This document shows positions 1 to 64,000 of a stretch of DNA of 64,000 nt, one piece after another. Every line of letters starts with the position of its first letter. The first letter of the stretch is position 1. This stretch comes from Rhodopseudomonas pseudopalustris (GTDB lineage Bacteria > Pseudomonadota > Alphaproteobacteria > Rhizobiales > Xanthobacteraceae): positions 620,001-684,000 of the forward strand of contig NZ_FODT01000001.1 in the NCBI RefSeq assembly GCF_900110435.1. The letters run 5' to 3'. The position numbers and the translations under genes are program-made. The notes below the pieces were generated by a model. The model had not been told where the DNA came from. It was given only the letters and a program-made list of their open reading frames with translations, and did not search any database.

Positions 1-2200
<2,200 letters not shown>

Positions 2201-2257
2201 TCAGTGTCGTCGCGTCGTTCAAAAGTATGATGACAATCTGAATGGATGATCCAGAAC

Positions 2258-2283
2258 GCCGCGGACGGGGGGGCGTCCGCGGC
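2258..2283. promoter_or_regulatory. Perfect 10-bp GC hairpin in the katG upstream region
   Basis: The arms GCCGCGGACG and CGTCCGCGGC are perfect reverse complements separated by a loop of six identical bases (G on the plus strand, C on the katG strand). It lies about 80-105 bp before the katG start. No T-run follows on either strand, so it is not a canonical terminator. It could be a leader structure for katG mRNA or a site between the two divergent promoters. Confidence 0.5.
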
Positions 2284-2402
2284 ATCTCTTCCTGGGGTGA
2301 TGTTGTTGTGTTGGCCGATATGACCGCGCGACCTGCGGGCCCCGGCGATCGCAGACTGGAACAGTTCTTCGATAAGGTCCAGTCGAATTGATTTTACGCA
2401 TT

Positions 2403-2419
2403 GATCAGTTTATCTGATC
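2403..2419. promoter_or_regulatory. Candidate OxyR operator (LysR-type dyad)
   Basis: GATCAG and CTGATC form a perfect inverted repeat around a 5-bp centre. The core fits the T-N11-A dyad recognised by LysR-type regulators. It ends five bases before the oxyR start codon, over the position where the ribosome site would be, and about 225 bp from katG. Autorepression of oxyR with activation of katG is the inferred role. No binding data can be read from the sequence. Confidence 0.45.
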
Positions 2420-2423
2420 GGCG

Positions 2424-3362
2424 ATGGTGACCCTCCGACAGCTCCGCTACCTTTCCGCCCTCGCCCGCCACGGCCATTTCGGCCGCGCCGCCGAATCCTG
2501 CGCGGTGACCCAGCCGGCGCTGTCGATGCAGATCGCCGAATTGGAGCGGACGCTGGGGGTGAAAGTGGTCGAACGCCGCCCCGGCGAGGTGTTTTTGACC
2601 GAAATCGGCCGGGAAATCGCCCGCCGCGGCGACGATCTGCTGACCGCGTCGCGCGATCTGGTCGATTTCGCCCGCCACCGCGCCCAGCCGCTGACCGGCC
2701 GACTGACGCTCGGCGTGATCCCGTCGCTGGCGCCCTATCTGCTGCCGAAGGTGCTGCCGCTGCTGCAGCGGCGTTTTCCCGAGCTGCGACTGGAGCTGCG
2801 CGAGAGCCAGACGCGGCAACTGGTCACGGATATCGGCAGCGGCGCGCTCGACGCCGCGCTGCTGGCGCTGCCGGCCGGCAACCGCGACCTCGACGCGATC
2901 GCGCTGTTCGACGACGTCTTCCTGCTGGCGGTGCCGGCCGACGATCCGCGGCCGGAGAGCGCGACGGTGACGGTCGACGAGATCGACCAGTCGCGGCTGA
3001 TCCTGCTCGAGGACGGCCATTGCCTGCGCGACCAGGCGCTGGCGTTCTGCGCCACCGGGCGCAATCGCGCGATCAATCTGGGCGGCGCCGGCACCGCGAC
3101 GTTCGGCGCCTCGAGTCTCACCACGGTGATCCAGATGGTCGCCGCCGGCTACGGCGTGACGTTGATCCCGCAGATCGCCGCCGAGATCGAACGACGCGAT
3201 GCGAGAGTGAAGTTCCTGCAACTGCGACGGCCGCAACCCGGCCGCAGCATCGGTCTGGCGTTCCGCAAGACCTCGCCACGCCGCCAGGATTTCGAGGCGC
3301 TCGGCGACGTCGTGACGGAAGGAGTGAGCGGCAAGGCGGCCAGGGAGGAAGCGCCGGCGTGA
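2424..3362 (+). CDS. oxyR: Hydrogen-peroxide-sensing LysR regulator OxyR
   Basis: This 312-residue LysR-family transcription factor has an N-terminal winged helix-turn-helix (about residues 3-62, beginning TLRQLRYLSALARHGHFGRAA) and a periplasmic-binding-protein-like sensor domain. The OxyR signature GHCLRDQALAFC is present with its two cysteines nine residues apart, exactly as Cys199/Cys208 of E. coli OxyR, so it should sense peroxide by disulfide formation. It is divergent from katG, its expected target. There is no strong Shine-Dalgarno before the ATG, and the candidate operator occupies that position, so weak or repressible translation is possible. Confidence 0.95.
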   Translation: MVTLRQLRYLSALARHGHFGRAAESCAVTQPALSMQIAELERTLGVKVVERRPGEVFLTEIGREIARRGDDLLTASRDLVDFARHRAQPLTGRLTLGVIPSLAPYLLPKVLPLLQRRFPELRLELRESQTRQLVTDIGSGALDAALLALPAGNRDLDAIALFDDVFLLAVPADDPRPESATVTVDEIDQSRLILLEDGHCLRDQALAFCATGRNRAINLGGAGTATFGASSLTTVIQMVAAGYGVTLIPQIAAEIERRDARVKFLQLRRPQPGRSIGLAFRKTSPRRQDFEALGDVVTEGVSGKAAREEAPA

Positions 3363-3453
3363 GCGCAGTGCTGGAGCAGGCTCGACGCTGTTTCCACACG
3401 CGAAGCCGGTGTGTACCCGCGAGCCGCTCTCCACTTCGCGCGACAGCGCCCGG

Positions 3454-5139
3454 TCAGGAGGCCGCGATCGCCGCGGCCTCGGTGGCGGCGCGCTGCATCC
3501 CCGACGACATCTCGCCGGTCACCGTGCTCTGCTCCTCGACCGCCGCGGCCGTCGAGGTGACGTATTCGCTGACGTTCTGAATCGCCGCCTTGATCTTGCC
3601 CAGCGCGCCGACCACGTCGCCGGAAATGCCGTTGAGGTTCTCGATCTCCGCGCCGATCCGGTCGGTCGCCTGCTTGGCCTGATTGGCGAGATTCTTCACT
3701 TCGCCGGCGACCACCGCGAAGCCGCGGCCGGCTTCTCCGGCGCGGGCCGATTCGATGGTGGCGTTGAGCGCCAGCAGATTGATCTGCCCGGTGATGTTGC
3801 TGATCAGTTCGACGATCCCGCTCATCGCCTGGGCGGCTTCATTCAGCCGGTGGGCCTGACCGTCGGCGGCATCGACCTCGCTGACGGCGGTCAGCGCCGT
3901 CTCCCGCGACTTCGTCATCGCCTCGGAAATTTCCCGCACCGACGCATTCAATTCCTCGGCGCCGGCTGCGACCGATTCCATCATCGCGCGGACTCGTTCG
4001 TTGCCGATCCGCACCAGCACCTGACGCGTGGTGTCGGTGGCGTATTTCACCACCTTGAATGGCTTGCCGTTGAGATCCAGGATCGGGTTGTAGGAGGCCT
4101 GGATCCAGACTTCCCGGCCGCCCTTGCCGATCCGCTTGTACTCCGCGGCCTGATACTTGCCGGCCGCAAGCTCTGCCCAGAACGTGCTATAGGCCGCGGC
4201 GTCGCGCTCGGCGGGCTCGACGAACATGCTGTGATGTTTGCCCTTGATGTCGGCGAGGTTGTAACCCAGCACTTTCAGGAAATTGGCGTTGGCGTCCAGA
4301 ATGGTGCCGTCGATCCCGAACTCGATCACCGCCTGAGACTTGCCGATCGCGTCGATCTGGCCGGCGAGGTCCGCGGTCTTGAGCTTCTGCCCGGTGACGT
4401 CGGTGGCGAATTTGACGACCTTGAACGGCTTGCCCTTGTCGTCGAGGATCGGGTTGTAGGAGGCGAGAATCCAGATTTCGCGTCCGCCTTTCCCGATCCG
4501 CTTGTATTCGGCCGCGAGGTAGTCACCGCGATTGAGGCTCGCCCAGAATTCGCGATAGGCGGGACTGTCGCAGAAGGCCGACTCGACGAACATGCTGTGA
4601 TGCTTGCCCGTGATCTCGTCGAGCTCGTAGCCGAGCGCCTGCAGGAAGTTTTTGTTCGCCGTCAGGATCGTGCCGTCCATCGCGAATTCGATCACCGCCT
4701 GGGAACGGCCGATCGCCTGCATCTTGCCGAAATCCTCCATGCTGCGGCGCTTCGCTGCGGTGATGTCGGTGGCATACTTCACCACGCAGAGGGGCTTTCC
4801 GTCGTTACCGAGCACCGGATTATACGATGCCTGAATCCAGATCTCGCGGGCGCCTTTGGCAATCCGCTTGAACTCTCCAGCCTGATACGTCCCGGCCTGG
4901 AGATCGGCCCAAAACCGGCGATAGGCATCGGTCCGGGTCTCTTCCGGATCGACGAACATGCGGTGATGCTTGCCCTTGATCTCGGCGAGGGAGTAGCCCA
5001 GCGCTTCGAGAAACTTCTCGTTCGCGCCCAGCACCGTGCCGTCGAGATTGAATTCGATCATCGCCTGCGAGCGGTTCATCGCCTCCATGATCGCCGTGGA
5101 AGAAGGAGAACTGCCGGCGCGCCTGAAGAACGAAAACAT
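3454..5139 (-). CDS. Soluble methyl-accepting chemotaxis protein with three tandem PAS domains
   Basis: The protein has about 561 residues from the ATG at 5139, and no transmembrane segment or signal peptide, so it is a cytoplasmic transducer. Three consecutive PAS units of about 120 residues share near-identical phrases: SQAVIEF.DGTIL.AN.NFL..LGY, GKHHSMFV and KGGREIWI.ASYNPIL. They are followed by a short MCP signalling hairpin with the tip motif NITGQINLLALNATIESAR, which should couple to CheA/CheW. The PAS units suggest redox, oxygen or small-ligand sensing, possibly with haem or flavin, but the sequence does not say which. No che genes lie nearby. The frame extends upstream to 5199 with an alternative start. 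I chose MFSFFRRAG because the upstream residues look non-conserved. Confidence 0.9.
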   Translation of the reverse strand: MFSFFRRAGSSPSSTAIMEAMNRSQAMIEFNLDGTVLGANEKFLEALGYSLAEIKGKHHRMFVDPEETRTDAYRRFWADLQAGTYQAGEFKRIAKGAREIWIQASYNPVLGNDGKPLCVVKYATDITAAKRRSMEDFGKMQAIGRSQAVIEFAMDGTILTANKNFLQALGYELDEITGKHHSMFVESAFCDSPAYREFWASLNRGDYLAAEYKRIGKGGREIWILASYNPILDDKGKPFKVVKFATDVTGQKLKTADLAGQIDAIGKSQAVIEFGIDGTILDANANFLKVLGYNLADIKGKHHSMFVEPAERDAAAYSTFWAELAAGKYQAAEYKRIGKGGREVWIQASYNPILDLNGKPFKVVKYATDTTRQVLVRIGNERVRAMMESVAAGAEELNASVREISEAMTKSRETALTAVSEVDAADGQAHRLNEAAQAMSGIVELISNITGQINLLALNATIESARAGEAGRGFAVVAGEVKNLANQAKQATDRIGAEIENLNGISGDVVGALGKIKAAIQNVSEYVTSTAAAVEEQSTVTGEMSSGMQRAATEAAAIAAS

Positions 5140-5690
5140 CGAAGAAAAAACCCTTGTTGAGGACGACGGCCAGGCGGCGAGCGCACCGGCTGCAGCCAAT
5201 GGTGATATCGAACTGCGATGTTCACCGTGGCAATCAAGCGTTAATGTTCGACTAGCTCCGCACAGTCAGACAACGATCAATTCTCGCAAGCGCATCTCGA
5301 CGATAGATGTCATCGCTTGTGGCCGGATGATCGACGCAATCGACAACTCAACTCATGGATGCAGCCTGACCGACAAGTCGCTGCGATGACGCAGGATCGA
5401 ATCAGCAAGCTGGATCCAATGGATCAATCGCCGATCCCGCGACGACTGCGAGTAGTATGTTGTACTTTCGCCAGCCGCGTTAATTCGAAAGCAAACTCCG
5501 CACTCGTTTTACGAGCGTCGGCGCCGACGCGCGGCCGACGGGACTCCATCCGACTGGTGCGGGAAAGTGACGCACCCGAAAAGCAAATGTGAAGACTCGG
5601 GCCGCTCGGCTCCGATCTCGCTGAACGGTTCGGCGCGGAGATCTTCCGAGCGAGCGCGATCCATTCGAACTGCTGCGGCGGCGAGTTGCA
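5140..5690. other. Intergenic region without recognisable gene
   Basis: About 550 bp lie between the leftward MCP gene and the end of pnp. It is less GC-rich than the flanking genes. Short open frames here lack ribosome sites and recognisable motifs. It must hold the MCP promoter, but I could not pick a convincing one. Confidence 0.5.
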
Positions 5691-5721
5691 AAGAAAAGGG
5701 GCGACCTTTCGGCCGCCCCCT
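5691..5721 (-). terminator. Rho-independent terminator of pnp
   Basis: On the minus strand GGGGGCGGCC, a GAAA loop and GGTCGCCCC form a strong stem followed directly by TTTTCTTT. It lies about 50 bp after the pnp stop codon and should end the rimP-to-pnp transcription unit. Confidence 0.8.
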
Positions 5722-5767
5722 CCAACACATATCAGCGACAGGGCCCGTTCGGGCCGCAGCCGTCGAA

Positions 5768-7936
5768 CTACTCGCCGGCGGCCTGCGCCGGGGCTTCGTC
5801 TTCGGCCTTCGCTTCGGCCTTCTGCTTGGCCTCGAGGTCTTCGCCGGTGTCCTGATCGACGACCTTCATCGACAGCCGGGTCTTGCCGCGATCGTCGAAG
5901 CCGAGCAGCTTGACCTTGACCTTGTCGCCTTCCTTGACGACGTCGGAGGTCTTCTGCACGCGGCCGGCGGCGAGCTGGCTGATGTGCACGAGGCCGTCCT
6001 TGGCGCCGAAGAAGTTCACGAAGGCGCCGAACTCCATCACCTTGACGACGGTGCCTTCGTAGATCTCGCCGACTTCCGGATCGGAAGCGATCGACTTGAT
6101 CCACTTGATCGCGGCCTTGATCGACTCGCCGTCCGACGAGGCGACCTTGACGGTGCCGTCGTCCTCGATGTTGACCTTGGCGCCGGTCTTCTCGACGATC
6201 TCGCGGATCACCTTGCCGCCGGTGCCGATCACTTCACGGATCTTGTCGGTCGGGATCTTGAAGGTCTCGATCCGCGGCGCGTGTTCGCCGAGCTCGGCGC
6301 GGGCGCGGTCGAGCGCCTTGGACATCTCACCCAGGATGTGGATGCGGCCGTCCTTGGCCTGGCCGAGCGCCACCTTCATGATCTCTTCGGTGATGCCGGC
6401 GATCTTGATGTCCATCTGCAGCGAGGTGACGCCCTGCTCGGTGCCGGCCACCTTGAAGTCCATGTCGCCGAGATGATCCTCGTCGCCGAGGATGTCGGAC
6501 AGCACCGCGAAGCGCTCACCCTCGAGAATCAGGCCCATCGCGATGCCCGCGGTCGGCCGCTTCAGCGGCACGCCGGCATCCATCAGCGCCAGCGAGGCGC
6601 CGCACACCGACGCCATCGAGGACGAACCGTTCGACTCGGTGATCTCGGAGACGACGCGGATGGTGTAGGGGAACTCGTGATGCGGCGGCAGCACCGGACG
6701 GATCGCACGCCACGCCAGCTTGCCGTGGCCGATCTCGCGGCGCTTGGTACCACCGAGGCGGCCGGTCTCGCCGACCGAGTAAGGAGGGAAGTTGTAATGC
6801 AGCAGGAACGTCTCTTTGTACGTTCCGGCCAGCGAGTCGACATACTGCTCGTCCTCGCCGGTGCCGAGCGTGGTGACCACCAGCGCCTGGGTCTCACCGC
6901 GGGTGAACAGCGCCGAACCGTGGGCGCGCGGCAGCACGCCGGCTTCGGCGATGATGCTGCGGACCGTCTTGGAATCGCGGCCGTCGATGCGCTTGCCGGT
7001 GTCGAGGATGTTCCAGCGAACGATCTTGGCCTCGAGCTCCTTGAACACGCCGGCGATGCGGAGCTTGTCGTATTTCGGCTCCTGGCCTTCCGGGAAGAAG
7101 TGCGCGATCGCCTTCTCCTTGACCTTGCCGACCGCAGCGTAGCGCTCCTGCTTGACCGCAATCGCGTAGGCGGCGCGCAGCTCCTGCTCGACCAGGCCGA
7201 GCATTTCCTTCTCGATCGCCGAATCATCGACGACGTTGAGTTCGCGCGGCTCCTTGGCGGCCTTCTCGGCGAGCGCGATGATCGCGTCGATCACCGGCTG
7301 GAAGTGACGGTGACCGAACATCACCGCACCGAGCATGATCTCTTCCGACAGCTCCTTGGCTTCGGATTCGACCATCAACACCGCGTCCGACGTGCCGGCG
7401 ACGACCAGATCGAGCTGGGTCTCGGGCATCTCGTCGAGCACCGGGTTGAGCACATATTCATCATTGATGAAGCCGACGCGGGCGGCGCCGATCGGGCCCT
7501 TGAACGGCGCGCCGGACAGCGTCAGCGCGGCCGAGGAGGCGACCAGCGCCAGAATGTCCGGATCGTTCTCCATGTCGTGGGACAGGACGGTGACGATCAC
7601 CTGGGTCTCGTTGCGCCAGCCATCGGCGAACAACGGACGGATCGGACGGTCGATCAGGCGGGAGACCAGCGTCTCCTTCTCGGTCGGGCGCCCCTCGCGC
7701 TTGAAGTAACCGCCGGGGATGCGGCCGGCCGCGTAGGTCTTTTCCTGATAGTCGACGGTCAGTGGCAGGAAGTCGACGCCTTCGCGCGGCGTCTTGGCGG
7801 CGACCACGGTGGCGAGCACGACGGTCTCGCCATAGGTGGCGACGACGGCGCCGTCAGCCTGGCGGGCGACCTTGCCGGTCTCGAGCTTGAGCGGACGCCC
7901 ACCCCAATCGATTTCGACGGAATGCTTATTGAACAT
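5768..7936 (-). CDS. pnp: Polyribonucleotide nucleotidyltransferase (PNPase)
   Basis: This 722-residue phosphorolytic 3'-5' exoribonuclease of the RNA degradosome is also able to add nucleotides to RNA 3' ends. The order is as in the family: two RNase PH-like domains (about 10-215 and 310-545) separated by an all-alpha linker, then a KH domain near 555-615 ([15 protein letters not shown]) and an S1 domain near 625-690 ([20 protein letters not shown]), ending in an acidic Ala-rich tail. It follows rpsO in the same direction with a 343-bp gap containing two hairpins, which resembles the enteric rpsO-pnp layout where RNase III and PNPase autoregulate pnp. A terminator follows. Confidence 0.98.
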
Positions 7937-8092
7937 CGGGTGTTTCTTTCATCGGTTTCCGAGAAGACCGGACGCCAAATACCAAAAGACCATGCGCAAG
8001 ATTGCGGGACGCTGGCGACCAAACGGTGCGAGCAGCGTCCTGCGATCCTGCCATGGTCTTGTGGTGGAGAATGGCGCTCGGTCCTCCCGGGT

Positions 8093-8124
8093 GCGGGATC
8101 GAGACCTCTTGGTCTCCGACCCGC
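8093..8124 (-). promoter_or_regulatory. Long hairpin in pnp leader, candidate RNase III processing site
   Basis: GCGGG pairs with CCCGC, and after a 3x3 internal loop GAGACC pairs with GGTCTC around a TCTT loop. The structure lies about 155-190 nt upstream of the pnp start within the rpsO-pnp spacer. In E. coli a leader hairpin in this place is cut by RNase III to start pnp autoregulation, so the same role is inferred from position and shape only. Confidence 0.5.
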
Positions 8125-8177
8125 GGGCGGGCCACACGGCCCGTTTACGGCCCAGCCGCCGGATGCGGCTGAGCAAA

Positions 8178-8206
8178 CACACAGGCGAACTCACTGCGCC
8201 TGTGTG
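8178..8206 (-). terminator. Hairpin after rpsO, possible partial terminator
   Basis: Perfect 10-bp arms CACACAGGCG and CGCCTGTGTG with a 9-nt loop lie about 75 bp past the rpsO stop. On the minus strand the stem ends in TGTGTTTGC, so the T-run is weak. It may attenuate read-through into pnp or protect the rpsO 3' end. Confidence 0.55.
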
Positions 8207-8279
8207 GACGGTTCGGCCGGACGCGTCGGTTGGAAGCGGCGATCCGCTCCCCGACCGCGCCGGCGGGACGCGACTGCGA

Positions 8280-8549
8280 TCAGCGACGGATGTTGTGCTT
8301 CTCGAGCAGCGCCTTGTAACGCGCCTCGTCCTTCTTCTTGACGTAGTCAAGCAGCGAACGGCGCGTCGACACCAGCTTCAACAGCCCGCGACGCGAGTGG
8401 TTGTCCTTGGTGTGGGTTTTGAAATGCGCGGTGAGGTTGACGATGCGTTCCGACAGGATCGCGACCTGAACCTCGGGCGAGCCGGTATCGCCGGCCTTGT
8501 TGGCATTACCTTGGATGACTTCCGCTTTGCGTTCTGCGGTAATCGACAT
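8280..8549 (-). CDS. rpsO: 30S ribosomal protein S15
   Basis: The protein has 89 residues, the usual S15 length. It binds the central domain of 16S rRNA early in 30S assembly and forms the B4 bridge to 23S rRNA. The highly conserved [19 protein letters not shown] and RRSLLDYVK segments are intact. It starts two bases after the truB stop codon, so the two genes are co-transcribed and probably translationally coupled. pnp follows after a structured spacer. Confidence 0.98.
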
Positions 8550-8551
8550 CG

Positions 8552-9658
8552 TCAGAGACTTTCCTTGCGAGCCGAACTGGCTGTCAGTCCGGAGAGGTTG
8601 AACACACGCTTGGGGATGAGTTCGCCATTGCCGAGCTCGGCGAGGGCCAGAAGCCGGCCTGCCACCGTGACATAGACAGTGCCGCTAGAAATGGGCGCAT
8701 CCCGTCCGCGCAACAAAACGGCCTGGCCCCGATGGAGCCTTGCCGCATCAGCCCGTGTGACGGCCAGTGCCGGGATGTCGTCCAGCGCGGTCTCAACGGG
8801 CAAAAGCGCGTCGGCGAGGCTACCCTCGCCTGACGCGGCTCTATCGCACAAAGCCTGCAGTTGTTCCAGCGGAATCATGTCCGCCTCGTCGAACGGCCCG
8901 ACCAGGGTCCGGCGCAGCGCGCAGATATGGCCGTAGCAGCCGAGCAACCGGCCCATGTCGCGCGCCAGCGCCCGCACATAGGTTCCCTTGCCGCATTCCG
9001 CCTCGAACACCGACTTGCCGCTATCATCATGTTTGACAAGGCTTAATTCGTGAATCTCGACCGGCCGCGGAACCAGCGGCACAATTTCGCCGTCGCGCGC
9101 CATGTCGTAGGCGCGCTCGCCCGCGATCTTGATTGCGGAATATTGCGGCGGGGTCTGCTCGATCAGGCCGGTGAACTGCGGCAGCAGCGCCCGGATCGCC
9201 TCCGGGGTCGGGCGGAGGTCGCTCGCCTGCGTCACCTTGCCCTCGGTGTCGTCGGTGTCGCGCTCCTCACCCCACGCCACGGTGAAGCGGTAGCGCTTGC
9301 GGCCGTCCATCACGAACGGCACCGTCTTGGTGGCTTCGCCCATCGCGATCGGCAGCCCGCCGGAGGCGAGCGGATCGAGGGTGCCGGCATGGCCGGCGCG
9401 CTTGGCCGAGAACAGCCGCTTCACCACGGCGACCGCATGGGTCGAGGTCATGCCGATCGGCTTGTCGAGCACCACCCAGCCGTGGACGTCGCGCTTGTCG
9501 CGGCGCGGCTGCTTCTTGTTGCCGTCCTTGCCGCGGGCGGTGTTGCGCGGATCGTTGTTGTCACGCGGCTTGCGGAGTTGCGCGGAAGAGGGAGCGTCGT
9601 CGCCGGCGTGCTGCACGTCTTGCGGAGCGAGCGTGTCGGCGGAGGTGGTCATCGTCAT
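8552..9658 (-). CDS. truB: tRNA pseudouridine(55) synthase TruB
   Basis: The enzyme converts U55 of the tRNA T-loop to pseudouridine and acts as a tRNA chaperone. The catalytic Asp lies in [11 protein letters not shown], preceded by the family motif [17 protein letters not shown]. At 368 residues it is longer than E. coli TruB (314). Most of the excess is a charged, low-complexity N-terminal extension of about 58 residues ([20 protein letters not shown] and similar). The ATG at 9658 overlaps the rbfA stop codon (TGATG), so translation is coupled. A longer upstream open frame exists but would overlap rbfA entirely. Confidence 0.96.
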
Positions 9659-10068
9659 CAGTCCTGGTCCGAATCGGGTTCGAGGTCTTTCTGCACCGCA
9701 GGCGTGCGCAGCAGCTTTTCGATCCGCTCGGCCTCGGCGAAACGTTCGTCGATGCGGAAGCGGATCTCGGGGGCGTATTTCAGATTGACGCGCCGCGCGA
9801 CCTCGCCGCGCAGGAAGCGCTTGTGCTGCTCGAGCGCGGCGATCACCAGCTTCTCGTCGCGGCCGCCGAGCGGCATCACATAGACGGTGGCGAGTTTCAG
9901 GTCGGGCGACATCCGCACTTCGGGCACGGTGATCAGATGGGTTTCCAGCACCGGATCGTGCACGCCGCCCTGGGCGAGGATCTCGGCCACCGCGTGACGG
10001 ACCAATTCGCCGACGCGAAGCTTGCGCGGCGACTCGCTCTGGCCGGTGGGTTTCTGATGGCGCGACAT
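9658..10068 (-). CDS. rbfA: 30S ribosome-binding factor RbfA
   Basis: This 136-residue KH-fold protein assists late 16S rRNA maturation and cold adaptation by binding pre-30S particles. The conserved [26 protein letters not shown] and [12 protein letters not shown] segments are present. It lies between infB and truB as in most bacteria, overlapping the truB start codon. The 171-bp spacer upstream toward infB holds a palindromic repeat. Confidence 0.96.
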
Positions 10069-10087
10069 GATCGTCTCTCAAAACTGT

Positions 10088-10198
10088 CGTCATGCCCGCG
10101 CGGGTCGCGGGCATTCACGTCTTTGATACGGAAAAGCAAGGCGTGGATGGCCGGGCAAACGACGCCGTTCTTCAAACGGCGATGCCCGGCCATGACGC
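10088..10198. repeat. Double-palindrome intergenic repeat between infB and rbfA
   Basis: Two nested inverted repeats are seen. CATGCCCGCG pairs with CGCGGGCATT on the left, and GGATGGCCGGGC pairs with GCCCGGCCATGA on the right. The outer CGTCATG and CATGACG also match. This looks like a REP-type element of the kind scattered through Rhodopseudomonas and Bradyrhizobium genomes. It sits inside an operon, so its RNA would fold in the infB-rbfA spacer. Confidence 0.7.
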
Positions 10199-10239
10199 CT
10201 CATTTCTAGAAGCTCAGAGCTCGGCTGTAAGAATTGGAC

Positions 10240-12885
10240 TTACAGCGAGCGCTGGATGGTCTCGACGCGGTAGCATTCGATGACGTCGCCGGCGCGCATG
10301 TCGGTGTAGTTCTCGAACGCCATGCCGCATTCCTGACCCGACTGCACTTCCTTCACTTCGTCCTTGAAGCGCTTCAGGGTCGACAGCTTGCCTTCGTGCA
10401 CCACGACGTTGTCGCGGATCAGGCGGACATTGGCGCCGCGCTCGACGGTGCCGTCGGTGACGCGGCAACCGGCGACCTTGCCGACCTTGGAGATGTTGAA
10501 GATCTCCAGGATCTGCGCGTTGCCGAGCATGGTTTCGCGCAGGGTCGGCGCGAGCAGGCCGCTCATCGCCTTCTTCACGTCATCCACGAGGTCGTAGATG
10601 ATGTTGTAGTAGCGGATCTCGATGCCGTTGCGCTTGGCGGCCGCGGCCGCCTCCTTGTTGGCGCGGACCGAGAAGCCGAGGATGACGGCGCTGAAGCCTT
10701 CGGCCAGCGTGACGTCGCTCTCCGAGATGCCGCCGACGCCGGCATGCAGGATACGCGCGGCGACCTCGTCGGTGCCGAGCTTCTCCAGCGAGCCGAGGAT
10801 CGCTTCGAGCGAGCCCTGCACGTCCGCCTTGACGATCAGCGGGAAGTCCTTGCGGCCGGTGGTCTTGAGCTGGCTCATCATCTGCTCGAGCGAACCGCGC
10901 ATTCCGACGATGGAGGCGGCCTTCTCGCGCTTCTGATGCGCACGATAGCTGGTGACCTGGCGGGCGCGGGCTTCGTTCTCGACCACGGCGAGACGATCGC
11001 CGGCTTCCGGCGGACCGTTGAAGCCGAGCACCTCGACCGGGACCGAGGGACCGGCAAAGTCCACGTTGTCGCCCTGATCGGAGATCAGCGCGCGGACGCG
11101 GCCCATCTCGGCGCCGGCGACGATGATGTCGCCGACCTTCAGCGTGCCGCGCTGGACCAGCACGGTCGCGACCGGACCACGGCCGCGATCGAGCTTGGCT
11201 TCGATCACGGTGCCTTCGGCCGGACGGGATTCGTTGGTCTTGAGGTCGAGCAGTTCGGCCTGCAGCGCGATCATCTCAAGCAGCTTGTCGAGATTGGTCT
11301 TGTTCTTGGCCGAGACCTCGACGTCGACGACGTCGCCGCCGAGCGATTCCACCTGCACGTTGTACTGTAGCAGCTCGGTGCGGACGCGCTCCGGCTTGGC
11401 GTCGGGCTTGTCGATCTTGTTGATCGCCACGATGATCGGCACGCCGGCCGCCTTGGCGTGATTGATCGCCTCGACGGTCTGCGGCATCACGCCGTCGTCG
11501 GCGGCGACCACCAGGATCACGATGTCGGTGACCTTGGCGCCGCGGGCGCGCATCGCGGTGAACGCGGCGTGGCCGGGGGTGTCGATGAAGGTGATCTTGG
11601 TGCCGGTCTCCGGCGAGGTCACCTGATAGGCGCCGATATGCTGCGTGATGCCGCCGGCTTCGCCGGACACCACATTGGCGTGGCGCAACGCGTCGAGCAG
11701 CGAGGTCTTGCCGTGGTCGACGTGGCCCATCACGGTCACCACCGGCGAACGCGGCTCGGTGTCGGTGGAATTGTCGACCACATCGAACAGGCCCTCTTCG
11801 ACGTCGGACGCGGCGACGCGCTTGACGGTGTGGCCCAGTTCTTCGGCGATCAGCTGCGCAGTGTCGGCGTCGATCACGTCGTTGATCTTGTGCATCGCGC
11901 CCTGCTTCATCAGCATGCGGATGACGTCCACCGCCCGCTCCGACATGCGGTTGGCGAGCTCCTGGATCGAGATGGCTTCCGGGACGATGACTTCACGCAC
12001 CAGTTTTTCTTTCGGCTCGTTCGAGGCGTGGCCCTTCAGGCGCTGGGTGCGGCGGCGGAACGAGGCGATCGAACGCTCGCGGACGTCGTCGGCGGTCAGC
12101 GCCGTGACCAGCGTGAGGCGGCCGCGCTGTTTCGACGCGCCGGGCTTGGCGGCGGGCTGCTTCGGCGGGGGCGCCGGACGGGCGGGGCCGCCGCCGGGGC
12201 CACGGCGGACCATGCGCGGCGCCTCGTCGTCGTCGCCGGCTTCGGCGGCGACCGCCGGCGGGCGCGTCGTCGTGGTCACCGGCGCGCGCGGCGCGGTGGT
12301 GGTGCTGGTGGAGGCGGGCCGGCCGTCAGCCGGCTTCTTGGCAGGCTCGGTCTCGCCGAAACGCTTCTTGGCCTCGGTCTCGGCCTTGCGCTTGGTTTCT
12401 TCTTCGTGGCGGTGACGCTCTTCCTCGGCCTTGCGGCGCACTTCGGCGGCTTCGCGTTCGGCCTTGTCGATCAGTTCCTGGGCGGCGCGGCGCTGCGCCT
12501 CGATCTCGGCTAGACGACGTTCCTCGACCTCGCGCACCCGCGCGTCGGCGAGCGCGGTGGCGCGGGCGCTGCGCTCGTCCTCGGTCAGGGTCCTGAGCAC
12601 CATGCCGCTGCGCGCCTGCTGCTGCGGCGACGGGCGGGGCTGCTGCCGCGCGGGCGCGGCGGGCGCAGGCGTCGGCTTCTTGACGACCTCGGGCGCGGCC
12701 GCCGCCGGCTCGGCCGGGCCATCGCCGCCGGCGCGACGCTTGCCGCGTTTTTCGACCACCACCTGCTTGCTACGGCCGTGGCTGAAGCTCTGGCGCACGA
12801 CGCCCTGCTCGACGCGCGGCTTCAGCGTCAAGGTCTTGGTCGGCATCGACAGAGTCTTGTCGCCAGGAGTTTTCGTATCAACCAT
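10240..12885 (-). CDS. infB: Translation initiation factor IF-2
   Basis: This 881-residue GTPase brings initiator fMet-tRNA to the 30S subunit and drives subunit joining. A long charged N-terminal region (Lys/Glu/Arg-rich coiled coil near residues 100-190 and Pro/Ala-rich linkers) precedes the G domain. G1 GHVDHGKT lies near residue 385, followed by DTPGHAAF and NKID, then domains II, III and IV (C2, the fMet-tRNA-binding part). The ATG lies within the end of ylxR, overlapping it by 8 nt, so translation is coupled. An internal ATG ([11 protein letters not shown]) could give a slightly shorter form. Confidence 0.98.
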
Positions 12886-13672
12886 TCAGTCGTCCCAATC
12901 TCTCAACGTTGTGCGCGTTCGCACAGACTTCGTCAGCAGCTTCTTCGTCAGCAGCGTCTACGTCAGCAGCGTCTTTCGGCGTGTTGATCGGCGTTCCAGC
13001 AATAGCCTCAGCGGCATCGCCGTCGTCCACCAGCCGGTATCGGACCAGAATCTGGCAGCGCGACAGGAATGTTTGTCCGGCCGGGCCCGCAAGCACGGCA
13101 GCATGTATCACATTTGACCGCCCCAATGCCAAATCCAATTCTTCGGAGTTGAGCACTGTGATGACGGGAAAATCACGCAACCCGGTCTCATTCCCGTCAA
13201 TTTGGCGGGAAACCGCGTCGAGCTTGCGAATTCCATCGGCGGCGCCGTCGGCGGCATGGATCATCGCCACCGCCTCGCGACTTTTCAGTGCAGAGCTGAC
13301 CTTGCCGAAACCAGAGACCACCTGGCGGGCCTTGGCGGCGATCGCCAACGCGTCGCAGGCCGATTGCACCAGCAGCCGCTCGATGTCGGCGGCCAGGGTC
13401 GGCCCGGCCTTGACGTCGCGCTTGAAGCCTCGGGCGAACAGCTTGCGGCGCACCGCCTGCTCGACCATCGCCCGCGATGCCGTGATCCAGAGACCGCGGC
13501 CGGGCAGTTTGCGCTTCAGGTCGGCGACCACCTCGCCGGTCGGCGCGACGACGAACCGGATCAGCTCGCCGGTCGGCCGCACCTGCCGCGAAACTGCGCA
13601 CATCCGCTCGGTCGCGGACTTTTTGGTCCGCGGTCCGTCGTCGAGATCTGCAGCATCGGCGGCAGCAAACAT
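12878..13672 (-). CDS. ylxR: YlxR-domain RNA-binding protein fused to an L7Ae-like domain
   Basis: This 264-residue protein has an N-terminal YlxR/DUF448 domain (about residues 20-95, with [17 protein letters not shown] and LPGRGLWI) and a following region resembling L7Ae/S12e ribosomal proteins. The latter spans about residues 95-190 and includes [12 protein letters not shown] and the A-A-D-G stretch. The role is probably RNA binding around translation or RNase P, inferred from the family and from its constant place between nusA and infB. The last 70 residues are Ala/Asp-rich and unrelated to known domains. The stop overlaps the infB start. Confidence 0.9.
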
Positions 13673-13750
13673 ATGGTCGACAGGCCTTTCACGGCTCTGG
13701 AGCAGAATGACTTATCTTCAAATCGTCATCCTGCTCTCGCTTGTTCGTTT

Positions 13751-13799
13751 GAGCATGGTCTTGTCCGAAAACCGGCGTCCATTTTCGGGATCATGCTCT
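13751..13799. repeat. Palindromic repeat (GAGCATG...CATGCTC family) between nusA and ylxR
   Basis: Ends GAGCATG and CATGCTC flank a core CCGAAAACCGGCGTCCATTT. The same core occurs at 17646-17694. A second short AGCAGAATGAC/GTCATCCTGCT palindrome lies just upstream (about 13702-13736). It is located inside the rimP-to-pnp transcription unit. Confidence 0.7.
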
Positions 13800-13834
13800 A
13801 GACACATCGGCCCGGATCGCAAGGCGCGGGCGGT

Positions 13835-15457
13835 TTACTCCGCCGCGCCTTCGGTCTCCGCACCGGCGTCCTCGCCCTTGTCGGCAGTCTGGGCGAGTTC
13901 TTCCTCGGTGATCCAGCCGGCCTTGACGCGGGCCTGCATGATCAGATGTTCGGCGTCGTCGCGCGTCATCTCGACGCCGTCGAGAATGCCAGCATACTTC
14001 ACCGGCTCGGCGCCTTCCTTGCGCTCGGTCCAGCCGACCAGATCGTCGGTGGCGCAGCCGGCCAGATCCTCGACCGTCTTGACGTCGCCCTCGCCGAGCT
14101 TGACCAGCATCTTCGAGGTAACGCCGGGGACGTCCTTGAGCGCGTCCTCGACGCCGAGTTCCTGCCGCCGCGCTTCCAGCTCGGTCTCGACGCGGTCGAG
14201 ATATTCGGCGGCGCGGGCCTGCAATTCGGTCGCGGTTTCCTCGTCGAAACCTTCGATCGAGGCCAGTTCGCGGATATCGACCATCGCCAGTTCCTCGACC
14301 GAGGTGAAGCCTTCGGAGGCGAGCAGCTGGCCGACCACTTCGTCGACGTTCAACGCTTCCATGAACACCCGGGTCGAATTCTCGAAATCGGCCTGGCGGC
14401 GCTCGGATTCCTCGGTCTCGGTCAGAATGTCGATGTCCCAGCCGGTGAGCTGCGACGCCAGACGGACGTTCTGGCCGCGACGACCGATCGCAAGGGATAG
14501 TTGGTTATTGGTGTCCGGAACGACAACCTCGATCCGCTCGCGGTCTTCGTCGATCACGACTTTCGAGACTTCCGCCGGGGCCAGCGCGTTGACCACGAAG
14601 GTTGCGATGTCGGGCGACCACGGGATGATGTCGATCTTCTCGCCCTGCAGCTCGTTGACCACCGCCTGGACGCGCGAACCGCGCATACCGACGCAGGCGC
14701 CGACCGGATCGACCGAGCTGTCGCGCGACACCACGCCGATTTTGGCGCGCGAGCCGGGATCGCGGGCGACCGCCTTGATCTCGACGATGCCGTCGTAGAT
14801 TTCCGGCACTTCCTGCTGAAACAGCTTCGCCATGAATTGCGGGTGGGTGCGCGACAGGAAGATCTGCGGGCCGCGGGTCTCGCGGCGGACGTCGAAGATG
14901 TAGGCGCGGACGCGGTCGCCGTTGCGGAACGATTCGCGCGGCAGCATCTCGTCGCGGCGCACGATCGCCTCGCCGCGGCCGAGATCGACGATCACGCTGC
15001 CGTATTCGACGCGCTTGACGACACCGTTGACGACGTCGCCGATGCGGTCCTTGAACTCCATGTATTGCCGGTCGCGCTCGGCCTCGCGCACCTTCTGCAC
15101 GATCACCTGCTTGGCCGACTGCGCGGCGATGCGGCCGTATTCCAGCGGCGGCAGCGTGTCGGCGATGGTGTCGCCGATCTGCGCGCCGGGATTGGCGCGC
15201 TGCGCGTCCTTCAGCGAAATCTGGTTGGCGGCGTTCTCGACCTTATCGACGACCAGCATGTGGCGCGACAGCCGCAGCTCGCCCTTCTTGGCGTCGATCT
15301 CGGCGTGAACGTCGGTCTCCGAGCCGTAGCGGGCGCGCGCGGCCTTGGCGATCGCGTCTTCCATCGCCGCGATCACGATGCCGCGGTCGATCGATTTCTC
15401 CCGCGCTACCGCGTCGGCGATCTGCAGCAATTCAAGCTTGTTGGCGCTGACGGCCAT
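13835..15457 (-). CDS. nusA: Transcription termination/antitermination factor NusA
   Basis: This 540-residue RNA polymerase-binding factor modulates pausing, termination and rRNA antitermination. The order is an N-terminal polymerase-binding domain (1-130), S1 (about 135-200, VKRVEYGSVIVDLG), KH1 and KH2 (about 230-345, with VGACVGMRGSRVQAVVNEL and SLAIGRRGQNVRLA), and two C-terminal acidic helix-hairpin repeats, ending in a very acidic tail. The ATG at 15457 lies two bases after the rimP stop. The much longer open frame upstream is a shadow over rimP. Confidence 0.98.
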   Translation of the reverse strand: MAVSANKLELLQIADAVAREKSIDRGIVIAAMEDAIAKAARARYGSETDVHAEIDAKKGELRLSRHMLVVDKVENAANQISLKDAQRANPGAQIGDTIADTLPPLEYGRIAAQSAKQVIVQKVREAERDRQYMEFKDRIGDVVNGVVKRVEYGSVIVDLGRGEAIVRRDEMLPRESFRNGDRVRAYIFDVRRETRGPQIFLSRTHPQFMAKLFQQEVPEIYDGIVEIKAVARDPGSRAKIGVVSRDSSVDPVGACVGMRGSRVQAVVNELQGEKIDIIPWSPDIATFVVNALAPAEVSKVVIDEDRERIEVVVPDTNNQLSLAIGRRGQNVRLASQLTGWDIDILTETEESERRQADFENSTRVFMEALNVDEVVGQLLASEGFTSVEELAMVDIRELASIEGFDEETATELQARAAEYLDRVETELEARRQELGVEDALKDVPGVTSKMLVKLGEGDVKTVEDLAGCATDDLVGWTERKEGAEPVKYAGILDGVEMTRDDAEHLIMQARVKAGWITEEELAQTADKGEDAGAETEGAAE

Positions 15458-15459
15458 GG

Positions 15460-16248
15460 TCAGTCTCCCTCGGACAGGTCGGTGTCGCCACGCCGCAACC
15501 TGTCGGCGGCGAGACGGTGTTGCTTGGTGTTCTTCGGCTTGGGCTTGGCGTCCGGCTTGACCACCGGCTTTGTCAGCGGCTTGGGCTTCGGCGCGCTGCT
15601 CTTTTTCGGATCGCTGCGCTTGGCGTGCGGCGGCGGCGGCGGCGCGAGCCCGAGGCTCTGCTTCAGCTCGCGTTCGGCCTGCTTGCCGCGGCGCATCGAT
15701 TCCGCGACCAATTCGTCGGTCAGCACCAGCCGCGCGTCGCCGATGTCGTGCATCGGCAGCAGCACCAGCGGGTCTTCGTCCTTGGTCACACCCTCGCGCT
15801 GGATGCGGATCGCATCGCCCTCGACGCCGTCCAGCAGGCCGCGATAGCGCTTGCGGCCCTGATGCGGAACCGCCATCTCGATCTTGACCAGATGGCCGCT
15901 GTAGCGGGCGAAATCCGAGCTGCGGACCAGCGGCCGGTCGATCCCGGGCGACGAAATCTCCAGCCGATAGGCGCGGTCGATCGGATCGGTGACGTCGAGC
16001 ACCGGCGACAGCGCCCGCGAGACTGCCTCGCAATCGTCGATCAGCATGGTGCCGTCGGGCCGCTCGGCCATGATCTGCACGGTGCAGCCGGCCTCGCCCG
16101 ATACTTTGATGCGCACCAGCCGGTAGCCCATCGCCTGCAGCACGGGCTCTGCGACCGCGGCGAAACGCGCAGCAACGCCGGGCTCGACCACCAGGCGCGG
16201 CTCGGCAAGCGTATCGGGGACGACGGGATCTGCGATCGGATCGGTCAT
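15460..16248 (-). CDS. rimP: Ribosome maturation factor RimP with basic Pro-rich extension
   Basis: RimP helps assemble the 30S subunit. The first 180 residues match the family, including [13 protein letters not shown], the [15 protein letters not shown] segment and the C-terminal SH3-like domain. At 262 residues it is much longer than E. coli RimP (about 150). The additional C-terminal 80 residues are rich in Pro, Lys and Ala and look disordered. The ATG at 16248 is the first plausible start after the leader hairpin. It is the first gene of the nusA-infB-rpsO-pnp unit. Confidence 0.95.
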
Positions 16249-16281
16249 AGGCGGTCGGGTGAGCTTTCGCGATCGGGTAAC

Positions 16282-16311
16282 AAAAAAGAGCGGGTCCCGG
16301 GGGGCCCACTC
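16282..16311 (-). terminator. Attenuator-like terminator in the rimP-nusA leader
   Basis: On the minus strand GAGTGGG and CCCGCTC form a GC-rich stem, with more pairing inside, followed by six consecutive Ts. No leftward gene ends upstream of it within 1.2 kb. It lies about 30 nt downstream of a good promoter and 34 nt before the rimP ATG, so it is placed to attenuate the operon. A small ATACG/CGTAT hairpin (16315-16328) precedes it. Confidence 0.65.
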
Positions 16312-16349
16312 TCGATACGCGGTCGTATGAGAATTTCTTGAGTGGCCTT

Positions 16350-16378
16350 GATATAGCGGTTTTCCGGCCAAGCGGCAA
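16350..16378 (-). promoter_or_regulatory. Sigma-70-type promoter of the rimP-nusA operon
   Basis: On the minus strand the -35 TTGCCG (16373-16378) and -10 TATATC (16350-16355) are spaced by 17 bp. Transcription would start near 16343, just before the attenuator-like hairpin. No competing promoter was found between this site and the divergent gene. Confidence 0.5.
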
Positions 16379-16526
16379 GGGCCGCCCGCCGCCGCCGCAC
16401 CAGGCGCGATCCGCGGGGCTCGCCGCCGGCCGGGCGCGAAGGGAACCCGTTGCTGCCTAACTGTTCGTTCATGCGACAGATTTAGGGTGTCGTCGACCGC
16501 CGAATGCGGTCTCGTCAAGGAACAGG

Positions 16527-17612
16527 ATGTCCGCCGCCCTTCTGCTCGCACCCGAACTGGACGACGTCGTCGGCCATGGCGATGCCGCGCGGCGCGCCGA
16601 TGCCGTGCGGCGGATCGCCGACCTGTTCGTGCAAGGCGCGATGAATTTCAACGCCGAACATGTCGCGGTGTTCGACGGCGTCCTGGTGCGACTGATACCC
16701 GACACCGACGGCGATCTGCGCGGCGAGCTGGCGCGGCGGTTCTGCTCGCTCAGCAACGCGCCGCCGACGCTGATTGAGCAATTGGCGCAGGATGAGGACA
16801 TCGGCGTTGCCGGGCCGCTGTTGCGACGCTCGACGCAGATCACCGACGACGCGCTGGTGGAGCTCGCCGAAGTGCGCGGCCAGACCCATCTGATGGCGAT
16901 CTCCGAGCGGCCGGCGATCTCGCCGCCGGTCACCGACGTGATCGTCCGCCGTGGCGATCGCGACGTGTTGCGGATGGTCGCGGTGAATGCCGGCGCGGCG
17001 TTTTCAGCCTTTGGCTTCAGCGGCCTGATCCGCCGCGCGGCACAGGACGGCGTGCTGGCCGTCGCCGTCGGCGTGCGTGACGACCTGTCGTTGCCGCGGT
17101 TGAAAGATCTGCTGGCGTCCTCGAGCGAACCGGTGCGCCGGAAGCTGTTCGAAACGGCGTCGCCGAGCGCCCGAATCGCGATCAACCGCGCGCTGCGCGA
17201 ACTCACCGGCGAGCCGATGCAGCCGTCGGTGAAGCGCGACTTTGCGCCGGCGCAACGCGCGATCGTGGCGCTGCATAATGCCGGCGGCCTCACCGAGCAG
17301 GCGCTGCTCAGCTTCGCCCGGGCATTCCAATACGAGGAAACGGTGGCGGCGCTGTCGGCGATGTCCGGCGTGCGGATCACGACGCTCGACCCGTTGATGG
17401 CGGGCGAACGCCACGACCCGATGCTGATGCTCGGCAAGGCGCTCGGCCTCGACTGGACCACGGTGCGCGCGATGATCGGGCTGCGGCGTGGGCCGGACCG
17501 GATGCCGTCCTCGCCCGACGTCGAGGAGGCGCGGCAGAATTTCGAACGGCTGGCGCCCTCGACCGCACATCAGGTGGTCGGCTTCTGGAAAATGCGACAG
17601 GCGATGAACTGA
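16527..17612 (+). CDS. DUF2336-domain protein, function unknown
   Basis: This 361-residue soluble protein has helical, HEAT-like repetitive segments (VRRIADLFV..., [40 protein letters not shown]). It matches the alphaproteobacterial DUF2336 family as I recognise it. Members occur near signalling and cell-cycle genes but have no agreed biochemical role. The ATG at 16527 follows AAGGA. It is divergent from the rimP operon and ends before a palindromic repeat. No catalytic motif is visible. Confidence 0.75.
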
Positions 17613-17645
17613 GCCCGTGATCATGCCGCGTCGCGCGGCGCGACC

Positions 17646-17694
17646 AGAGCATGATTATTTCCGAAAACCGGCATCCACTTTCGGGATGATGCGC
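17646..17694. repeat. Palindromic repeat, same family as 13751-13799
   Basis: It contains GAGCATGATTATTTCCGAAAA and the CCGGCATCCACTTTCGGGAT core, with ends that pair imperfectly. It lies between two convergent genes and may serve as a bidirectional 3' structure. Confidence 0.65.
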
Positions 17695-17744
17695 GTCTCC
17701 GAACCAAAACACTCATTCGGCGCCGGCATTACGCGAAAAGCGCA

Positions 17745-18443
17745 TCAGGCGGCGATGCGGCGGAAGCGCAGATAGCTGGCGCGTCGGCCCTCGCGCTCGG
17801 CTTTGCGACCGTAGCGCGTCATCGTGTAGCCCGACCACGGCTTGCGCCAATCGTCGGCGCGCTCGGCGGTCCAATCGAATTCAGGCGCGCGCAGCAGATG
17901 CGCCAGCGTCCATGCATTGTAGCTGTCGATGTCGCTGACGAATCGAAACTCGCCGCCATCGATCAACGCCCGCGCCATCGCGCCGATCATCGAATCCTGC
18001 ACGAAACGCCGCTTCCAGTGCCGACGCTTCGGCCACGGGTCCGGGTGTATCAAATCGATACGCTTCAACGCGCGCGCCGGAAGCCACGCCATCAGTTCCG
18101 CGGCGTCGCCGGCGAATAATCTGATATTGCGAATATTCTGATCTTCGATGCGGGCCAGAATCTTGGCCATGCCGTTGACGTAAGGCTCGGCGCCGATGAA
18201 GCCGATCTCCGGATGCGCCAGCGCCTCGGCGATCAGATGCTCGCCGCCGCCGAAACCGATTTCGAAACGCACGGCTTCGACCGGCGTATCGAACAGCTCT
18301 GCGAGCGTCTCGGGTGCGGGCAGCTCGATATCGAGCGCGAGATGCGGCAGCAGATTGTCGACCAGATCGGCCTGATGCGCGCGAAGCTTGTGACCCTTGC
18401 GCCGCCCAAAGAACGAGCCCTGATGATGAACCGTTTCATTCAT
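17745..18443 (-). CDS. trmB: tRNA (guanine-N7-)-methyltransferase TrmB
   Basis: This SAM-dependent enzyme makes m7G46 in the tRNA variable loop. The SAM motif FEIGFGGGEHL, the IGAEPYVNGM acidic loop and the family motif IHPDPWPKRRHWKRR are present. From the ATG at 18443 it has 232 residues. An in-frame ATG at 18515 would add 24 residues that look unconserved, and neither start has a strong ribosome site. In many alphaproteobacteria metK lies between the XRE gene and trmB. Here it does not. Confidence 0.95.
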   Translation of the reverse strand: MNETVHHQGSFFGRRKGHKLRAHQADLVDNLLPHLALDIELPAPETLAELFDTPVEAVRFEIGFGGGEHLIAEALAHPEIGFIGAEPYVNGMAKILARIEDQNIRNIRLFAGDAAELMAWLPARALKRIDLIHPDPWPKRRHWKRRFVQDSMIGAMARALIDGGEFRFVSDIDSYNAWTLAHLLRAPEFDWTAERADDWRKPWSGYTMTRYGRKAEREGRRASYLRFRRIAA

Positions 18444-18570
18444 GTCGATGAACACTTGTTTATGTCGGCCCAGAACGGAACACTTGGTCTGAACGCGACG
18501 ATCAATAGTGATCATATATCAGCCAGCTTAGCGTGCAGGGCCGGAATTTACTCAACCTACAAAATATGAT

Positions 18571-18615
18571 CGCCGCGAGCCAAGGCGCTGAACTACTCAG
18601 CACGGCATCGCGGCG
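18571..18615 (-). promoter_or_regulatory. Extended hairpin between the XRE regulator and trmB
   Basis: CGCCGCGA and TCGCGGCG pair as outer arms 45 nt apart, GCC/GGC pair inside, and GCTGA/TCAGC form the apical stem. No T-run follows. It could be a 3' structure of the XRE mRNA or a leader element for trmB. Nothing known was recognised. Confidence 0.4.
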
Positions 18616-18632
18616 TTAGGGATTTACCGAGC

Positions 18633-19052
18633 CTATCGGTCGTCGGCCGGCTCACGCGCGGCGATCTGCTCGACCAGATCGACGATGCTGCGGCGAAGCT
18701 TGGCATCGGAAATCTTGGTGAAGGCGCGCGTCAGCGCCAGTCCTTCGGAAGTCGCGAGAAAGTCCGAAACATACGACGGAGACGGCGCTTCGCTGAAACC
18801 GTTAGCGTTGGCGAGGCCGCCGCTCGGGCCGCCTTCGAACAGAAACGACACCGGCACCTGGAGAATTTCCGAGATCTGCTGAATCCGGCTGGCGCCGACG
18901 CGATTGGTGCCCTTCTCGTATTTCTGAACTTGCTGGAAGGTCAGCCCCAATGCTTCGCCGAGTTTTTCCTGACTCATGCCAAGCATGATGCGCCGCATGC
19001 GCACGCGGCTGCCGACGTATTTGTCAACAGGATTGGGCGCTTTGGTCGACAT
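18633..19052 (-). CDS. XRE-family (Cro/CI-type helix-turn-helix) transcriptional regulator
   Basis: The protein has 139 residues with a helix-turn-helix at about 18-72 (RRIMLGMSQEKLGEALGLTFQQVQKYEKG, given here as two overlapping parts: RRIMLGMSQEKLGEALGL and LTFQQVQKYEKG). A helical C-terminal tail follows. It is the conserved alphaproteobacterial regulator found downstream of lnt. The ribosome site GAGGAG precedes the ATG by ten bases. Its targets cannot be read from the window. It lies 190 bp from lnt and appears to have its own promoter. Confidence 0.9.
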   Translation of the reverse strand: MSTKAPNPVDKYVGSRVRMRRIMLGMSQEKLGEALGLTFQQVQKYEKGTNRVGASRIQQISEILQVPVSFLFEGGPSGGLANANGFSEAPSPSYVSDFLATSEGLALTRAFTKISDAKLRRSIVDLVEQIAAREPADDR

Positions 19053-19105
19053 CTCAGTTACTCCTCAAGGCACGTGCATACGCGAACGGCAAGCGAATGC
19101 GGATT

Positions 19106-19135
19106 GGAATACGCCTTAAATATCGGAGCCGTCAA
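19106..19135 (-). promoter_or_regulatory. Candidate promoter of the XRE regulator
   Basis: On the minus strand -35 TTGACG (19130-19135) and -10 TATTCC (19106-19111) are separated by 18 bp within an AT-richer spacer. The start would fall about 45 nt before the regulator's ATG. The -10 is only a moderate match. Confidence 0.35.
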
Positions 19136-19242
19136 ATGTCTTCGGATGCCGGCGTTAATATACGCCAATAGATGAACGCAATTTACGTACGTGCGAATTT
19201 CGTCGAACTTAATCTCTGGTTGCGCGGCCGTTTTGCGTACTA

Positions 19243-20868
19243 TCACCGGGGTGGTGCTCGTCTTCGTAATAGTACAAGCGTCATGGAAAGCGCAACAAGA
19301 ACAGCAGCAGGAACATCGCCCACGCGCGCGTAAACGGTCGGCGCGATTTGTGACGGCAGACTCGCGTCGAGCACGCCTTCGACGCCGAGATCGAGCCGTC
19401 CGACGATCCGTCCCACCGGATCGATCACCGCAGATATCCCGGTATTCGCGGCCCTCACCAGCGGCAGCCCCTGTTCGACAGCGCGCATTCGCGCCTGCTG
19501 CAGATGCTGATAGGGACCGGTGGAGACGCCGAACCAGCCGTCATTGGTGAGATTTAGAATCCACCCGGGACGCGAGCCGCGAATCTCGATCTCATCGGGG
19601 AAGATCGCTTCGTAACAAATCAGCGGCAACAGCGGCGGCGCCTTCGGTAGGTCGATATTCTGCCGCTTCACGCCGGGGAGAAATCCGCCCTGCACCTTGG
19701 TGAGTTGCACGAAGCCGATCTTCTCCATGAGATTCTGAAACGGCAGAAACTCGCCGAACGGCACCAGATGAAGCTTGTCGTAGACGGCGAGAATCGAACC
19801 GTCGTGATCGATCGCATAGATCGAGTTGTAGGCGCGGGTGATGCGGCGGCCCGGCGGCATCTCCGGGGGCCTCACCGCGCCGGTCAGCAGAATGGTGCCT
19901 TTCGGCAACAGTTCGGCGATTTGCGCCATCGCATCGGCTTCGCGCGTGAGGAAAAACGGAAAAGCTGATTCCGGCCAGATCAACAGCGTGGCATCGCGCA
20001 CGCCGGTGGAACCGGGCCCGGTGGAGCGATCCGACAACGTGAGGTATTTCTGCATCACTTCAGCCTTAGCGGCGTAGTTGAAGCGCCGATCCTGTTGCAC
20101 ATCGGGCTGCATGATCCGCAACCGCACCCCTTCGACCAGCCGCGTCGGCGTGATCTGCAACCGGACGCTACCGTACACCGCCATCGCGATCAGCAGGCCG
20201 AGCGCGGCGGTGGGCGCGAGCCAGCGGCGGCGAGTATCGGCGCCGTCGTCGAACAGCGTCGCGGGGCTGGCGAAGATCGCCACCGCCAGCAGGGTCAGGC
20301 CCCAGATTCCGATCAGCGAGACGCTCTGCGCCAGCGCCAGCGGTTCGGTGAGCGCATAGCCGAACGCATTCCACGGAAAGCCGGTCAGCAGGTGTCCGCG
20401 CAGCCATTCGCCGATCGTCAGACTGACCGCGAGCGCGAGCACACGGACCGCGCCCCGCCCCCATAACAGCCGCGCCAGCGCGAAGCCGAGCGCGGTGAAC
20501 AGCGCCAGATAGGCCGGTAGTCCGCAGATCGCGACCGGCAGCAGCCACGCGAAGGTCTGGGCGTCGACCAGGAAGGCGTAGCCGATCCAGTACAGTCCCG
20601 GGACGAAGTAACCGAAACCGAACCACCAGCCGCTCAGCGCCGCGGCGGGCACACCGCGCCATCTGCCGGCGCCGGCGCCGTCGATCAGCCACACCGCCAC
20701 CGGGAAAGTGACGAACAGGATCGGCCAGGCGTTGAACGGCGCCATCGCCAGCGACGACAGCGCACCGGCGACGAAGGCGATGGCTGCACGCTTCCAGCCC
20801 CATGCGAGGATGATGCTCGACGCGACCAGGCTCGGCAGATTCGGCAATTTCACGTCGTGCTCGCTCAC
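19243..20868 (-). CDS. lnt: Apolipoprotein N-acyltransferase
   Basis: This inner-membrane enzyme transfers the third acyl chain to lipoproteins. The N-terminal half (1-220) is hydrophobic with several transmembrane helices. The C-terminal half is a periplasmic nitrilase-fold domain with the catalytic Glu in WPESAFPFF, the Lys in YDKLHLVPFGEF and the Cys in LICYEAIFP. At 541 residues the length is normal. It starts with GTG, overlapping the corC stop codon (GTGA), so translation is coupled. Confidence 0.96.
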   Translation of the reverse strand: MSEHDVKLPNLPSLVASSIILAWGWKRAAIAFVAGALSSLAMAPFNAWPILFVTFPVAVWLIDGAGAGRWRGVPAAALSGWWFGFGYFVPGLYWIGYAFLVDAQTFAWLLPVAICGLPAYLALFTALGFALARLLWGRGAVRVLALAVSLTIGEWLRGHLLTGFPWNAFGYALTEPLALAQSVSLIGIWGLTLLAVAIFASPATLFDDGADTRRRWLAPTAALGLLIAMAVYGSVRLQITPTRLVEGVRLRIMQPDVQQDRRFNYAAKAEVMQKYLTLSDRSTGPGSTGVRDATLLIWPESAFPFFLTREADAMAQIAELLPKGTILLTGAVRPPEMPPGRRITRAYNSIYAIDHDGSILAVYDKLHLVPFGEFLPFQNLMEKIGFVQLTKVQGGFLPGVKRQNIDLPKAPPLLPLICYEAIFPDEIEIRGSRPGWILNLTNDGWFGVSTGPYQHLQQARMRAVEQGLPLVRAANTGISAVIDPVGRIVGRLDLGVEGVLDASLPSQIAPTVYARVGDVPAAVLVALSMTLVLLRRRAPPR

Positions 20869-21992
20869 TCGCCGGGCGGCGAAGGATTCGGATTGGTCGT
20901 ATCGGTGGGCGCAGTTGCAGGCTGATCGGACGCCGGTTCGCGCCGGCGCGTCTCACGCGGCCGCGCGACGGCGCGTTCCTTGCGGATGCCGATGCGCAGC
21001 CGCTTGACGCGGCGCGGGTCGGCGTCCAGCACCTCGATCTCGAAATTACCGGGGCCGGAAATCACTTCGCCGCGCACCGGCAGGCGGCCGACGTGATTGA
21101 CCAGATAGCCGCCGAGCGTCTCGACGTCCTCGCCGGCCTCGCCGGTCACAAAGTCGTCACCGATCATCACGCTCGCATCCTCGAGGCTGGTGCGCGCATC
21201 GGCGATGAACGAGCCGTCGGGCTGCCGCACGATCGAGGGTGGCTCGGCGCTGTCGTGCTCATCATCGATCTCGCCGACGATCTGTTCGACGATGTCCTCG
21301 ATCGACACCAGGCCGTCGGTGCCGCCATATTCGTCGACCACCAGCGCGAGATGGATCCGCGCCGCCTGCATCTGCGCGAGCAGATCGATCGCCCGCATCG
21401 ACGGCGGCACGTACAACAATTTGCGGATGATGCCGGTCTCGGTGAGCGGCATCTTCAGATCGATCGCGCGCAGATCGAGCCCGGCCGGCAGCGTCTTCTT
21501 ACGCTTGGCCACGGTCTGCGGCGCGACCTTGGCCTTCGCGGTCATGAACGCGACGAGATCGCGGATGTGGACCAGGCCGACCGGATCGTCGAGCGTCTCG
21601 TTGTAGACCACGAGGCGGGAATGCGCCGCGCCCTCGAACAGACTCATTAGTTCGCCGAGCGGAATCTCCTGCTTGATCGCGACGATGTCGGCGCGATGCA
21701 CCATCACGTCGGCGATCCGGCGCTCGTGCAGCCCGAGGATGTTGCGCAGCATGGTGCGCTCGAGCGCGGTGAAGCCGGTGTCGTCGGGCGGGCTGGTATC
21801 GAGCACGACCTGCAGATCGTCGCGCACCGAGCCGGGCTTCCACCCGAACAGCGAGCGGATCGCGCGGATCAGCCAGGCGCCGGCCACCGGCCGGAGTACC
21901 TCGCCCTGATGCACCACCGCCGGCAATTGCTGCCGGCTTAAGTCCTGCTCCGCTGGTTGCGCTGCGTTCTGCGTACTGTCGCCGTCCGGCAT
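20865..21992 (-). CDS. CorC/TlyC-type CBS-domain protein (HlyC/CorC family)
   Basis: This 375-residue protein has two CBS domains (about 90-215, with RRIADVMVHRADIVAI and YGGTDGLVSIEDIVEQI) and a C-terminal CorC/HlyC FAD-like domain (about 235-320, with DARTSLEDASVMIG and TLGGYLVNHVGRLP). The N-terminal DUF21 membrane part found in longer relatives is absent, as in E. coli CorC. A role in Mg/Co efflux or ribosome-linked metal homeostasis is the family inference. It lies between ybeY and lnt, as is common. Confidence 0.9.
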   Translation of the reverse strand: MPDGDSTQNAAQPAEQDLSRQQLPAVVHQGEVLRPVAGAWLIRAIRSLFGWKPGSVRDDLQVVLDTSPPDDTGFTALERTMLRNILGLHERRIADVMVHRADIVAIKQEIPLGELMSLFEGAAHSRLVVYNETLDDPVGLVHIRDLVAFMTAKAKVAPQTVAKRKKTLPAGLDLRAIDLKMPLTETGIIRKLLYVPPSMRAIDLLAQMQAARIHLALVVDEYGGTDGLVSIEDIVEQIVGEIDDEHDSAEPPSIVRQPDGSFIADARTSLEDASVMIGDDFVTGEAGEDVETLGGYLVNHVGRLPVRGEVISGPGNFEIEVLDADPRRVKRLRIGIRKERAVARPRETRRREPASDQPATAPTDTTNPNPSPPGE

Positions 21993-21993
21993 G

Positions 21994-22581
21994 TCAGCTC
22001 ACCCGATCCTGATCAGCATAGGGATCCGGAATACCCAGACCCGCGAGAATGCTGCGCTCGGTGGATTCCATCGTTTCGGCCTCGGCGTCGGTCTCGTGAT
22101 CGTAGCCGACCAGATGCAGAAAGCCATGGACCGCGAGATGGCTGAGATGATCAGCGAACGGCTTGCCCTCGTCGTCGGCTTCGCGGCGCACCGTCTGATA
22201 CGCGATCGCGATGTCGCCGAGCATCTGCGGCGCACCGCCGGAGTCCTGACAGGCATCCTGATAGTCGGGCTGCGGCGCCGGAAACGACAAGACGTTGGTC
22301 GGCTTGTCGATGCCGCGATAGGACGCGTTGAGCGCGCGGACGCCGTCGTCGTCGGTGAGCATGACCGCAAGCTCGGCGTCGCCGGTGTCGGCGTCGATCA
22401 TCGTCGCCGCGGCTTCGATCGCGCGCAGCACGACGGATTCGGCGGAGGCCTCGGCTTGCCAGCAATCGGCGGCAATCACGACCTCGGTGGCGGGAATGGC
22501 TGAACTACTCATCGGCTCGAAACTACTGTCCCGAGCCGCCCCGATGCAATCGGAACGGCCCCCGGCGTTGGATTGTGGCAT
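21994..22581 (-). CDS. ybeY: Endoribonuclease YbeY
   Basis: This zinc-dependent endonuclease acts in 16S rRNA 3'-end maturation and ribosome quality control. The metal-binding motif HLAVHGFLHLVGYDH shows the three conserved histidines. The ATG at 22581 overlaps the phoH stop codon (TGATG), and I chose it for that coupling. A second ATG at 22512 (MSSSAIPATEV) is equally compatible with family length. It stops one base before the corC ATG. Confidence 0.95.
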   Translation of the reverse strand: MPQSNAGGRSDCIGAARDSSFEPMSSSAIPATEVVIAADCWQAEASAESVVLRAIEAAATMIDADTGDAELAVMLTDDDGVRALNASYRGIDKPTNVLSFPAPQPDYQDACQDSGGAPQMLGDIAIAYQTVRREADDEGKPFADHLSHLAVHGFLHLVGYDHETDAEAETMESTERSILAGLGIPDPYADQDRVS

Positions 22582-23636
22582 CAGGCTGCGCCGCCCGCCG
22601 GCTTCGGCGGGGCCCCCTCATAGGCGGCGACGATCCGCGCCACCAATTCGTGGCGAATGACGTCCTCCGCGGTGAACTTCACCTGGGCGATGCCCTCGAC
22701 GCCCGACAACAGCCGCACCGCCTCGGACAAACCCGAGGTCTGGCCGTTCGGCAGATCGACCTGGCTCGGATCGCCGGTGACGATCATACGACTGTTCTCG
22801 CCGAGCCGGGTGAGAAACATCTTCATCTGCATCGAGGTGGTATTCTGAGCCTCGTCGAGGATGATCGCGGCGTTGGTCAGGGTGCGGCCGCGCATGAAAG
22901 CCAGCGGCGCGATCTCGATCTCGTTGGTCTGCAGCGCGCGCTCGACGATGCGCGAATCCATCAGATCGTACAGCGCGTCGTAGATCGGGCGTAAGTAAGG
23001 ATCGACCTTCTCGCGCAGATCGCCCGGCAGAAAGCCGAGCCGCTCGCCGGCCTCGACCGCCGGGCGGGTCAGGATGATCTTGTCGACCTCCTTGCGCTCG
23101 AACAATTGCGCGGCATGGGCGACCGCCAGCCAGGTCTTGCCGGTGCCGGCTGGCCCGACGCCGAACACCAGCTCGTGGCGCTTCAGCGCGCGGATGTAGG
23201 AATCCTGCGCCGCGGTGCGCGCCCGAACCGGGCGCTTGCGCAGGTTGATCGCCTCGAACGCGCCCGCCGCCGGCTTGCTGTCGAACTCGAACAGCGAGCC
23301 CTGCGCGATCACCGCGCGGATCGCGCCGTCGACATCGCCCTGGCTGAGATCACTGCCCGACACCGCCTGGGCGTACAGCGTCTCCAGCACCCGTCGCGCG
23401 GCGTCGCAGCTCTCGCGCGCGCCCGCGATGGTGATGTGGTTGCCACGCGAATCCACCACCACGGCGAGCCTGCGCTCGATCTGGGCGAGGTTCTGGCCAT
23501 ACGGCCCGACCAGCGCCGAGGCGGCGCGGTTGTCGTCGAAGGCGACGACCACTTGGGTCTCGGGCGGGGTCTGGCTGTCGCGTTCGAGCTTGCGGCGGGA
23601 AATCAGCGAGGACGAATCCGATGCGCTTTTTGCCAA
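22581..23636 (-). CDS. phoH: PhoH-like ATPase (PhoH/YbeZ)
   Basis: This 351-residue protein has an N-terminal KH-like region (about 25-95, VGPYGQNLAQIERRLAVVV) and a P-loop domain with Walker A GPAGTGKTWLAV and Walker B AAIILDEAQNT. PhoH/YbeZ proteins work with YbeY on RNA, and the two genes overlap here. The frame begins at a TTG codon (TTG GCA AAA) five bases after the miaB stop. No ATG is available upstream, so an unusual TTG start is the best reading. Confidence 0.94.
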   Translation of the reverse strand: MAKSASDSSSLISRRKLERDSQTPPETQVVVAFDDNRAASALVGPYGQNLAQIERRLAVVVDSRGNHITIAGARESCDAARRVLETLYAQAVSGSDLSQGDVDGAIRAVIAQGSLFEFDSKPAAGAFEAINLRKRPVRARTAAQDSYIRALKRHELVFGVGPAGTGKTWLAVAHAAQLFERKEVDKIILTRPAVEAGERLGFLPGDLREKVDPYLRPIYDALYDLMDSRIVERALQTNEIEIAPLAFMRGRTLTNAAIILDEAQNTTSMQMKMFLTRLGENSRMIVTGDPSQVDLPNGQTSGLSEAVRLLSGVEGIAQVKFTAEDVIRHELVARIVAAYEGAPPKPAGGAA

Positions 23637-23641
23637 GGGGC

Positions 23642-25063
23642 TCAGGCTCCAGTGGCGGCCAAAGGACGAGCATGCTGCGGCGGCTTGGCCGCCAGTTCGC
23701 CGAGCAGGCTGTAACGCTCGAGGCTATCGACCCGGACCGGAAGGATCTGCCCGACGAGGCTGTCGGGCGCCATCCCGGGACCTAGAAACATCGGGCCTGG
23801 AAACACATGGGCGGGCTGCAGATAGGCGGTGCGGCCGACGATCTGGCCCGGCTTGCGGCCGGCGCGCTCGAACAGCACATCCACGGTCTGGCCGATCGCC
23901 GCCTTGTTGAAGGCCGATTGCTGACTGTCGATCAATTGCTGGAGCCGCTCCAAACGCTCATCCATCACCGCTGCGGGCACCATCTCCTGCATGTCCGCCG
24001 CGGGCGTGCCGGGCCGCGGCGAATATTTGAACGAATATGCGCCAGCGTAACCGATTTGTGTGACCAGTGCGAGGGTGGCGACGAAATCCGCCTCGGTCTC
24101 GCCCGGGAACCCAACGATAAAATCCGATGAGAAGGCGATCTGCGGCCGCGCCGCACGGAACCGGTCGATCACCCGGCGATAATCGGCGGCGGTGTGCTTG
24201 CGGTTCATGGCGGCCAGAATCGGGTCCGATCCGGACTGCACCGGCAGATGCACGAACGGCATCAGCGCGTCGAGGTCGCGATGCGCTTCGATCAGCTCGT
24301 CATCGACGTCGTTGGGATGGCTGGTGGAATAACGCAGCCGGACGATGCCCGGCACGGCGGCGAGCCGGCTCAGCAGGCGGCCGAGCGTCCAGGCGCGGCC
24401 GTCCGGCCCCTCGCCATGATAGGCGTTGACGTTCTGGCCGATCAGCGTGATCTCGCGGACGCCGTTGTCGGCGAGGCGCTTGACGTCGTCGATGATCGCC
24501 GACACCGGGCGCGAGACTTCGGCGCCGCGGGTGTAGGGCACCACGCAGAAGGTGCAAAACTTGTCGCAGCCCTCCTGCACGGTGACGAAAGCCGAAATGC
24601 CGCGGGCACGGATGGTTTCCGGCCGCGGCTGCGGCAGGAAACCGAATTTGTCCTCGACCGGAAATTCGGTTTCGAGCGCGCGGCCGGTCTCTTCGGCGCG
24701 CGCCAGAAGCTGCGGCAGATGGTGATAGCTCTGCGGCCCGACCACGACGTCGACCACGGGGGCGCGGCGGACGATCTCCTCGCCCTCCGCCTGCGCAACG
24801 CAGCCGGCGACCGCGATCTGCATCCGGCGGCCGGAACTTGCCGCCTCGTCGCGCGCCAGACGCAGCCGGCCGAGCTCCGAATACACCTTCTCGGAGGCCT
24901 TCTCGCGAATGTGGCAGGTGTTGAGGATCACCAGATCGGCGTCGTCCACCGTCGCGGTCTCGACAAAGCCCTCGGGCGCCAGCACGTCCACCATGCGCTG
25001 GGCATCGTAGACATTCATCTGACAACCATAGGACTTGATGTGCAGCTTGCGCGGCGGGGCCAT
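23642..25063 (-). CDS. miaB: tRNA-2-methylthio-N6-dimethylallyladenosine synthase MiaB
   Basis: This radical-SAM methylthiotransferase acts on i6A37 of tRNAs reading UNN codons. The N-terminal UPF0004 domain has the cluster cysteines (SYGCQMN, NTCHIRE, AGCVAQ). The radical-SAM motif [16 protein letters not shown] is intact, and a TRAM domain closes the protein. From the ATG at 25063 it has 473 residues. The open frame continues upstream across the end of the HAD gene but without family sequence. Confidence 0.97.
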
Positions 25064-25160
25064 GACAACCGTGGTTTGAGGATGAGGATCGCCCTGCCTT
25101 ACAGGCGAAAGCCGGCGAAATCCAGCCGGCGGCGCCGACGCGACCAACAAATGAGTAATT

Positions 25161-25814
25161 TTATATAATAAAATCAGATAATTGCCGCATATCATCAAAG
25201 ATCACGGAAGCCCCCGCCGCGCGCAGGCGGGCGTCCATCCCCGGCAGGCAATGGCTGCCGCCGACGAAGCCCAGCGCCGTCATCCCGGCCGCCCTGGCGC
25301 CGAGGATGCCCGGGACGCTGTCCTCGATCACCACGCAGCGCGACGGCGGCACGCCCATCTGCCGCGCCGCATGAAGAAACAGATCCGGCGCCGGCTTGCC
25401 GTGGGCGACCTGCTCGGCAGAAAACAAGTTCGGCGCAAAGCGCCGATACAGGCCGGTGCGGTTCAGTGCGAAAGCGATGCGCTCCAGCGTGCCGCTGGAG
25501 GCGACGCAGACCGGCTGCGTGAGCGCGTCGAGCGCGGCGGTGATATGCGGAATCGGTTCAAGGCTCTCGGCGAAGCTGCGCAGGACGTCGGCGACTAACT
25601 GGGCTTCGAGGTCGTCGCTGAAGACGCGGCCGAGTTCGGCCTCGATCTCGCGCCGGGCCTCACGGCTGGACCGGCCGAGAAAGCGTTCGGCGACCTGTTC
25701 GGTGGTGATCGGATAGCCGTGGCGGGTCAGCGTCTCGGCGTGAACGCGGCAGGAAATCACTTCGCTATCGACCAGGACGCCGTCGCAATCGAAGATAACG
25801 AGGTCGGGCCTCAT
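25161..25814 (-). CDS. HAD-superfamily phosphatase (phosphoglycolate/beta-phosphoglucomutase-like)
   Basis: This 217-residue cytoplasmic hydrolase has motif [16 protein letters not shown], motif II Ser in VASSGT, motif III Lys in HGKPAPDLF and motif IV EDSVPGI. The alpha-helical cap lies between motifs I and II. The substrate is probably a small sugar phosphate. I took the ATG at 25814 over an in-frame TTG at 25826. It lies between the Fur gene and miaB. Confidence 0.9.
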
Positions 25815-25908
25815 GCGGGTCCGCAAAATATCAGCGCGCGACGCGACAAGGCTGCGCGGCGATGACGCCCCGCAGCCGATCGTTTCGAGATGAAGGGATG
25901 GGACCGGC

Positions 25909-26340
25909 TCAGGTCTTGTCGTCGTCGAGCGGGACGCAATACAGTTCGAGCCGATGGTCGACCAGCCTGTAGCCGAGCTTGCGGGCGATCTCGGCCTGCA
26001 GCTTCTCGATCTCTTCGTTGGTGAACTCGATCACTTTGCCGTCGCGCAGATTGATCAGATGATCATGATGGCTGTCGCGCATCTGCTCGTAGCGGGCACG
26101 GCCTTCGCGGAAATCGTGCCGCTCGATGATGCCGGCGTCCTCGAACAGCTTGACGGTGCGGTACACGGTCGAGATCGAGATCTTGTCGTCGACGGCGACG
26201 CAGCGGGTGTAGAGTTCCTCCACGTCCGGATGATCGACCGCCTCTGCGAGGACCCGTGCAATCACGCGACGCTGTTCCGTCATGCGCATACCGGTGGCGG
26301 CGCAGCGGGCTTCGATTTCAGTAGCCTTCAATTCGGACAT
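25909..26340 (-). CDS. fur: Fur-family metalloregulator (Fur/Mur)
   Basis: This 143-residue dimeric repressor has a winged-helix N-terminal domain (CAATGMRMTEQRRVIARVL, STVYRTVKLFEDAGI) and a C-terminal metal-binding dimer domain with the histidine motif HHDHLINLRDGKVIEF. In rhizobia the homologue in this gene context acts as Mur (manganese-sensing) or as Fur. The sequence alone does not settle which metal it uses. The C-x2-C zinc pair of E. coli Fur is not present after HHDHLI. It lies next to rimI and upstream of miaB. Confidence 0.92.
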   Translation of the reverse strand: MSELKATEIEARCAATGMRMTEQRRVIARVLAEAVDHPDVEELYTRCVAVDDKISISTVYRTVKLFEDAGIIERHDFREGRARYEQMRDSHHDHLINLRDGKVIEFTNEEIEKLQAEIARKLGYRLVDHRLELYCVPLDDDKT

Positions 26341-26401
26341 CGGGCGTCAACGCTTGTTGGAATTGGACGGAGCGACGAGCACTTGTGCCATCGCGCGGAA
26401 A

Positions 26402-26887
26402 CTAGGACAAGTCGCGACGCATTATCAATGCGTTCAATTGCTCGCCGTCGGGCTGCCGGTAGTAGCGCTCGCGGCGCCCGACAATTTCGAAACCGGAGCG
26501 CTGATAGAGACGCCGCGCCGGCTGGTTGTTTTCCTCGACCTCGAGAAACACTTTGGCGACACCGCGGCCGGCGAGATGACCGAGATGCGTCAGTAACAGC
26601 TCTCGCGACAAACCCCGACCCCGGTAACCGGAGGCCACCGCGACGGAGAGTATCTCGGCTTCATCCGCCCCGAATCGGGAGGCGATGAAACCGATGATCC
26701 TACGTCCCATACGCAATCGGTGCACCAGCGTGTTGCGCTGGCTCAAAAGGTCGGCGAACTCCTCTTCGCTCCAGCCGCTGTGGAACGACGCGGCGTGGAG
26801 CTGCGCCAGCTTCGGGCTGTCGCTCAGCGTCGCGGGTTCGACCAGGGCGTCGGCGTAACCCCAGAATTCGGCCAACCATGTCATCAT
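26402..26887 (-). CDS. rimI: Ribosomal-protein-alanine N-acetyltransferase (RimI-type GNAT)
   Basis: This GNAT acetyltransferase should acetylate the N-terminus of ribosomal protein S18. The acetyl-CoA-binding motif ASGYRGRGLSRELL and the C-terminal VEENNQPARRLYQRSGFEIVG, quoted here as VEENNQPARRLY and QRSGFEIVG, are characteristic. From the ATG at 26887 it has 161 residues. Upstream in-frame residues overlap tsaB and look unconserved. tsaB lies ten bases upstream, a common tsaB-rimI pair. Confidence 0.92.
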   Translation of the reverse strand: MMTWLAEFWGYADALVEPATLSDSPKLAQLHAASFHSGWSEEEFADLLSQRNTLVHRLRMGRRIIGFIASRFGADEAEILSVAVASGYRGRGLSRELLLTHLGHLAGRGVAKVFLEVEENNQPARRLYQRSGFEIVGRRERYYRQPDGEQLNALIMRRDLS

Positions 26888-26897
26888 CGGCTCAGTG

Positions 26898-27593
26898 TCA
26901 TGCGGCGGGCTGTTGCGACCGCGCCAGCGCATCGGCCTGCGGCCTGGCGTCCGGCGCGCGCAGATAGAACGGCCGCGCAGGCGCGGTTTCGGGATTCGCG
27001 GCGGCGCCGAGCCAGGCGACCCACAGGATATCCGGGGCCGGCTGCTGATCGATCAGCGGCGCCGGCGGAGTCAGCGCCGGCCAGCGCGCGGCGAGCAGCC
27101 CCGCCGCATTGCCGACCAGCCGTGGCGCGCCATGGCGGACCGCCTCCAGCGCCTCGGCGATCGGTGCAACGCGCGGCCGCACCAGGCGGGTGCCGTTGCC
27201 GCTGACGAGTTGATAGTAGACCTGATCGTGCCGCGCATCGATCGCCGACAGGATCGGCGTGTCGTCGCGCTCGCTGACCAGCGGCGCCGCAAAAGCCGAC
27301 AAGGTGGTGAGCCCGACCACCGGCTTGCCGGCGGCGAGTGCGATGCCACGCGCCGCTGACAGCCCGACCCGCAGCCCGGTAAAACTACCAGGTCCGGTGG
27401 TAACCGCGATGCGATCGAGATCGGCAAAGCCGATTCCGGAGGACTGCATCACGCGGCCGAGCAAAGGCATCAGCGCCTCGGCATGGCCGCGCTGCATCGG
27501 CTGCGACTCGCGCGCGAGCAGCCGATTGACATCGGTGTCAAGCACCGCTGCGGCGCAGGCGTCGAGCGCAGTATCGATGGCGAGGATCAACAT
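26898..27593 (-). CDS. tsaB: tRNA threonylcarbamoyladenosine biosynthesis protein TsaB
   Basis: TsaB dimerises with TsaD to install t6A37 on ANN-decoding tRNAs. The ASKHA-fold start LILAIDTALDACAAAVL, the GHAEALMPLL helix and the VTTGPGSFTGLRVGLSAA motif are all present. At 231 residues the length is normal. It is followed closely by rimI, and the two are probably co-transcribed. Confidence 0.95.
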   Translation of the reverse strand: MLILAIDTALDACAAAVLDTDVNRLLARESQPMQRGHAEALMPLLGRVMQSSGIGFADLDRIAVTTGPGSFTGLRVGLSAARGIALAAGKPVVGLTTLSAFAAPLVSERDDTPILSAIDARHDQVYYQLVSGNGTRLVRPRVAPIAEALEAVRHGAPRLVGNAAGLLAARWPALTPPAPLIDQQPAPDILWVAWLGAAANPETAPARPFYLRAPDARPQADALARSQQPAA

Positions 27594-27722
27594 TTGCCTA
27601 GTATATCAGCAATGCGACCGGCGCGTCATGGCCTGGCGGACACGATCGACAGAGATTCGCTGGCAACGTCACGCATGGCGCGATGCACCATGCGGTCCGT
27701 CAGGCAGCGCGCGGAGATCAGG

Positions 27723-28289
27723 TCAGACCGGTCGGACTTCGACCACTTCCGGCACGAAGTGCTTCAGCAGGTTCTGGATGCCGTGCTGCAGCGTCGCTGT
27801 CGACGACGGACAGCCCGAACATGCGCCCTTCATGGCCAGATAGACGACGCCGTCCTTGAAGCCGCGGAAGGTGATGTCGCCGCCGTCATTGGCGACCGCG
27901 GGGCGCACCCTTGTTTCGATCAGATCCTTGATGATCTCGACCGTCTCGGCGTCGCGCTCGGCGAAGAATTCGTCCTCATCGGTCTCGTCGCCGTCGACCC
28001 GTCCGTCCGCCATGATCGGCGCGCCGGACATGTAGTGCTCCATGATCGCGCCGAGGATCGCCGGCTTGAGGTGCTGCCAGTCGCCGGCGCCGTCCTTGGT
28101 GACGGTGACGAAATCGCTGCCGTAGAATACCCCGCTGACGCCTTCGACCTCGAACAGCCGTTCGGCCAGAGGCGAGCGCGCCGCCTGCTTGCGGTCGGTG
28201 AATTCCATCGTGCCGCTGTCGAGCACGACGCGGCCGGGAATGAACTTCAGGGTGGCGGGATTCGGCGTGGGTTCGGTCTGGATGAACAT
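27723..28289 (-). CDS. NifU/Nfu-type Fe-S cluster carrier
   Basis: This 188-residue Nfu1-like protein has an N-terminal Nfu_N domain (FIQTEPTPNPATLKFIPGR) and a C-terminal NifU domain (about 105-180) with the cluster-binding C-x2-C of KGACSGCPSS. It delivers [4Fe-4S] clusters to apo-enzymes. The ATG at 28289 is preceded by GGAG, and an upstream in-frame start is weaker. It lies between tsaB and a USP gene. Confidence 0.93.
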   Translation of the reverse strand: MFIQTEPTPNPATLKFIPGRVVLDSGTMEFTDRKQAARSPLAERLFEVEGVSGVFYGSDFVTVTKDGAGDWQHLKPAILGAIMEHYMSGAPIMADGRVDGDETDEDEFFAERDAETVEIIKDLIETRVRPAVANDGGDITFRGFKDGVVYLAMKGACSGCPSSTATLQHGIQNLLKHFVPEVVEVRPV

Positions 28290-28440
28290 GCAAGGTCTCC
28301 GTCGTCGCCGGTTCAAGGCCGGTGCGTGGGTTGTGTGTAGCAGATGGCGTCGCGGAACGCACGATCAAGCCGATGAGCCAAAAGTGGAACAGGCTTTCAG
28401 CCTGAAACAATTCAATTTTTCGAGTTGGCCGGCCGCTCCT

Positions 28441-28935
28441 TCAGCTCAGCGCGTCGATGTCGTCGTCGGTCAGGCCGGACGCCACCATCACCACCGGAAC
28501 CGGGAACGAGCCGAGATGGCGGACCATCGCGGTGACGATCGGGCCCGGGCCTTCCGGGCCGTCGCCGGCCGCGAGCACGAGCGTGGTGATGTCGACGTCG
28601 CTCTCGATCACCTTGCGGACCTGCGCGATGGTGTCGCCCTCGCGGATCACCCGTTCGGGGGTGATCCCGGCGACGCCGTTGGCGCGGCCGGAGGCGCGGT
28701 CGAGCGCCTGCTCGGCGATCTCGATCGCCTCGGCGCGCATCACATCGGCAACCCCGAGCCATTGCTGGTTCTGGTCGAGGATCTCGATCACCCGCAGCAT
28801 CACCACGCCGCCGCCGACCCGCACCGCCCAGCGGCTGGCATAGTACACCGCGCGATCCCATTCGGCGGTGTCGTCGACGATCACCAGACATTTCGGCCGG
28901 TGATCCGGCCGGTAGCTTTGTCGCTGCGTTGACAT
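28441..28935 (-). CDS. Universal stress protein (UspA family)
   Basis: This 164-residue single USP domain has CLVIVDDTAEWDRAVYYAS at the start. The expected G-x2-G-x9-G-S nucleotide loop is replaced by AAGDGPEGPGPIVTAM, so ATP binding is uncertain. A stress-related role is inferred only from the family. It has its own ATG and is separated from nfu by 150 bp. Confidence 0.85.
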   Translation of the reverse strand: MSTQRQSYRPDHRPKCLVIVDDTAEWDRAVYYASRWAVRVGGGVVMLRVIEILDQNQQWLGVADVMRAEAIEIAEQALDRASGRANGVAGITPERVIREGDTIAQVRKVIESDVDITTLVLAAGDGPEGPGPIVTAMVRHLGSFPVPVVMVASGLTDDDIDALS

Positions 28936-29049
28936 GAGCCCCCATGATCAAGCGCGCGCCCGCGCGGCGCGTCCATGCTGCCACGGCGGCGCGGCAATGG
29001 ACAAGCGGCAGCGTCAATGCGCTCAACGACGTACGCCAGCGCACGGCGC

Positions 29050-29090
29050 AGTCATCCCGAGGCGAGCGCAGCGCGCCTCAAGGATGACGC
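29050..29090. repeat. Short palindromic repeat (GTCATCC...GGATGAC family)
   Basis: GTCATCCCGAGG and CCTCAAGGATGAC form an imperfect inverted repeat around GCGAGCGCAGCGCG. A relative with GTCATCCTGAG and CTCGAAGGATG is at 38511-38549. It lies just after the trpS stop codon. Confidence 0.65.
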
Positions 29091-29112
29091 AGCAAGCCCG
29101 GCGAATGCCGCG

Positions 29113-30159
29113 TTAGCGCTTCCGCACCATGCCCATGATGTCTTTCACGCCCACCATGGTCTCGGCGGCGATCACACGGGCGCGGTCGCTACCCGAAGCC
29201 AGCACGCTATCGACATAGCCGTGGTCGGCCGACAGCCGCTTCATCTCGCCGGCGATCGGCGACAGTTTCTCGACCGCGAGATCGACCAGGCTCGATTTGA
29301 ACGCCGAGAACTGCGCGCCGCCGAATTCGGCGAGCACGTCGGTCTTCGGCTTGCCGGCCAGCGCCGCGTAGATACCGACCAGATTGTCGGCCTCGGGCCG
29401 GGTCTCCAGCCCCTTCTCCTCGGACGGCAGCGGCTCCGGATCGGTCTTCGCTTTCCGGATCTTCTGCGCGATCGCGTCGGCGTCGTCGGTGAGGTTGATA
29501 CGCGAATAGTCGGACGGGTCGGACTTCGACATCTTCTTGGTGCCGTCGCGCAGGCTCATCACCCGCGTCGCGGGGCCGGTGATCACCGGCTCCGGCATCG
29601 GGAAGTAACTGTCGCCGAGCCCCTGCGCCGCGATCGACTCCGCGAAGTCGTTGTTGAACTTCTGGGCGATGTCGCGGGTCAGTTCCAGATGCTGCTTCTG
29701 GTCCTCGCCGACCGGCACATGGGTGGCGCGGTAGACCAGAATGTCGGACGCCATCAGCACCGGGTAGTCATATAGTCCAATGGAGGCGTTCTCACGGTCC
29801 TTGCCGGCCTTCTCCTTGAACTGGGTCATGCGGTTGAGCCAGCCGAGACGGGCGACGCAGTTGAACACCCAGGCGAGTTCGGCGTGCTCGGCGACCTGGC
29901 TCTGGTTGAAGATGATGTGCTTGTTCGGGTCGATGCCGGCCGCGATGAACGCCGCGGTGACTTCGCGGGTGTTGCGGCGCAGCTCGTCGGGTCCGCCCCA
30001 GACCGTCACCGGAACGGTGATCGCGTGCAGATCGACCACGCAATAGATGCAGTTGTGAGTCTCCTGCAGCTTCACGAAATTCACGATCGCACCGAGGTAG
30101 TTGCCGAGATGCAGATTGCCGGTCGGCTGGACCCCGGAGAAAACCCGTTGAGTGGTCAT
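29113..30159 (-). CDS. trpS: Tryptophanyl-tRNA synthetase
   Basis: This class I aminoacyl-tRNA synthetase has 348 residues from the ATG at 30159. That start follows AGGAA, while the longer frame upstream overlaps murJ. The HIGH-like motif PTGNLHLGN and KMSKS in [11 protein letters not shown] are present. The segment [14 protein letters not shown] also matches the family. It is downstream of murJ on the same strand. Confidence 0.97.
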
Positions 30160-30235
30160 GTTCAGTTCCTGCGCGTGATCGAACGGCGCCGCTCCGATCG
30201 CGGAATTCGGCGCGCCGTCCATTGACACGGGCAGG

Positions 30236-31792
30236 CTAGCCACGCAAGCCGCGCGGCCGCCGCAGCGCCCCCAGCGCCGCGGCCGGGCGCACCACCCCGA
30301 ACAGGATCAGCAGCGCGGCGTAGATGATCAGGCCGCCGGCGATCAGGACGCCGAGCACGGCGGCCTGCGCCAGCGTCGAGGCCTCGGCGACCAGCGGGAG
30401 CACGAAACCGGCCTTCAGCCATAGCAGACCGCCCATCGCGCCGGCCGCAAGCACGATCAGCGCGACGCGGCGGCGCGCGGCCGGATCGATCGCGACGCCG
30501 AAGCGGGCGAGGCCACGCCCGAGCAGCAGGGCAGCATTGCTCCAGGCGCCGAGCGCGATCGCGGCGGCGACGCCGCTTGCGCCATACAGCCGCCCGAGCA
30601 GCAGCGCGGCGGCGAGCGCGACGCCGAGCGCGACAAGCGTGGCGAACAGCGGCGTGCTGGTGTCCTCGCGGGCGAAGAACGCCGCCGACCAGGTCTTGGC
30701 GAGCACCTGCGCCGGCAGGCCGAGCGCCAGCAGCCCCAGCGCCAGCGCGGTCGCCGCGGTGTCGGAGGCCGTGAACGCGCCATGCTCGAACAGCACGCGC
30801 ACGATCGGCTCGCGCAGCACGATCAGCCCGAGCATCGCCGGCAGCGCCACGCCGATCGCAAGCTCGAGCCCGCGCGAAGCCGCGTCCGACAACGCGGCGC
30901 GATCGTTGCCGCGCACCGCGCGCGCCAGTTCCGGCACCAGCACAGCGCCCATCGCCACGCCGACAATGCCGAGCGGCAGCTCGATCAGCCGGTTGGCGAA
31001 ATACAGCCACGACACCGCAGACGGTTTCGACGACGCCACGATCGCGCCGACCACGATCAAGAGCTGCGGCCCGGAATTGGCGATCATGCCGGGGATCGCC
31101 TTGGCGAAGAACGCCCGCATCGACGGATCGAACGACGCTCGCAACGGCGTCGCCAGCCGTTCGCCGCGGCCGTTGAAGACAACAATACCGAGCTGCATCA
31201 GTCCGGCGACGCCGATGGTGGCGGACAGGATCAGCGCGGCCTGGGTGTCATTGGCGTGCCAGAGTAACAGCGCCGCGGTGACGACGATCAGCGCGACGTT
31301 GAACAGCAGCGGCGAGAACGCGGTCAGGCCGACTTTGCCCTGCGCGTTGAACAGCCCCATCATCACCGCGACCGGACCGGCGAACGCCAGATAAGGCAGC
31401 ATCAGCCGCGCATCGCGCGTCGCCATCAGCAGCGTCGGATGGCCGACGAAACCCGGCGCCAGCAGCGCGATCAGCAGCGGCATGAACACGCCGAGCAACA
31501 GCGCCAGCAGCAGCGTCGCCAGCGCCACGGTGCCGAGCAGCCTTCCGGCATAGGCCGCAGCCGCCACCGCGCCATTGTGCTCGCGCACCCGCAACCACGC
31601 CGGCACCAGCGCCGCATTGAGCGCGCCTTCGGTGAGCAGCCGCCGCGCCACATTGACGAGCTGAAACGCCAGCAGGAATGCGTCGGCGACGACGCCCGCG
31701 CCGAGCAGCGCCGCGACCAGCGCATCGCGAACGAATCCCAACAGGCGCGACGACAGCGTTCCGGCGGAGACGGTGAGGATGGGACGGATCAT
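30236..31792 (-). CDS. murJ: Lipid II flippase MurJ (MviN)
   Basis: This inner-membrane MOP-superfamily protein flips lipid II for peptidoglycan synthesis. It has 518 residues from the ATG at 31792, with about 14 hydrophobic segments. Family motifs include [17 protein letters not shown] and [18 protein letters not shown], with [10 protein letters not shown] following. The open frame extends 110 residues upstream in a shadow. The divergent PfkB gene starts 266 bp away. Confidence 0.95.
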
Positions 31793-32057
31793 GCGAAGCT
31801 TATAGCTTGATTGGCGCGCGCGGGGGCTTTGTCCGGCCTGGTCTCGTGGTTGATTGTAAAGGCGGTGGTCATGTTGGCCGGCGAAGCCTCCAACGCCCAC
31901 CGTCATGGCCGGGCTCGACCATCTGGGAATGTCCCGCGCTTGCCGCCTCAGGGCCGAACGTGATAGGCCGGCGCGCCTTCGCGCAGCCGGCGATGCACCG
32001 GTTTTGTCCCGCAATATTGCGGATTCCCCGTCCCTCGCCGCAACGGAATCGATCTCG

Positions 32058-33059
32058 ATGAGCTCAGCCCAATACGACGTCCTCGGCATCGGCAATGCGA
32101 TCTTCGACGTGCTGGTGCGCACCGAGGACGACTTCCTGGTCCGTCACGGCATGGCCAAAGGCGGCATGGCGCTGATCGACGAGGCCCGCGCCGCGGCGAT
32201 CTACGCCGACATGGGGATGGCCACCGAGATTTCCGGCGGCTCCGCCGCCAACACCATCGTCGGCCTCGCCTCGTTCGGCGCGCGCGCCGTCTATGTCGGC
32301 AAGGTCAAGGACGACCAGATCGGCAAGCTCTACAGTCACGACATCCGCGCCGCCGGCGTGACGTTCGACACCAGGCCGGCGTCGGACGGCCCCGCCACCG
32401 GCTGCTCCTACATTCTGGTGACGCCGGACGGCGAGCGCACCATGAACACCTATCTCGGCGCGGCGCAGGATCTGGGACCGGCCGACATCGACGAAGCGCA
32501 GATCGCGGCGGCGGCGATTACCTATCTGGAAGGCTATCTGTGGGACCCGCCGCAGGCCAAGGAGGCCTTCCTCAAGGCGTCGAAGATCGCGCACGGCGCC
32601 GGCCGCAAGGTGGCGCTGACGCTGTCGGATTCGTTCTGCGTCGACCGCTATCGCGGCGAATTCATCGAACTGATGCGCTCCCGCACCGTCGACCTGATCT
32701 TCGCCAACGAGTCCGAGCTGCACTCGCTGTATCAGACTTCGGATTTCGACACTGCGCTGAAGCAGCTCGCGCTGGATGTTCCGCTCGGCGTCGTCACCCG
32801 CAGCGAGAAAGGCTGCGCGGTGGTCGAGGAAAACAACATCACGCTGGTGCCGGCGGCGAAGATCGACACGCTGGTCGACACCACCGGCGCGGGCGATCTG
32901 TTCGCCGCGGGCTTCCTGTTCGGACTGGTCCGTAACGCCGGCTACGAGAACGCCGGCCGGCTCGCCGCGCTGGCCGCCGCCGAAGTGATCCAGCACATCG
33001 GCGCCCGGCCGCAGGTGTCGCTGAAGGAGCTGGCGCAGCAGCACGGGCTGCCGGTGTAA
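32058..33059 (+). CDS. PfkB-family kinase, probable adenosine kinase
   Basis: This 333-residue ribokinase-fold sugar or nucleoside kinase has the N-terminal GG motif ISGGSAANTIVGLASFGA and the C-terminal catalytic signature DTTGAGDLFAAGFLFG with its general base Asp. The overall pattern (YDVLGIGNAIFDVL start, ANESELHSL) is that of the alphaproteobacterial adenosine kinase group, but other substrates are possible. The ATG at 32058 is the conserved start, and 51 upstream in-frame codons are not family sequence. Confidence 0.88.
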   Translation: MSSAQYDVLGIGNAIFDVLVRTEDDFLVRHGMAKGGMALIDEARAAAIYADMGMATEISGGSAANTIVGLASFGARAVYVGKVKDDQIGKLYSHDIRAAGVTFDTRPASDGPATGCSYILVTPDGERTMNTYLGAAQDLGPADIDEAQIAAAAITYLEGYLWDPPQAKEAFLKASKIAHGAGRKVALTLSDSFCVDRYRGEFIELMRSRTVDLIFANESELHSLYQTSDFDTALKQLALDVPLGVVTRSEKGCAVVEENNITLVPAAKIDTLVDTTGAGDLFAAGFLFGLVRNAGYENAGRLAALAAAEVIQHIGARPQVSLKELAQQHGLPV

Positions 33060-33072
33060 GCAACAACTCTCC

Positions 33073-33178
33073 CCCGAGTCGTTCCGGGGCGCGGGCGCAA
33101 GCTCGCGACCCCGGACTCTCTCTCCGCAGAACAGTTCGGGATTCCGTGTTCGCGCTTCGCGCGCCCCGGAATGACGTC
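33073..33178. repeat. Long GC palindromic repeat (CGTTCCGGGG...CCCCGGAATGACG)
   Basis: Two CCGGGGCGCG / CGCGCCCCGG type arms surround CGGACTCTCT, and the end GGAATGACG matches the family at 56241-56285. It lies between two convergent genes (the PfkB kinase and the acyl-CoA synthetase). Confidence 0.6.
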
Positions 33179-33206
33179 GAAACTCTTTACGACGTGCGAA
33201 GACAGA

Positions 33207-34901
33207 TCACGCCGTCTTCGCCGCCACCAGCCCGAGCTTGGACTCGACCTTCTCGCGCATCACGAATTTCTGGATCTTGCCGGTCACCGTCATCGGAAAC
33301 TCGTCGACGAATTCGATGTAGCGCGGGATCTTGTTGTGGGCGATCTGGCCCTGACAAAAGGCGCGGATTTCGTCGGCAGTGAGCTTTTCGCCGGATCGGA
33401 CGCGGACCCAGGCGCATAGTTCCTCGCCGTAGCGATGATCGGCGACGCCGAAAATCTGGACGTCCTGGATCTTGGGGTGGCGATACAGGAATTCCTCGAT
33501 CTCGCGCGGATACAGATTTTCGCCGCCGCGGATCACCATGTCCTTGATGCGGCCGACGATGTTGCAGAAGCCTTCGTCGTCGATCACCGCGAGATCGCCG
33601 GTGTGCATCCAGCCGGTGCGGTCGAGCACATCGGCGGTCTTTTCCGCCTCGTCCCAATAGCCGAGCATGATGCTGTAGCCGCGGGTGCAGAGTTCGCCGC
33701 GCTGCCCGCGCGGCACGATCCGGCCTTCGAGATCGACCACCTTGACCTCGACATGCGGATGGATGCGGCCGACCGTCGAGACCCGCCGCTGTTCCGGATC
33801 GTCGACCGCGCTCTGGAAGCTGACCGGGCTGGTTTCGGTCATCCCATAGGCGATCGTGACCTCGCGCATGTTCATCTGGTCGTTGACGCGACGCATCACC
33901 TCGACCGGGCACGGCGCGCCCGCCATGATGCCGGTGCGCAGCGACGACAGGTCGAAACTCGCGAACTCCGGATGGTCGAGCTCGGCGATGAACATCGTCG
34001 GCACGCCGTACAGCGCCGTACATTTCTCCCGGGACGCGGTCTGCAGCGTAGCGAGCGGATCGAAGCCCTCGCCCGGATACACCATGGTGGCGCCGCTGGT
34101 GACCGCGGCGAGATTGCCCATCACCATGCCGAAGCAGTGATACAGCGGCACCGGAATGCAGATCCGGTCCTGCTCGGTGAGCTTCATCGCGCGGCCGACG
34201 AAGTAACCGTTGTTGAGGATGTTGTGATGCGTCAGCGTCACGCCCTTGGGCGAGCCGGTGGTGCCGCTGGTGAACTGAATGTTGACCGCGTCGTCGAATT
34301 GCAGCCTGTCGGCGAGCGCGGCAAGCGCCTCGCGATGGCGCGCACCGCCCATCTGCGCGAGGTCGTCGAAGGCGACGGCGCCGGGGCATGTCGGGCCGCC
34401 GATCTGAATCACCGCGCGCAGATGCGGCAGCTTCGCCGATTGCAGCGCGCCGGGCTGCGATTGCGACAGCTCGGGGATCAGCGTGTTCAGCATCTCCATA
34501 TAGGCGGAGGTCTTGAAGGCCGTGGCGGTGACCAGCGCCGCGCAGCCGACCTTGGCAAGCGCGAATTCAAGCTCGCTCAGCCGATAGGCCGGATTGATGG
34601 TCACGAGGATCAGCCCGGCCTTGGCGGCGGCGAATTGCGTCAGCGTCCATTCCGGCCGGTTCATCGACCAGATGCCGATGCGGGCGCCGCGCTCGAGCCC
34701 GAGGGCGAGGAAGCCCGCGGCCAGCGCATCGACGCACTCGGCGAATTCGCGCCAGGTCCAGCGGGTGTCGTGGCTCGGCGACACCAGCGCCTCGCGATCC
34801 GGCCACCGCTGCGCCGCGAGATCGAGCGCCTGCCCGATGGTGATGCCGAGAAGCGGCGCGTCGGAAACGCCGCACACATAGCTCGGAGCTTTGTCGGTCA
34901 C
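33207..34901 (-). CDS. AMP-forming acyl-CoA synthetase
   Basis: This ANL-superfamily ligase activates a fatty or aromatic acid to its CoA thioester through an acyl-AMP. The P-loop-like motif [16 protein letters not shown], the YGMTETSP motif, [16 protein letters not shown] and the C-terminal catalytic Lys region [11 protein letters not shown] are intact. The GTG at 34901 has an ideal GAGGGA site eight bases away and gives 564 residues. The ATG at 34946 lacks one. The substrate is unknown, and medium- or long-chain acids are the usual guess for this subgroup. Confidence 0.9.
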
Positions 34902-35033
34902 GTCCTTGGTCCCTCGCCCTTCACCGGACCTGATCGGCCGGCTCATTTGTCTTGGTCGAAACGCGATATCAAAACGATCGTCGCGCCGCCGGCGGAGCTT
35001 GTCGAGCCCCGCCGGCGGCTTCTACGACGAAGG

Positions 35034-36221
35034 TCATGCCGCCTTTTTGCCGGCGTCGAGGCCGGCATAGACGCCGCGCTCGAAGCCGGCGAAGGCTTCG
35101 AGGCATTTACCGTCGGCGAACGGCAGCACCTGCATCAGGATCACGCCGCAGACGTCACGCGTGGGATCAATCCAGTAATAGGTATTGGCGAGACCGGCCC
35201 AGGCCAGGCTGCCGGCGCTGCGGCCTTCCGGCGTCGTCGCGGTATTGATCAGGAAGCTCAGCCCCCATTTCTTGTCCATGCCGGGATAGAGGTCGACGTC
35301 GTTGGTGGCGAACGGGATTACCGAATTCAGCCTGGTGACGTTGAGATCGCCGATGTGATTCTGGCCCATCAACGCCACGGTCTCCGGCTTCAGCACCTGG
35401 TTGCCGTTGCCGCGCCCCTTGTTCAAAATCATCCGGGTGAATTTGAGGTAGTCGGCAGCGGTGCCGTATAGCCCGCCGCCGCCCATGATGAATTCGGGCT
35501 CCTGTTCGACTTCAAACTCAATCGGCGCCAGCGTTCCGTCCGCGCCACGCGAATGGACCGCGACCAGCCGCTCGCGCTGCGCGTCAGTGATCCGGAAACC
35601 GGTATCGCTCATACCCAGCGGAGCCAGGATATGGTCGCGCAAATAGGCGTCGAGCCGCTCGCCGCTCGCCGCCTCGACCACCCGGCCGACGAAATCGATG
35701 CTGATGCCGTATTCCCAGCGCGCGCCGGGGTCTGACATGATCGGCACCTTCAGCGCCGCTTCGCGGCAGCGCAGCACGCCGGGGATGTCGTACCGCTCCA
35801 TGTACTTCACCATATCGCCGTTCCACATGTCGTAGCAGAAGCCGGCGGTATGGGTGAGCAGTTGCCGCAGCGTAATCGGGGCGTTCGCCGGCCGTGTGAT
35901 CGGGTTGCCGCTGGCATCGAAGCCATCCAGCACCAGCGGCTCGGCGAGGTCGGGCAGCACTTTGCCGATCGGTTCGTCCAGCGAGAGCTTGCCCTGCTCG
36001 ACCAGTTGCATCGCCGCTGCTGAGGTGATCGCCTTCGTCATCGACGCGATCCAGAACACGCTGTCGGTCGTCATCGGCTGCGGTTTCGACAGATCGCGTT
36101 TGCCGAACGCGCCTTCGTACAACACCTCCGTAGAACTGCCCGCCACCGCAACTACGCCGGGGATGTCCCCGCGCTCGCAACTCTGTTGCAACAACTGGTC
36201 GATGTTCGCTCTGCTTTGCAC
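35034..36221 (-). CDS. Serine hydrolase of the beta-lactamase/family VIII esterase type
   Basis: This 395-residue penicillin-binding-protein-fold hydrolase has the S-x-x-K motif in IASMTKAITSA and the Tyr of WEYGISIDF. HTAGFCYDMW also matches family VIII esterases. There is no signal peptide, so it is probably cytoplasmic and acts as an esterase rather than as a resistance enzyme. It starts with GTG after GGGAAG. It lies 133 bp upstream of the acyl-CoA synthetase on the same strand. Confidence 0.85.
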   Translation of the reverse strand: MQSRANIDQLLQQSCERGDIPGVVAVAGSSTEVLYEGAFGKRDLSKPQPMTTDSVFWIASMTKAITSAAAMQLVEQGKLSLDEPIGKVLPDLAEPLVLDGFDASGNPITRPANAPITLRQLLTHTAGFCYDMWNGDMVKYMERYDIPGVLRCREAALKVPIMSDPGARWEYGISIDFVGRVVEAASGERLDAYLRDHILAPLGMSDTGFRITDAQRERLVAVHSRGADGTLAPIEFEVEQEPEFIMGGGGLYGTAADYLKFTRMILNKGRGNGNQVLKPETVALMGQNHIGDLNVTRLNSVIPFATNDVDLYPGMDKKWGLSFLINTATTPEGRSAGSLAWAGLANTYYWIDPTRDVCGVILMQVLPFADGKCLEAFAGFERGVYAGLDAGKKAA

Positions 36222-36487
36222 GTCTGACTTCCCGGTTTGTTATCGAAGCTGGCATTGTTCCGCCGGGGAACGGGGCAAGCAAGGCGATAGATCGCTAGCG
36301 CGACAAAGTCGCGCATCTTGAAAGACAACGCCGCGTCGCGTGTTGCGGCGATTCAACGGAGGGAACGAAAGCAGGGGGAGAGTCGTTCAAACTGCGGCCG
36401 CAGTCACCATGAGATCCGTTCTCAAAGCCGACTGTTGCCGAGAGCGCGTTGAACGGCGCGACGGACCGGCGGCGGAGAGCGAACGAG

Positions 36488-36814
36488 ATGATCCCATCCT
36501 GGAGCGCGTGGAAGCGCTACCCCCAAGCCGGTCGCGGCAACATCGAGGCGCCGATCAGCCCCGGAGTCTACGAGATCCGCAACGCCAATGACGGCTCGCT
36601 GGTCGGCTTCGAGGCCGTCGACAATCTGGCGATGGCGCTGGCGCGGCTGCAGGTCGGGCCGAAGCGGCTCGGCGGATGGTTCGGACGACGCGCGCCGGCG
36701 GCGGCGCCCGAGCTCGAGTACCGCGTCTGCGCCACCACCACGCGCGCCCACGCTCGCGCCGCGGCCGAGCACATGATCAATCGTCGCGAGACCTGGTTCA
36801 GCCGCGCCGCCTGA
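36488..36814 (+). CDS. Small conserved-looking protein of unknown function
   Basis: The protein has 108 residues from an ATG with a GGAGAG site. It is basic, with SPGVYEIRNANDGSLVGFEA near the start and TTTRAHARAAAEHMINRRET near the end. The G-V-Y-x-I start with a later G-F is faintly like a GIY-YIG fold, but the catalytic Arg/Glu pattern is not clear, so no function is assigned. It stands alone between the esterase and gabD. Confidence 0.6.
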   Translation: MIPSWSAWKRYPQAGRGNIEAPISPGVYEIRNANDGSLVGFEAVDNLAMALARLQVGPKRLGGWFGRRAPAAAPELEYRVCATTTRAHARAAAEHMINRRETWFSRAA

Positions 36815-36993
36815 GCACCCCGCATTGCGAAAACAATTCGCGACGTCCTGCGCCGATCGCCTCACACGTCGATGTGACGATGCGCGGTCGGTGCGAAGCG
36901 CGTGAGATGCCCCTATACTTCCTCCGAAGCCGGGACCTGATCTGCTAAGGCCCCCGCGCGCGCCCGAGATCAAACTCCGGAGAAGGTGATCCA

Positions 36994-38487
36994 ATGTCCC
37001 CGACCACTGCCGCCCGCAAATCCGATGCCGCCTCCTCGCTGCGCGACCGTCTGAAAGACCCGTCGCTGCTGCGCGAACAGTGCTTCATCGATGGCGCCTG
37101 GATCGGCGCGGGCGCCACCGTGGTGACCAATCCGGCCAATGGGCAGGAACTCGGCAAGGTGCCGAAGATGGGGGCGGATGAGACGACGCAGGCGGTCGAG
37201 GCGGCCGCGCGCGCGTTTCCGGCCTGGGCCAAGCTCACCGCCAAGCAGCGCTCCAACATTCTGCGCAAATGGTTCGAGCTGATCGTCGCCCATCGCGAGG
37301 ACCTGGCGCTGATCCTGACCTCCGAACAGGGCAAGCCGCTGGCCGAAGCGCTCGGCGAGGTCGACATCGGCGCGGCCTATGTCGAGTTCTTCGCCGAGGA
37401 AGCGCGCCGGGTCTATGGTGAGACCATCCCGACGCAACGCGCGGACGCAAGGCTGATCGCGATCAAGCAGCCGATCGGGGTCTGCGGCGCGATCACGCCA
37501 TGGAACTTCCCGAATTCGATGATCACCCGCAAAGTGTCGCCGGCGCTGGCCGCCGGCTGCCCGGTGGTGCTGAAGCCCGCCAACGAAACCCCGTTCAGCG
37601 CGCTGGCGCTGGCGGCGTTGGCCGAAAAGGCCGGCGTGCCGAAAGGCGTGTTCAGTGTCGTCACCGGCCATGCGTCGGCGATCGGCAAGGTGTTGTGCGA
37701 GCATCCGGCGGTGCGCTTCGTCGGCTTCACCGGCTCCACCGAAGTCGGCAAGATCCTGTACCAGCAGGCCGCCGTCGGGGTGAAGAAGCTCGGTCTCGAA
37801 CTCGGCGGTAACGCGCCGTTCATCGTGTTCGACGATGCCGACATCGACGCCGCGGTAGAAGGCGCGATGGTCTCGAAATATCGCAACATGGGCCAGACCT
37901 GCGTCTGCGCCAACCGCATCTACGTCCAGGACAGCGTCTATGATGCGTTCGTCGACAAGCTCGCCGCGAAGGTCTCGGCGATGAAGATCGGCGACGGCGC
38001 CGAACCGGGCGTGACGCAGGGCCCGCTGATCAACGAAGCCGCGGTCGAGAAGACCGAGAACCATATCGCGGACGCGGTGGCGCACGGCGCCAAGGTGATC
38101 GTCGGCGGCAAGCGCCACGCGCTCGGCGGCACCTTCTTCGAACCGACCGTGCTGGCGAATGTGCGGCCGGATGCGCTGGTGGCGCATGAGGAGACGTTCG
38201 GCCCGTTGGCGCCGGTGTTCCGCTTCAAGGACGAAGCCGAAGTCATCCGGCTCGCCAACAACTCGCCGTTCGGTCTGGCGAGCTACTTCTACGCCCGCGA
38301 CATCGGCCGGGTGTGGCGCGTCGCCGAAGCGCTGGAGAGCGGCATGGTCGGCGTCAATTCCGGCCTGATCACCACCGAAGTCGCCCCGTTCGGCGGCGTC
38401 AAGGAAAGTGGCCTCGGCCGCGAAGGCTCGCATCACGGCATGGAAGAATATGTCGAGATCAAATACGTGATGATGGCGGGGATCTAA
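36994..38487 (+). CDS. gabD: Succinate-semialdehyde dehydrogenase (NAD(P)+)
   Basis: This 497-residue aldehyde dehydrogenase oxidises succinate semialdehyde to succinate, for example in 4-aminobutyrate or 4-hydroxybutyrate breakdown. The catalytic Cys lies in GQTCVCANRIYVQ, the general-base Glu in LELGGNAPFIVF and the cofactor loop in GFTGSTEVGK. The phrase ITPWNFPNSMITRK is typical of GabD. The ribosome site GGAGAAGG precedes the ATG. No gabT is in view. Confidence 0.93.
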   Translation: MSPTTAARKSDAASSLRDRLKDPSLLREQCFIDGAWIGAGATVVTNPANGQELGKVPKMGADETTQAVEAAARAFPAWAKLTAKQRSNILRKWFELIVAHREDLALILTSEQGKPLAEALGEVDIGAAYVEFFAEEARRVYGETIPTQRADARLIAIKQPIGVCGAITPWNFPNSMITRKVSPALAAGCPVVLKPANETPFSALALAALAEKAGVPKGVFSVVTGHASAIGKVLCEHPAVRFVGFTGSTEVGKILYQQAAVGVKKLGLELGGNAPFIVFDDADIDAAVEGAMVSKYRNMGQTCVCANRIYVQDSVYDAFVDKLAAKVSAMKIGDGAEPGVTQGPLINEAAVEKTENHIADAVAHGAKVIVGGKRHALGGTFFEPTVLANVRPDALVAHEETFGPLAPVFRFKDEAEVIRLANNSPFGLASYFYARDIGRVWRVAEALESGMVGVNSGLITTEVAPFGGVKESGLGREGSHHGMEEYVEIKYVMMAGI

Positions 38488-38510
38488 GCGAGCCGACGCT
38501 TGTTCGACCG

Positions 38511-38596
38511 TCATCCTGAGATGCGCGCTCTTGCGCGCCTCGAAGGATGGCGTGTTCTCTTCACACGAACCGGTAACCACTTCGCCCGAAAACGCC
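38511..38596. repeat. Two adjacent palindromic repeats after gabD
   Basis: The first (38511-38549, GTCATCCTGAG...CTCGAAGGATG) matches the element at 29050-29090. The second (about 38549-38596, GGCGTGTTCTCTTCACACG...CGAAAACGCC) matches the element at 51837-51884, sharing the CGAACCGGT/ACTTCG core. They lie between convergent genes. Confidence 0.65.
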
Positions 38597-38649
38597 ATCA
38601 CCGTGTGAGGACTAGTCGCGCGCGGTATCTGCGCGCCCTCAAGCCGCCC

Positions 38650-39336
38650 CTACTGCCGCAGCATGATCAGCGGATCGGCGGTGTCGGGGGTCTTGCGCCA
38701 TTGCGCGTTGTCGTCGGCTTCGAACCGCCAGATTTCGCCGGTGGGCGCGGTCAGCAGCAGCGCGCCGCGCTCCAGCCGCCACGTCGTCGGCCCGAAGCCG
38801 GCGACCGGCGGCTCGCAGCGCGGCTTGAGAAAGGCCTGGAAATTGTCCGGCGTCGACGCCTCGTTGTTGGTCAGCGTCAGGCTGCAGATCGGGCGGCCGC
38901 TGCCGCGGACCATCGACCAGTCGCCGATCATCTGCTCCATCGATTTGGCGAGCGAGCGGGCTGCTGCGAGGTTCTGCAGGATATAGACGCCTTCATTGGC
39001 GCGCAGACCTTCGAAGATGCCGCTCTCGACCTCGGTGAAGTCGATCACCGGGTCGCCCGCCGCGGTTTCCAGGCGGACAATGTCGAGGCCCTTCACGGTC
39101 CAGGCGGCGATGTCCCTGGTGAACGGCAACGCGGCGGCGCAGCCGGGCTCGAGTTCGAGCTTCATGCCGCGCGGCGCCGCGTCGGGCTTCAGTGTCACCA
39201 CGCAGGTCTTGCTGCGCTCGGTGGTCGACAGCTCCCACTGCCCGACCATGTCCTTCTTCAGCGTCGCGGAATCCTGGGCGTGCGCCGGCGCGGCCGTCAG
39301 CAGCAATCCTAGCGCGAGCCCGACCGCGCGCATCAT
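38650..39336 (-). CDS. Secreted two-domain AprI/Inh-like protein
   Basis: The protein has 228 residues. Residues 1-20 form a clear signal peptide (RAVGLALGLLLTAAPAHA), so it is periplasmic. Two similar halves follow, each with an x-G-x-W-x-L/M start, a C-x-L/V-x-L strand and a later W or G-C, for example VGQWELSTTERSKTCVVTL and IGDWSMVRGSGRPICSLTL. This pattern is that of the AprI/Inh small beta-barrel inhibitors of serralysin proteases. No such protease is in the window. It starts one base after the dehydrogenase stop, so it is the last gene of the ABC-transporter operon. Confidence 0.75.
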   Translation of the reverse strand: MMRAVGLALGLLLTAAPAHAQDSATLKKDMVGQWELSTTERSKTCVVTLKPDAAPRGMKLELEPGCAAALPFTRDIAAWTVKGLDIVRLETAAGDPVIDFTEVESGIFEGLRANEGVYILQNLAAARSLAKSMEQMIGDWSMVRGSGRPICSLTLTNNEASTPDNFQAFLKPRCEPPVAGFGPTTWRLERGALLLTAPTGEIWRFEADDNAQWRKTPDTADPLIMLRQ

Positions 39337-39337
39337 C

Positions 39338-40324
39338 TCAGCGCCCCCTCACCGGCGTTTCAGGGATCGGCGTGAGCGGCGGCTTGCCGTCGAACCACGC
39401 CTTGATGTTGTCGACCACGAGCTGATCCATCGCATTGCGCGTCACCACCGAGGCCGAGCCGATATGCGGCAGCAGGATCACGTTCTGCATCATGCGCAAC
39501 TCGTCCGGCACGTTGGGCTCGTCGGCGAACACGTCGAGGCCGGCGGCCAGAATCGCGCCCGATTTGAGCGCCGCGATCAGCGCCGGTTCGTCGACCACCG
39601 AACCGCGCGCGACGTTGATCAGCACGCCGCGCGGACCCAGCGCCTGCAGCACCTCGGCGTTGATCAGCCTGGCGGTCGACGCGCCTCCCGGGATGATCAC
39701 GATCAGCGTGTCGACGTCCTTCGCCATCGCGATCAGGTCGGGATAGTGCTGATAGCTCACCCCGGCCGCCGGATTGCGCGCGTGGTACACCACCGGCACC
39801 CGCGAGGCGTCGAGCCGCCTCGCGATCGCCTGACCGATCCGGCCCATGCCGATCAGTCCGACCTTGCGATCGCGCAGCGAGCCGACGCTGAGCGGATAGG
39901 GCTGGGTCAGCCACGATCCGGAGCGGACATATTTGTCGGCGCGGACGAATTCGCGCAGCGTCGCGATCAGCAGGCCGAGCGCGGTGTCGGCCACTTCTTC
40001 GGTCAGAACGTCGGGGGTGTTGGTGACGACGACGTCGTGCTCTGCCGCCCAGCCGGAATCGATGTGGTCGTAGCCGACGCCGAACGAGGACACGATCTCG
40101 AGTTTCGGATAGCGCGCCAGCACCGACGAGTTGGTCGGCACCAGGCCGGTGACCGCGACGCCGCGGATGCGCGCCCGGATGTCGTCGGTCAGCCGGTCGA
40201 GATCGCCCGGCTGCTCGCATTTGTGCAGCCCATATTGCTCGGGAAAGCCATCATTGATGACCGGCTTGCTCGGCCCGTAGATCAACAGATCGATCTTGTC
40301 GGTCGCCCCTGCTTCCCCCGCCAT
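39338..40324 (-). CDS. D-isomer-specific 2-hydroxyacid dehydrogenase
   Basis: This 328-residue NAD(P)-dependent oxidoreductase has the Rossmann motif VGLIGMGRIGQAIARRL and the catalytic triad Arg in NVARGSVVDE, Glu in DVFADEPNVP and His in LLPHIGSAS. The substrate is probably a small 2-keto or 2-hydroxy acid such as glyoxylate or hydroxypyruvate. The ATG at 40324 overlaps the stop of the permease gene, so it is translationally coupled to a transporter that may import its substrate or precursor. Confidence 0.9.
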   Translation of the reverse strand: MAGEAGATDKIDLLIYGPSKPVINDGFPEQYGLHKCEQPGDLDRLTDDIRARIRGVAVTGLVPTNSSVLARYPKLEIVSSFGVGYDHIDSGWAAEHDVVVTNTPDVLTEEVADTALGLLIATLREFVRADKYVRSGSWLTQPYPLSVGSLRDRKVGLIGMGRIGQAIARRLDASRVPVVYHARNPAAGVSYQHYPDLIAMAKDVDTLIVIIPGGASTARLINAEVLQALGPRGVLINVARGSVVDEPALIAALKSGAILAAGLDVFADEPNVPDELRMMQNVILLPHIGSASVVTRNAMDQLVVDNIKAWFDGKPPLTPIPETPVRGR

Positions 40325-41148
40325 CAATTGTCCTTTCCCAGCGCGCTTTCATGCCAGCGCCGCAGCAACAGATGCGAGACCAGCGCGAGCAGCAGATAAA
40401 TGACAATGCCCGCCGCCGAGAGCAACAGCAATGCCGCGAACATGCGGGGAATGTTGAGCCGGTAGCCGGATTCCGCAATCCGGTAGGCGAGGCCGGAGCC
40501 GGCGCCCGCGGAGCCGGCGGCGATCTCCGCCACCACCGCGCCGATCAGCGACAGCCCGCCCGCAATGCGCAGGCCGCCGAGAATGTAGGGCAACGCCGCC
40601 GGCAATTTCAGCCGCAGCAGCGTCTGCAACGGCGACGCGCCATACAGCCGGAACAGACCGGCGAGGTTGCGATCGACCGAGTTGAGCCCGAGCGTGGTGT
40701 TGGCGAGCACCGGAAAGAACGCCACGATCCAGGCGCAGACCACCACCGCGGTTTCCTGCGGCAGATAGATCAGCAGCAGTGGCGCGATCGCGATCACCGG
40801 CGTCACCTGCAGCACCACCGCATAAGGGAACAGCGAGTATTCCACCCATCGCGACTGGTTGAACAGCAGCGCCAGCGCGACGCCGCCGAAGGCTGCGGCG
40901 AGGAAACCTTTCAGCGTGGTCCACAGCGTGGCCAGCAGCGAGACCGACAGGATCGGCCAATCCGCGACCAGCGTCTGCCAGACCAGACCCGGACCCGGCA
41001 GCACGTAAGGCGGAATCTGGTTGATCCGCACCACCAGATCCCAGACCGCGACGCCGGCGGCGAGGACCACGAATGGCAGCAATACCCGCAACCAGCTCGC
41101 CGCGCTGATGCGCGGCGGCCGCGGCCCGGTCGGCGCGCGGCCGCTCAT
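40324..41148 (-). CDS. ABC transporter permease (NitT/TauT family)
   Basis: This 274-residue inner-membrane protein has six hydrophobic helices and the TauC/SsuC-like EAA-type loop near FRLYGASPLQTLLRLKLPAALPYI, quoted here as FRLYGASPLQTLLRLK and LPAALPYI. The ATG at 41148 overlaps the end of the ATPase gene by ATGA. An upstream frame to 41655 is a shadow. Partners are the ATPase and the binding protein upstream. Confidence 0.92.
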   Translation of the reverse strand: MSGRAPTGPRPPRISAASWLRVLLPFVVLAAGVAVWDLVVRINQIPPYVLPGPGLVWQTLVADWPILSVSLLATLWTTLKGFLAAAFGGVALALLFNQSRWVEYSLFPYAVVLQVTPVIAIAPLLLIYLPQETAVVVCAWIVAFFPVLANTTLGLNSVDRNLAGLFRLYGASPLQTLLRLKLPAALPYILGGLRIAGGLSLIGAVVAEIAAGSAGAGSGLAYRIAESGYRLNIPRMFAALLLLSAAGIVIYLLLALVSHLLLRRWHESALGKDN

Positions 41149-41957
41149 GCGCGGACCTGCGCCGCGCTGGCGTCGGCCAGCGCGCGGGAGACGTCGCGGC
41201 ATTGCGCGGCATAGCCGGTCGAGGTGCGGAACTCGGCGCCGCGCGGCTCGGGCGCCTCGATCCGGAATTCCGCCGCGATCCTTCCCGGCCGCGGCGACAT
41301 CACCACGACGCGTTGCGACAGATACACCGACTCGAACACCGAATGGGTGACGAACAGGATGGTCTTGCCGAGGTCGCGCCACAGCGCCAGGAGATCGTCG
41401 TTGAGCCGGAAGCGGGTGATCTCGTCGAGCGCGGCGAACGGCTCGTCCATCAGCAGGATGTCCGGATCGGTCACCAGCGCGCGCGCCAGCGACACCCGCA
41501 TCTTCATACCGCCGGAGAGTTCGCGCGGATAGGCCTCGGCGAAATCCGAGAGCTCGACCCGCGCCAGCGCGGCGTCGACGTGACGCGCGATCTCGGCGGC
41601 AGGCGCATGTGCGATCTTGAGCGGCAGGCCGACATTGGCGCGGACGCTGCTCCACGGCATCAGCGTCGGCTCCTGAAACACGAAACCGATCGCGTGCCCG
41701 CCGGGTCGCCGCGTCGCCTCACCGGCGACCCGCACGCTGCCGGACGACGGCCTCGCCAGCCCAGCGATCAGCCGCAGCGCTGTCGACTTGCCGCAGCCGG
41801 AGGACCCGAGCAGCGAGACGAATTCGCCCCGGCCGATGTCGAGATCGATCGGTCCCAGCGCTTCGACACCGCCGCGATAGACCTTGGTCGCCGCATGCAG
41901 GCGGATCGCGCAAGCTGCGGCCGGGCCGTCGAGATCGGGCGACGAGGACAGGGCCAT
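41145..41957 (-). CDS. ABC transporter ATP-binding protein (NitT/TauT family)
   Basis: This 270-residue ATPase has Walker A GSSGCGKST, Q-loop FVFQEPTLMPW, signature LSGGMKMRVSLARAL, Walker B ILLMDEPFAALDE and the H-loop His in FVTHS. It resembles TauB/SsuB/ThiZ-type importers of small organic ions or pyrimidines. It lies ten bases after the binding-protein stop and overlaps the permease. Confidence 0.93.
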   Translation of the reverse strand: MALSSSPDLDGPAAACAIRLHAATKVYRGGVEALGPIDLDIGRGEFVSLLGSSGCGKSTALRLIAGLARPSSGSVRVAGEATRRPGGHAIGFVFQEPTLMPWSSVRANVGLPLKIAHAPAAEIARHVDAALARVELSDFAEAYPRELSGGMKMRVSLARALVTDPDILLMDEPFAALDEITRFRLNDDLLALWRDLGKTILFVTHSVFESVYLSQRVVVMSPRPGRIAAEFRIEAPEPRGAEFRTSTGYAAQCRDVSRALADASAAQVRA

Positions 41958-41967
41958 GCCGCCGGCG

Positions 41968-43090
41968 CTACCTGCTCGGCCGCAGATCGACGCCGACGCC
42001 CTTGTTGGTGAATTGCAGCGTATAGGCCTGGCGGAAATCGAGATCGCGCTTCACCACGCCGGCGCGCGACATCTTGTCGAAGAAGCTGGCGTAGCGCTCG
42101 TCGCTCATCGCGCCGATGCCGTTGCGCAGCGTGTCGCCGGAATCGACAATGCCGTACTCCTTCATCTTGGCGACCGAATAGGCCAGCATCTCGTCGGTCA
42201 TCTCCGGATTGAGCGACTTGATCAGCGCGTTGCCGGCGGCGTTGTCGCCGTACAGATAGTTGTACCAGCCGATCATCGAGGCGTCGACGAAGCGCTGGAT
42301 CATGTCGGGGTTCTTGTCGATCAGGTCGCGCCGGGTCTCGATCAGCGTCGAGTAACCGTCGAGGCCGTAATCGGCGAGCAGCAGCACGCTCGGCTTGAAC
42401 TTCGCTTTCTGCTCGATCACGAACGGCTCGGAAGTGACATAGCCCTGCATCGCGGCGTTGCGATCGACGATGAAGGGCTGCGGGTTCGAGGTGTAGGGCT
42501 TCACCTTGGCTTCGTTGAAGCCGTATTCGGATTTCAGCCACTGGAAGTAGCTGGCGATGCCTTCCTTGGAGACAAACAGCGTCAGACGTTTCAGGTCGTC
42601 GAGCTGTCCGACCTTGGATTCCGGATGCGTCAGGAACACCTGCGGATCCTTCTGGAACACCGCGGCGATCGCCACCACCGGTACGTTGTTGGCGACGGCG
42701 TCGAACGATTGCAGCGTGTTCGCGGTCATGAAGAAGTCGAGCTTGCCGGCGAGCAGCAAGGCGCGATTGTTGACGTTGGGTCCGCCCGGCACGATCGTCA
42801 CGTTGAGGCCGTAGGTCTTGTAGGTGCCGTCGGCGACCGCCTGGAAGAACCCGCCATGCTCGCCCTCGGCGACCCAATTGGTGCCGAACGACACCTTATC
42901 GAAGCCGCCTTCCGGCACTTTGCGGACCGGCTGCACCACCGGCGGGGGGGGGCTTCTTCGGCGGCGGCGGCGGCGCAGGCTTTTCCACCGGCTTTTCCGG
43001 AGCCGGCGGCGGCGAAGCGTGGACCGGCACGGCCAGCAGAGCTACGGCGACGGCCCCGGTTAACGCTCGCAGCAGGAAGGCGGGGGTCAT
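41968..43090 (-). CDS. ABC substrate-binding protein (NMT1/TauA-like), frameshifted in a 9-base C run
   Basis: An ATG at 43090 with GGAG upstream encodes a signal peptide (LLRALTGAVAVALLAVPVHA) and a Pro/Lys linker (EKPAPPPPPKKPPP). The frame then breaks at a run of nine identical bases (42944-42952, G on the plus strand). The mature domain continues in the next frame from VVQPVRKVPEGG to the stop at 41968. With eight bases the frames join as KKPPPPVVQPVRK. The mature part (SFGTNWVAEGEHGGFFQAV, GLNVTIVPGG) resembles NMT1/THI5-like binding proteins. As written the gene is broken. A sequencing error or slippage in the run are both possible. Confidence 0.85.
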
Positions 43091-43243
43091 GATTGGACTC
43101 CGTCGTTCGTTTTGGCCCATGATGGGAGCAGCGAGGCGGCGCAGGTTCGTCCGGTCGAGGATTGATAGCGAAACAATGCGGGCATTTGAACCTTTGATGC
43201 GGGCGGCTGCCGCCCCCCCGGAACGCGCCCAAGACACACGCCG

Positions 43244-44056
43244 ATGACCAGGCTCCCGCCCCGCGACTGGACCGAGATCCGCTGGCCGGAGATCGGCGAC
43301 GCCGACCCGGCGCGCTGGATCGCAGTGCTTCCGCTCGCCGCCACCGAACAGCACGGCCCTCATCTGCCGCTCGGCACCGACGTGATGATCGCGCGAGCCT
43401 ATCTGGCGCGGGTGCACGAGCTGTTACCGGCGGAGCTGCCGGTGAGTTTCCTGCCGCTGCAGCCGATCGGGCTGTCGACCGAGCATCTGGCGTTCCCCGG
43501 CACGCTGACGCTGGGAACCGAGACCGCGCTGCGGCTGTGGACCGAGATCGGCGACAGCGTCGCGCGCGCGGGCGTGCGCAAGCTGGTGATGGTGACCAGC
43601 CATGGCGGCAACAGCGCGGCCATGAGTCTGGTGGCGCAAGAGCTGCGAGCGCGGCACGCGATGCTGGCCGTCACCACCGGCTGGGCGCGATTCGGCCTGC
43701 CGGACGGTTTGTTCGCGGACGACGAACTGCGTCACGGCATCCATGGCGGCGCGGTCGAGACCTCGATCATGCTGGCGCACGCGCCGCAGCAGGTGCGCAC
43801 CGACAGGATCGCCGACTTCCGGCCCGCCACCGCGGCGATGGAGCATGAGTTCCGCTGGTTGTCGGCGCAGCGGCCGGCGCCATTCGCCTGGGCTGCACAG
43901 GACCTGCATCCGAGCGGCGCGATCGGCGACGCGACGGCGGCTTCGGCCGACAAGGGCCGGAAGGCGCTCGATCACGGCGCCCGCGCCTTCTGCGAGCTGC
44001 TGGCTGACGTCGATCGCTTCGACCTCGCGACACTCCGGCCCGCTCCCCGACCCTGA
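43244..44056 (+). CDS. Creatininase-family amidohydrolase
   Basis: This 270-residue metal-dependent hydrolase has the metal-binding motifs PLAATEQHGPHLPLGTD and TSHGGNSAAM, and HGGAVETSIM. Family members open cyclic amides (creatinine) or act in riboflavin/F420 and mycofactocin routes, so the substrate is not predictable. It is divergent from the ABC operon across 153 bp, which suggests that the transporter might bring in its substrate. Confidence 0.87.
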   Translation: MTRLPPRDWTEIRWPEIGDADPARWIAVLPLAATEQHGPHLPLGTDVMIARAYLARVHELLPAELPVSFLPLQPIGLSTEHLAFPGTLTLGTETALRLWTEIGDSVARAGVRKLVMVTSHGGNSAAMSLVAQELRARHAMLAVTTGWARFGLPDGLFADDELRHGIHGGAVETSIMLAHAPQQVRTDRIADFRPATAAMEHEFRWLSAQRPAPFAWAAQDLHPSGAIGDATAASADKGRKALDHGARAFCELLADVDRFDLATLRPAPRP

Positions 44057-44123
44057 TCCCCGAGCCTGATCCCGGTTGTTGCCAGCTCAGGACGACGGCG
44101 GCCTGAGGCTCAAAGACTGATCC

Positions 44124-45755
44124 TCACAGCGCCGCGGCAAAGGTTTCGGCGCGGGCCATTGCCCAGGCTTGCTTGAAACGTGGATCGTCGGTGCCGTCGA
44201 GCAGCTCGCCCGGACGCAGCGTCGGATAGAGTTGCGCGAACGACACCACGACGGACGACGACGTCCGCTGCGAGAAGTGGTGTGGGCCGATCTCCTGCGG
44301 ATGGTCGAGCCCCGCCGCCGCGACCAGTTCGGCCAGCGCGTGCAGCGTGGCATGGTGATAGTTGAACACCCGGTCGACCTTCTGCGTCACCACCAGCGCG
44401 CGATAGCGCGACGGCTCCTGCGTGGTCACGCCGGTCGGGCAGCGGTCGGTGTGGCAGCTCAGCGACTGGATGCAGCCGAGCGCGAACATGAAGCCGCGCG
44501 CCGAATTGCACCAGTCGGCGCCGAGCGCCATCGCGCGCGCCATGTCGAAAGCGGTGGCGACCTTGCCCGCGGCGCCGATCTTGATCCGGTCGCGCATGCC
44601 GATGCCGATCAGCGCATTGTGCACGAAGTTGACGCCCTCACGCATCGGCATCCCGAGATGATCCATGAACTCCAGCGGCGCCGCGCCGGTGCCGCCCTCG
44701 TTGCCGTCGACGACGATGAAGTCCGGGGTGATTCCGGTCGCCAGCATCGCCTTGCAGATCGCGAGAAACTCCCACGGATGGCCGATGCACAGCTTGAAGC
44801 CGGTCGGCTTGCCGCCCGACAGACGCCGCATCTCGGCGATGAAGCGCAGCATCTCGACCGGGGTCGAAAACGCCTTGTGAAAAGGCGGCGAGATGCAATC
44901 CTCGTCCATCGCCACCCCGCGGATCCGCGAAATCTCTTCGGACACCTTCGCGGCCGGCAGCACGCCGCCATGGCCGGGCTTGGCGCCCTGGCTGACCTTC
45001 AGCTCGACCATCTTGATCTGGTCGTCGGTGGCGAGGCGGGCGAAGGCGTCGGGATCGAACTGACCGTCACGGGTGCGGCAGCCGAAATAGCCGGAGCCGA
45101 TTTCCCAGATCAGGTCGCCGCCGTGCTCGCGGTGATAGGGGCTGACGCCGCCTTCGCCGGTGTCGTGCGCGAAGCCGCCCTTCTTGGCGCCGGCGTTCAG
45201 CGCCCGCACCGCATTCGGGCTGAGCGCGCCGAAACTCATCGCCGAGATGTTGAACATCGAGGCGGAATACGGCTTTGCGCAATCCGGCCCGCCGATGGTG
45301 ATGCGAAAACGCTCCTCGGCGTGCGGGCGTGGCGCGACCGAGTGGTGCATCCACTCGTAACCGTCGCCATAGACGTCCTCCTGGGTGCCGAACGGCCGCT
45401 TGTCGAGCACCATCTTGGCGCGCTGATAGATCAGGGCGCGGGTGTCGCGGCTGAACGGCTTGCCGTCCTTCTCGCTCTCGAAGAAATATTGCCGCATCTC
45501 GGGGCGGATTTCCTCGAGCAGAAACCGCAGATGCGCCGAGATCGGATAGTTGCGCAGCACCGCATGATTCTTCTGCAGCAGGTCCCGCACGCCGAGCAGC
45601 GTCAGCGCGCCGAACACCAATGCCAGGGTCAGCATCACGCCGAACAGGCTGGTGTGAAAATCGGTGATCGCGATCGAGGCGAACAGCGCGGTGAGCACGG
45701 CGCAGATCGTGAGGGCGATGAAGCGCGGTGAGAAAGGAAGCAGAATCGTTTCCAT
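44124..45755 (-). CDS. Membrane-anchored FMN-binding glutamate-synthase-like protein
   Basis: This 543-residue protein has two N-terminal transmembrane helices (about 8-30 and 36-55) followed by a GltS-type FMN barrel. Barrel landmarks are NISAMSFGALSPNAVRALN, KPGHGGVLPAAKV and VVDGNEGGTGAAPLEFMDH, and the 3Fe-4S cysteines lie in GCIQSLSCHTDRCP (C-x5-C-x4-C). It lacks the glutaminase and FAD domains of real GltB/GltD, so ammonia and electrons must come from elsewhere, or the reaction differs. It is divergent from the ligase pair at 45955. The longer frame upstream of 45755 is not family sequence. Confidence 0.9.
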   Translation of the reverse strand: METILLPFSPRFIALTICAVLTALFASIAITDFHTSLFGVMLTLALVFGALTLLGVRDLLQKNHAVLRNYPISAHLRFLLEEIRPEMRQYFFESEKDGKPFSRDTRALIYQRAKMVLDKRPFGTQEDVYGDGYEWMHHSVAPRPHAEERFRITIGGPDCAKPYSASMFNISAMSFGALSPNAVRALNAGAKKGGFAHDTGEGGVSPYHREHGGDLIWEIGSGYFGCRTRDGQFDPDAFARLATDDQIKMVELKVSQGAKPGHGGVLPAAKVSEEISRIRGVAMDEDCISPPFHKAFSTPVEMLRFIAEMRRLSGGKPTGFKLCIGHPWEFLAICKAMLATGITPDFIVVDGNEGGTGAAPLEFMDHLGMPMREGVNFVHNALIGIGMRDRIKIGAAGKVATAFDMARAMALGADWCNSARGFMFALGCIQSLSCHTDRCPTGVTTQEPSRYRALVVTQKVDRVFNYHHATLHALAELVAAAGLDHPQEIGPHHFSQRTSSSVVVSFAQLYPTLRPGELLDGTDDPRFKQAWAMARAETFAAAL

Positions 45756-45954
45756 GCAATCCCCGCGAGCCGGGCGGAGCCCCGGCCTGTTGTTGTGCGC
45801 CGGCCGCACCGCGAACGCGGCGCACCGGGCGCGTTCTATAACATGCCGATCGCGGCGCGATAACGGCGGCGGCTCGGCTGGATCACGCCTCGGTGATCCG
45901 CTAGGTTGCGGCCACGAGTCGCCGGAGGATCGCCGCGCGACGGGCCGGAGCCCC

Positions 45955-46941
45955 ATGCCGCAACTGCAGGATTTTCGAACCGGGAAGCCGGCGTTCTATC
46001 CCGATCAGGCGATCTACGCCGAATATGCCTGCGCGCGGCTCGGCCTCCGCTTCAGCGAACGCGACGGCGGCACCGGCCTGTTGTTCGCCGTCGCCTCGGG
46101 GACGAAGGAAATCTGCTTCGGCGGCGGGCGTTGCTCGTATTATCCGCAGAACAACGCCACCGCAGCATCGCTCGCGACCGACAAATATCTCGCCAATGCG
46201 CTGCTGGAACGCGCCGGCGTGGCGACGCTCGGCGGCCGCTATTTCTTCCTGCACGACCGCCACCGCGCGCTGCGACCGCCCGGGCACGAACGCAACGATG
46301 CGCTGGATTATCTCGCAGCGCAGGGCGGCCACGCCTTCGCCAAGCCGCTGACCGGCTCGCGCGGCGACTTTGCGCGGCCGATCGAGAGCGCCGCGGCGCT
46401 GGCCTCCTATCTCGACGACGTCGCGCGCTATTACGATTCCGTGCTGATCCAGCCCTATGCCTCAGGCCACGAGTATCGCGTGTTCGTGGTCGACGGCGAA
46501 GCGCTGTACACCGCGCGAAAGCTGCCGCCGGCGGTGATCGGCGACGGCGTCCGCAGCCTGCGTGAGCTGCTGCACGAACACGACCGCGCGTTGCGCGACC
46601 GCGGATTGTCGGGCGCGAGCGGCGACGATCCGTCGCTCGATCACGTGCCCGCGGCCGGCGAGCGGCGCGACATCGCGGGCCGGATGAATCTCAGCGTCGG
46701 CGGCGCGATGGTGATGGAGGAGGCCGGCGCGCCGGCGATCGCAGGCGCCCGAGCCGCGACGCGCGCGCTCGGCCTGCGGCTCGGCGCGGTCGATCTGTTC
46801 GTCGATCCGGACGCGCGCGACGACGTGCGGGTGATCGAGGTGAATTCCAATCCCGCGATCCGCTTTCTCGAAAGCTGCGGCCGCGACGATCTGATCGTCG
46901 CGATCTGGCGTCACAGTCTCACCGCAGCAGGATTGTTGTAG
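45955..46941 (+). CDS. ATP-grasp ligase, cyanophycin-synthetase-like
   Basis: This 328-residue ATP-grasp enzyme forms an amide or similar bond via an acyl-phosphate. The middle segment VLIQPYASGHEYRVFVVDGE with RKLPPAVIGDGVRSLRELL closely matches the ATP-grasp part of cyanophycin synthetases, and the Mg-binding end VIEVNSNPAIRFLESCG is present. The N-terminal and Mur-ligase parts of cyanophycin synthetase are not in this polypeptide. The next gene, which begins immediately after the stop codon, supplies a Mur ligase instead. The ATG at 45955 follows a GGAG site. The substrate is unknown. Confidence 0.85.
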   Translation: MPQLQDFRTGKPAFYPDQAIYAEYACARLGLRFSERDGGTGLLFAVASGTKEICFGGGRCSYYPQNNATAASLATDKYLANALLERAGVATLGGRYFFLHDRHRALRPPGHERNDALDYLAAQGGHAFAKPLTGSRGDFARPIESAAALASYLDDVARYYDSVLIQPYASGHEYRVFVVDGEALYTARKLPPAVIGDGVRSLRELLHEHDRALRDRGLSGASGDDPSLDHVPAAGERRDIAGRMNLSVGGAMVMEEAGAPAIAGARAATRALGLRLGAVDLFVDPDARDDVRVIEVNSNPAIRFLESCGRDDLIVAIWRHSLTAAGLL

Positions 46942-48258
46942 ATGTTCGATCTTCCGAAATACGGCGAAGGGATTTGTCTCGCGCGGCTGGCCGTGCTGCT
47001 CGATCGGCTCGGCGTCGATCGCGCGCGGCTGCAGCGCATCGCCGTCGCGGTCTGCGGCTCCAACGGCAAGGGCTCGACCGCGGCGTTCACCGCCAGCATC
47101 GGTCGCGCTCACGGCCTGCGCACCGGGCTGTTCACCTCGCCGCATTTGTATCGCTTCAACGAACGCTTCCAGATCGACGGCGCGCCGATCCCCGACGATG
47201 CGCTGAGGCGGCTGCTGGAGCGCGTGACAAAGGCCATCGCGGAGGTGGGAGAAGCCCGCGGCGAGCAGTTCGGCGCATTCGAGGCGCAGTTCGCGCTGGC
47301 GTGTTTGTACTTCCAGGACAATGCCTGCGACTTCGCGGTGTTCGAGGCCGGGATCGGCGGCCGCTACGATCCGGTGCGCCTGCTCGGCGCGCGCGTGAGC
47401 TGCGTCACCTCGGTCGATCTCGAACACGTGGCGCTGCTCGGCCATTCGATCGAGCTGATCGCCTCCGACAAGAGCGACGCCTGCGCGGCCGGCGGCGTCA
47501 TTGTCTATGGCGAGAATTGCCGGCCATTGCACGACCATCTCGCTGAATACAATCGCAACCGCGACGTCGCCGCGCTGTTCATCGGCGACGAGATCGGCAT
47601 CGGCAGCGTCAGCATCGCGGATGCGCGGCAGCGCTTCGATCTGCGCATCGCAGATCACACTTACGTGGCGCTCGAAACCTCGCTGCTCGGCCCGTTCCAG
47701 GTCAACAACGCCGCGATCGCGGCGTCGCTGTTCGCGCTATGGCTGCGGCACAGCGGCACCGACCACGATCCGGCGCGGCTCGATGCTGCGATCCGGAGCG
47801 GCCTGCGCGATGCGCGATGGCCGGGACGGCTGGAGACGATCAGCACAGAGCCGCTGACGGTGATCGACGTCGGCCACACTCCTGATGGCATCCGGCAGGC
47901 GCTGGCGGGACTTCGCGCGGCGCATGGCGAGAGCGGATGGATTCTGGTGCTCGGCGCATCGCGCGACAAGAACGCCGCCGAGATCGTCGCGGCGCTGGCG
48001 CCGTCCTTCGACGCCATCGTCTGCAGCTCGGCGCATCACAAGGGCGCGCCCGCCGAAGTCATCGCGGAAGCCGCGCGCGCGGCGAATCCGCGCGCCGAGA
48101 TCGTCACGGCTGCGACCGTAGCCGACGCCGTGCGCGAGGCGCGCGTGCTGGCCGAACGGCTCGACGCCCGGATCTACGTCGCAGGCGGATTGTTTCTCGC
48201 GATCGAATTCGCCGCCGTGACGCGAGGCGGACGCGCCGAGGATCTTCGGTTCTTCTGA
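46942..48258 (+). CDS. FolC-like Mur ligase (folylpolyglutamate-synthase family paralogue)
   Basis: This 438-residue ATP-dependent ligase has P-loop VCGSNGKGSTAAF, TSPHLYRFNERFQIDG, FEAGIGGRYDPVRL and WPGRLETIS. The usual DGAHNPDG of FolC is here VIDVGHTPDGIRQAL, a changed active-site loop. The carbamylated-Lys equivalent lies in IASDKSDACAAG. Its start touches the stop of the ATP-grasp gene, so the two are surely co-expressed. A housekeeping folC normally sits elsewhere in such genomes, so this copy probably adds an amino acid, perhaps glutamate, to a different acceptor. Confidence 0.85.
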   Translation: MFDLPKYGEGICLARLAVLLDRLGVDRARLQRIAVAVCGSNGKGSTAAFTASIGRAHGLRTGLFTSPHLYRFNERFQIDGAPIPDDALRRLLERVTKAIAEVGEARGEQFGAFEAQFALACLYFQDNACDFAVFEAGIGGRYDPVRLLGARVSCVTSVDLEHVALLGHSIELIASDKSDACAAGGVIVYGENCRPLHDHLAEYNRNRDVAALFIGDEIGIGSVSIADARQRFDLRIADHTYVALETSLLGPFQVNNAAIAASLFALWLRHSGTDHDPARLDAAIRSGLRDARWPGRLETISTEPLTVIDVGHTPDGIRQALAGLRAAHGESGWILVLGASRDKNAAEIVAALAPSFDAIVCSSAHHKGAPAEVIAEAARAANPRAEIVTAATVADAVREARVLAERLDARIYVAGGLFLAIEFAAVTRGGRAEDLRFF

Positions 48259-48342
48259 GCGCGGTGATTTGAACGTTGCGCGCAGCCGAGACGCCGACTA
48301 GCGTCCGCGCCAAACGCGACAACATCGTTCAGGGAGAGAAAC

Positions 48343-49341
<999 letters not shown>

Positions 49342-49370
49342 GACGCCCCGGGCTCGATCGTACGGAGTGA

Positions 49371-49607
49371 TCAGGGTTGGCGACCGTCGGTCTCAGCGCT
49401 TGATTTTCCAATGAGACCGAAATCGCTCGATTTCCGGGTGCCGTCCGAAACGGCGAAGCCTTCGGCGCTCAGTCCGCGACGCAGCAATTCGCGCACAGCG
49501 GCAGCGCGGCTCGGCATGTGGCGACTGAATCGCCAGAGGTCCAAGGCATGATACTCGTCTTCGGTCAGCATGATCTGAAGACGCTCTCCACGGGGAATCG
49601 ACACCAT
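49371..49607 (-). CDS. Small ribbon-helix-helix-like protein
   Basis: The protein has 78 residues from the ATG at 49607. It contains a strand-helix-helix pattern (GERLQIMLTEDEYHALDLW, MPSRAAAVRELLRRGLSAEG) typical of small MetJ/Arc-type DNA-binding proteins, followed by a polar tail. Starts at 49619-49688 are also open. It may regulate the AT-rich divergent region next to it. Identification rests on pattern alone. Confidence 0.65.
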   Translation of the reverse strand: MVSIPRGERLQIMLTEDEYHALDLWRFSRHMPSRAAAVRELLRRGLSAEGFAVSDGTRKSSDFGLIGKSSAETDGRQP

Positions 49608-49734
49608 GGCGCTCACCATCATCGTCTCGGGCAAAAAGCAAATATTGCTCAAAATGCCTAATCTCGCTACCTTACTCGTAGTTGGCATATTGCTGCAATC
49701 GCTTCCTCGGCGGCTCCAGCAAATATGCCTGAGA

Positions 49735-49752
49735 GTGACCCTTTAAGGTCAC
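49735..49752. promoter_or_regulatory. Inverted repeat, possible operator
   Basis: GTGACC and GGTCAC flank CTTTAA in an AT-richer patch between the RHH-like gene and a divergent small gene. It may be an operator for the adjacent regulator. No further copies were noticed nearby. Confidence 0.35.
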
Positions 49753-49917
49753 TTGTTACCATTGAGTTGAAGTCATTATTTGCGCTTGCTTCTGCAAATC
49801 AGTCAAGACAGCGAACTGCTGAAACTGAATAAAACGCTGTAATTACAAATTGTTACGAGATAATTTATGTTTCAATATCCGGTTGATGGGCGTAGTCCAT
49901 TGATCAGGAGTTTTGCC

Positions 49918-50037
49918 ATGGCCATTACTACTCGCACCTTCGATTGCCGACTTTGCGCCGCCATGATGTGTGAGGGCGCCGACAAAATTGCGAAAACATC
50001 GAAAACGATCAGCGGCCTCGCGCGCCTGCGCGCGTGA
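49918..50037 (+). CDS. 39-residue small protein with strong ribosome site
   Basis: The reading frame ATG-to-TGA encodes a peptide beginning MAITTRTFDCRLCAAMMC and ending in a basic stretch with KTSKTISGLARLRA. Three cysteines (C-x2-C and a third five residues on) suggest metal or disulfide chemistry. AGGAG lies eight bases before the ATG, better than most genes here. A perfect 9-bp hairpin with a five-T tail follows 12 bases after the stop. No homologue is recognised. Confidence 0.55.
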   Translation: MAITTRTFDCRLCAAMMCEGADKIAKTSKTISGLARLRA

Positions 50038-50048
50038 GGCATTTTAGT

Positions 50049-50081
50049 CTTCGCGCGGCATCGCGCGAAGGTTGCGTTTTT
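50049..50081 (+). terminator. Rho-independent terminator after the 39-residue gene
   Basis: CTTCGCGCG and CGCGCGAAG form a perfect 9-bp stem with a GCAT loop, followed after GTTGCG by TTTTT. It ends 16 bases before the next gene's ATG, so it could also act as a leader hairpin for that gene. Confidence 0.6.
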
Positions 50082-50096
50082 CCGTGGACTTTCTCC

Positions 50097-50342
50097 ATGT
50101 CAGAGCAGGGTATCGATCGCACCAGTCATCCGCGTCCTGAGACCCAACAGGACCCGGTCCCGACCTACAGGGCCTACACGATTGGCCCGGCGGGACACAT
50201 CATCGCGTCGACTCTGTTGCCCGACTGCACCGACGATCTGGCCGCAATCAATGCTGCAAGGCGAATGTTCAGGGGCTACGTCGTGGAAGTGTGGGACCGC
50301 GCGCGATTCATCACCAAAATCCAGCGAAGCGGAGATGCGTGA
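50097..50342 (+). CDS. Small protein of unknown function
   Basis: The protein has 81 residues from the ATG at 50097. It contains YRAYTIGPAGHIIASTLLPD and INAARRMFRGYVVEVWDRAR, with the look of a compact alpha/beta domain. Such short proteins with an I-G-P-x-G-H-I motif and a V-E-V-W-D end are common in Bradyrhizobium relatives as I recall them, but without assigned function. The frame is open further upstream, across the terminator. The preceding ribosome site is weak. Confidence 0.6.
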   Translation: MSEQGIDRTSHPRPETQQDPVPTYRAYTIGPAGHIIASTLLPDCTDDLAAINAARRMFRGYVVEVWDRARFITKIQRSGDA

Positions 50343-50490
50343 AGGCCGGCATTTCGTTCAAGATCGTCCCGAAGGCACCGCGCGATCGCCGGCGGGGATC
50401 CTGTATCGTCAGCTCGCCAGATACGGCGGCCGTCGCGACGACGACCTGTCGTCGCGAAGCGCTCGGGCGGTTCTATCCTATTGCGGAGAT

Positions 50491-50567
<77 letters not shown>

Positions 50568-50878
50568 GGCCGGCCGCGGCGCGCCGCGGCGGTCTGGATT
50601 CCCCATAGCAGAGGGGCCGACGGATCGCCACCCCGGAATCGGACGCCGTTCGGCCCCGAGCCGAGCGGCTGCTCAGGGCTTCGCCGGCGCGCGCGGGGCG
50701 CGCGTCGTCACCGCCGTTGCAACCCGACGCTGGCCGATCCCAACCGATTAGTCCGCAGTGAACCGCCGTTGCCTTGTTCTTGTCATCGGCGGGTCCTATC
50801 TGACTCTCGTCGGTGAGACGCCGCCCTGTTGCGGCGCAGCCGGCCTACGAAATCCAGACGGTTCACACGGAGGTGACG
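50568..50878. other. Intergenic region between tRNA-Arg and the YidB-like gene
   Basis: About 310 bp carrying the divergent promoters of the tRNA (leftward) and the YidB-like gene (rightward). A weak -35 TTGTTC / -10 TATCTG pair spaced 17 bp lies about 80 bp before the latter. No gene is seen. Confidence 0.4.
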
Positions 50879-51472
50879 ATGGGCTTGCTCGATATCCTCA
50901 ACGGTATGCAGAACGGCCCGCGCGGCCCCGCCGACCCGAACGACAAGAGCGGCGGGATGTCCAAGTTCACCATGGCGATCCTCGCGCTGCTTGCCTACAA
51001 GGCCTACAAACACGTGACGGCTCCCGATGCGCCGGCGTCCGTCGGCCACGGGCGTCCGACGTCGGTGCCGCAATCGCCGAACACGATGCCCTCGCGGAAC
51101 ACCATCAATGCCGGGATGCCCGGCGGCGGGCTCAGCGACATGCTCAAGGGCGGCCTCGGCGGCTTGCTCGCCGGCGGCGCGGCAGGCACCATCCTGTCCG
51201 GCGGCCTCGGCGACCTGATGAAACAGTTCCAGACCAACGGCCTCGGCGACGCTGCGGATTCCTGGGTCGGTCGCGGCGAGAACAAACAGATCGGCCCGAA
51301 CGATCTCGCCAATGCGCTGGGCGCCGACAGGCTCGAGATGCTGACCCAGCAGACCGGAATGTCGCGCGAGGAGTTACTCGACGGCCTCAGCCAGCAATTG
51401 CCGGGCGTGATCGATCAGCTCACGCCGGACGGCCGGCTCCCGACCGAGGACGAAGCCTCGCGCTGGATCTGA
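50879..51472 (+). CDS. YidB-like DUF937 protein
   Basis: This 197-residue protein has a very strong ribosome site (GGAGGTGACG). A short hydrophobic patch (MSKFTMAILALLAYKAYKHV) is followed by a Gly/Leu-rich region (GGLSDMLKGGLGGLLAGGAAG) and the DUF937/YidB C-terminal domain (NDLANALGADRLEMLTQQTG, LLDGLSQQLPGVIDQLTPDG). The function of the family is unsettled. It lies immediately before a GlsB/YeaQ gene, and the two may be co-expressed. Confidence 0.85.
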   Translation: MGLLDILNGMQNGPRGPADPNDKSGGMSKFTMAILALLAYKAYKHVTAPDAPASVGHGRPTSVPQSPNTMPSRNTINAGMPGGGLSDMLKGGLGGLLAGGAAGTILSGGLGDLMKQFQTNGLGDAADSWVGRGENKQIGPNDLANALGADRLEMLTQQTGMSREELLDGLSQQLPGVIDQLTPDGRLPTEDEASRWI

Positions 51473-51522
51473 TCGGCTACACCTGTTTGTCGACATGAGC
51501 GTTTCGGAAAGGACATTTGCCC

Positions 51523-51801
51523 ATGACTGGTATCCTCTGGATCATCCTGGTCGGCTTCATCGCCGGCATTATCGCGCGTTTCCTCTCACCCGGACCGAAC
51601 AACCCGCAGGGTTTTCTGCTGACCACGGTGCTGGGCATCGTCGGAGCGTTCCTCGCCACGGCGATCGGCCAGGCGATCGGCCATTACGGCCCCAACCAGG
51701 GCGCGGGCTTCATCACCGCAACAATCGGCGCGGTGCTGGTGCTGTTCATCTGGAACCGGCTGGTGGCGCGACGGGTGCTATCCGATCCCGGCAATCGCTA
51801 G
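51523..51801 (+). CDS. GlsB/YeaQ/YmgE-family small membrane protein
   Basis: The protein has 92 residues with three hydrophobic segments (ILWIILVGFIAGIIARFL, LTTVLGIVGAFLATAIGQAI, FITATIGAVLVLFIWNRLV). These are the pattern of the 'transglycosylase-associated' stress membrane proteins. The ATG at 51523 has a GGAAAGGA site. No enzymatic activity is known for the family. Confidence 0.88.
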   Translation: MTGILWIILVGFIAGIIARFLSPGPNNPQGFLLTTVLGIVGAFLATAIGQAIGHYGPNQGAGFITATIGAVLVLFIWNRLVARRVLSDPGNR

Positions 51802-51836
51802 ATGTGAGCTTTTCCGGTTCCGAGTAAGTCGAAACT

Positions 51837-51884
51837 GACGCGTTTTCGACACGCGGACCGGTTTTCACTTCGTTCGAAAACGCC
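51837..51884. repeat. Palindromic repeat (GACGCGTTTTC...GAAAACGC family)
   Basis: ACGCGTTTTCGACACGCGGA followed by CCGGTTTTCACTTCG and CGAAAACGC; the outer arms GCGTTTTC/GAAAACGC pair. It is the same family as the second element at 38549-38596. Confidence 0.65.
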
Positions 51885-51931
51885 CTATCGTGTAGTTCGG
51901 CTCTGATCGATCATCGCGATCGCTCACCCAC

Positions 51932-51960
51932 AAACGGCCCGGCTGATCACCGGGCCGTTT
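51932..51960. terminator. Bidirectional terminator between the GlsB-type and SDR genes
   Basis: AAACGGCCCGG and CCGGGCCGTTT form a perfect 11-bp stem with a 7-nt loop. The arm ends give AAA/TTT on both strands, so it can stop both convergent transcripts, although the T-run is short. Confidence 0.7.
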
Positions 51961-51982
51961 GCTTGGGTCCGGACACGTCGGC

Positions 51983-52765
51983 TCAGCCGAGATGCATACC
52001 GGCGTCCATCCGGACCAGCTCGCCGGTCATGCTGCTGGATTTCGGCGATGCGAGGAAGCACACCAGTTCGGCGATATCCTCCGGGCTCGACGCGATCTTC
52101 AGCGGCACCTTGGCGACCACCATGTCGCGTACCTGCTGCGCGGCATCGGCGCCGCGACCCTTGGTGAACCATGGCGTGTCGATGTAACCCGGGCAGATCG
52201 CGTTGACGCGGATCGAGGGCGCCAGCGCGCGCGAGAGCGACAACGTCATGGTGTTCAGCGCGCCCTTGCTGGCCGCATAGGCGATCGAGGAGCCGATGCC
52301 GCTGGTGCCGGCGACCGACGATACGTTGACCACCGCCGACGAACGGCCCGCGGCTTTCGCGCCGGCCACGAGCAGCGCGCGCGCGGCGCGCACCATCTGA
52401 TACGGGCCGATGGTGTTCACCGCATAGATCCGCTGGAAATCCTCCGCCGATAACTGATCGAGCAGGTGATGCGCGACGTGCTTGGTGATGCCGGCATTGT
52501 TGATCAGCGCGTCGAGCCCGCCCCAATGCGCGGCGGCTTCGACGATACGCTTGCAATCGTCGTCTTTGGCGACGTCGCCCTGCACCACCACCACCTCGGC
52601 TGCGCCGGCCTTGCGGCAATCCTCGGCGGTCGTCTCGGCGTCTTTCTGGCTGGACGAATAATTGATCACGAGCCGCGCGCCGTCCCGCGCCAGGATCTTC
52701 GCCGTCGCAGCGCCGAGGCCGGACGCCGACCCTGTCACGATCACATTCAATCCAGCCTTCGCCAT
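51983..52765 (-). CDS. Short-chain dehydrogenase/reductase
   Basis: This 260-residue NAD(P)-dependent oxidoreductase has cofactor motif VTGSASGLGAATA, NNAG, catalytic Ser in NVSSVAGTSGIG and the Y-x3-K of AYAASKGA. The C-terminal half has the FabG-like VNAICPGYIDTPW and MTGELVRMDAGMHLG. The substrate is unknown. It is divergent from the acyl-CoA dehydrogenase genes, consistent with a part in acyl-CoA or steroid-like metabolism. Confidence 0.9.
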   Translation of the reverse strand: MAKAGLNVIVTGSASGLGAATAKILARDGARLVINYSSSQKDAETTAEDCRKAGAAEVVVVQGDVAKDDDCKRIVEAAAHWGGLDALINNAGITKHVAHHLLDQLSAEDFQRIYAVNTIGPYQMVRAARALLVAGAKAAGRSSAVVNVSSVAGTSGIGSSIAYAASKGALNTMTLSLSRALAPSIRVNAICPGYIDTPWFTKGRGADAAQQVRDMVVAKVPLKIASSPEDIAELVCFLASPKSSSMTGELVRMDAGMHLG

Positions 52766-53023
52766 CTCTGCTCCCCATGTCTGTTTTGCGCGCGCCTCGC
52801 CGCGTGCTGCACCATATAAGCTGCGAAGCCGCGAGCAAGCCGGCTAAGCCCGCTCTGCGGAATAAGCCGGCACGCACACCATGCTGTCGTCGCAGGTCGC
52901 TCCGCGGCGGCGGCGCTTGTCATCGCATCGGCTTTTCCGCATCATGCCGCGTAGCAACAATGCAGCACCCTGGGCCTGGCGATTCGCCGGTTGTAACGGA
53001 AGTGTGCGGCTACGGGGAACGCT

Positions 53024-54091
53024 GTGACGGAGACTACCGACAACATCGTCGTCGAGACTGCCGAGAAGATCTTCGCCGATCTGGCCGACGCGCAAACCAT
53101 CAATGCGAGCAAGGACGGAAGCTGGCGCGCGCCGCTGTGGCGGGCGCTGAGCGAATCCGGGCTGCCGCTGTCGTGGGTGCCGGAAGCGTGCGACGGTTCC
53201 GGCGCGAGCCTCGCCGAAGGCTTCGCGGTGCTGAACGCCGCGGGCCGGGCCGGCCTCGCTGCGCCGCTCGCCGAGACGATGCTTGCGGGCTGGCTGCTGG
53301 CGCAGGCAAGCATCGCCTCGCCCGAGGGCGCGATGACGATCGCACCCGTTCATCCGAAGGATCGCATCACGCTCAACGCCGACGGCACGCTGTCCGGCCG
53401 CGCCCGCGGCGTGCCGTTCGCGCGGGACGCGAAATTCATCGCGGTGCTGGCGCAGCGCAGTGACGGCGCATCGATCGCGCTGGTCGACGCCTCGACTTGC
53501 CGGATCGATCATGGCCTCGCGCTCGGCGGCGATCCGTCCGACACCGTGACGTTCGACAAGGTGTCGCCGCTGAAGCTCGCGGCTGCGCCGCAGGGCTTCG
53601 ATGCGACCGCATTGCTGCTGATCGGCTCGGTGGCGCGCAGCCTGCAGATCGCGGGCGCGCTGGAGACGATGCTCGAAATCAGCGTGCGCTACTCCAACGA
53701 GCGCGTCGCGTTCGAGAAGAAGATCTCGAAATTCCAGGCGGTGCAGCACAATCTGGCGAAGCTCGCCGGCGAGACCTCGGCGGCGCTGGCGGCCGCGACC
53801 TCGGCGGCCGATACGCTCGCCAACGCGACCGCATTCGACGATGCGGTGATGCTGGAAGCCGCCGCCGCCAAGATCCGCTGCGCCGAAGCGGCCGAGAAGG
53901 GCGCGGCGATCGCCCATCAGGTATTTGGTGCGATCGGCTTCACCAGCGAGCATATCCTGCATCGCTACTCGCTGCGCGCGCTCGCCTGGCGCGACGATTT
54001 CGGCAACGAGAGTCATTGGGCGGTCGAGCTCGGCCGCATGGTGGCCAGGCGCGGCGCCGACGATCTGTGGCCGCTGGTCGCTTCGCGCTGA
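53024..54091 (+). CDS. Acyl-CoA dehydrogenase-like subunit (short)
   Basis: This 355-residue FAD-fold protein starts with GTG after GGGGAA. The C-terminal helical domain is recognisable (SNERVAFEKKISKFQAVQHN, AHQVFGAIGFTSEHILHRYS), while the middle beta domain is short and poorly conserved. It is followed after 25 bp by a full-length acyl-CoA dehydrogenase. The pair looks like a heteromeric (alpha-beta) dehydrogenase in which one subunit is degenerate. Substrate unknown. Confidence 0.87.
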   Translation: MTETTDNIVVETAEKIFADLADAQTINASKDGSWRAPLWRALSESGLPLSWVPEACDGSGASLAEGFAVLNAAGRAGLAAPLAETMLAGWLLAQASIASPEGAMTIAPVHPKDRITLNADGTLSGRARGVPFARDAKFIAVLAQRSDGASIALVDASTCRIDHGLALGGDPSDTVTFDKVSPLKLAAAPQGFDATALLLIGSVARSLQIAGALETMLEISVRYSNERVAFEKKISKFQAVQHNLAKLAGETSAALAAATSAADTLANATAFDDAVMLEAAAAKIRCAEAAEKGAAIAHQVFGAIGFTSEHILHRYSLRALAWRDDFGNESHWAVELGRMVARRGADDLWPLVASR

Positions 54092-54116
54092 CCGCATCAA
54101 CACGACGAGAACCGCG

Positions 54117-55277
54117 ATGACCGCCGCCCTCCGTTTCGATCCGATCCGCCTGCCGCCCGTCTGCGAGGAGCTGCGCAAGGAAGTCCGCGCCTTCCTCGCC
54201 GAGGAAATCGCCGCCGGCACCTTCGATCCGCACAAGCCGCAGCGCGAGGATTCCGACGCGCCGGAATTCTCCCGCCGGGTCGGCGAGCGCGGCTGGCTCG
54301 GCATGACCTGGCCGAAGCAATATGGCGGCCACGAGCGCACGTTTCTGGAGCGCTACGTCGTCACCGAGGAAATGCGCGTCGCCAATGCGCCGACGCGGCG
54401 GTTCTTCGTCGCCGATCGGCAGAGCGGCCCGGTGCTGCTGAAATACGCGCCCGAGCACATCAAGATGGACATCCTGCCGCGGATCTGCCGCGGCGAATTG
54501 TGCTTCGCGATCGGGATGAGCGAGCCGAATTCCGGCTCCGATCTGTTCGCCGCCAAGACCAAAGCGACCAAAACCGACGGCGGCTATCTGATCAACGGCT
54601 CGAAGATCTGGACCACGTCGGCGCATATCGCCGACTACATGATCGCGATCTTCCGAACCTCGCCGTCGACCAAGGAGAACCGCCGCCACGGCCTGACCCA
54701 GTTCCTGGTCAACATGAAAACGCCGGGCATCAAGGTCAATCCGATCGCGCAGATCACCGGGCAGCACGAATTCAACGAGGTGGTGTTCACCGACGCCTTC
54801 GTGCCGGACGATCATGTGCTCGGCGAGATCGATGGCGCCTGGAAACAGGCCACCTCCGAACTCGCCTTCGAGCGCTCCGGGCCGGAACGCTTTCTCGAGA
54901 CCTATTACGTGCTGACCGAGCTGGTGCGCGCGCTCGGGCCCGATCCGGATATGCGCGGCGCCGAGGGCATCGGCCGGCTGGTGGCGCAGCTGCACACCAT
55001 GCGGCGGATGTCGGTGTCGGTCGCCGGCATGTTGCAGGCCGGCAAGGAGCCGGTGGTCGAAGCCTCGATCGTGAAAGACATCGGCACGGTCTGGGAACAG
55101 CAGCTGCCGCACCGCGTGCGCGAACTCGCAGCCTTCGTCGACAGTGAAGCGTCGAACCATGCCACACTCGACGAGCTGACGGCGTTCGCCACCAAGGTCG
55201 CGCCGAAGCTGACCATCCAGGGCGGCACCACGGAGGTGCTGCGCGGCATCATCGCGCGCGGGCTCGGCCTGCGCTAA
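54117..55277 (+). CDS. Acyl-CoA dehydrogenase
   Basis: This 386-residue flavoenzyme introduces a 2,3-double bond into an acyl-CoA. Landmarks are AIGMSEPNSGSDLFAAKT, INGSKIWTTSAHIADYM and the C-terminal IQGGTTEVLRGIIARGLGL. The Glu found in YEGT of medium-chain enzymes is absent at that place (QGGT). The base may instead be the Glu of LAFERSGPERF, as in isovaleryl/long-chain types. It lies 25 bp after the shorter partner. Confidence 0.92.
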   Translation: MTAALRFDPIRLPPVCEELRKEVRAFLAEEIAAGTFDPHKPQREDSDAPEFSRRVGERGWLGMTWPKQYGGHERTFLERYVVTEEMRVANAPTRRFFVADRQSGPVLLKYAPEHIKMDILPRICRGELCFAIGMSEPNSGSDLFAAKTKATKTDGGYLINGSKIWTTSAHIADYMIAIFRTSPSTKENRRHGLTQFLVNMKTPGIKVNPIAQITGQHEFNEVVFTDAFVPDDHVLGEIDGAWKQATSELAFERSGPERFLETYYVLTELVRALGPDPDMRGAEGIGRLVAQLHTMRRMSVSVAGMLQAGKEPVVEASIVKDIGTVWEQQLPHRVRELAAFVDSEASNHATLDELTAFATKVAPKLTIQGGTTEVLRGIIARGLGLR

Positions 55278-55336
55278 AGCTTTGTCGAGCGAAGTGAACC
55301 CGGCTCGCGTGAAGAAAACGCGTCAGAACAAAAATC

Positions 55337-55380
55337 AGAGCTCCGGTTCTGATCCGATCAGAACCGGAAAAGCTCCAAGG
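55337..55380. repeat. Palindromic repeat (GGTTCTGATCCGATCAGAACC family)
   Basis: CCGGTTCTGATC and GATCAGAACCGG form an almost perfect inverted repeat flanked by AGAGCT and AGCTCC. It is the same family as 61828-61873. It lies in the gap between acyl-CoA dehydrogenase and enoyl-CoA hydratase genes on the same strand. Confidence 0.7.
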
Positions 55381-55422
55381 CGCGGCGCGTTCGCGCAGCA
55401 AGACATTTATCGAGGACAGACC

Positions 55423-56229
55423 ATGACCAACTACACGGATATCGCCGTCGAGACCAACGGCCACGTCGCCCTGATCGAAATCCGGCGCCCGCCGCTGAAC
55501 TTCTTCGACATTTCGCTGATCCAGCAGATCGCCGACGCGCTCGACGCCATCGACGCCGATCCAGAGATGCGCGCCACGGTGCTGGCCGCGCAGGGCAAGG
55601 CGTTCTGCGCCGGGGCCAATTTCGGCGATTCGGCGCAGCAGGCCGGCGATCCGCAAGCGGCGAAGGGCGATCCGGCCGACAGCCTCGGCCAGATCGGCCA
55701 TCTCTACTACGAAGCGGTGCGGATCTTCCGCGCCAAGAAGCCGATCGTCGCCGCGGTGCACGGCGCTGCGATCGGCGGCGGGCTCGGCCTCGCGGTGTCG
55801 GCGGATTTCCGCGTCACCTGCCCCGAAGCGCGGTTCGCGGCGAACTTCACCAAGCTCGGCTTTCATCCCGGTTTCGGTCTGACGGTGACGCTCCCGGAGC
55901 TGATCGGCCGTAACAATGCCGAGCTGATGTTCTACACTTCGCGCCGGGTCACCGGCGAAGACGCGGTGAAGATGGGTCTCGCCAACGAGCTGGTGCCGCT
56001 CAACGAAGTCCGCAGCGCCGCGCTCAAGCTCGCGCGTGAGATCGCCGAATGCGCGCCGCTCGGCCTGCTCTCGACCCGCGCGACGATGCGTGCCACGCTC
56101 GCCGACCGGGTGATGGAAGCGACCAAGCACGAACTCGCCGAACAGACGCGGCTGCGCGCGACCGAAGATTTCAGGGAAGGCATCAAGGCCACCGAAGAAC
56201 GCCGCATCGCGCACTTCAAGGGGCGCTAA
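55423..56229 (+). CDS. Enoyl-CoA hydratase/isomerase family protein
   Basis: This 268-residue crotonase-fold protein has the oxyanion-hole segments AAQGKAFCAGANFGD and VHGAAIGGGLGLAVSADFRV. The catalytic Glu region is TKLGFHPGFGLTVTLPELIG, where the glutamates of classical hydratases are partly replaced, so another crotonase reaction is possible. GAGGA precedes the ATG. It may share a transcript with the dehydrogenases. Confidence 0.9.
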   Translation: MTNYTDIAVETNGHVALIEIRRPPLNFFDISLIQQIADALDAIDADPEMRATVLAAQGKAFCAGANFGDSAQQAGDPQAAKGDPADSLGQIGHLYYEAVRIFRAKKPIVAAVHGAAIGGGLGLAVSADFRVTCPEARFAANFTKLGFHPGFGLTVTLPELIGRNNAELMFYTSRRVTGEDAVKMGLANELVPLNEVRSAALKLAREIAECAPLGLLSTRATMRATLADRVMEATKHELAEQTRLRATEDFREGIKATEERRIAHFKGR

Positions 56230-56240
56230 CTTCACTGGGT

Positions 56241-56285
56241 CGTCATTCCGGGGCACGCGCGCAGCGCGTGAACCCGGAATGACGG
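56241..56285. repeat. Palindromic repeat (CGTCATTCCGGGG...CCCGGAATGACG)
   Basis: Outer arms CGTCATTCCGGG and CCCGGAATGACG pair perfectly around CACGCGCGCAGCGCGTG, itself a palindrome. It lies between convergent genes and may work as a terminator-like structure in both directions. Confidence 0.7.
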
Positions 56286-56291
56286 GGGTTG

Positions 56292-57056
56292 TTAGTTGGA
56301 GAGTCTGAACGCCACTCCCGCGAGTGTGAAGCCGTCGCCGGTTATCGCGACGCCTTGGGACTGCGCCGCTTCGCGAATTTTCGTCGGATCGGCGACCTTG
56401 AACGTTAGCGCCGTCAGCGCCTCGCTGTCGCCTTTGACGAAGCGGAGTGTCGCGTTCGGCACTTGCAGCTCCGCGACGCCCTCTGCGCCATTCGTCACCG
56501 GCAGTTCGAGGATGCGGCCCCAATGCGCCGCGAGGTCGTCCGGATCGGGGCTCTGCAGCTCGACCGCCGTCAGCGCTTGCGTCACGTCGGTGCGGATCGC
56601 CTTGTGCCACTCCGGCCCGGCGGGCGAATAGGGACCGCGGACATTATCGCTGCCGGTAGTGTGATTGAGCTCGATAAAGGCGGCGCGGCAATCGCGCGGA
56701 TGCAGTTGCACGCCGTGATACGGCGCGTGATCGATCACATTGGCGGTGCGGACGCCGAGCGATGCGGCGTGACGGCCCCGCGCGTCGGGATCGTCACAGC
56801 AGAAGATCGCCATGTAGCCGCCATGGCCGCCGGTCTTTTCCAGGAAGCGCCCGGCGGCGGTGCCCGCCCGTGTCGGCGCAACGATCTCCAGCAGCGTGGC
56901 ATCGACCGGCAGCAGGACGTTCTCGAGCCCATATTTGCCGACATGCGGATCGCGATAGCAGACCTCGAGACCCATGATCGCCGCGAGGCGCGACGTCGCG
57001 GGTTCGAGGCTTTCGGCGACGAGGCAGATCTGGCGCAACCGGAGAAACGGCGCCAT
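56292..57056 (-). CDS. VOC-family (glyoxalase-like) protein
   Basis: This 254-residue protein has two vicinal-oxygen-chelate halves (RLRQICLVAESLEPATSRLA with YGLENVLLPV, and TAVELQSPDPDDLAAHWGRI). Potential metal residues include His and Glu in ENVLLPVDATLLEI and the later half, but the metal set is not certain. The exact reaction is unknown. It starts two bases after the stop of an enoyl-CoA hydratase, so the two are co-transcribed. Confidence 0.82.
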   Translation of the reverse strand: MAPFLRLRQICLVAESLEPATSRLAAIMGLEVCYRDPHVGKYGLENVLLPVDATLLEIVAPTRAGTAAGRFLEKTGGHGGYMAIFCCDDPDARGRHAASLGVRTANVIDHAPYHGVQLHPRDCRAAFIELNHTTGSDNVRGPYSPAGPEWHKAIRTDVTQALTAVELQSPDPDDLAAHWGRILELPVTNGAEGVAELQVPNATLRFVKGDSEALTALTFKVADPTKIREAAQSQGVAITGDGFTLAGVAFRLSN

Positions 57057-57058
57057 CG

Positions 57059-57847
57059 TCAGCGGCCCTGGAACGACGGCGCGCGCTTCTCGACAAAGGC
57101 GCTTGCTGCTTCCTTGTGGTCGGCGGTCTCGGCGCAGCGCGAATGATGCAGCGCCTCGGCGTCGAAACAGGCTTCCAGCGACAGATGCTCGGCGTTGTTG
57201 ATGTTGGTCTTGATGTAGCCGAGCGTCACGCTCGGCCCCTGCGCCAGCGACAGCGCCAGCTCACGCGCGGCGCTCTCGACATCGGCATCCGGCACGACGC
57301 GGCTGACGATGCCGAGCGCATGCGCCTCCTGCGCGGTGAGCACCGGTGAGGTCAGATACAGCTCGCGCGCTTTCGCCGCGCCGATCAGATGCGTCAGGAA
57401 ATAGGTGCCGCCGAAATCGCCCGACAATCCGACCTTGGCGAAGGCGGTGGTGATCTTGGCGGACGCGCCCGCGACGCGCAGGTCGCAGGCCAGCGCGATC
57501 GACAGGCCGGCGCCGGCTGCCGCGCCATCGATCTGCGCCACCACCGGCTTCGGCATCTGATGCAGGATGCGCGACACTTCCATGCCGCGTCGCAGATTGG
57601 CGACCTTGGCTTCGAGCGGCGCCGGCGCACCCGCCGCGGCCATCGACTTGACGTCGCCGCCGACGCAGAAGGTGCCGCCGGCGCCCTTGAGCAACACCGC
57701 ACGAACCTCCGGATCGTCCGCCGCGCGCCGCGCCGCATCGACCAATCCCCGGATCAGTTCCTGGTTCAGCGCATTGCGCCGATCCGGCCGGTTCATGGTG
57801 ATCGTCAGAAGACCCTGGTCGAGCTGCTGCAAGACGATGTCGGTCAT
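57059..57847 (-). CDS. Enoyl-CoA hydratase/isomerase family protein
   Basis: This 262-residue crotonase has LTITMNRPDRRNALNQELI, the oxyanion-hole motif GAGGTFCVGGDVKSM and IDGAAAGAGLSIALACDLRV. The segment AFAKVGLSGDFGGTYFLTHL has Asp where many isomerases have it (PaaG-like), so 1,2-epoxyphenylacetyl-CoA or Delta2-Delta3 isomerase activity is as likely as hydration. It is followed by the VOC gene. Confidence 0.9.
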   Translation of the reverse strand: MTDIVLQQLDQGLLTITMNRPDRRNALNQELIRGLVDAARRAADDPEVRAVLLKGAGGTFCVGGDVKSMAAAGAPAPLEAKVANLRRGMEVSRILHQMPKPVVAQIDGAAAGAGLSIALACDLRVAGASAKITTAFAKVGLSGDFGGTYFLTHLIGAAKARELYLTSPVLTAQEAHALGIVSRVVPDADVESAARELALSLAQGPSVTLGYIKTNINNAEHLSLEACFDAEALHHSRCAETADHKEAASAFVEKRAPSFQGR

Positions 57848-57894
57848 GTCGGAAACTCCTTCTTGTTGTTCGCCGGCACCGACGGCGTCTGAGG

Positions 57895-58035
57895 GCGTTC
57901 CCCGGATCCTGCGCAGCGCGCCGCGTTTGCGGCGTGGTGCGCTGCTGATCCGGGGTCCCGGTGACTGCTTCAGATGTAAACCGGGGTCCCGGTTCTGCGG
58001 AGCGGCACTTCGTGCCGCACCGCGCCCGGGACACA
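57895..58035. repeat. Pair of GC palindromic repeats
   Basis: The first (about 57895-57955) has CCCCGGATC and GATCCGGGG arms around a GCGCCGCG-rich hairpin. The second (about 57978-58035) has CGGGGTCCCGG and GCCCGGGAC arms around GCGGCACTTCGTGCCGC. They occupy the space between the divergent-looking hydratase start and the ABC binding-protein end, where a hydratase promoter must also lie. Confidence 0.6.
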
Positions 58036-58043
58036 GCGCTTTG

Positions 58044-59249
58044 CTACTTCTTCACCAGCGGACAGCGCGACTCCGACAGCGGCTGGAACGCCTGATCGCC
58101 GGGGACGGTGGCGAGCAGTTTGTAGTTGTCCCAGCGGCCTTTGGATTCCGACGGCTTCTTGATCTCGAACAGATACATGTCGTGCACCATCCGGCCGTCC
58201 TCGCGGATCCGGCCGTTCTTGGCGAAGAAGTCGTTGATCGGCGTTTCCTTCATCTTCTTCATCACCGCGGCGGCGTCGGTGGTGCCGGCGGCTTTGACTG
58301 CCTGCAGATAGTGCATCGTCTCGGAGTACAGGCCGGCCTGCACCGAGGTCGGCACCCGCTTGGTGCGCTCCATGAAGCGCTTCGAGAACGCACGGGTATC
58401 GTCATTGAGATCCCAATAGAAGGCTTCCGCCAGAATCAGGCCTTGCGCGGTGTCCAGCCCGACGCTGTCGATGTCTGAAATGAAGGCGAGCAACGGCGAC
58501 AGCTTCTGGCCGCCTTTGGCGATGCCGAATTCAGCGGCTTGCTTGATCGCGTTGATCGTGTCGCCGCCCGCATTGGCGAGGCCGACCACCTTGGCCTTGG
58601 AGCTCTGCGCCTGCAGCAGGAACGAGGAAAAATCCGAGGTGTTGATCGGATGTTTGACGTTGCCCAGCACCTTGCCGCCCGATGCCTTGATGACGTTGGA
58701 GGTGTCGCGCTCGAGATCCTGCCCGAAGGCGTAGTCGGCGGACAGGAAGAACCAGCTATCGAGTCCCTGCTTCACCGCCGCAAGACCCGTGGTGTTGGCC
58801 TGAGCGAAGGTGTCGAACACGTAGTGCACGGTGTACGGACCGCAGGCCTCGTTGCTGAGACGGATCGAACCTGGTCCCGAGAACATGATGATCTTGCCGC
58901 GAGCCTTGGCGATCTCGGCGGCCGCGAGCGCGGTCGCGGAGGCGGCGACATCGATGATTGCCTCGACGCCTTGATTGTCGAGCATATCGCGCGCGATGTT
59001 GGCGGAGAGATCCGCCTTGTTGAGATGATCGGCAACGACGATCTCGATCTTGCGACCGAGGACGGTGCCGCCGAAATCCTCCACCGCCATCTTGGCCGCG
59101 GCCTCGCTACCCGGGCCGGTGATATCGGCGTAGAGACCCGACATGTCGAGGATCGCGCCGAGTTTCAGCGGCGGCTGCGATTGCGCCTGCGCGGCCGAGA
59201 TCGCGGTGATCGACAGACAGGCAAAAAGTGCGGTGCGGATAGCTTTCAC
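58044..59249 (-). CDS. ABC transporter substrate-binding protein (branched-chain amino acid type)
   Basis: This 401-residue periplasmic binding protein has a signal peptide (AIRTALFACLSITAISAAQA) and the LivK-like fold (LKLGAILDMSGLYADITGPG, SADYAFGQDLERDTSNVI). No permease or ATPase genes are adjacent, so it is an orphan. In this family and group such proteins often carry aromatic or fatty acids rather than amino acids. It starts with GTG after GGGAGGG. Confidence 0.9.
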   Translation of the reverse strand: MKAIRTALFACLSITAISAAQAQSQPPLKLGAILDMSGLYADITGPGSEAAAKMAVEDFGGTVLGRKIEIVVADHLNKADLSANIARDMLDNQGVEAIIDVAASATALAAAEIAKARGKIIMFSGPGSIRLSNEACGPYTVHYVFDTFAQANTTGLAAVKQGLDSWFFLSADYAFGQDLERDTSNVIKASGGKVLGNVKHPINTSDFSSFLLQAQSSKAKVVGLANAGGDTINAIKQAAEFGIAKGGQKLSPLLAFISDIDSVGLDTAQGLILAEAFYWDLNDDTRAFSKRFMERTKRVPTSVQAGLYSETMHYLQAVKAAGTTDAAAVMKKMKETPINDFFAKNGRIREDGRMVHDMYLFEIKKPSESKGRWDNYKLLATVPGDQAFQPLSESRCPLVKK

Positions 59250-59463
59250 GTGGTCCCTCCCTGACCGGCGCCGATTTCATCACGGGCTTCTGGTCCTGGT
59301 GCGATCATGCCGCATCGCCTGCGCAGCGGCAAGCGATGCGGTTTTCCGTCGAGTGGAATGCGCTTGCTTGATCGCAGAGTGCTTAGTAAGCGAATAGTTG
59401 CAAGCCGTCGGAGACGCGCGCAGGTCGATCGTCTCGCGGCGGTGCTAACGGCGGGCTCACGCG

Positions 59464-60258
59464 ATGACCGCGACGACGAATAACGCACGGGGGCGTGGAG
59501 GTCTCGCCGCAATGGTCAGCGGCGGGGTTCTGTTGTTCGTCCCCGGCGTCTTGTTCGCTGGTTGTCCGGATCTGCCGCGTCAAGGCGAAGGCGTCGTCGC
59601 CGCGATCGACGACGGGCGCAGTCTTCGCTTGCAGGACGGCCGCGAAATCAGGCTTGCAGGGATCGAGCTGGAGCTGTCGCGACAGGCCGAGGCGAAGGCC
59701 GCGTTGGCGTCGCTCGCAAGCGGTCGCGTCATCACGCTCCGCGGCGTCGACGATGCGCCGGACCGTTATGGCCGGCAGCCGGCTTTCGTCTTCACCGACG
59801 ATGAGACGAGGCCGTTGCAGATCAGGCTGCTCGAAGCCGGTCATGCGCTGGTGGGAACCGGCATTGCGCAGGCCGACTGCCGCGGCGAGTTGCTGGCCGC
59901 GGAATCCTCGGCCAAGATTGCGCGACGTGGCCTCTGGGCAGAGCCATCAGCCCTCAAAAACGCCGGAAATCCCGGCGATATCATGTCCCGGGTCGGGCGT
60001 TTCACGGTGATCGAAGGCAGGGTTTTGTCGGTCCGGGAGGCCGGCGGAACGATCTATCTGAACTTCGGCCGGCGCTGGACTCAGGACTTTGCCGTGACTA
60101 TTTCAAGGCGCATATTGGGGTCTTTCGAGGCTGCGGGTATTGCGCCCAAGTCCTTGGAGAACAAGCGAATACGCGTTCGCGGTTGGGTCGAGCGGCGCTC
60201 CGGCCCCCAGATCCGAATTCGCGAGGTGGGACAGATCGAAGTGCCGGGTGCGCCATAG
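59464..60258 (+). CDS. Exported staphylococcal-nuclease-like protein
   Basis: This 264-residue protein has an N-terminal hydrophobic signal (GGVLLFVPGVLFAG) and an SNase-type OB domain (about 40-155, with DGRSLRLQDGREIRLAGIEL and DAPDRYGRQPAFVF). The family signature RLAGIDAPE reads RLAGIELEL here, so the catalytic Glu is displaced or lost, and D-G-D-T is D-G-R-S. The Arg pair seems kept. A second OB-like part (165-260, VIEGRVLSVREAGGTIYLNF) follows. It may bind rather than cut nucleic acid. Confidence 0.8.
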   Translation: MTATTNNARGRGGLAAMVSGGVLLFVPGVLFAGCPDLPRQGEGVVAAIDDGRSLRLQDGREIRLAGIELELSRQAEAKAALASLASGRVITLRGVDDAPDRYGRQPAFVFTDDETRPLQIRLLEAGHALVGTGIAQADCRGELLAAESSAKIARRGLWAEPSALKNAGNPGDIMSRVGRFTVIEGRVLSVREAGGTIYLNFGRRWTQDFAVTISRRILGSFEAAGIAPKSLENKRIRVRGWVERRSGPQIRIREVGQIEVPGAP

Positions 60259-60278
60259 CGCCCGCAGAGAGTCATCGT

Positions 60279-61772
60279 GTGATCGGATCCGAGGGACGGC
60301 GCAGCATCTGGAGGAGCCGCCACTGGCTGGCTGTGCCGCTTCTCGGCAGCGCGCTGGCGCTGGCCGGCTGCGGCGATTTCCGTCGCTTCGAGACCGCGTC
60401 GGCCCCCGCGAGCGCGCCTGCCGTAAAACCGGCGCGCCCTGCCGTGCAATCGCCGACCGCGGAGCGCGAGCACGAGCGCATCCTCGCGACCTATGGCGGC
60501 GCCTATGACGATCCCCGGCTCGAGGCGCTGATCGGCAGCACGGTCAATCGGCTGGTGGCCGCATCCGACCGTCCCGACCTCACCTACAAGGTGACGATTC
60601 TGAATTCCGGCGCGGTGAACGCCTTCGCGCTGCCGACCGGCCAGCTCTACGTCACCCGCGGGCTGGTCGCGCTCGCCAGCGACACCTCGGAATTATCGTC
60701 GGTGCTGTCGCACGAAATGGCGCATGTGCTCGCCAAGCACGCCGCGATCCGTGAGGACCAGGCGCGCCAGGCGGCGCTGGTGACGCGCGTCGTCACCGAC
60801 ATGGGCAACGATCCGGACATGACCGCGCTGGCGCTCGCCAAGACCAAGCTGTCATTGGCGAGCTTCTCGCGGCAGCAGGAGCTCGAGGCGGACGGCATCG
60901 GCGTCGGCATTTCGGCGCGCGCCCAGTTCGATCCTTACGGCGCCTCGCGATTCCTCACCGCGATGGAGCGCAACGCGGCGCTGAAGGCCAGCCGCGGCGA
61001 TCCGCGCTCGCAGGACTTCCTGTCGTCGCATCCGGCGACACCGGAGCGGGTGCGCAACGCGCAGAACAATGCCCGGCAATACGCGTCGCCGGAGCAGAAC
61101 GCCAAGGGCGAGCGCGACCGCGAGACCTATCTCAACGCGATCGACAATCTCGTCTATGGCGAAGACCCGAGCGAAGGCTTCGTGCGCGGGCGGCGCTTCC
61201 TGCATCCGAAGCTCGGCTTCACCTTCCAGGTGCCGGAGGCCTTCACGCTCGACAACACCGCGCAGGCGGTGATCGGCGTCCGCGAAGGCGGCAGCCAGGC
61301 GATGCGATTCGACGTCGTCCGGGTGCCCGCAGAGCAGTCGCTCGCCGACTATCTCAATTCCGGCTGGATGGAGAATGTCGACAAGAGTTCCACTGAGGAA
61401 TTGAGCATCAGCGGCTTCCCGACGGCGTCGGTGATGGCGCGCGGCGATCAGTGGCAGTTCAAGGTGTACGCGCTGCGGTTCGGCAGCGACGTCTATCGCT
61501 TCATCTTCGCCACCCGGCAGAAATCGGCCGAGAGCGAGCGCAACGCGCGCGATACGGTGAGTTCATTTCGCCGGCTGACGCTCGATGAGATCCAGGCGGC
61601 GCGGCCGCTGCGGATCAAGGTGATCACCGTGCAGCCGGGTGACACGGTGGAATCGCTGTCGCACCGGATGGCCGGCGTCGATCGCCCGCTCGAACGCTTC
61701 CGGGTGCTGAACGGGCTCGACGCCAGCGCCACGGTGAAGCCGCGCGACCTCGTCAAGATCGTGGTCGACTGA
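60279..61772 (+). CDS. M48-family metalloprotease lipoprotein with C-terminal LysM-like domain
   Basis: This 497-residue protein starts with GTG. A lipobox (SALALAGC) makes it a likely outer-membrane-facing lipoprotein. The zinc site is HEMAHVLAKH, with the third ligand Glu in ELEADGIGV, as in BepA/YcaL-type proteases that act in outer-membrane quality control. The last 50 residues (VQPGDTVESLSHRMAG, LNGLDASATVKPRDLVKIV) form a LysM-type peptidoglycan-binding module. It starts 20 bp after the SNase-like gene, so they are probably co-transcribed. Confidence 0.9.
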   Translation: MIGSEGRRSIWRSRHWLAVPLLGSALALAGCGDFRRFETASAPASAPAVKPARPAVQSPTAEREHERILATYGGAYDDPRLEALIGSTVNRLVAASDRPDLTYKVTILNSGAVNAFALPTGQLYVTRGLVALASDTSELSSVLSHEMAHVLAKHAAIREDQARQAALVTRVVTDMGNDPDMTALALAKTKLSLASFSRQQELEADGIGVGISARAQFDPYGASRFLTAMERNAALKASRGDPRSQDFLSSHPATPERVRNAQNNARQYASPEQNAKGERDRETYLNAIDNLVYGEDPSEGFVRGRRFLHPKLGFTFQVPEAFTLDNTAQAVIGVREGGSQAMRFDVVRVPAEQSLADYLNSGWMENVDKSSTEELSISGFPTASVMARGDQWQFKVYALRFGSDVYRFIFATRQKSAESERNARDTVSSFRRLTLDEIQAARPLRIKVITVQPGDTVESLSHRMAGVDRPLERFRVLNGLDASATVKPRDLVKIVVD

Positions 61773-61827
61773 TCCGGCGCGCCCCCTGCGCGCGCCAATC
61801 AGCTGCGGAGGCCTGACGGCGCAGATC

Positions 61828-61873
61828 GAGAGCGTCGCTTCTGATTCGATCAGAACCGAAATAGCTCCAAGGC
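61828..61873. repeat. Palindromic repeat, same family as 55337-55380
   Basis: TTCTGATTCGATCAGAA is the central palindrome, flanked by AGCG and AGCTCCAAGGC, as in the other copy. It lies between the convergent protease and carD genes. Confidence 0.7.
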
Positions 61874-61891
61874 CTCAAAATCTGAGGCCAC

Positions 61892-61918
61892 AAAAAAGGC
61901 CCGGCTCGCGCCGGGCCT
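61892..61918 (-). terminator. Rho-independent terminator of carD
   Basis: On the minus strand AGGCCCGGC, a GCGA loop and GCCGGGCCT are followed by six Ts. It lies about 55 bp after the carD stop codon. A second small GGCCTCA/TGAGGCC hairpin follows. Confidence 0.85.
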
Positions 61919-61971
61919 GAATTGTTCAACAGTGTGGGACCGTATCTCGGAAAGATACGGACGACGGCCGG

Positions 61972-63141
61972 TCAGGCCGCTTCGTCGGTCACCGCATCGT
62001 CGGTGTCGACATCGCCATCGGCATCGCCTTCAGCGTCCACCTCGGCCTTGGCGCCGCGACGCGGGCTCTTGGCGAGCTGGCCCTCGACTTCCTTGACCGC
62101 TTCGGTCTCGGTGACCTGCTGAACCACAGCGATTTCGCGCGACAGCCGATCGAGCGCTGCTTCATACAGCTGGCGTTCGCTGTAGGACTGCTCGGGCTGA
62201 GATTCCGAACGGAACAGGTCACGCACCACTTCGGCAATCGCGACGATATCGCCGGAATTGATCTTGGCTTCGTATTCCTGGGCGCGGCGCGACCACATCG
62301 TCCGCTTGACGCGGGCGCGGCCCTTCAGGGTCTCGAGCGCCTTCTTCACCAGCGCCGGATCGGACAGCTTGCGCATCCCGACATTGGCGACCTTGGCGGT
62401 CGGCACCCGCAACGTCATCTTGTCCTTGATGAAGTTGATGACGAACAGTTCGAGCTTGGCGCCCGCGATTTCCTGCTCCTCGATTGCCAGAATCTGGCCG
62501 ACGCCATGGGCCGGATAGACCACGAATTCGCCCGCCTTGAAGCCCTGACGCTGGGTCACGGCCTTCTTCGGCTCCTCGACCTTCGGCGGCGCCGCCGGCT
62601 TGGCAGCCACGGGCTTGCCTTCCGGCTTCGCGACAGCCGCCTTCGGCGCCTCAGGAGCCTTGGCTACCGGCTTCGCCGTCGACTTGGCCGAAGCGGTCTT
62701 GGAAGCGTCCGCCGGAGCGGCAGTTTTCGCAGTCTTGGATGGCATTTCACTTCTTTTGTTTTTCGAGGACTTGAGGGCCGATGCCTTGGAGGCCGAAGCC
62801 TTCGCGGCAGAGCCCTTAGCGGTTGTAACCTTGGCGGCGCTTGCCTTCCCGGCAGTCACCTTCGCAGCGGCGGCCTTGCCGGCAGAGGCCTTCGACGTAG
62901 AGGCCTTGGATGCGGAGGCCTTGGACACTGACGACTTCGAACCAACGGCCTTCGTAGCGGAGGCCTTCGTAGCGGAGGCTTTGGAAACGGGGCTCTTGGA
63001 AGACGAGGCCTTTGAACCGGAGGCCTTGGAAGCAGGGGACTTGACGCTCCGGGTGTCCTTGGCAGAAATTCGAGACTGGCTCTTGGTCGCGCTGCGGTTT
63101 GCCGCAGCGGCATGCTTGGCACGCTTCGAAGAAACACTCAT
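61972..63141 (-). CDS. carD: CarD-family RNA polymerase-binding regulator with histone-H1-like N-terminal tail
   Basis: This 389-residue protein has a C-terminal CarD/CdnL module (about residues 205-365), with the RNA-polymerase-interacting Tudor-like part FKAGEFVVYPAHGVGQILAI, EEQEIAGAKLELFVINFIK and the DNA-binding helical part. It stabilises open promoter complexes, typically at rRNA promoters. The first 200 residues are a repetitive Lys/Ala/Ser sequence of (S/T)KAS units resembling histone H1 tails. A second ATG at 62745 (MPSKTAKTAAPAD) would remove most of the repeats and give about 257 residues. I took the upstream ATG because the frame stays open and continues the same composition. Confidence 0.88.
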   Translation of the reverse strand: MSVSSKRAKHAAAANRSATKSQSRISAKDTRSVKSPASKASGSKASSSKSPVSKASATKASATKAVGSKSSVSKASASKASTSKASAGKAAAAKVTAGKASAAKVTTAKGSAAKASASKASALKSSKNKRSEMPSKTAKTAAPADASKTASAKSTAKPVAKAPEAPKAAVAKPEGKPVAAKPAAPPKVEEPKKAVTQRQGFKAGEFVVYPAHGVGQILAIEEQEIAGAKLELFVINFIKDKMTLRVPTAKVANVGMRKLSDPALVKKALETLKGRARVKRTMWSRRAQEYEAKINSGDIVAIAEVVRDLFRSESQPEQSYSERQLYEAALDRLSREIAVVQQVTETEAVKEVEGQLAKSPRRGAKAEVDAEGDADGDVDTDDAVTDEAA

Positions 63142-63258
63142 TTTACGCGTTTTCTGTGACACAGCCTGCGCGTGGAATCGCCACGCCCCTGTTCGTTGTT
63201 TTTGACGGGACCCCTTCCCGGCCGCGAAAACGGCGTGCCGAGTTTCTAGAATGTGCCA

Positions 63259-63286
63259 AATATAGCACATTTCCCGCAAAAATCAA
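63259..63286 (-). promoter_or_regulatory. Promoter of carD with overlapping inverted repeat
   Basis: On the minus strand -35 TTGATT (63281-63286) and -10 TATATT (63259-63264) are spaced 16 bp. An inverted repeat ATGTGC-N8-GCACAT (63251-63270) covers the -10, so a repressor could block it. The leader to carD would be about 110 nt. Confidence 0.5.
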
Positions 63287-63402
63287 TGATTTATGACGAA
63301 TCCTCCCGGCTCCTTACGGAACCAGGACGACTGATCATCAACAGGGTAAATCCGGCTGGGAAAAACGCTTACCGGTATCTTTGCCGCGAAGCTAGTCGAG
63401 CC

Positions 63403-63741
63403 TCAATCGCCGGTGCCCGGTTCCGGGGAAAAGAACTTCTCGAACTTCCCTTCCATGCCCTCGTACTGCTTGGCGTCGCCCGGGGCTTCTTTTTTCTGGG
63501 TGAGGTTGGGCCAGCTCTTGGCGTATTCCGTATTCAGCTCAAGCCACTTCTCGAGCCCCGGCTCAGTATCCGGCTTGATCGCATCGGCCGGGCATTCCGG
63601 CTCGCAGACGCCGCAGTCGATGCACTCATCCGGATGAATGACGAGCATGTTGTCGCCCTCGTAGAAGCAATCGACGGGGCAGACTTCAACGCAATCGGTG
63701 TATTTGCACTTGATGCAGTTTTCAGTGACGACGTAAGTCAT
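63403..63741 (-). CDS. fdxA: 7Fe ferredoxin FdxA
   Basis: This 112-residue ferredoxin carries one [3Fe-4S] and one [4Fe-4S] cluster. The cysteines follow the Azotobacter FdI pattern: C9, C17, C21-P, C25 in [16 protein letters not shown] and C40-x2-C43-x2-C46-x3-C50-P in [15 protein letters not shown] family-typical acidic, helical C-terminal half follows. It is an electron carrier of unknown partner. The neighbour order S4 protein-fdxA-carD is conserved in the group. Confidence 0.97.
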
Positions 63742-63815
63742 CCCAAGGCTCCGGAGAGGTTCTAATTTTGAGTGTTTGCGTACCGCAGGACTTCCACAGC
63801 CGCAAGTGAAGATGC

Positions 63816-64000
63816 CTAGTCTCGCGGCACCGAGAGATCGGCATAAAGTCCAGTGACCGAGGCGGCATCGCCGCGGCGCTCTGTGAATCCAACCACCTTC
63901 AGCACCCGCACACCACGATCTAGCGCAATCGTTACGACGTCGCCGGCTTTGATCGCATGTCCGGGCGACTTCTCGCGCGCGCCATTGATGCGGACGTGAC
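63816..64000 (-). CDS. S4-domain RNA-binding protein (Hsp15-like), C-terminal part only
   Basis: An open frame enters from the right edge and ends in TAG at 63816-63818, giving 61 codons. The peptide has the S4-domain end ([36 protein letters not shown]) and a short tail. Hsp15-like proteins bind the stalled 50S subunit with a peptidyl-tRNA. The start lies beyond the window. The flanking gene is fdxA. Confidence 0.85.

Follow-up and report, generated by a model that had tools for sequence, protein, structure and literature searches.

Two adjacent ligase genes in a 64,000-nucleotide window of a Rhodopseudomonas-like genome (5.27 Mb) form a conserved unit, in which the gene of an ATP-grasp ligase is followed by that of a FolC-like Mur ligase with altered substrate-site residues (G111, R146, V310, and G416). 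The first-pass annotation had noticed the two genes and had read them as a split cyanophycin-synthetase-like system working with a GltS-like protein. That the genes belong together and that the FolC-like protein is not the housekeeping FolC were supported by our comparisons, whereas a split cyanophycin synthetase and a role for the GltS-like protein were not. We consider it probable that the pair is an operon for two successive amide ligations on a non-folate small molecule, and its product may be a compound not yet described. Two features are new here: glycine stands at both substrate-contact positions of the FolC-like enzyme, and the pair and a replacement gene are exchanged at one slot. If our reading is correct, a small-molecule pathway of Rhodopseudomonas and related Alphaproteobacteria is concealed by automatic annotation of the FolC-like gene as a second folC, and the FolC-like clade reveals the residue changes that accompany the recruitment of a folate ligase to another substrate. 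Moreover, the exchange of cassettes would provide matched natural strains for comparative metabolomics.

Gene layout and occurrence of the pair

The ATP-grasp gene (45955..46941, plus strand) encodes 328 aa from an ATG start, and the FolC-like gene (46942..48258, plus strand) encodes 438 aa, also from an ATG. There is no spacer between them, as had been noticed at first: the TAG of the first gene ends at 46941 and the ATG of the second begins at 46942. The mechanical open reading frame of the ATP-grasp gene begins at 45664; the ATG at 45955 was taken as the likely start, and its methionine is invariant across an 11-row orthologue alignment in which the row starts were set by the analyst. At the 19 loci viewed, the start of the second gene overlaps the stop of the first or lies within about 10 nt of it. 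Therefore, the two genes are probably translated together, as a translationally coupled operon. The pair is also found at named loci, among them those of Rhodopseudomonas infernalis and of two Rhodopseudomonas sp.

Upstream and divergent lies the GltS-like gene (44124..45755, minus strand; 543 aa). Its start at 45755 and that of the ATP-grasp gene at 45955 leave 199 bp between them (45756..45954), a spacing already given in the first reading, and by the coordinates this is a probable promoter region. The earlier description of its product as a membrane-anchored FMN/3Fe-4S protein agrees with a PF01645 match (281.8 bits), a C-x5-C-x4-C motif at residue 428, and two hydrophobic stretches at the N-terminus; an amidotransferase domain was not among its Pfam matches. 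We judge this to be a flanking gene, outside the two-gene unit. The downstream flank is a zinc-free medium-chain dehydrogenase/reductase-like gene (48343..49341, plus strand; NCBIfam NF058644, 376.8 bits, below the cut-off of 440).

Within the family, the ATP-grasp gene is carried by 38 of 296 genomes (E below 1e-100), and in all 38 the FolC-like gene is adjacent (30 genomes were checked in one round and 8 in another). Three genomes outside the family hold both genes, again adjacent in all three. In a set of 101 relatives, the 10 genomes with a strong ATP-grasp match (E below 1e-100) are also the 10 with a strong FolC-like match. Four of 385 genomes of the class (the host, G375, G458, and G562) encode the FolC-like type (E below 1e-180), always with an ATP-grasp gene beside it; G458 and G562 belong to one genus, and G562 consists of a short contig whose assembly has 10% contamination. 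In seven further genomes of this sample, a related ATP-grasp is encoded but such a FolC-like gene is missing. The FolC-like gene was never seen without the ATP-grasp gene in our samples, and the ATP-grasp kind can stand alone. Five strong ATP-grasp matches (E below 1e-60) were found in 398 genomes of the phylum, all in the window's family and one of them of the replacement type; the paired genomes outside the family are missing from this sample, and thus absence elsewhere is not firm. Weaker matches in the phylum (E 1e-43 and weaker) were mainly long open reading frames of the size of cyanophycin synthetase (CphA) or acetylglutaminylglutamine synthetase, and they also included partial matches in genus g25. 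A search of plasmids gave no ATP-grasp match at E 1e-12, and plasmid carriage of this gene was rejected; FolC matches on plasmids were all below 60% identity (31/31 records). A defence function was likewise rejected, since a PADLOC search with four proteins gave no match at E 0.01.

The two regions outside the family that were compared place the pair in different surroundings. In L118 its neighbours are an ABC transporter and a chemotaxis receptor, and in L119 it lies directly behind trpF, trpB, trpA, accD, and the housekeeping folC. The pair is kept together in these two neighbourhoods and in the block of the family, three unrelated places in all. As the two ligase genes are all that is common to the three, they make up a two-gene module.

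Substrate-site residues and relationships of the two ligases

The ATP-grasp protein has no Pfam family above cut-off. Its best NCBIfam match is TIGR02068 (cyanophycin synthetase) at 65.2 bits against a cut-off of 850, and so the likeness to cyanophycin synthetase that was first reported holds at a low score. An AlphaFold model built from a five-sequence alignment has a mean pLDDT of 66.5 (low confidence), and a fold search with this low-confidence model placed GshAB and CphA closest. In the tree, the paired ATP-grasp proteins form a clade separate from CphA and from acetylglutaminylglutamine synthetase. The residues S135-R136 are invariant in the paired copies (19/19) and are not the common residue pair in the replacement, CphA, or acetylglutaminylglutamine clades. 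Unpaired proteins from G339, G402, and G441 fall within the paired clade, indicating that a FolC-like partner is not essential to that ATP-grasp kind.

The FolC-like protein passes the subfamily model TIGR01499 (254.1 bits, cut-off 162.65), and so do the copies of L118 and L119. It stays below the cut-offs of the equivalog models NF008101 (131.4 of 360 bits) and NF047860 (175.9 of 700 bits); since the housekeeping FolC of L119 fails both models too (190.5 and 181.8 bits), this test discriminates poorly. The nearest structures to its model (pLDDT 72.2) are FolC/FPGS (folylpolyglutamate synthases), and confidence in the two structure models, this one and that of the ATP-grasp protein, is low to medium. 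The gene is not the sole folC of the genome. Another folC, at C16:591032-592252, lies 76 kb from the pair, and its protein is 30% identical to the FolC-like copy. It lies between accD and trxA, and thus it occupies the housekeeping place. Phylogenetic analysis grouped the FolC-like copies in one clade apart from housekeeping FolC. Support was 100/100 in a smaller tree with 13 alphaproteobacterial housekeeping FolC (its rows comprised 13 of the 19 FolC-like, 13 of the 28 alphaproteobacterial FolC, and five outside FolC), and monophyly was weaker, 78/70, in a larger tree with 28 alphaproteobacterial FolC rows.

The ligase core is kept in 19 of 19 FolC-like copies in the alignment, including the P-loop, E135, K177, R296, D309, and H312. 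The positions that we take to be K185, R300, D313, H316, and S412 of Lactobacillus casei FolC agree with the alignment. Comparisons of the pair gave dN/dS values of 0.25-0.34 (six comparisons), indicative of purifying selection. Together with the kept catalytic residues, these values make both enzymes look active.

The substrate sites are different. Residue 111 is Gly in 19/19 FolC-like copies and Thr in 30 of 31 other FolC, and residue 416 is Gly in 19/19 and Ser in 31 of 31. An arginine (R146) replaces the Asn of the DATN motif, which is present in 30 of the 31, and V310 stands where 29 of the 31 have Gly. The altered loop DVGHTPDG, which the first-pass annotation had picked out, was found in the FolC-like protein. 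Two rows, L166 (partial and of odd composition) and L058 (over-extended), were left out of the residue table. G111 aligns with S150 of tuberculosis FolC. According to PMC9637297, the hydroxyl of S150 hydrogen-bonds dihydropteroate in a model, the position is Thr in other bacteria, and Ser to Gly here is discussed as a loss of the dihydropteroate bond. G416 aligns with the Ser of the Ser-Val-Val stretch of tuberculosis FolC, which in PMC10861534 is numbered 473 (chain index 471 in the alignment used here) and is modelled as holding the glutamate side chain. A neighbouring arginine contact described there is already missing in the housekeeping FolC of the host genome, and thus the loss of a single contact does not necessarily imply that the substrate has changed. 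The differences are read from alignments, and the contacts are models of enzymes from other species; read in this way, they make it probable that the acceptor site and the amino-acid site of the FolC-like enzyme have both changed. Such an enzyme has probably ceased to act on dihydropteroate or folate, and glutamate may not be its substrate either. The initial suggestion of glutamate as the added residue is weakened, since the Ser modelled to hold glutamate is Gly in every copy.

Exchange of the pair with a single ATP-grasp gene

The pair fills a 2.6-kb slot, and related genomes hold a different, single ATP-grasp gene there. When the window was compared by blastn with L080, L081, and L086, both flanks aligned at 82-88% identity, and the alignment with these replacement genomes stopped at 45766-45775 and resumed at 48342. 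These breakpoints place the exchangeable cassette at 45776..48341. The dehydrogenase/reductase-like gene is the same flank in pair and replacement genomes by synteny. Nine of 16 Rhodopseudomonas genomes lack the pair and have in its place a single ATP-grasp gene of about 30% identity. Seven of these nine genes adjoin the GltS-like gene, which was not found in the other two genomes (G009 and G014); the gene of G014 is in the same block and adjoins a creatininase-like gene. Both states also occur in genus g25, which resembles the named locus L040 and is therefore probably Bradyrhizobium; there, the replacement gene is in the same place in eight fetched regions and other genomes have the pair.

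The replacement ATP-grasp proteins form a separate clade (support 100/100), and thus the replacement is not simply the pair minus its second gene. A profile search found the replacement gene in 0 of 41 pair genomes, where the profile matched only the paired ATP-grasp itself (E 1e-12 to 1e-30). We used a profile because a single-sequence search had missed the replacement gene in G039; both positive controls were found (G003 at 2.5e-158 and G039 at 6.0e-91). Trees of the flanking GltS-like and dehydrogenase genes require at least 4 changes between the two states, 2 of them forced by well-supported branches, so that on these trees the pair and the replacement have interchanged two or more times. 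Several branches of the trees are weak, and no single branch separates the GltS outgroup from the rest; an ancestor that carried both genes, followed by losses, would leave the same pattern as an exchange of cassettes. That two different ATP-grasp cassettes are exchanged at one slot suggests that they do related, interchangeable jobs. We tentatively propose, as something less than an even chance, that the two ligases form an undescribed pathway, with a FolC-type enzyme retargeted to a product of its ATP-grasp partner that is not a folate, and that the pair is one of two mutually exclusive slot cassettes, through which relatives would make chemically different versions of one kind of metabolite.

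Proposed reactions and alternative explanations

Each of the two ligases would use ATP to convert a carboxylate into an acyl phosphate and then couple this with an amine. The ATP-grasp enzyme would most likely make the first amide bond, on an amino acid or a small peptide-like acceptor. The FolC-like enzyme, with its ATP and ligation machinery retained and its acceptor and amino-acid sites altered, would then add a second residue to the product of the first. The proposal that two ligases act in turn on one scaffold is consistent with our comparisons. Because a dedicated transporter, regulator, or depolymerase is not shared between the neighbourhoods, a small two-step product is the simplest reading.

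A comparable scheme has been described for the side chain of methylofuran, where the ligases MyfA and MyfB, two ATP-grasp enzymes, act in turn (PMC8141765). The two amide ligases proposed here would likewise work in sequence on one small molecule, but MyfA and MyfB are both ATP-grasp enzymes, and a FolC-type partner is not mentioned in the accessible part of that paper. N-acetylglutaminylglutamine synthetase (TIGR03103) and GshAB contain a related ATP-grasp domain that makes dipeptide bonds. However, their ATP-grasps are fused to other domains and lack a FolC partner. A CapB-named family (poly-gamma-glutamate ligase CapB/PgsB) was not among the Pfam and NCBIfam matches. The first-pass annotation knew of no described system of this composition, and we likewise found no ATP-grasp with a FolC-type partner described in our searches of the open-licence literature.

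Alternatively, both ligases might add unusual residues, such as alpha-linked glutamate, to folates or another pterin. The FolC-like protein belongs to the FolC clade by TIGR01499, with the same fold and the catalytic residues kept. The position of the L119 pair behind the housekeeping folC and of an unpaired ATP-grasp relative behind thyA in L122 could also hint at folate. However, the pair is not seen beside folate genes in the window's family. Unlike an ordinary FolC (DHFS/FPGS), the FolC-like gene is a second copy besides a normal folC, has a fixed ATP-grasp partner, and encodes a protein that scores below two equivalog cut-offs. Its folate- and glutamate-site residues are changed in 19/19 copies: the hydroxyl for dihydropteroate and the Ser for glutamate are lost, and Asn is replaced by Arg at 146. 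We thus regard such tailoring of folates or another pterin as unlikely.

The split cyanophycin synthetase of the first reading leads to another alternative, a storage polymer. CphA joins an ATP-grasp and a Mur module, and the gene order of the pair is that of the CphA domains. The ATP-grasp protein resembles that of CphA in sequence and in the fold search, so that in a two-protein relative the ATP-grasp enzyme might build an amino-acid backbone and the Mur ligase decorate it. However, CphA is one chain, and here a stop codon separates two genes; the ATP-grasp clade is separate from CphA, and the TIGR02068 scores (65.2 and 30.5 bits) are below the cut-off of 850. The Mur part is also of a different type. 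It lies on the FolC side of the tree (100/100), and the MurE/CphA-type Mur modules of CphA are a distant outgroup, placed near MurE/MurF in PMC11915815. Moreover, cyanophycinase (TIGR02069) was found in none of 23 genomes, of which 13 carry the pair, although it was detectable in control genomes. The Mur phylogeny, the TIGR02068 scores, and the lack of a cyanophycinase led us to reject a split cyanophycin synthetase. The family tree still allows a different polymer with another hydrolase, and we regard a two-protein relative of cyanophycin synthetase that makes a storage polymer as quite unlikely.

The idea that the GltS-like protein supplies or consumes glutamate for a glutamylated cofactor or compound is very doubtful. 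All 10 relatives that carry the pair have this gene in the same neighbourhood. However, 39 of the 101 relatives have it, and 29 of these lack the pair. Eight of the 29 carry the replacement ATP-grasp, which the GltS-like gene also flanks, and in four others that were viewed (G031, G040, G057, and G059) neither ATP-grasp kind was called beside it. The 16-kb regions L118 and L119 showed the pair with no GltS-like gene next to it, and Gly replaces the Ser that is modelled as the glutamate contact. The presence of the GltS-like gene beside the pair is a matter of local synteny, and its distribution led us to reject a partnership. Finally, the slot lies in a syntenic block, and the two ligase genes could be chance neighbours or the FolC-like gene a decaying folC duplicate, which is hardly credible for a pair found together in three unrelated neighbourhoods, under purifying selection and with invariant catalytic residues.

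Neighbours of the GltS-like gene

The creatininase-family gene of the window (43244-44056) reaches 121 bits against the model of the mycofactocin protein MftE, whose cut-off of 172 bits is higher. It is separated from the GltS-like gene by just 67 bp (44057-44123); in the majority of relatives, these two genes are set apart by another one, about 2 kb long, that encodes a beta-barrel-like outer-membrane protein.

In other genera of the same family, the slot that holds the ATP-grasp and FolC-like gene pair in the window is separated from the GltS-like gene by a ferredoxin-NADP-reductase-like gene, as in locus L196 (7351-8238). The product of this reductase-like gene may be a redox partner of the GltS-like protein.

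Arrangements of the ligase genes elsewhere

At 5882-14020 of L119, a pair-bearing locus from outside the family, the pair immediately follows the housekeeping folC at the end of the gene run trpF-trpB-trpA-accD-folC, an unusual location for a second folC. Locus L124 of genome G582 carries two tandem ATP-grasp genes, each from a different clade (7185-9379). At 7028-8877 of locus L122, thyA is directly followed by an unpaired relative of the pair's ATP-grasp gene.
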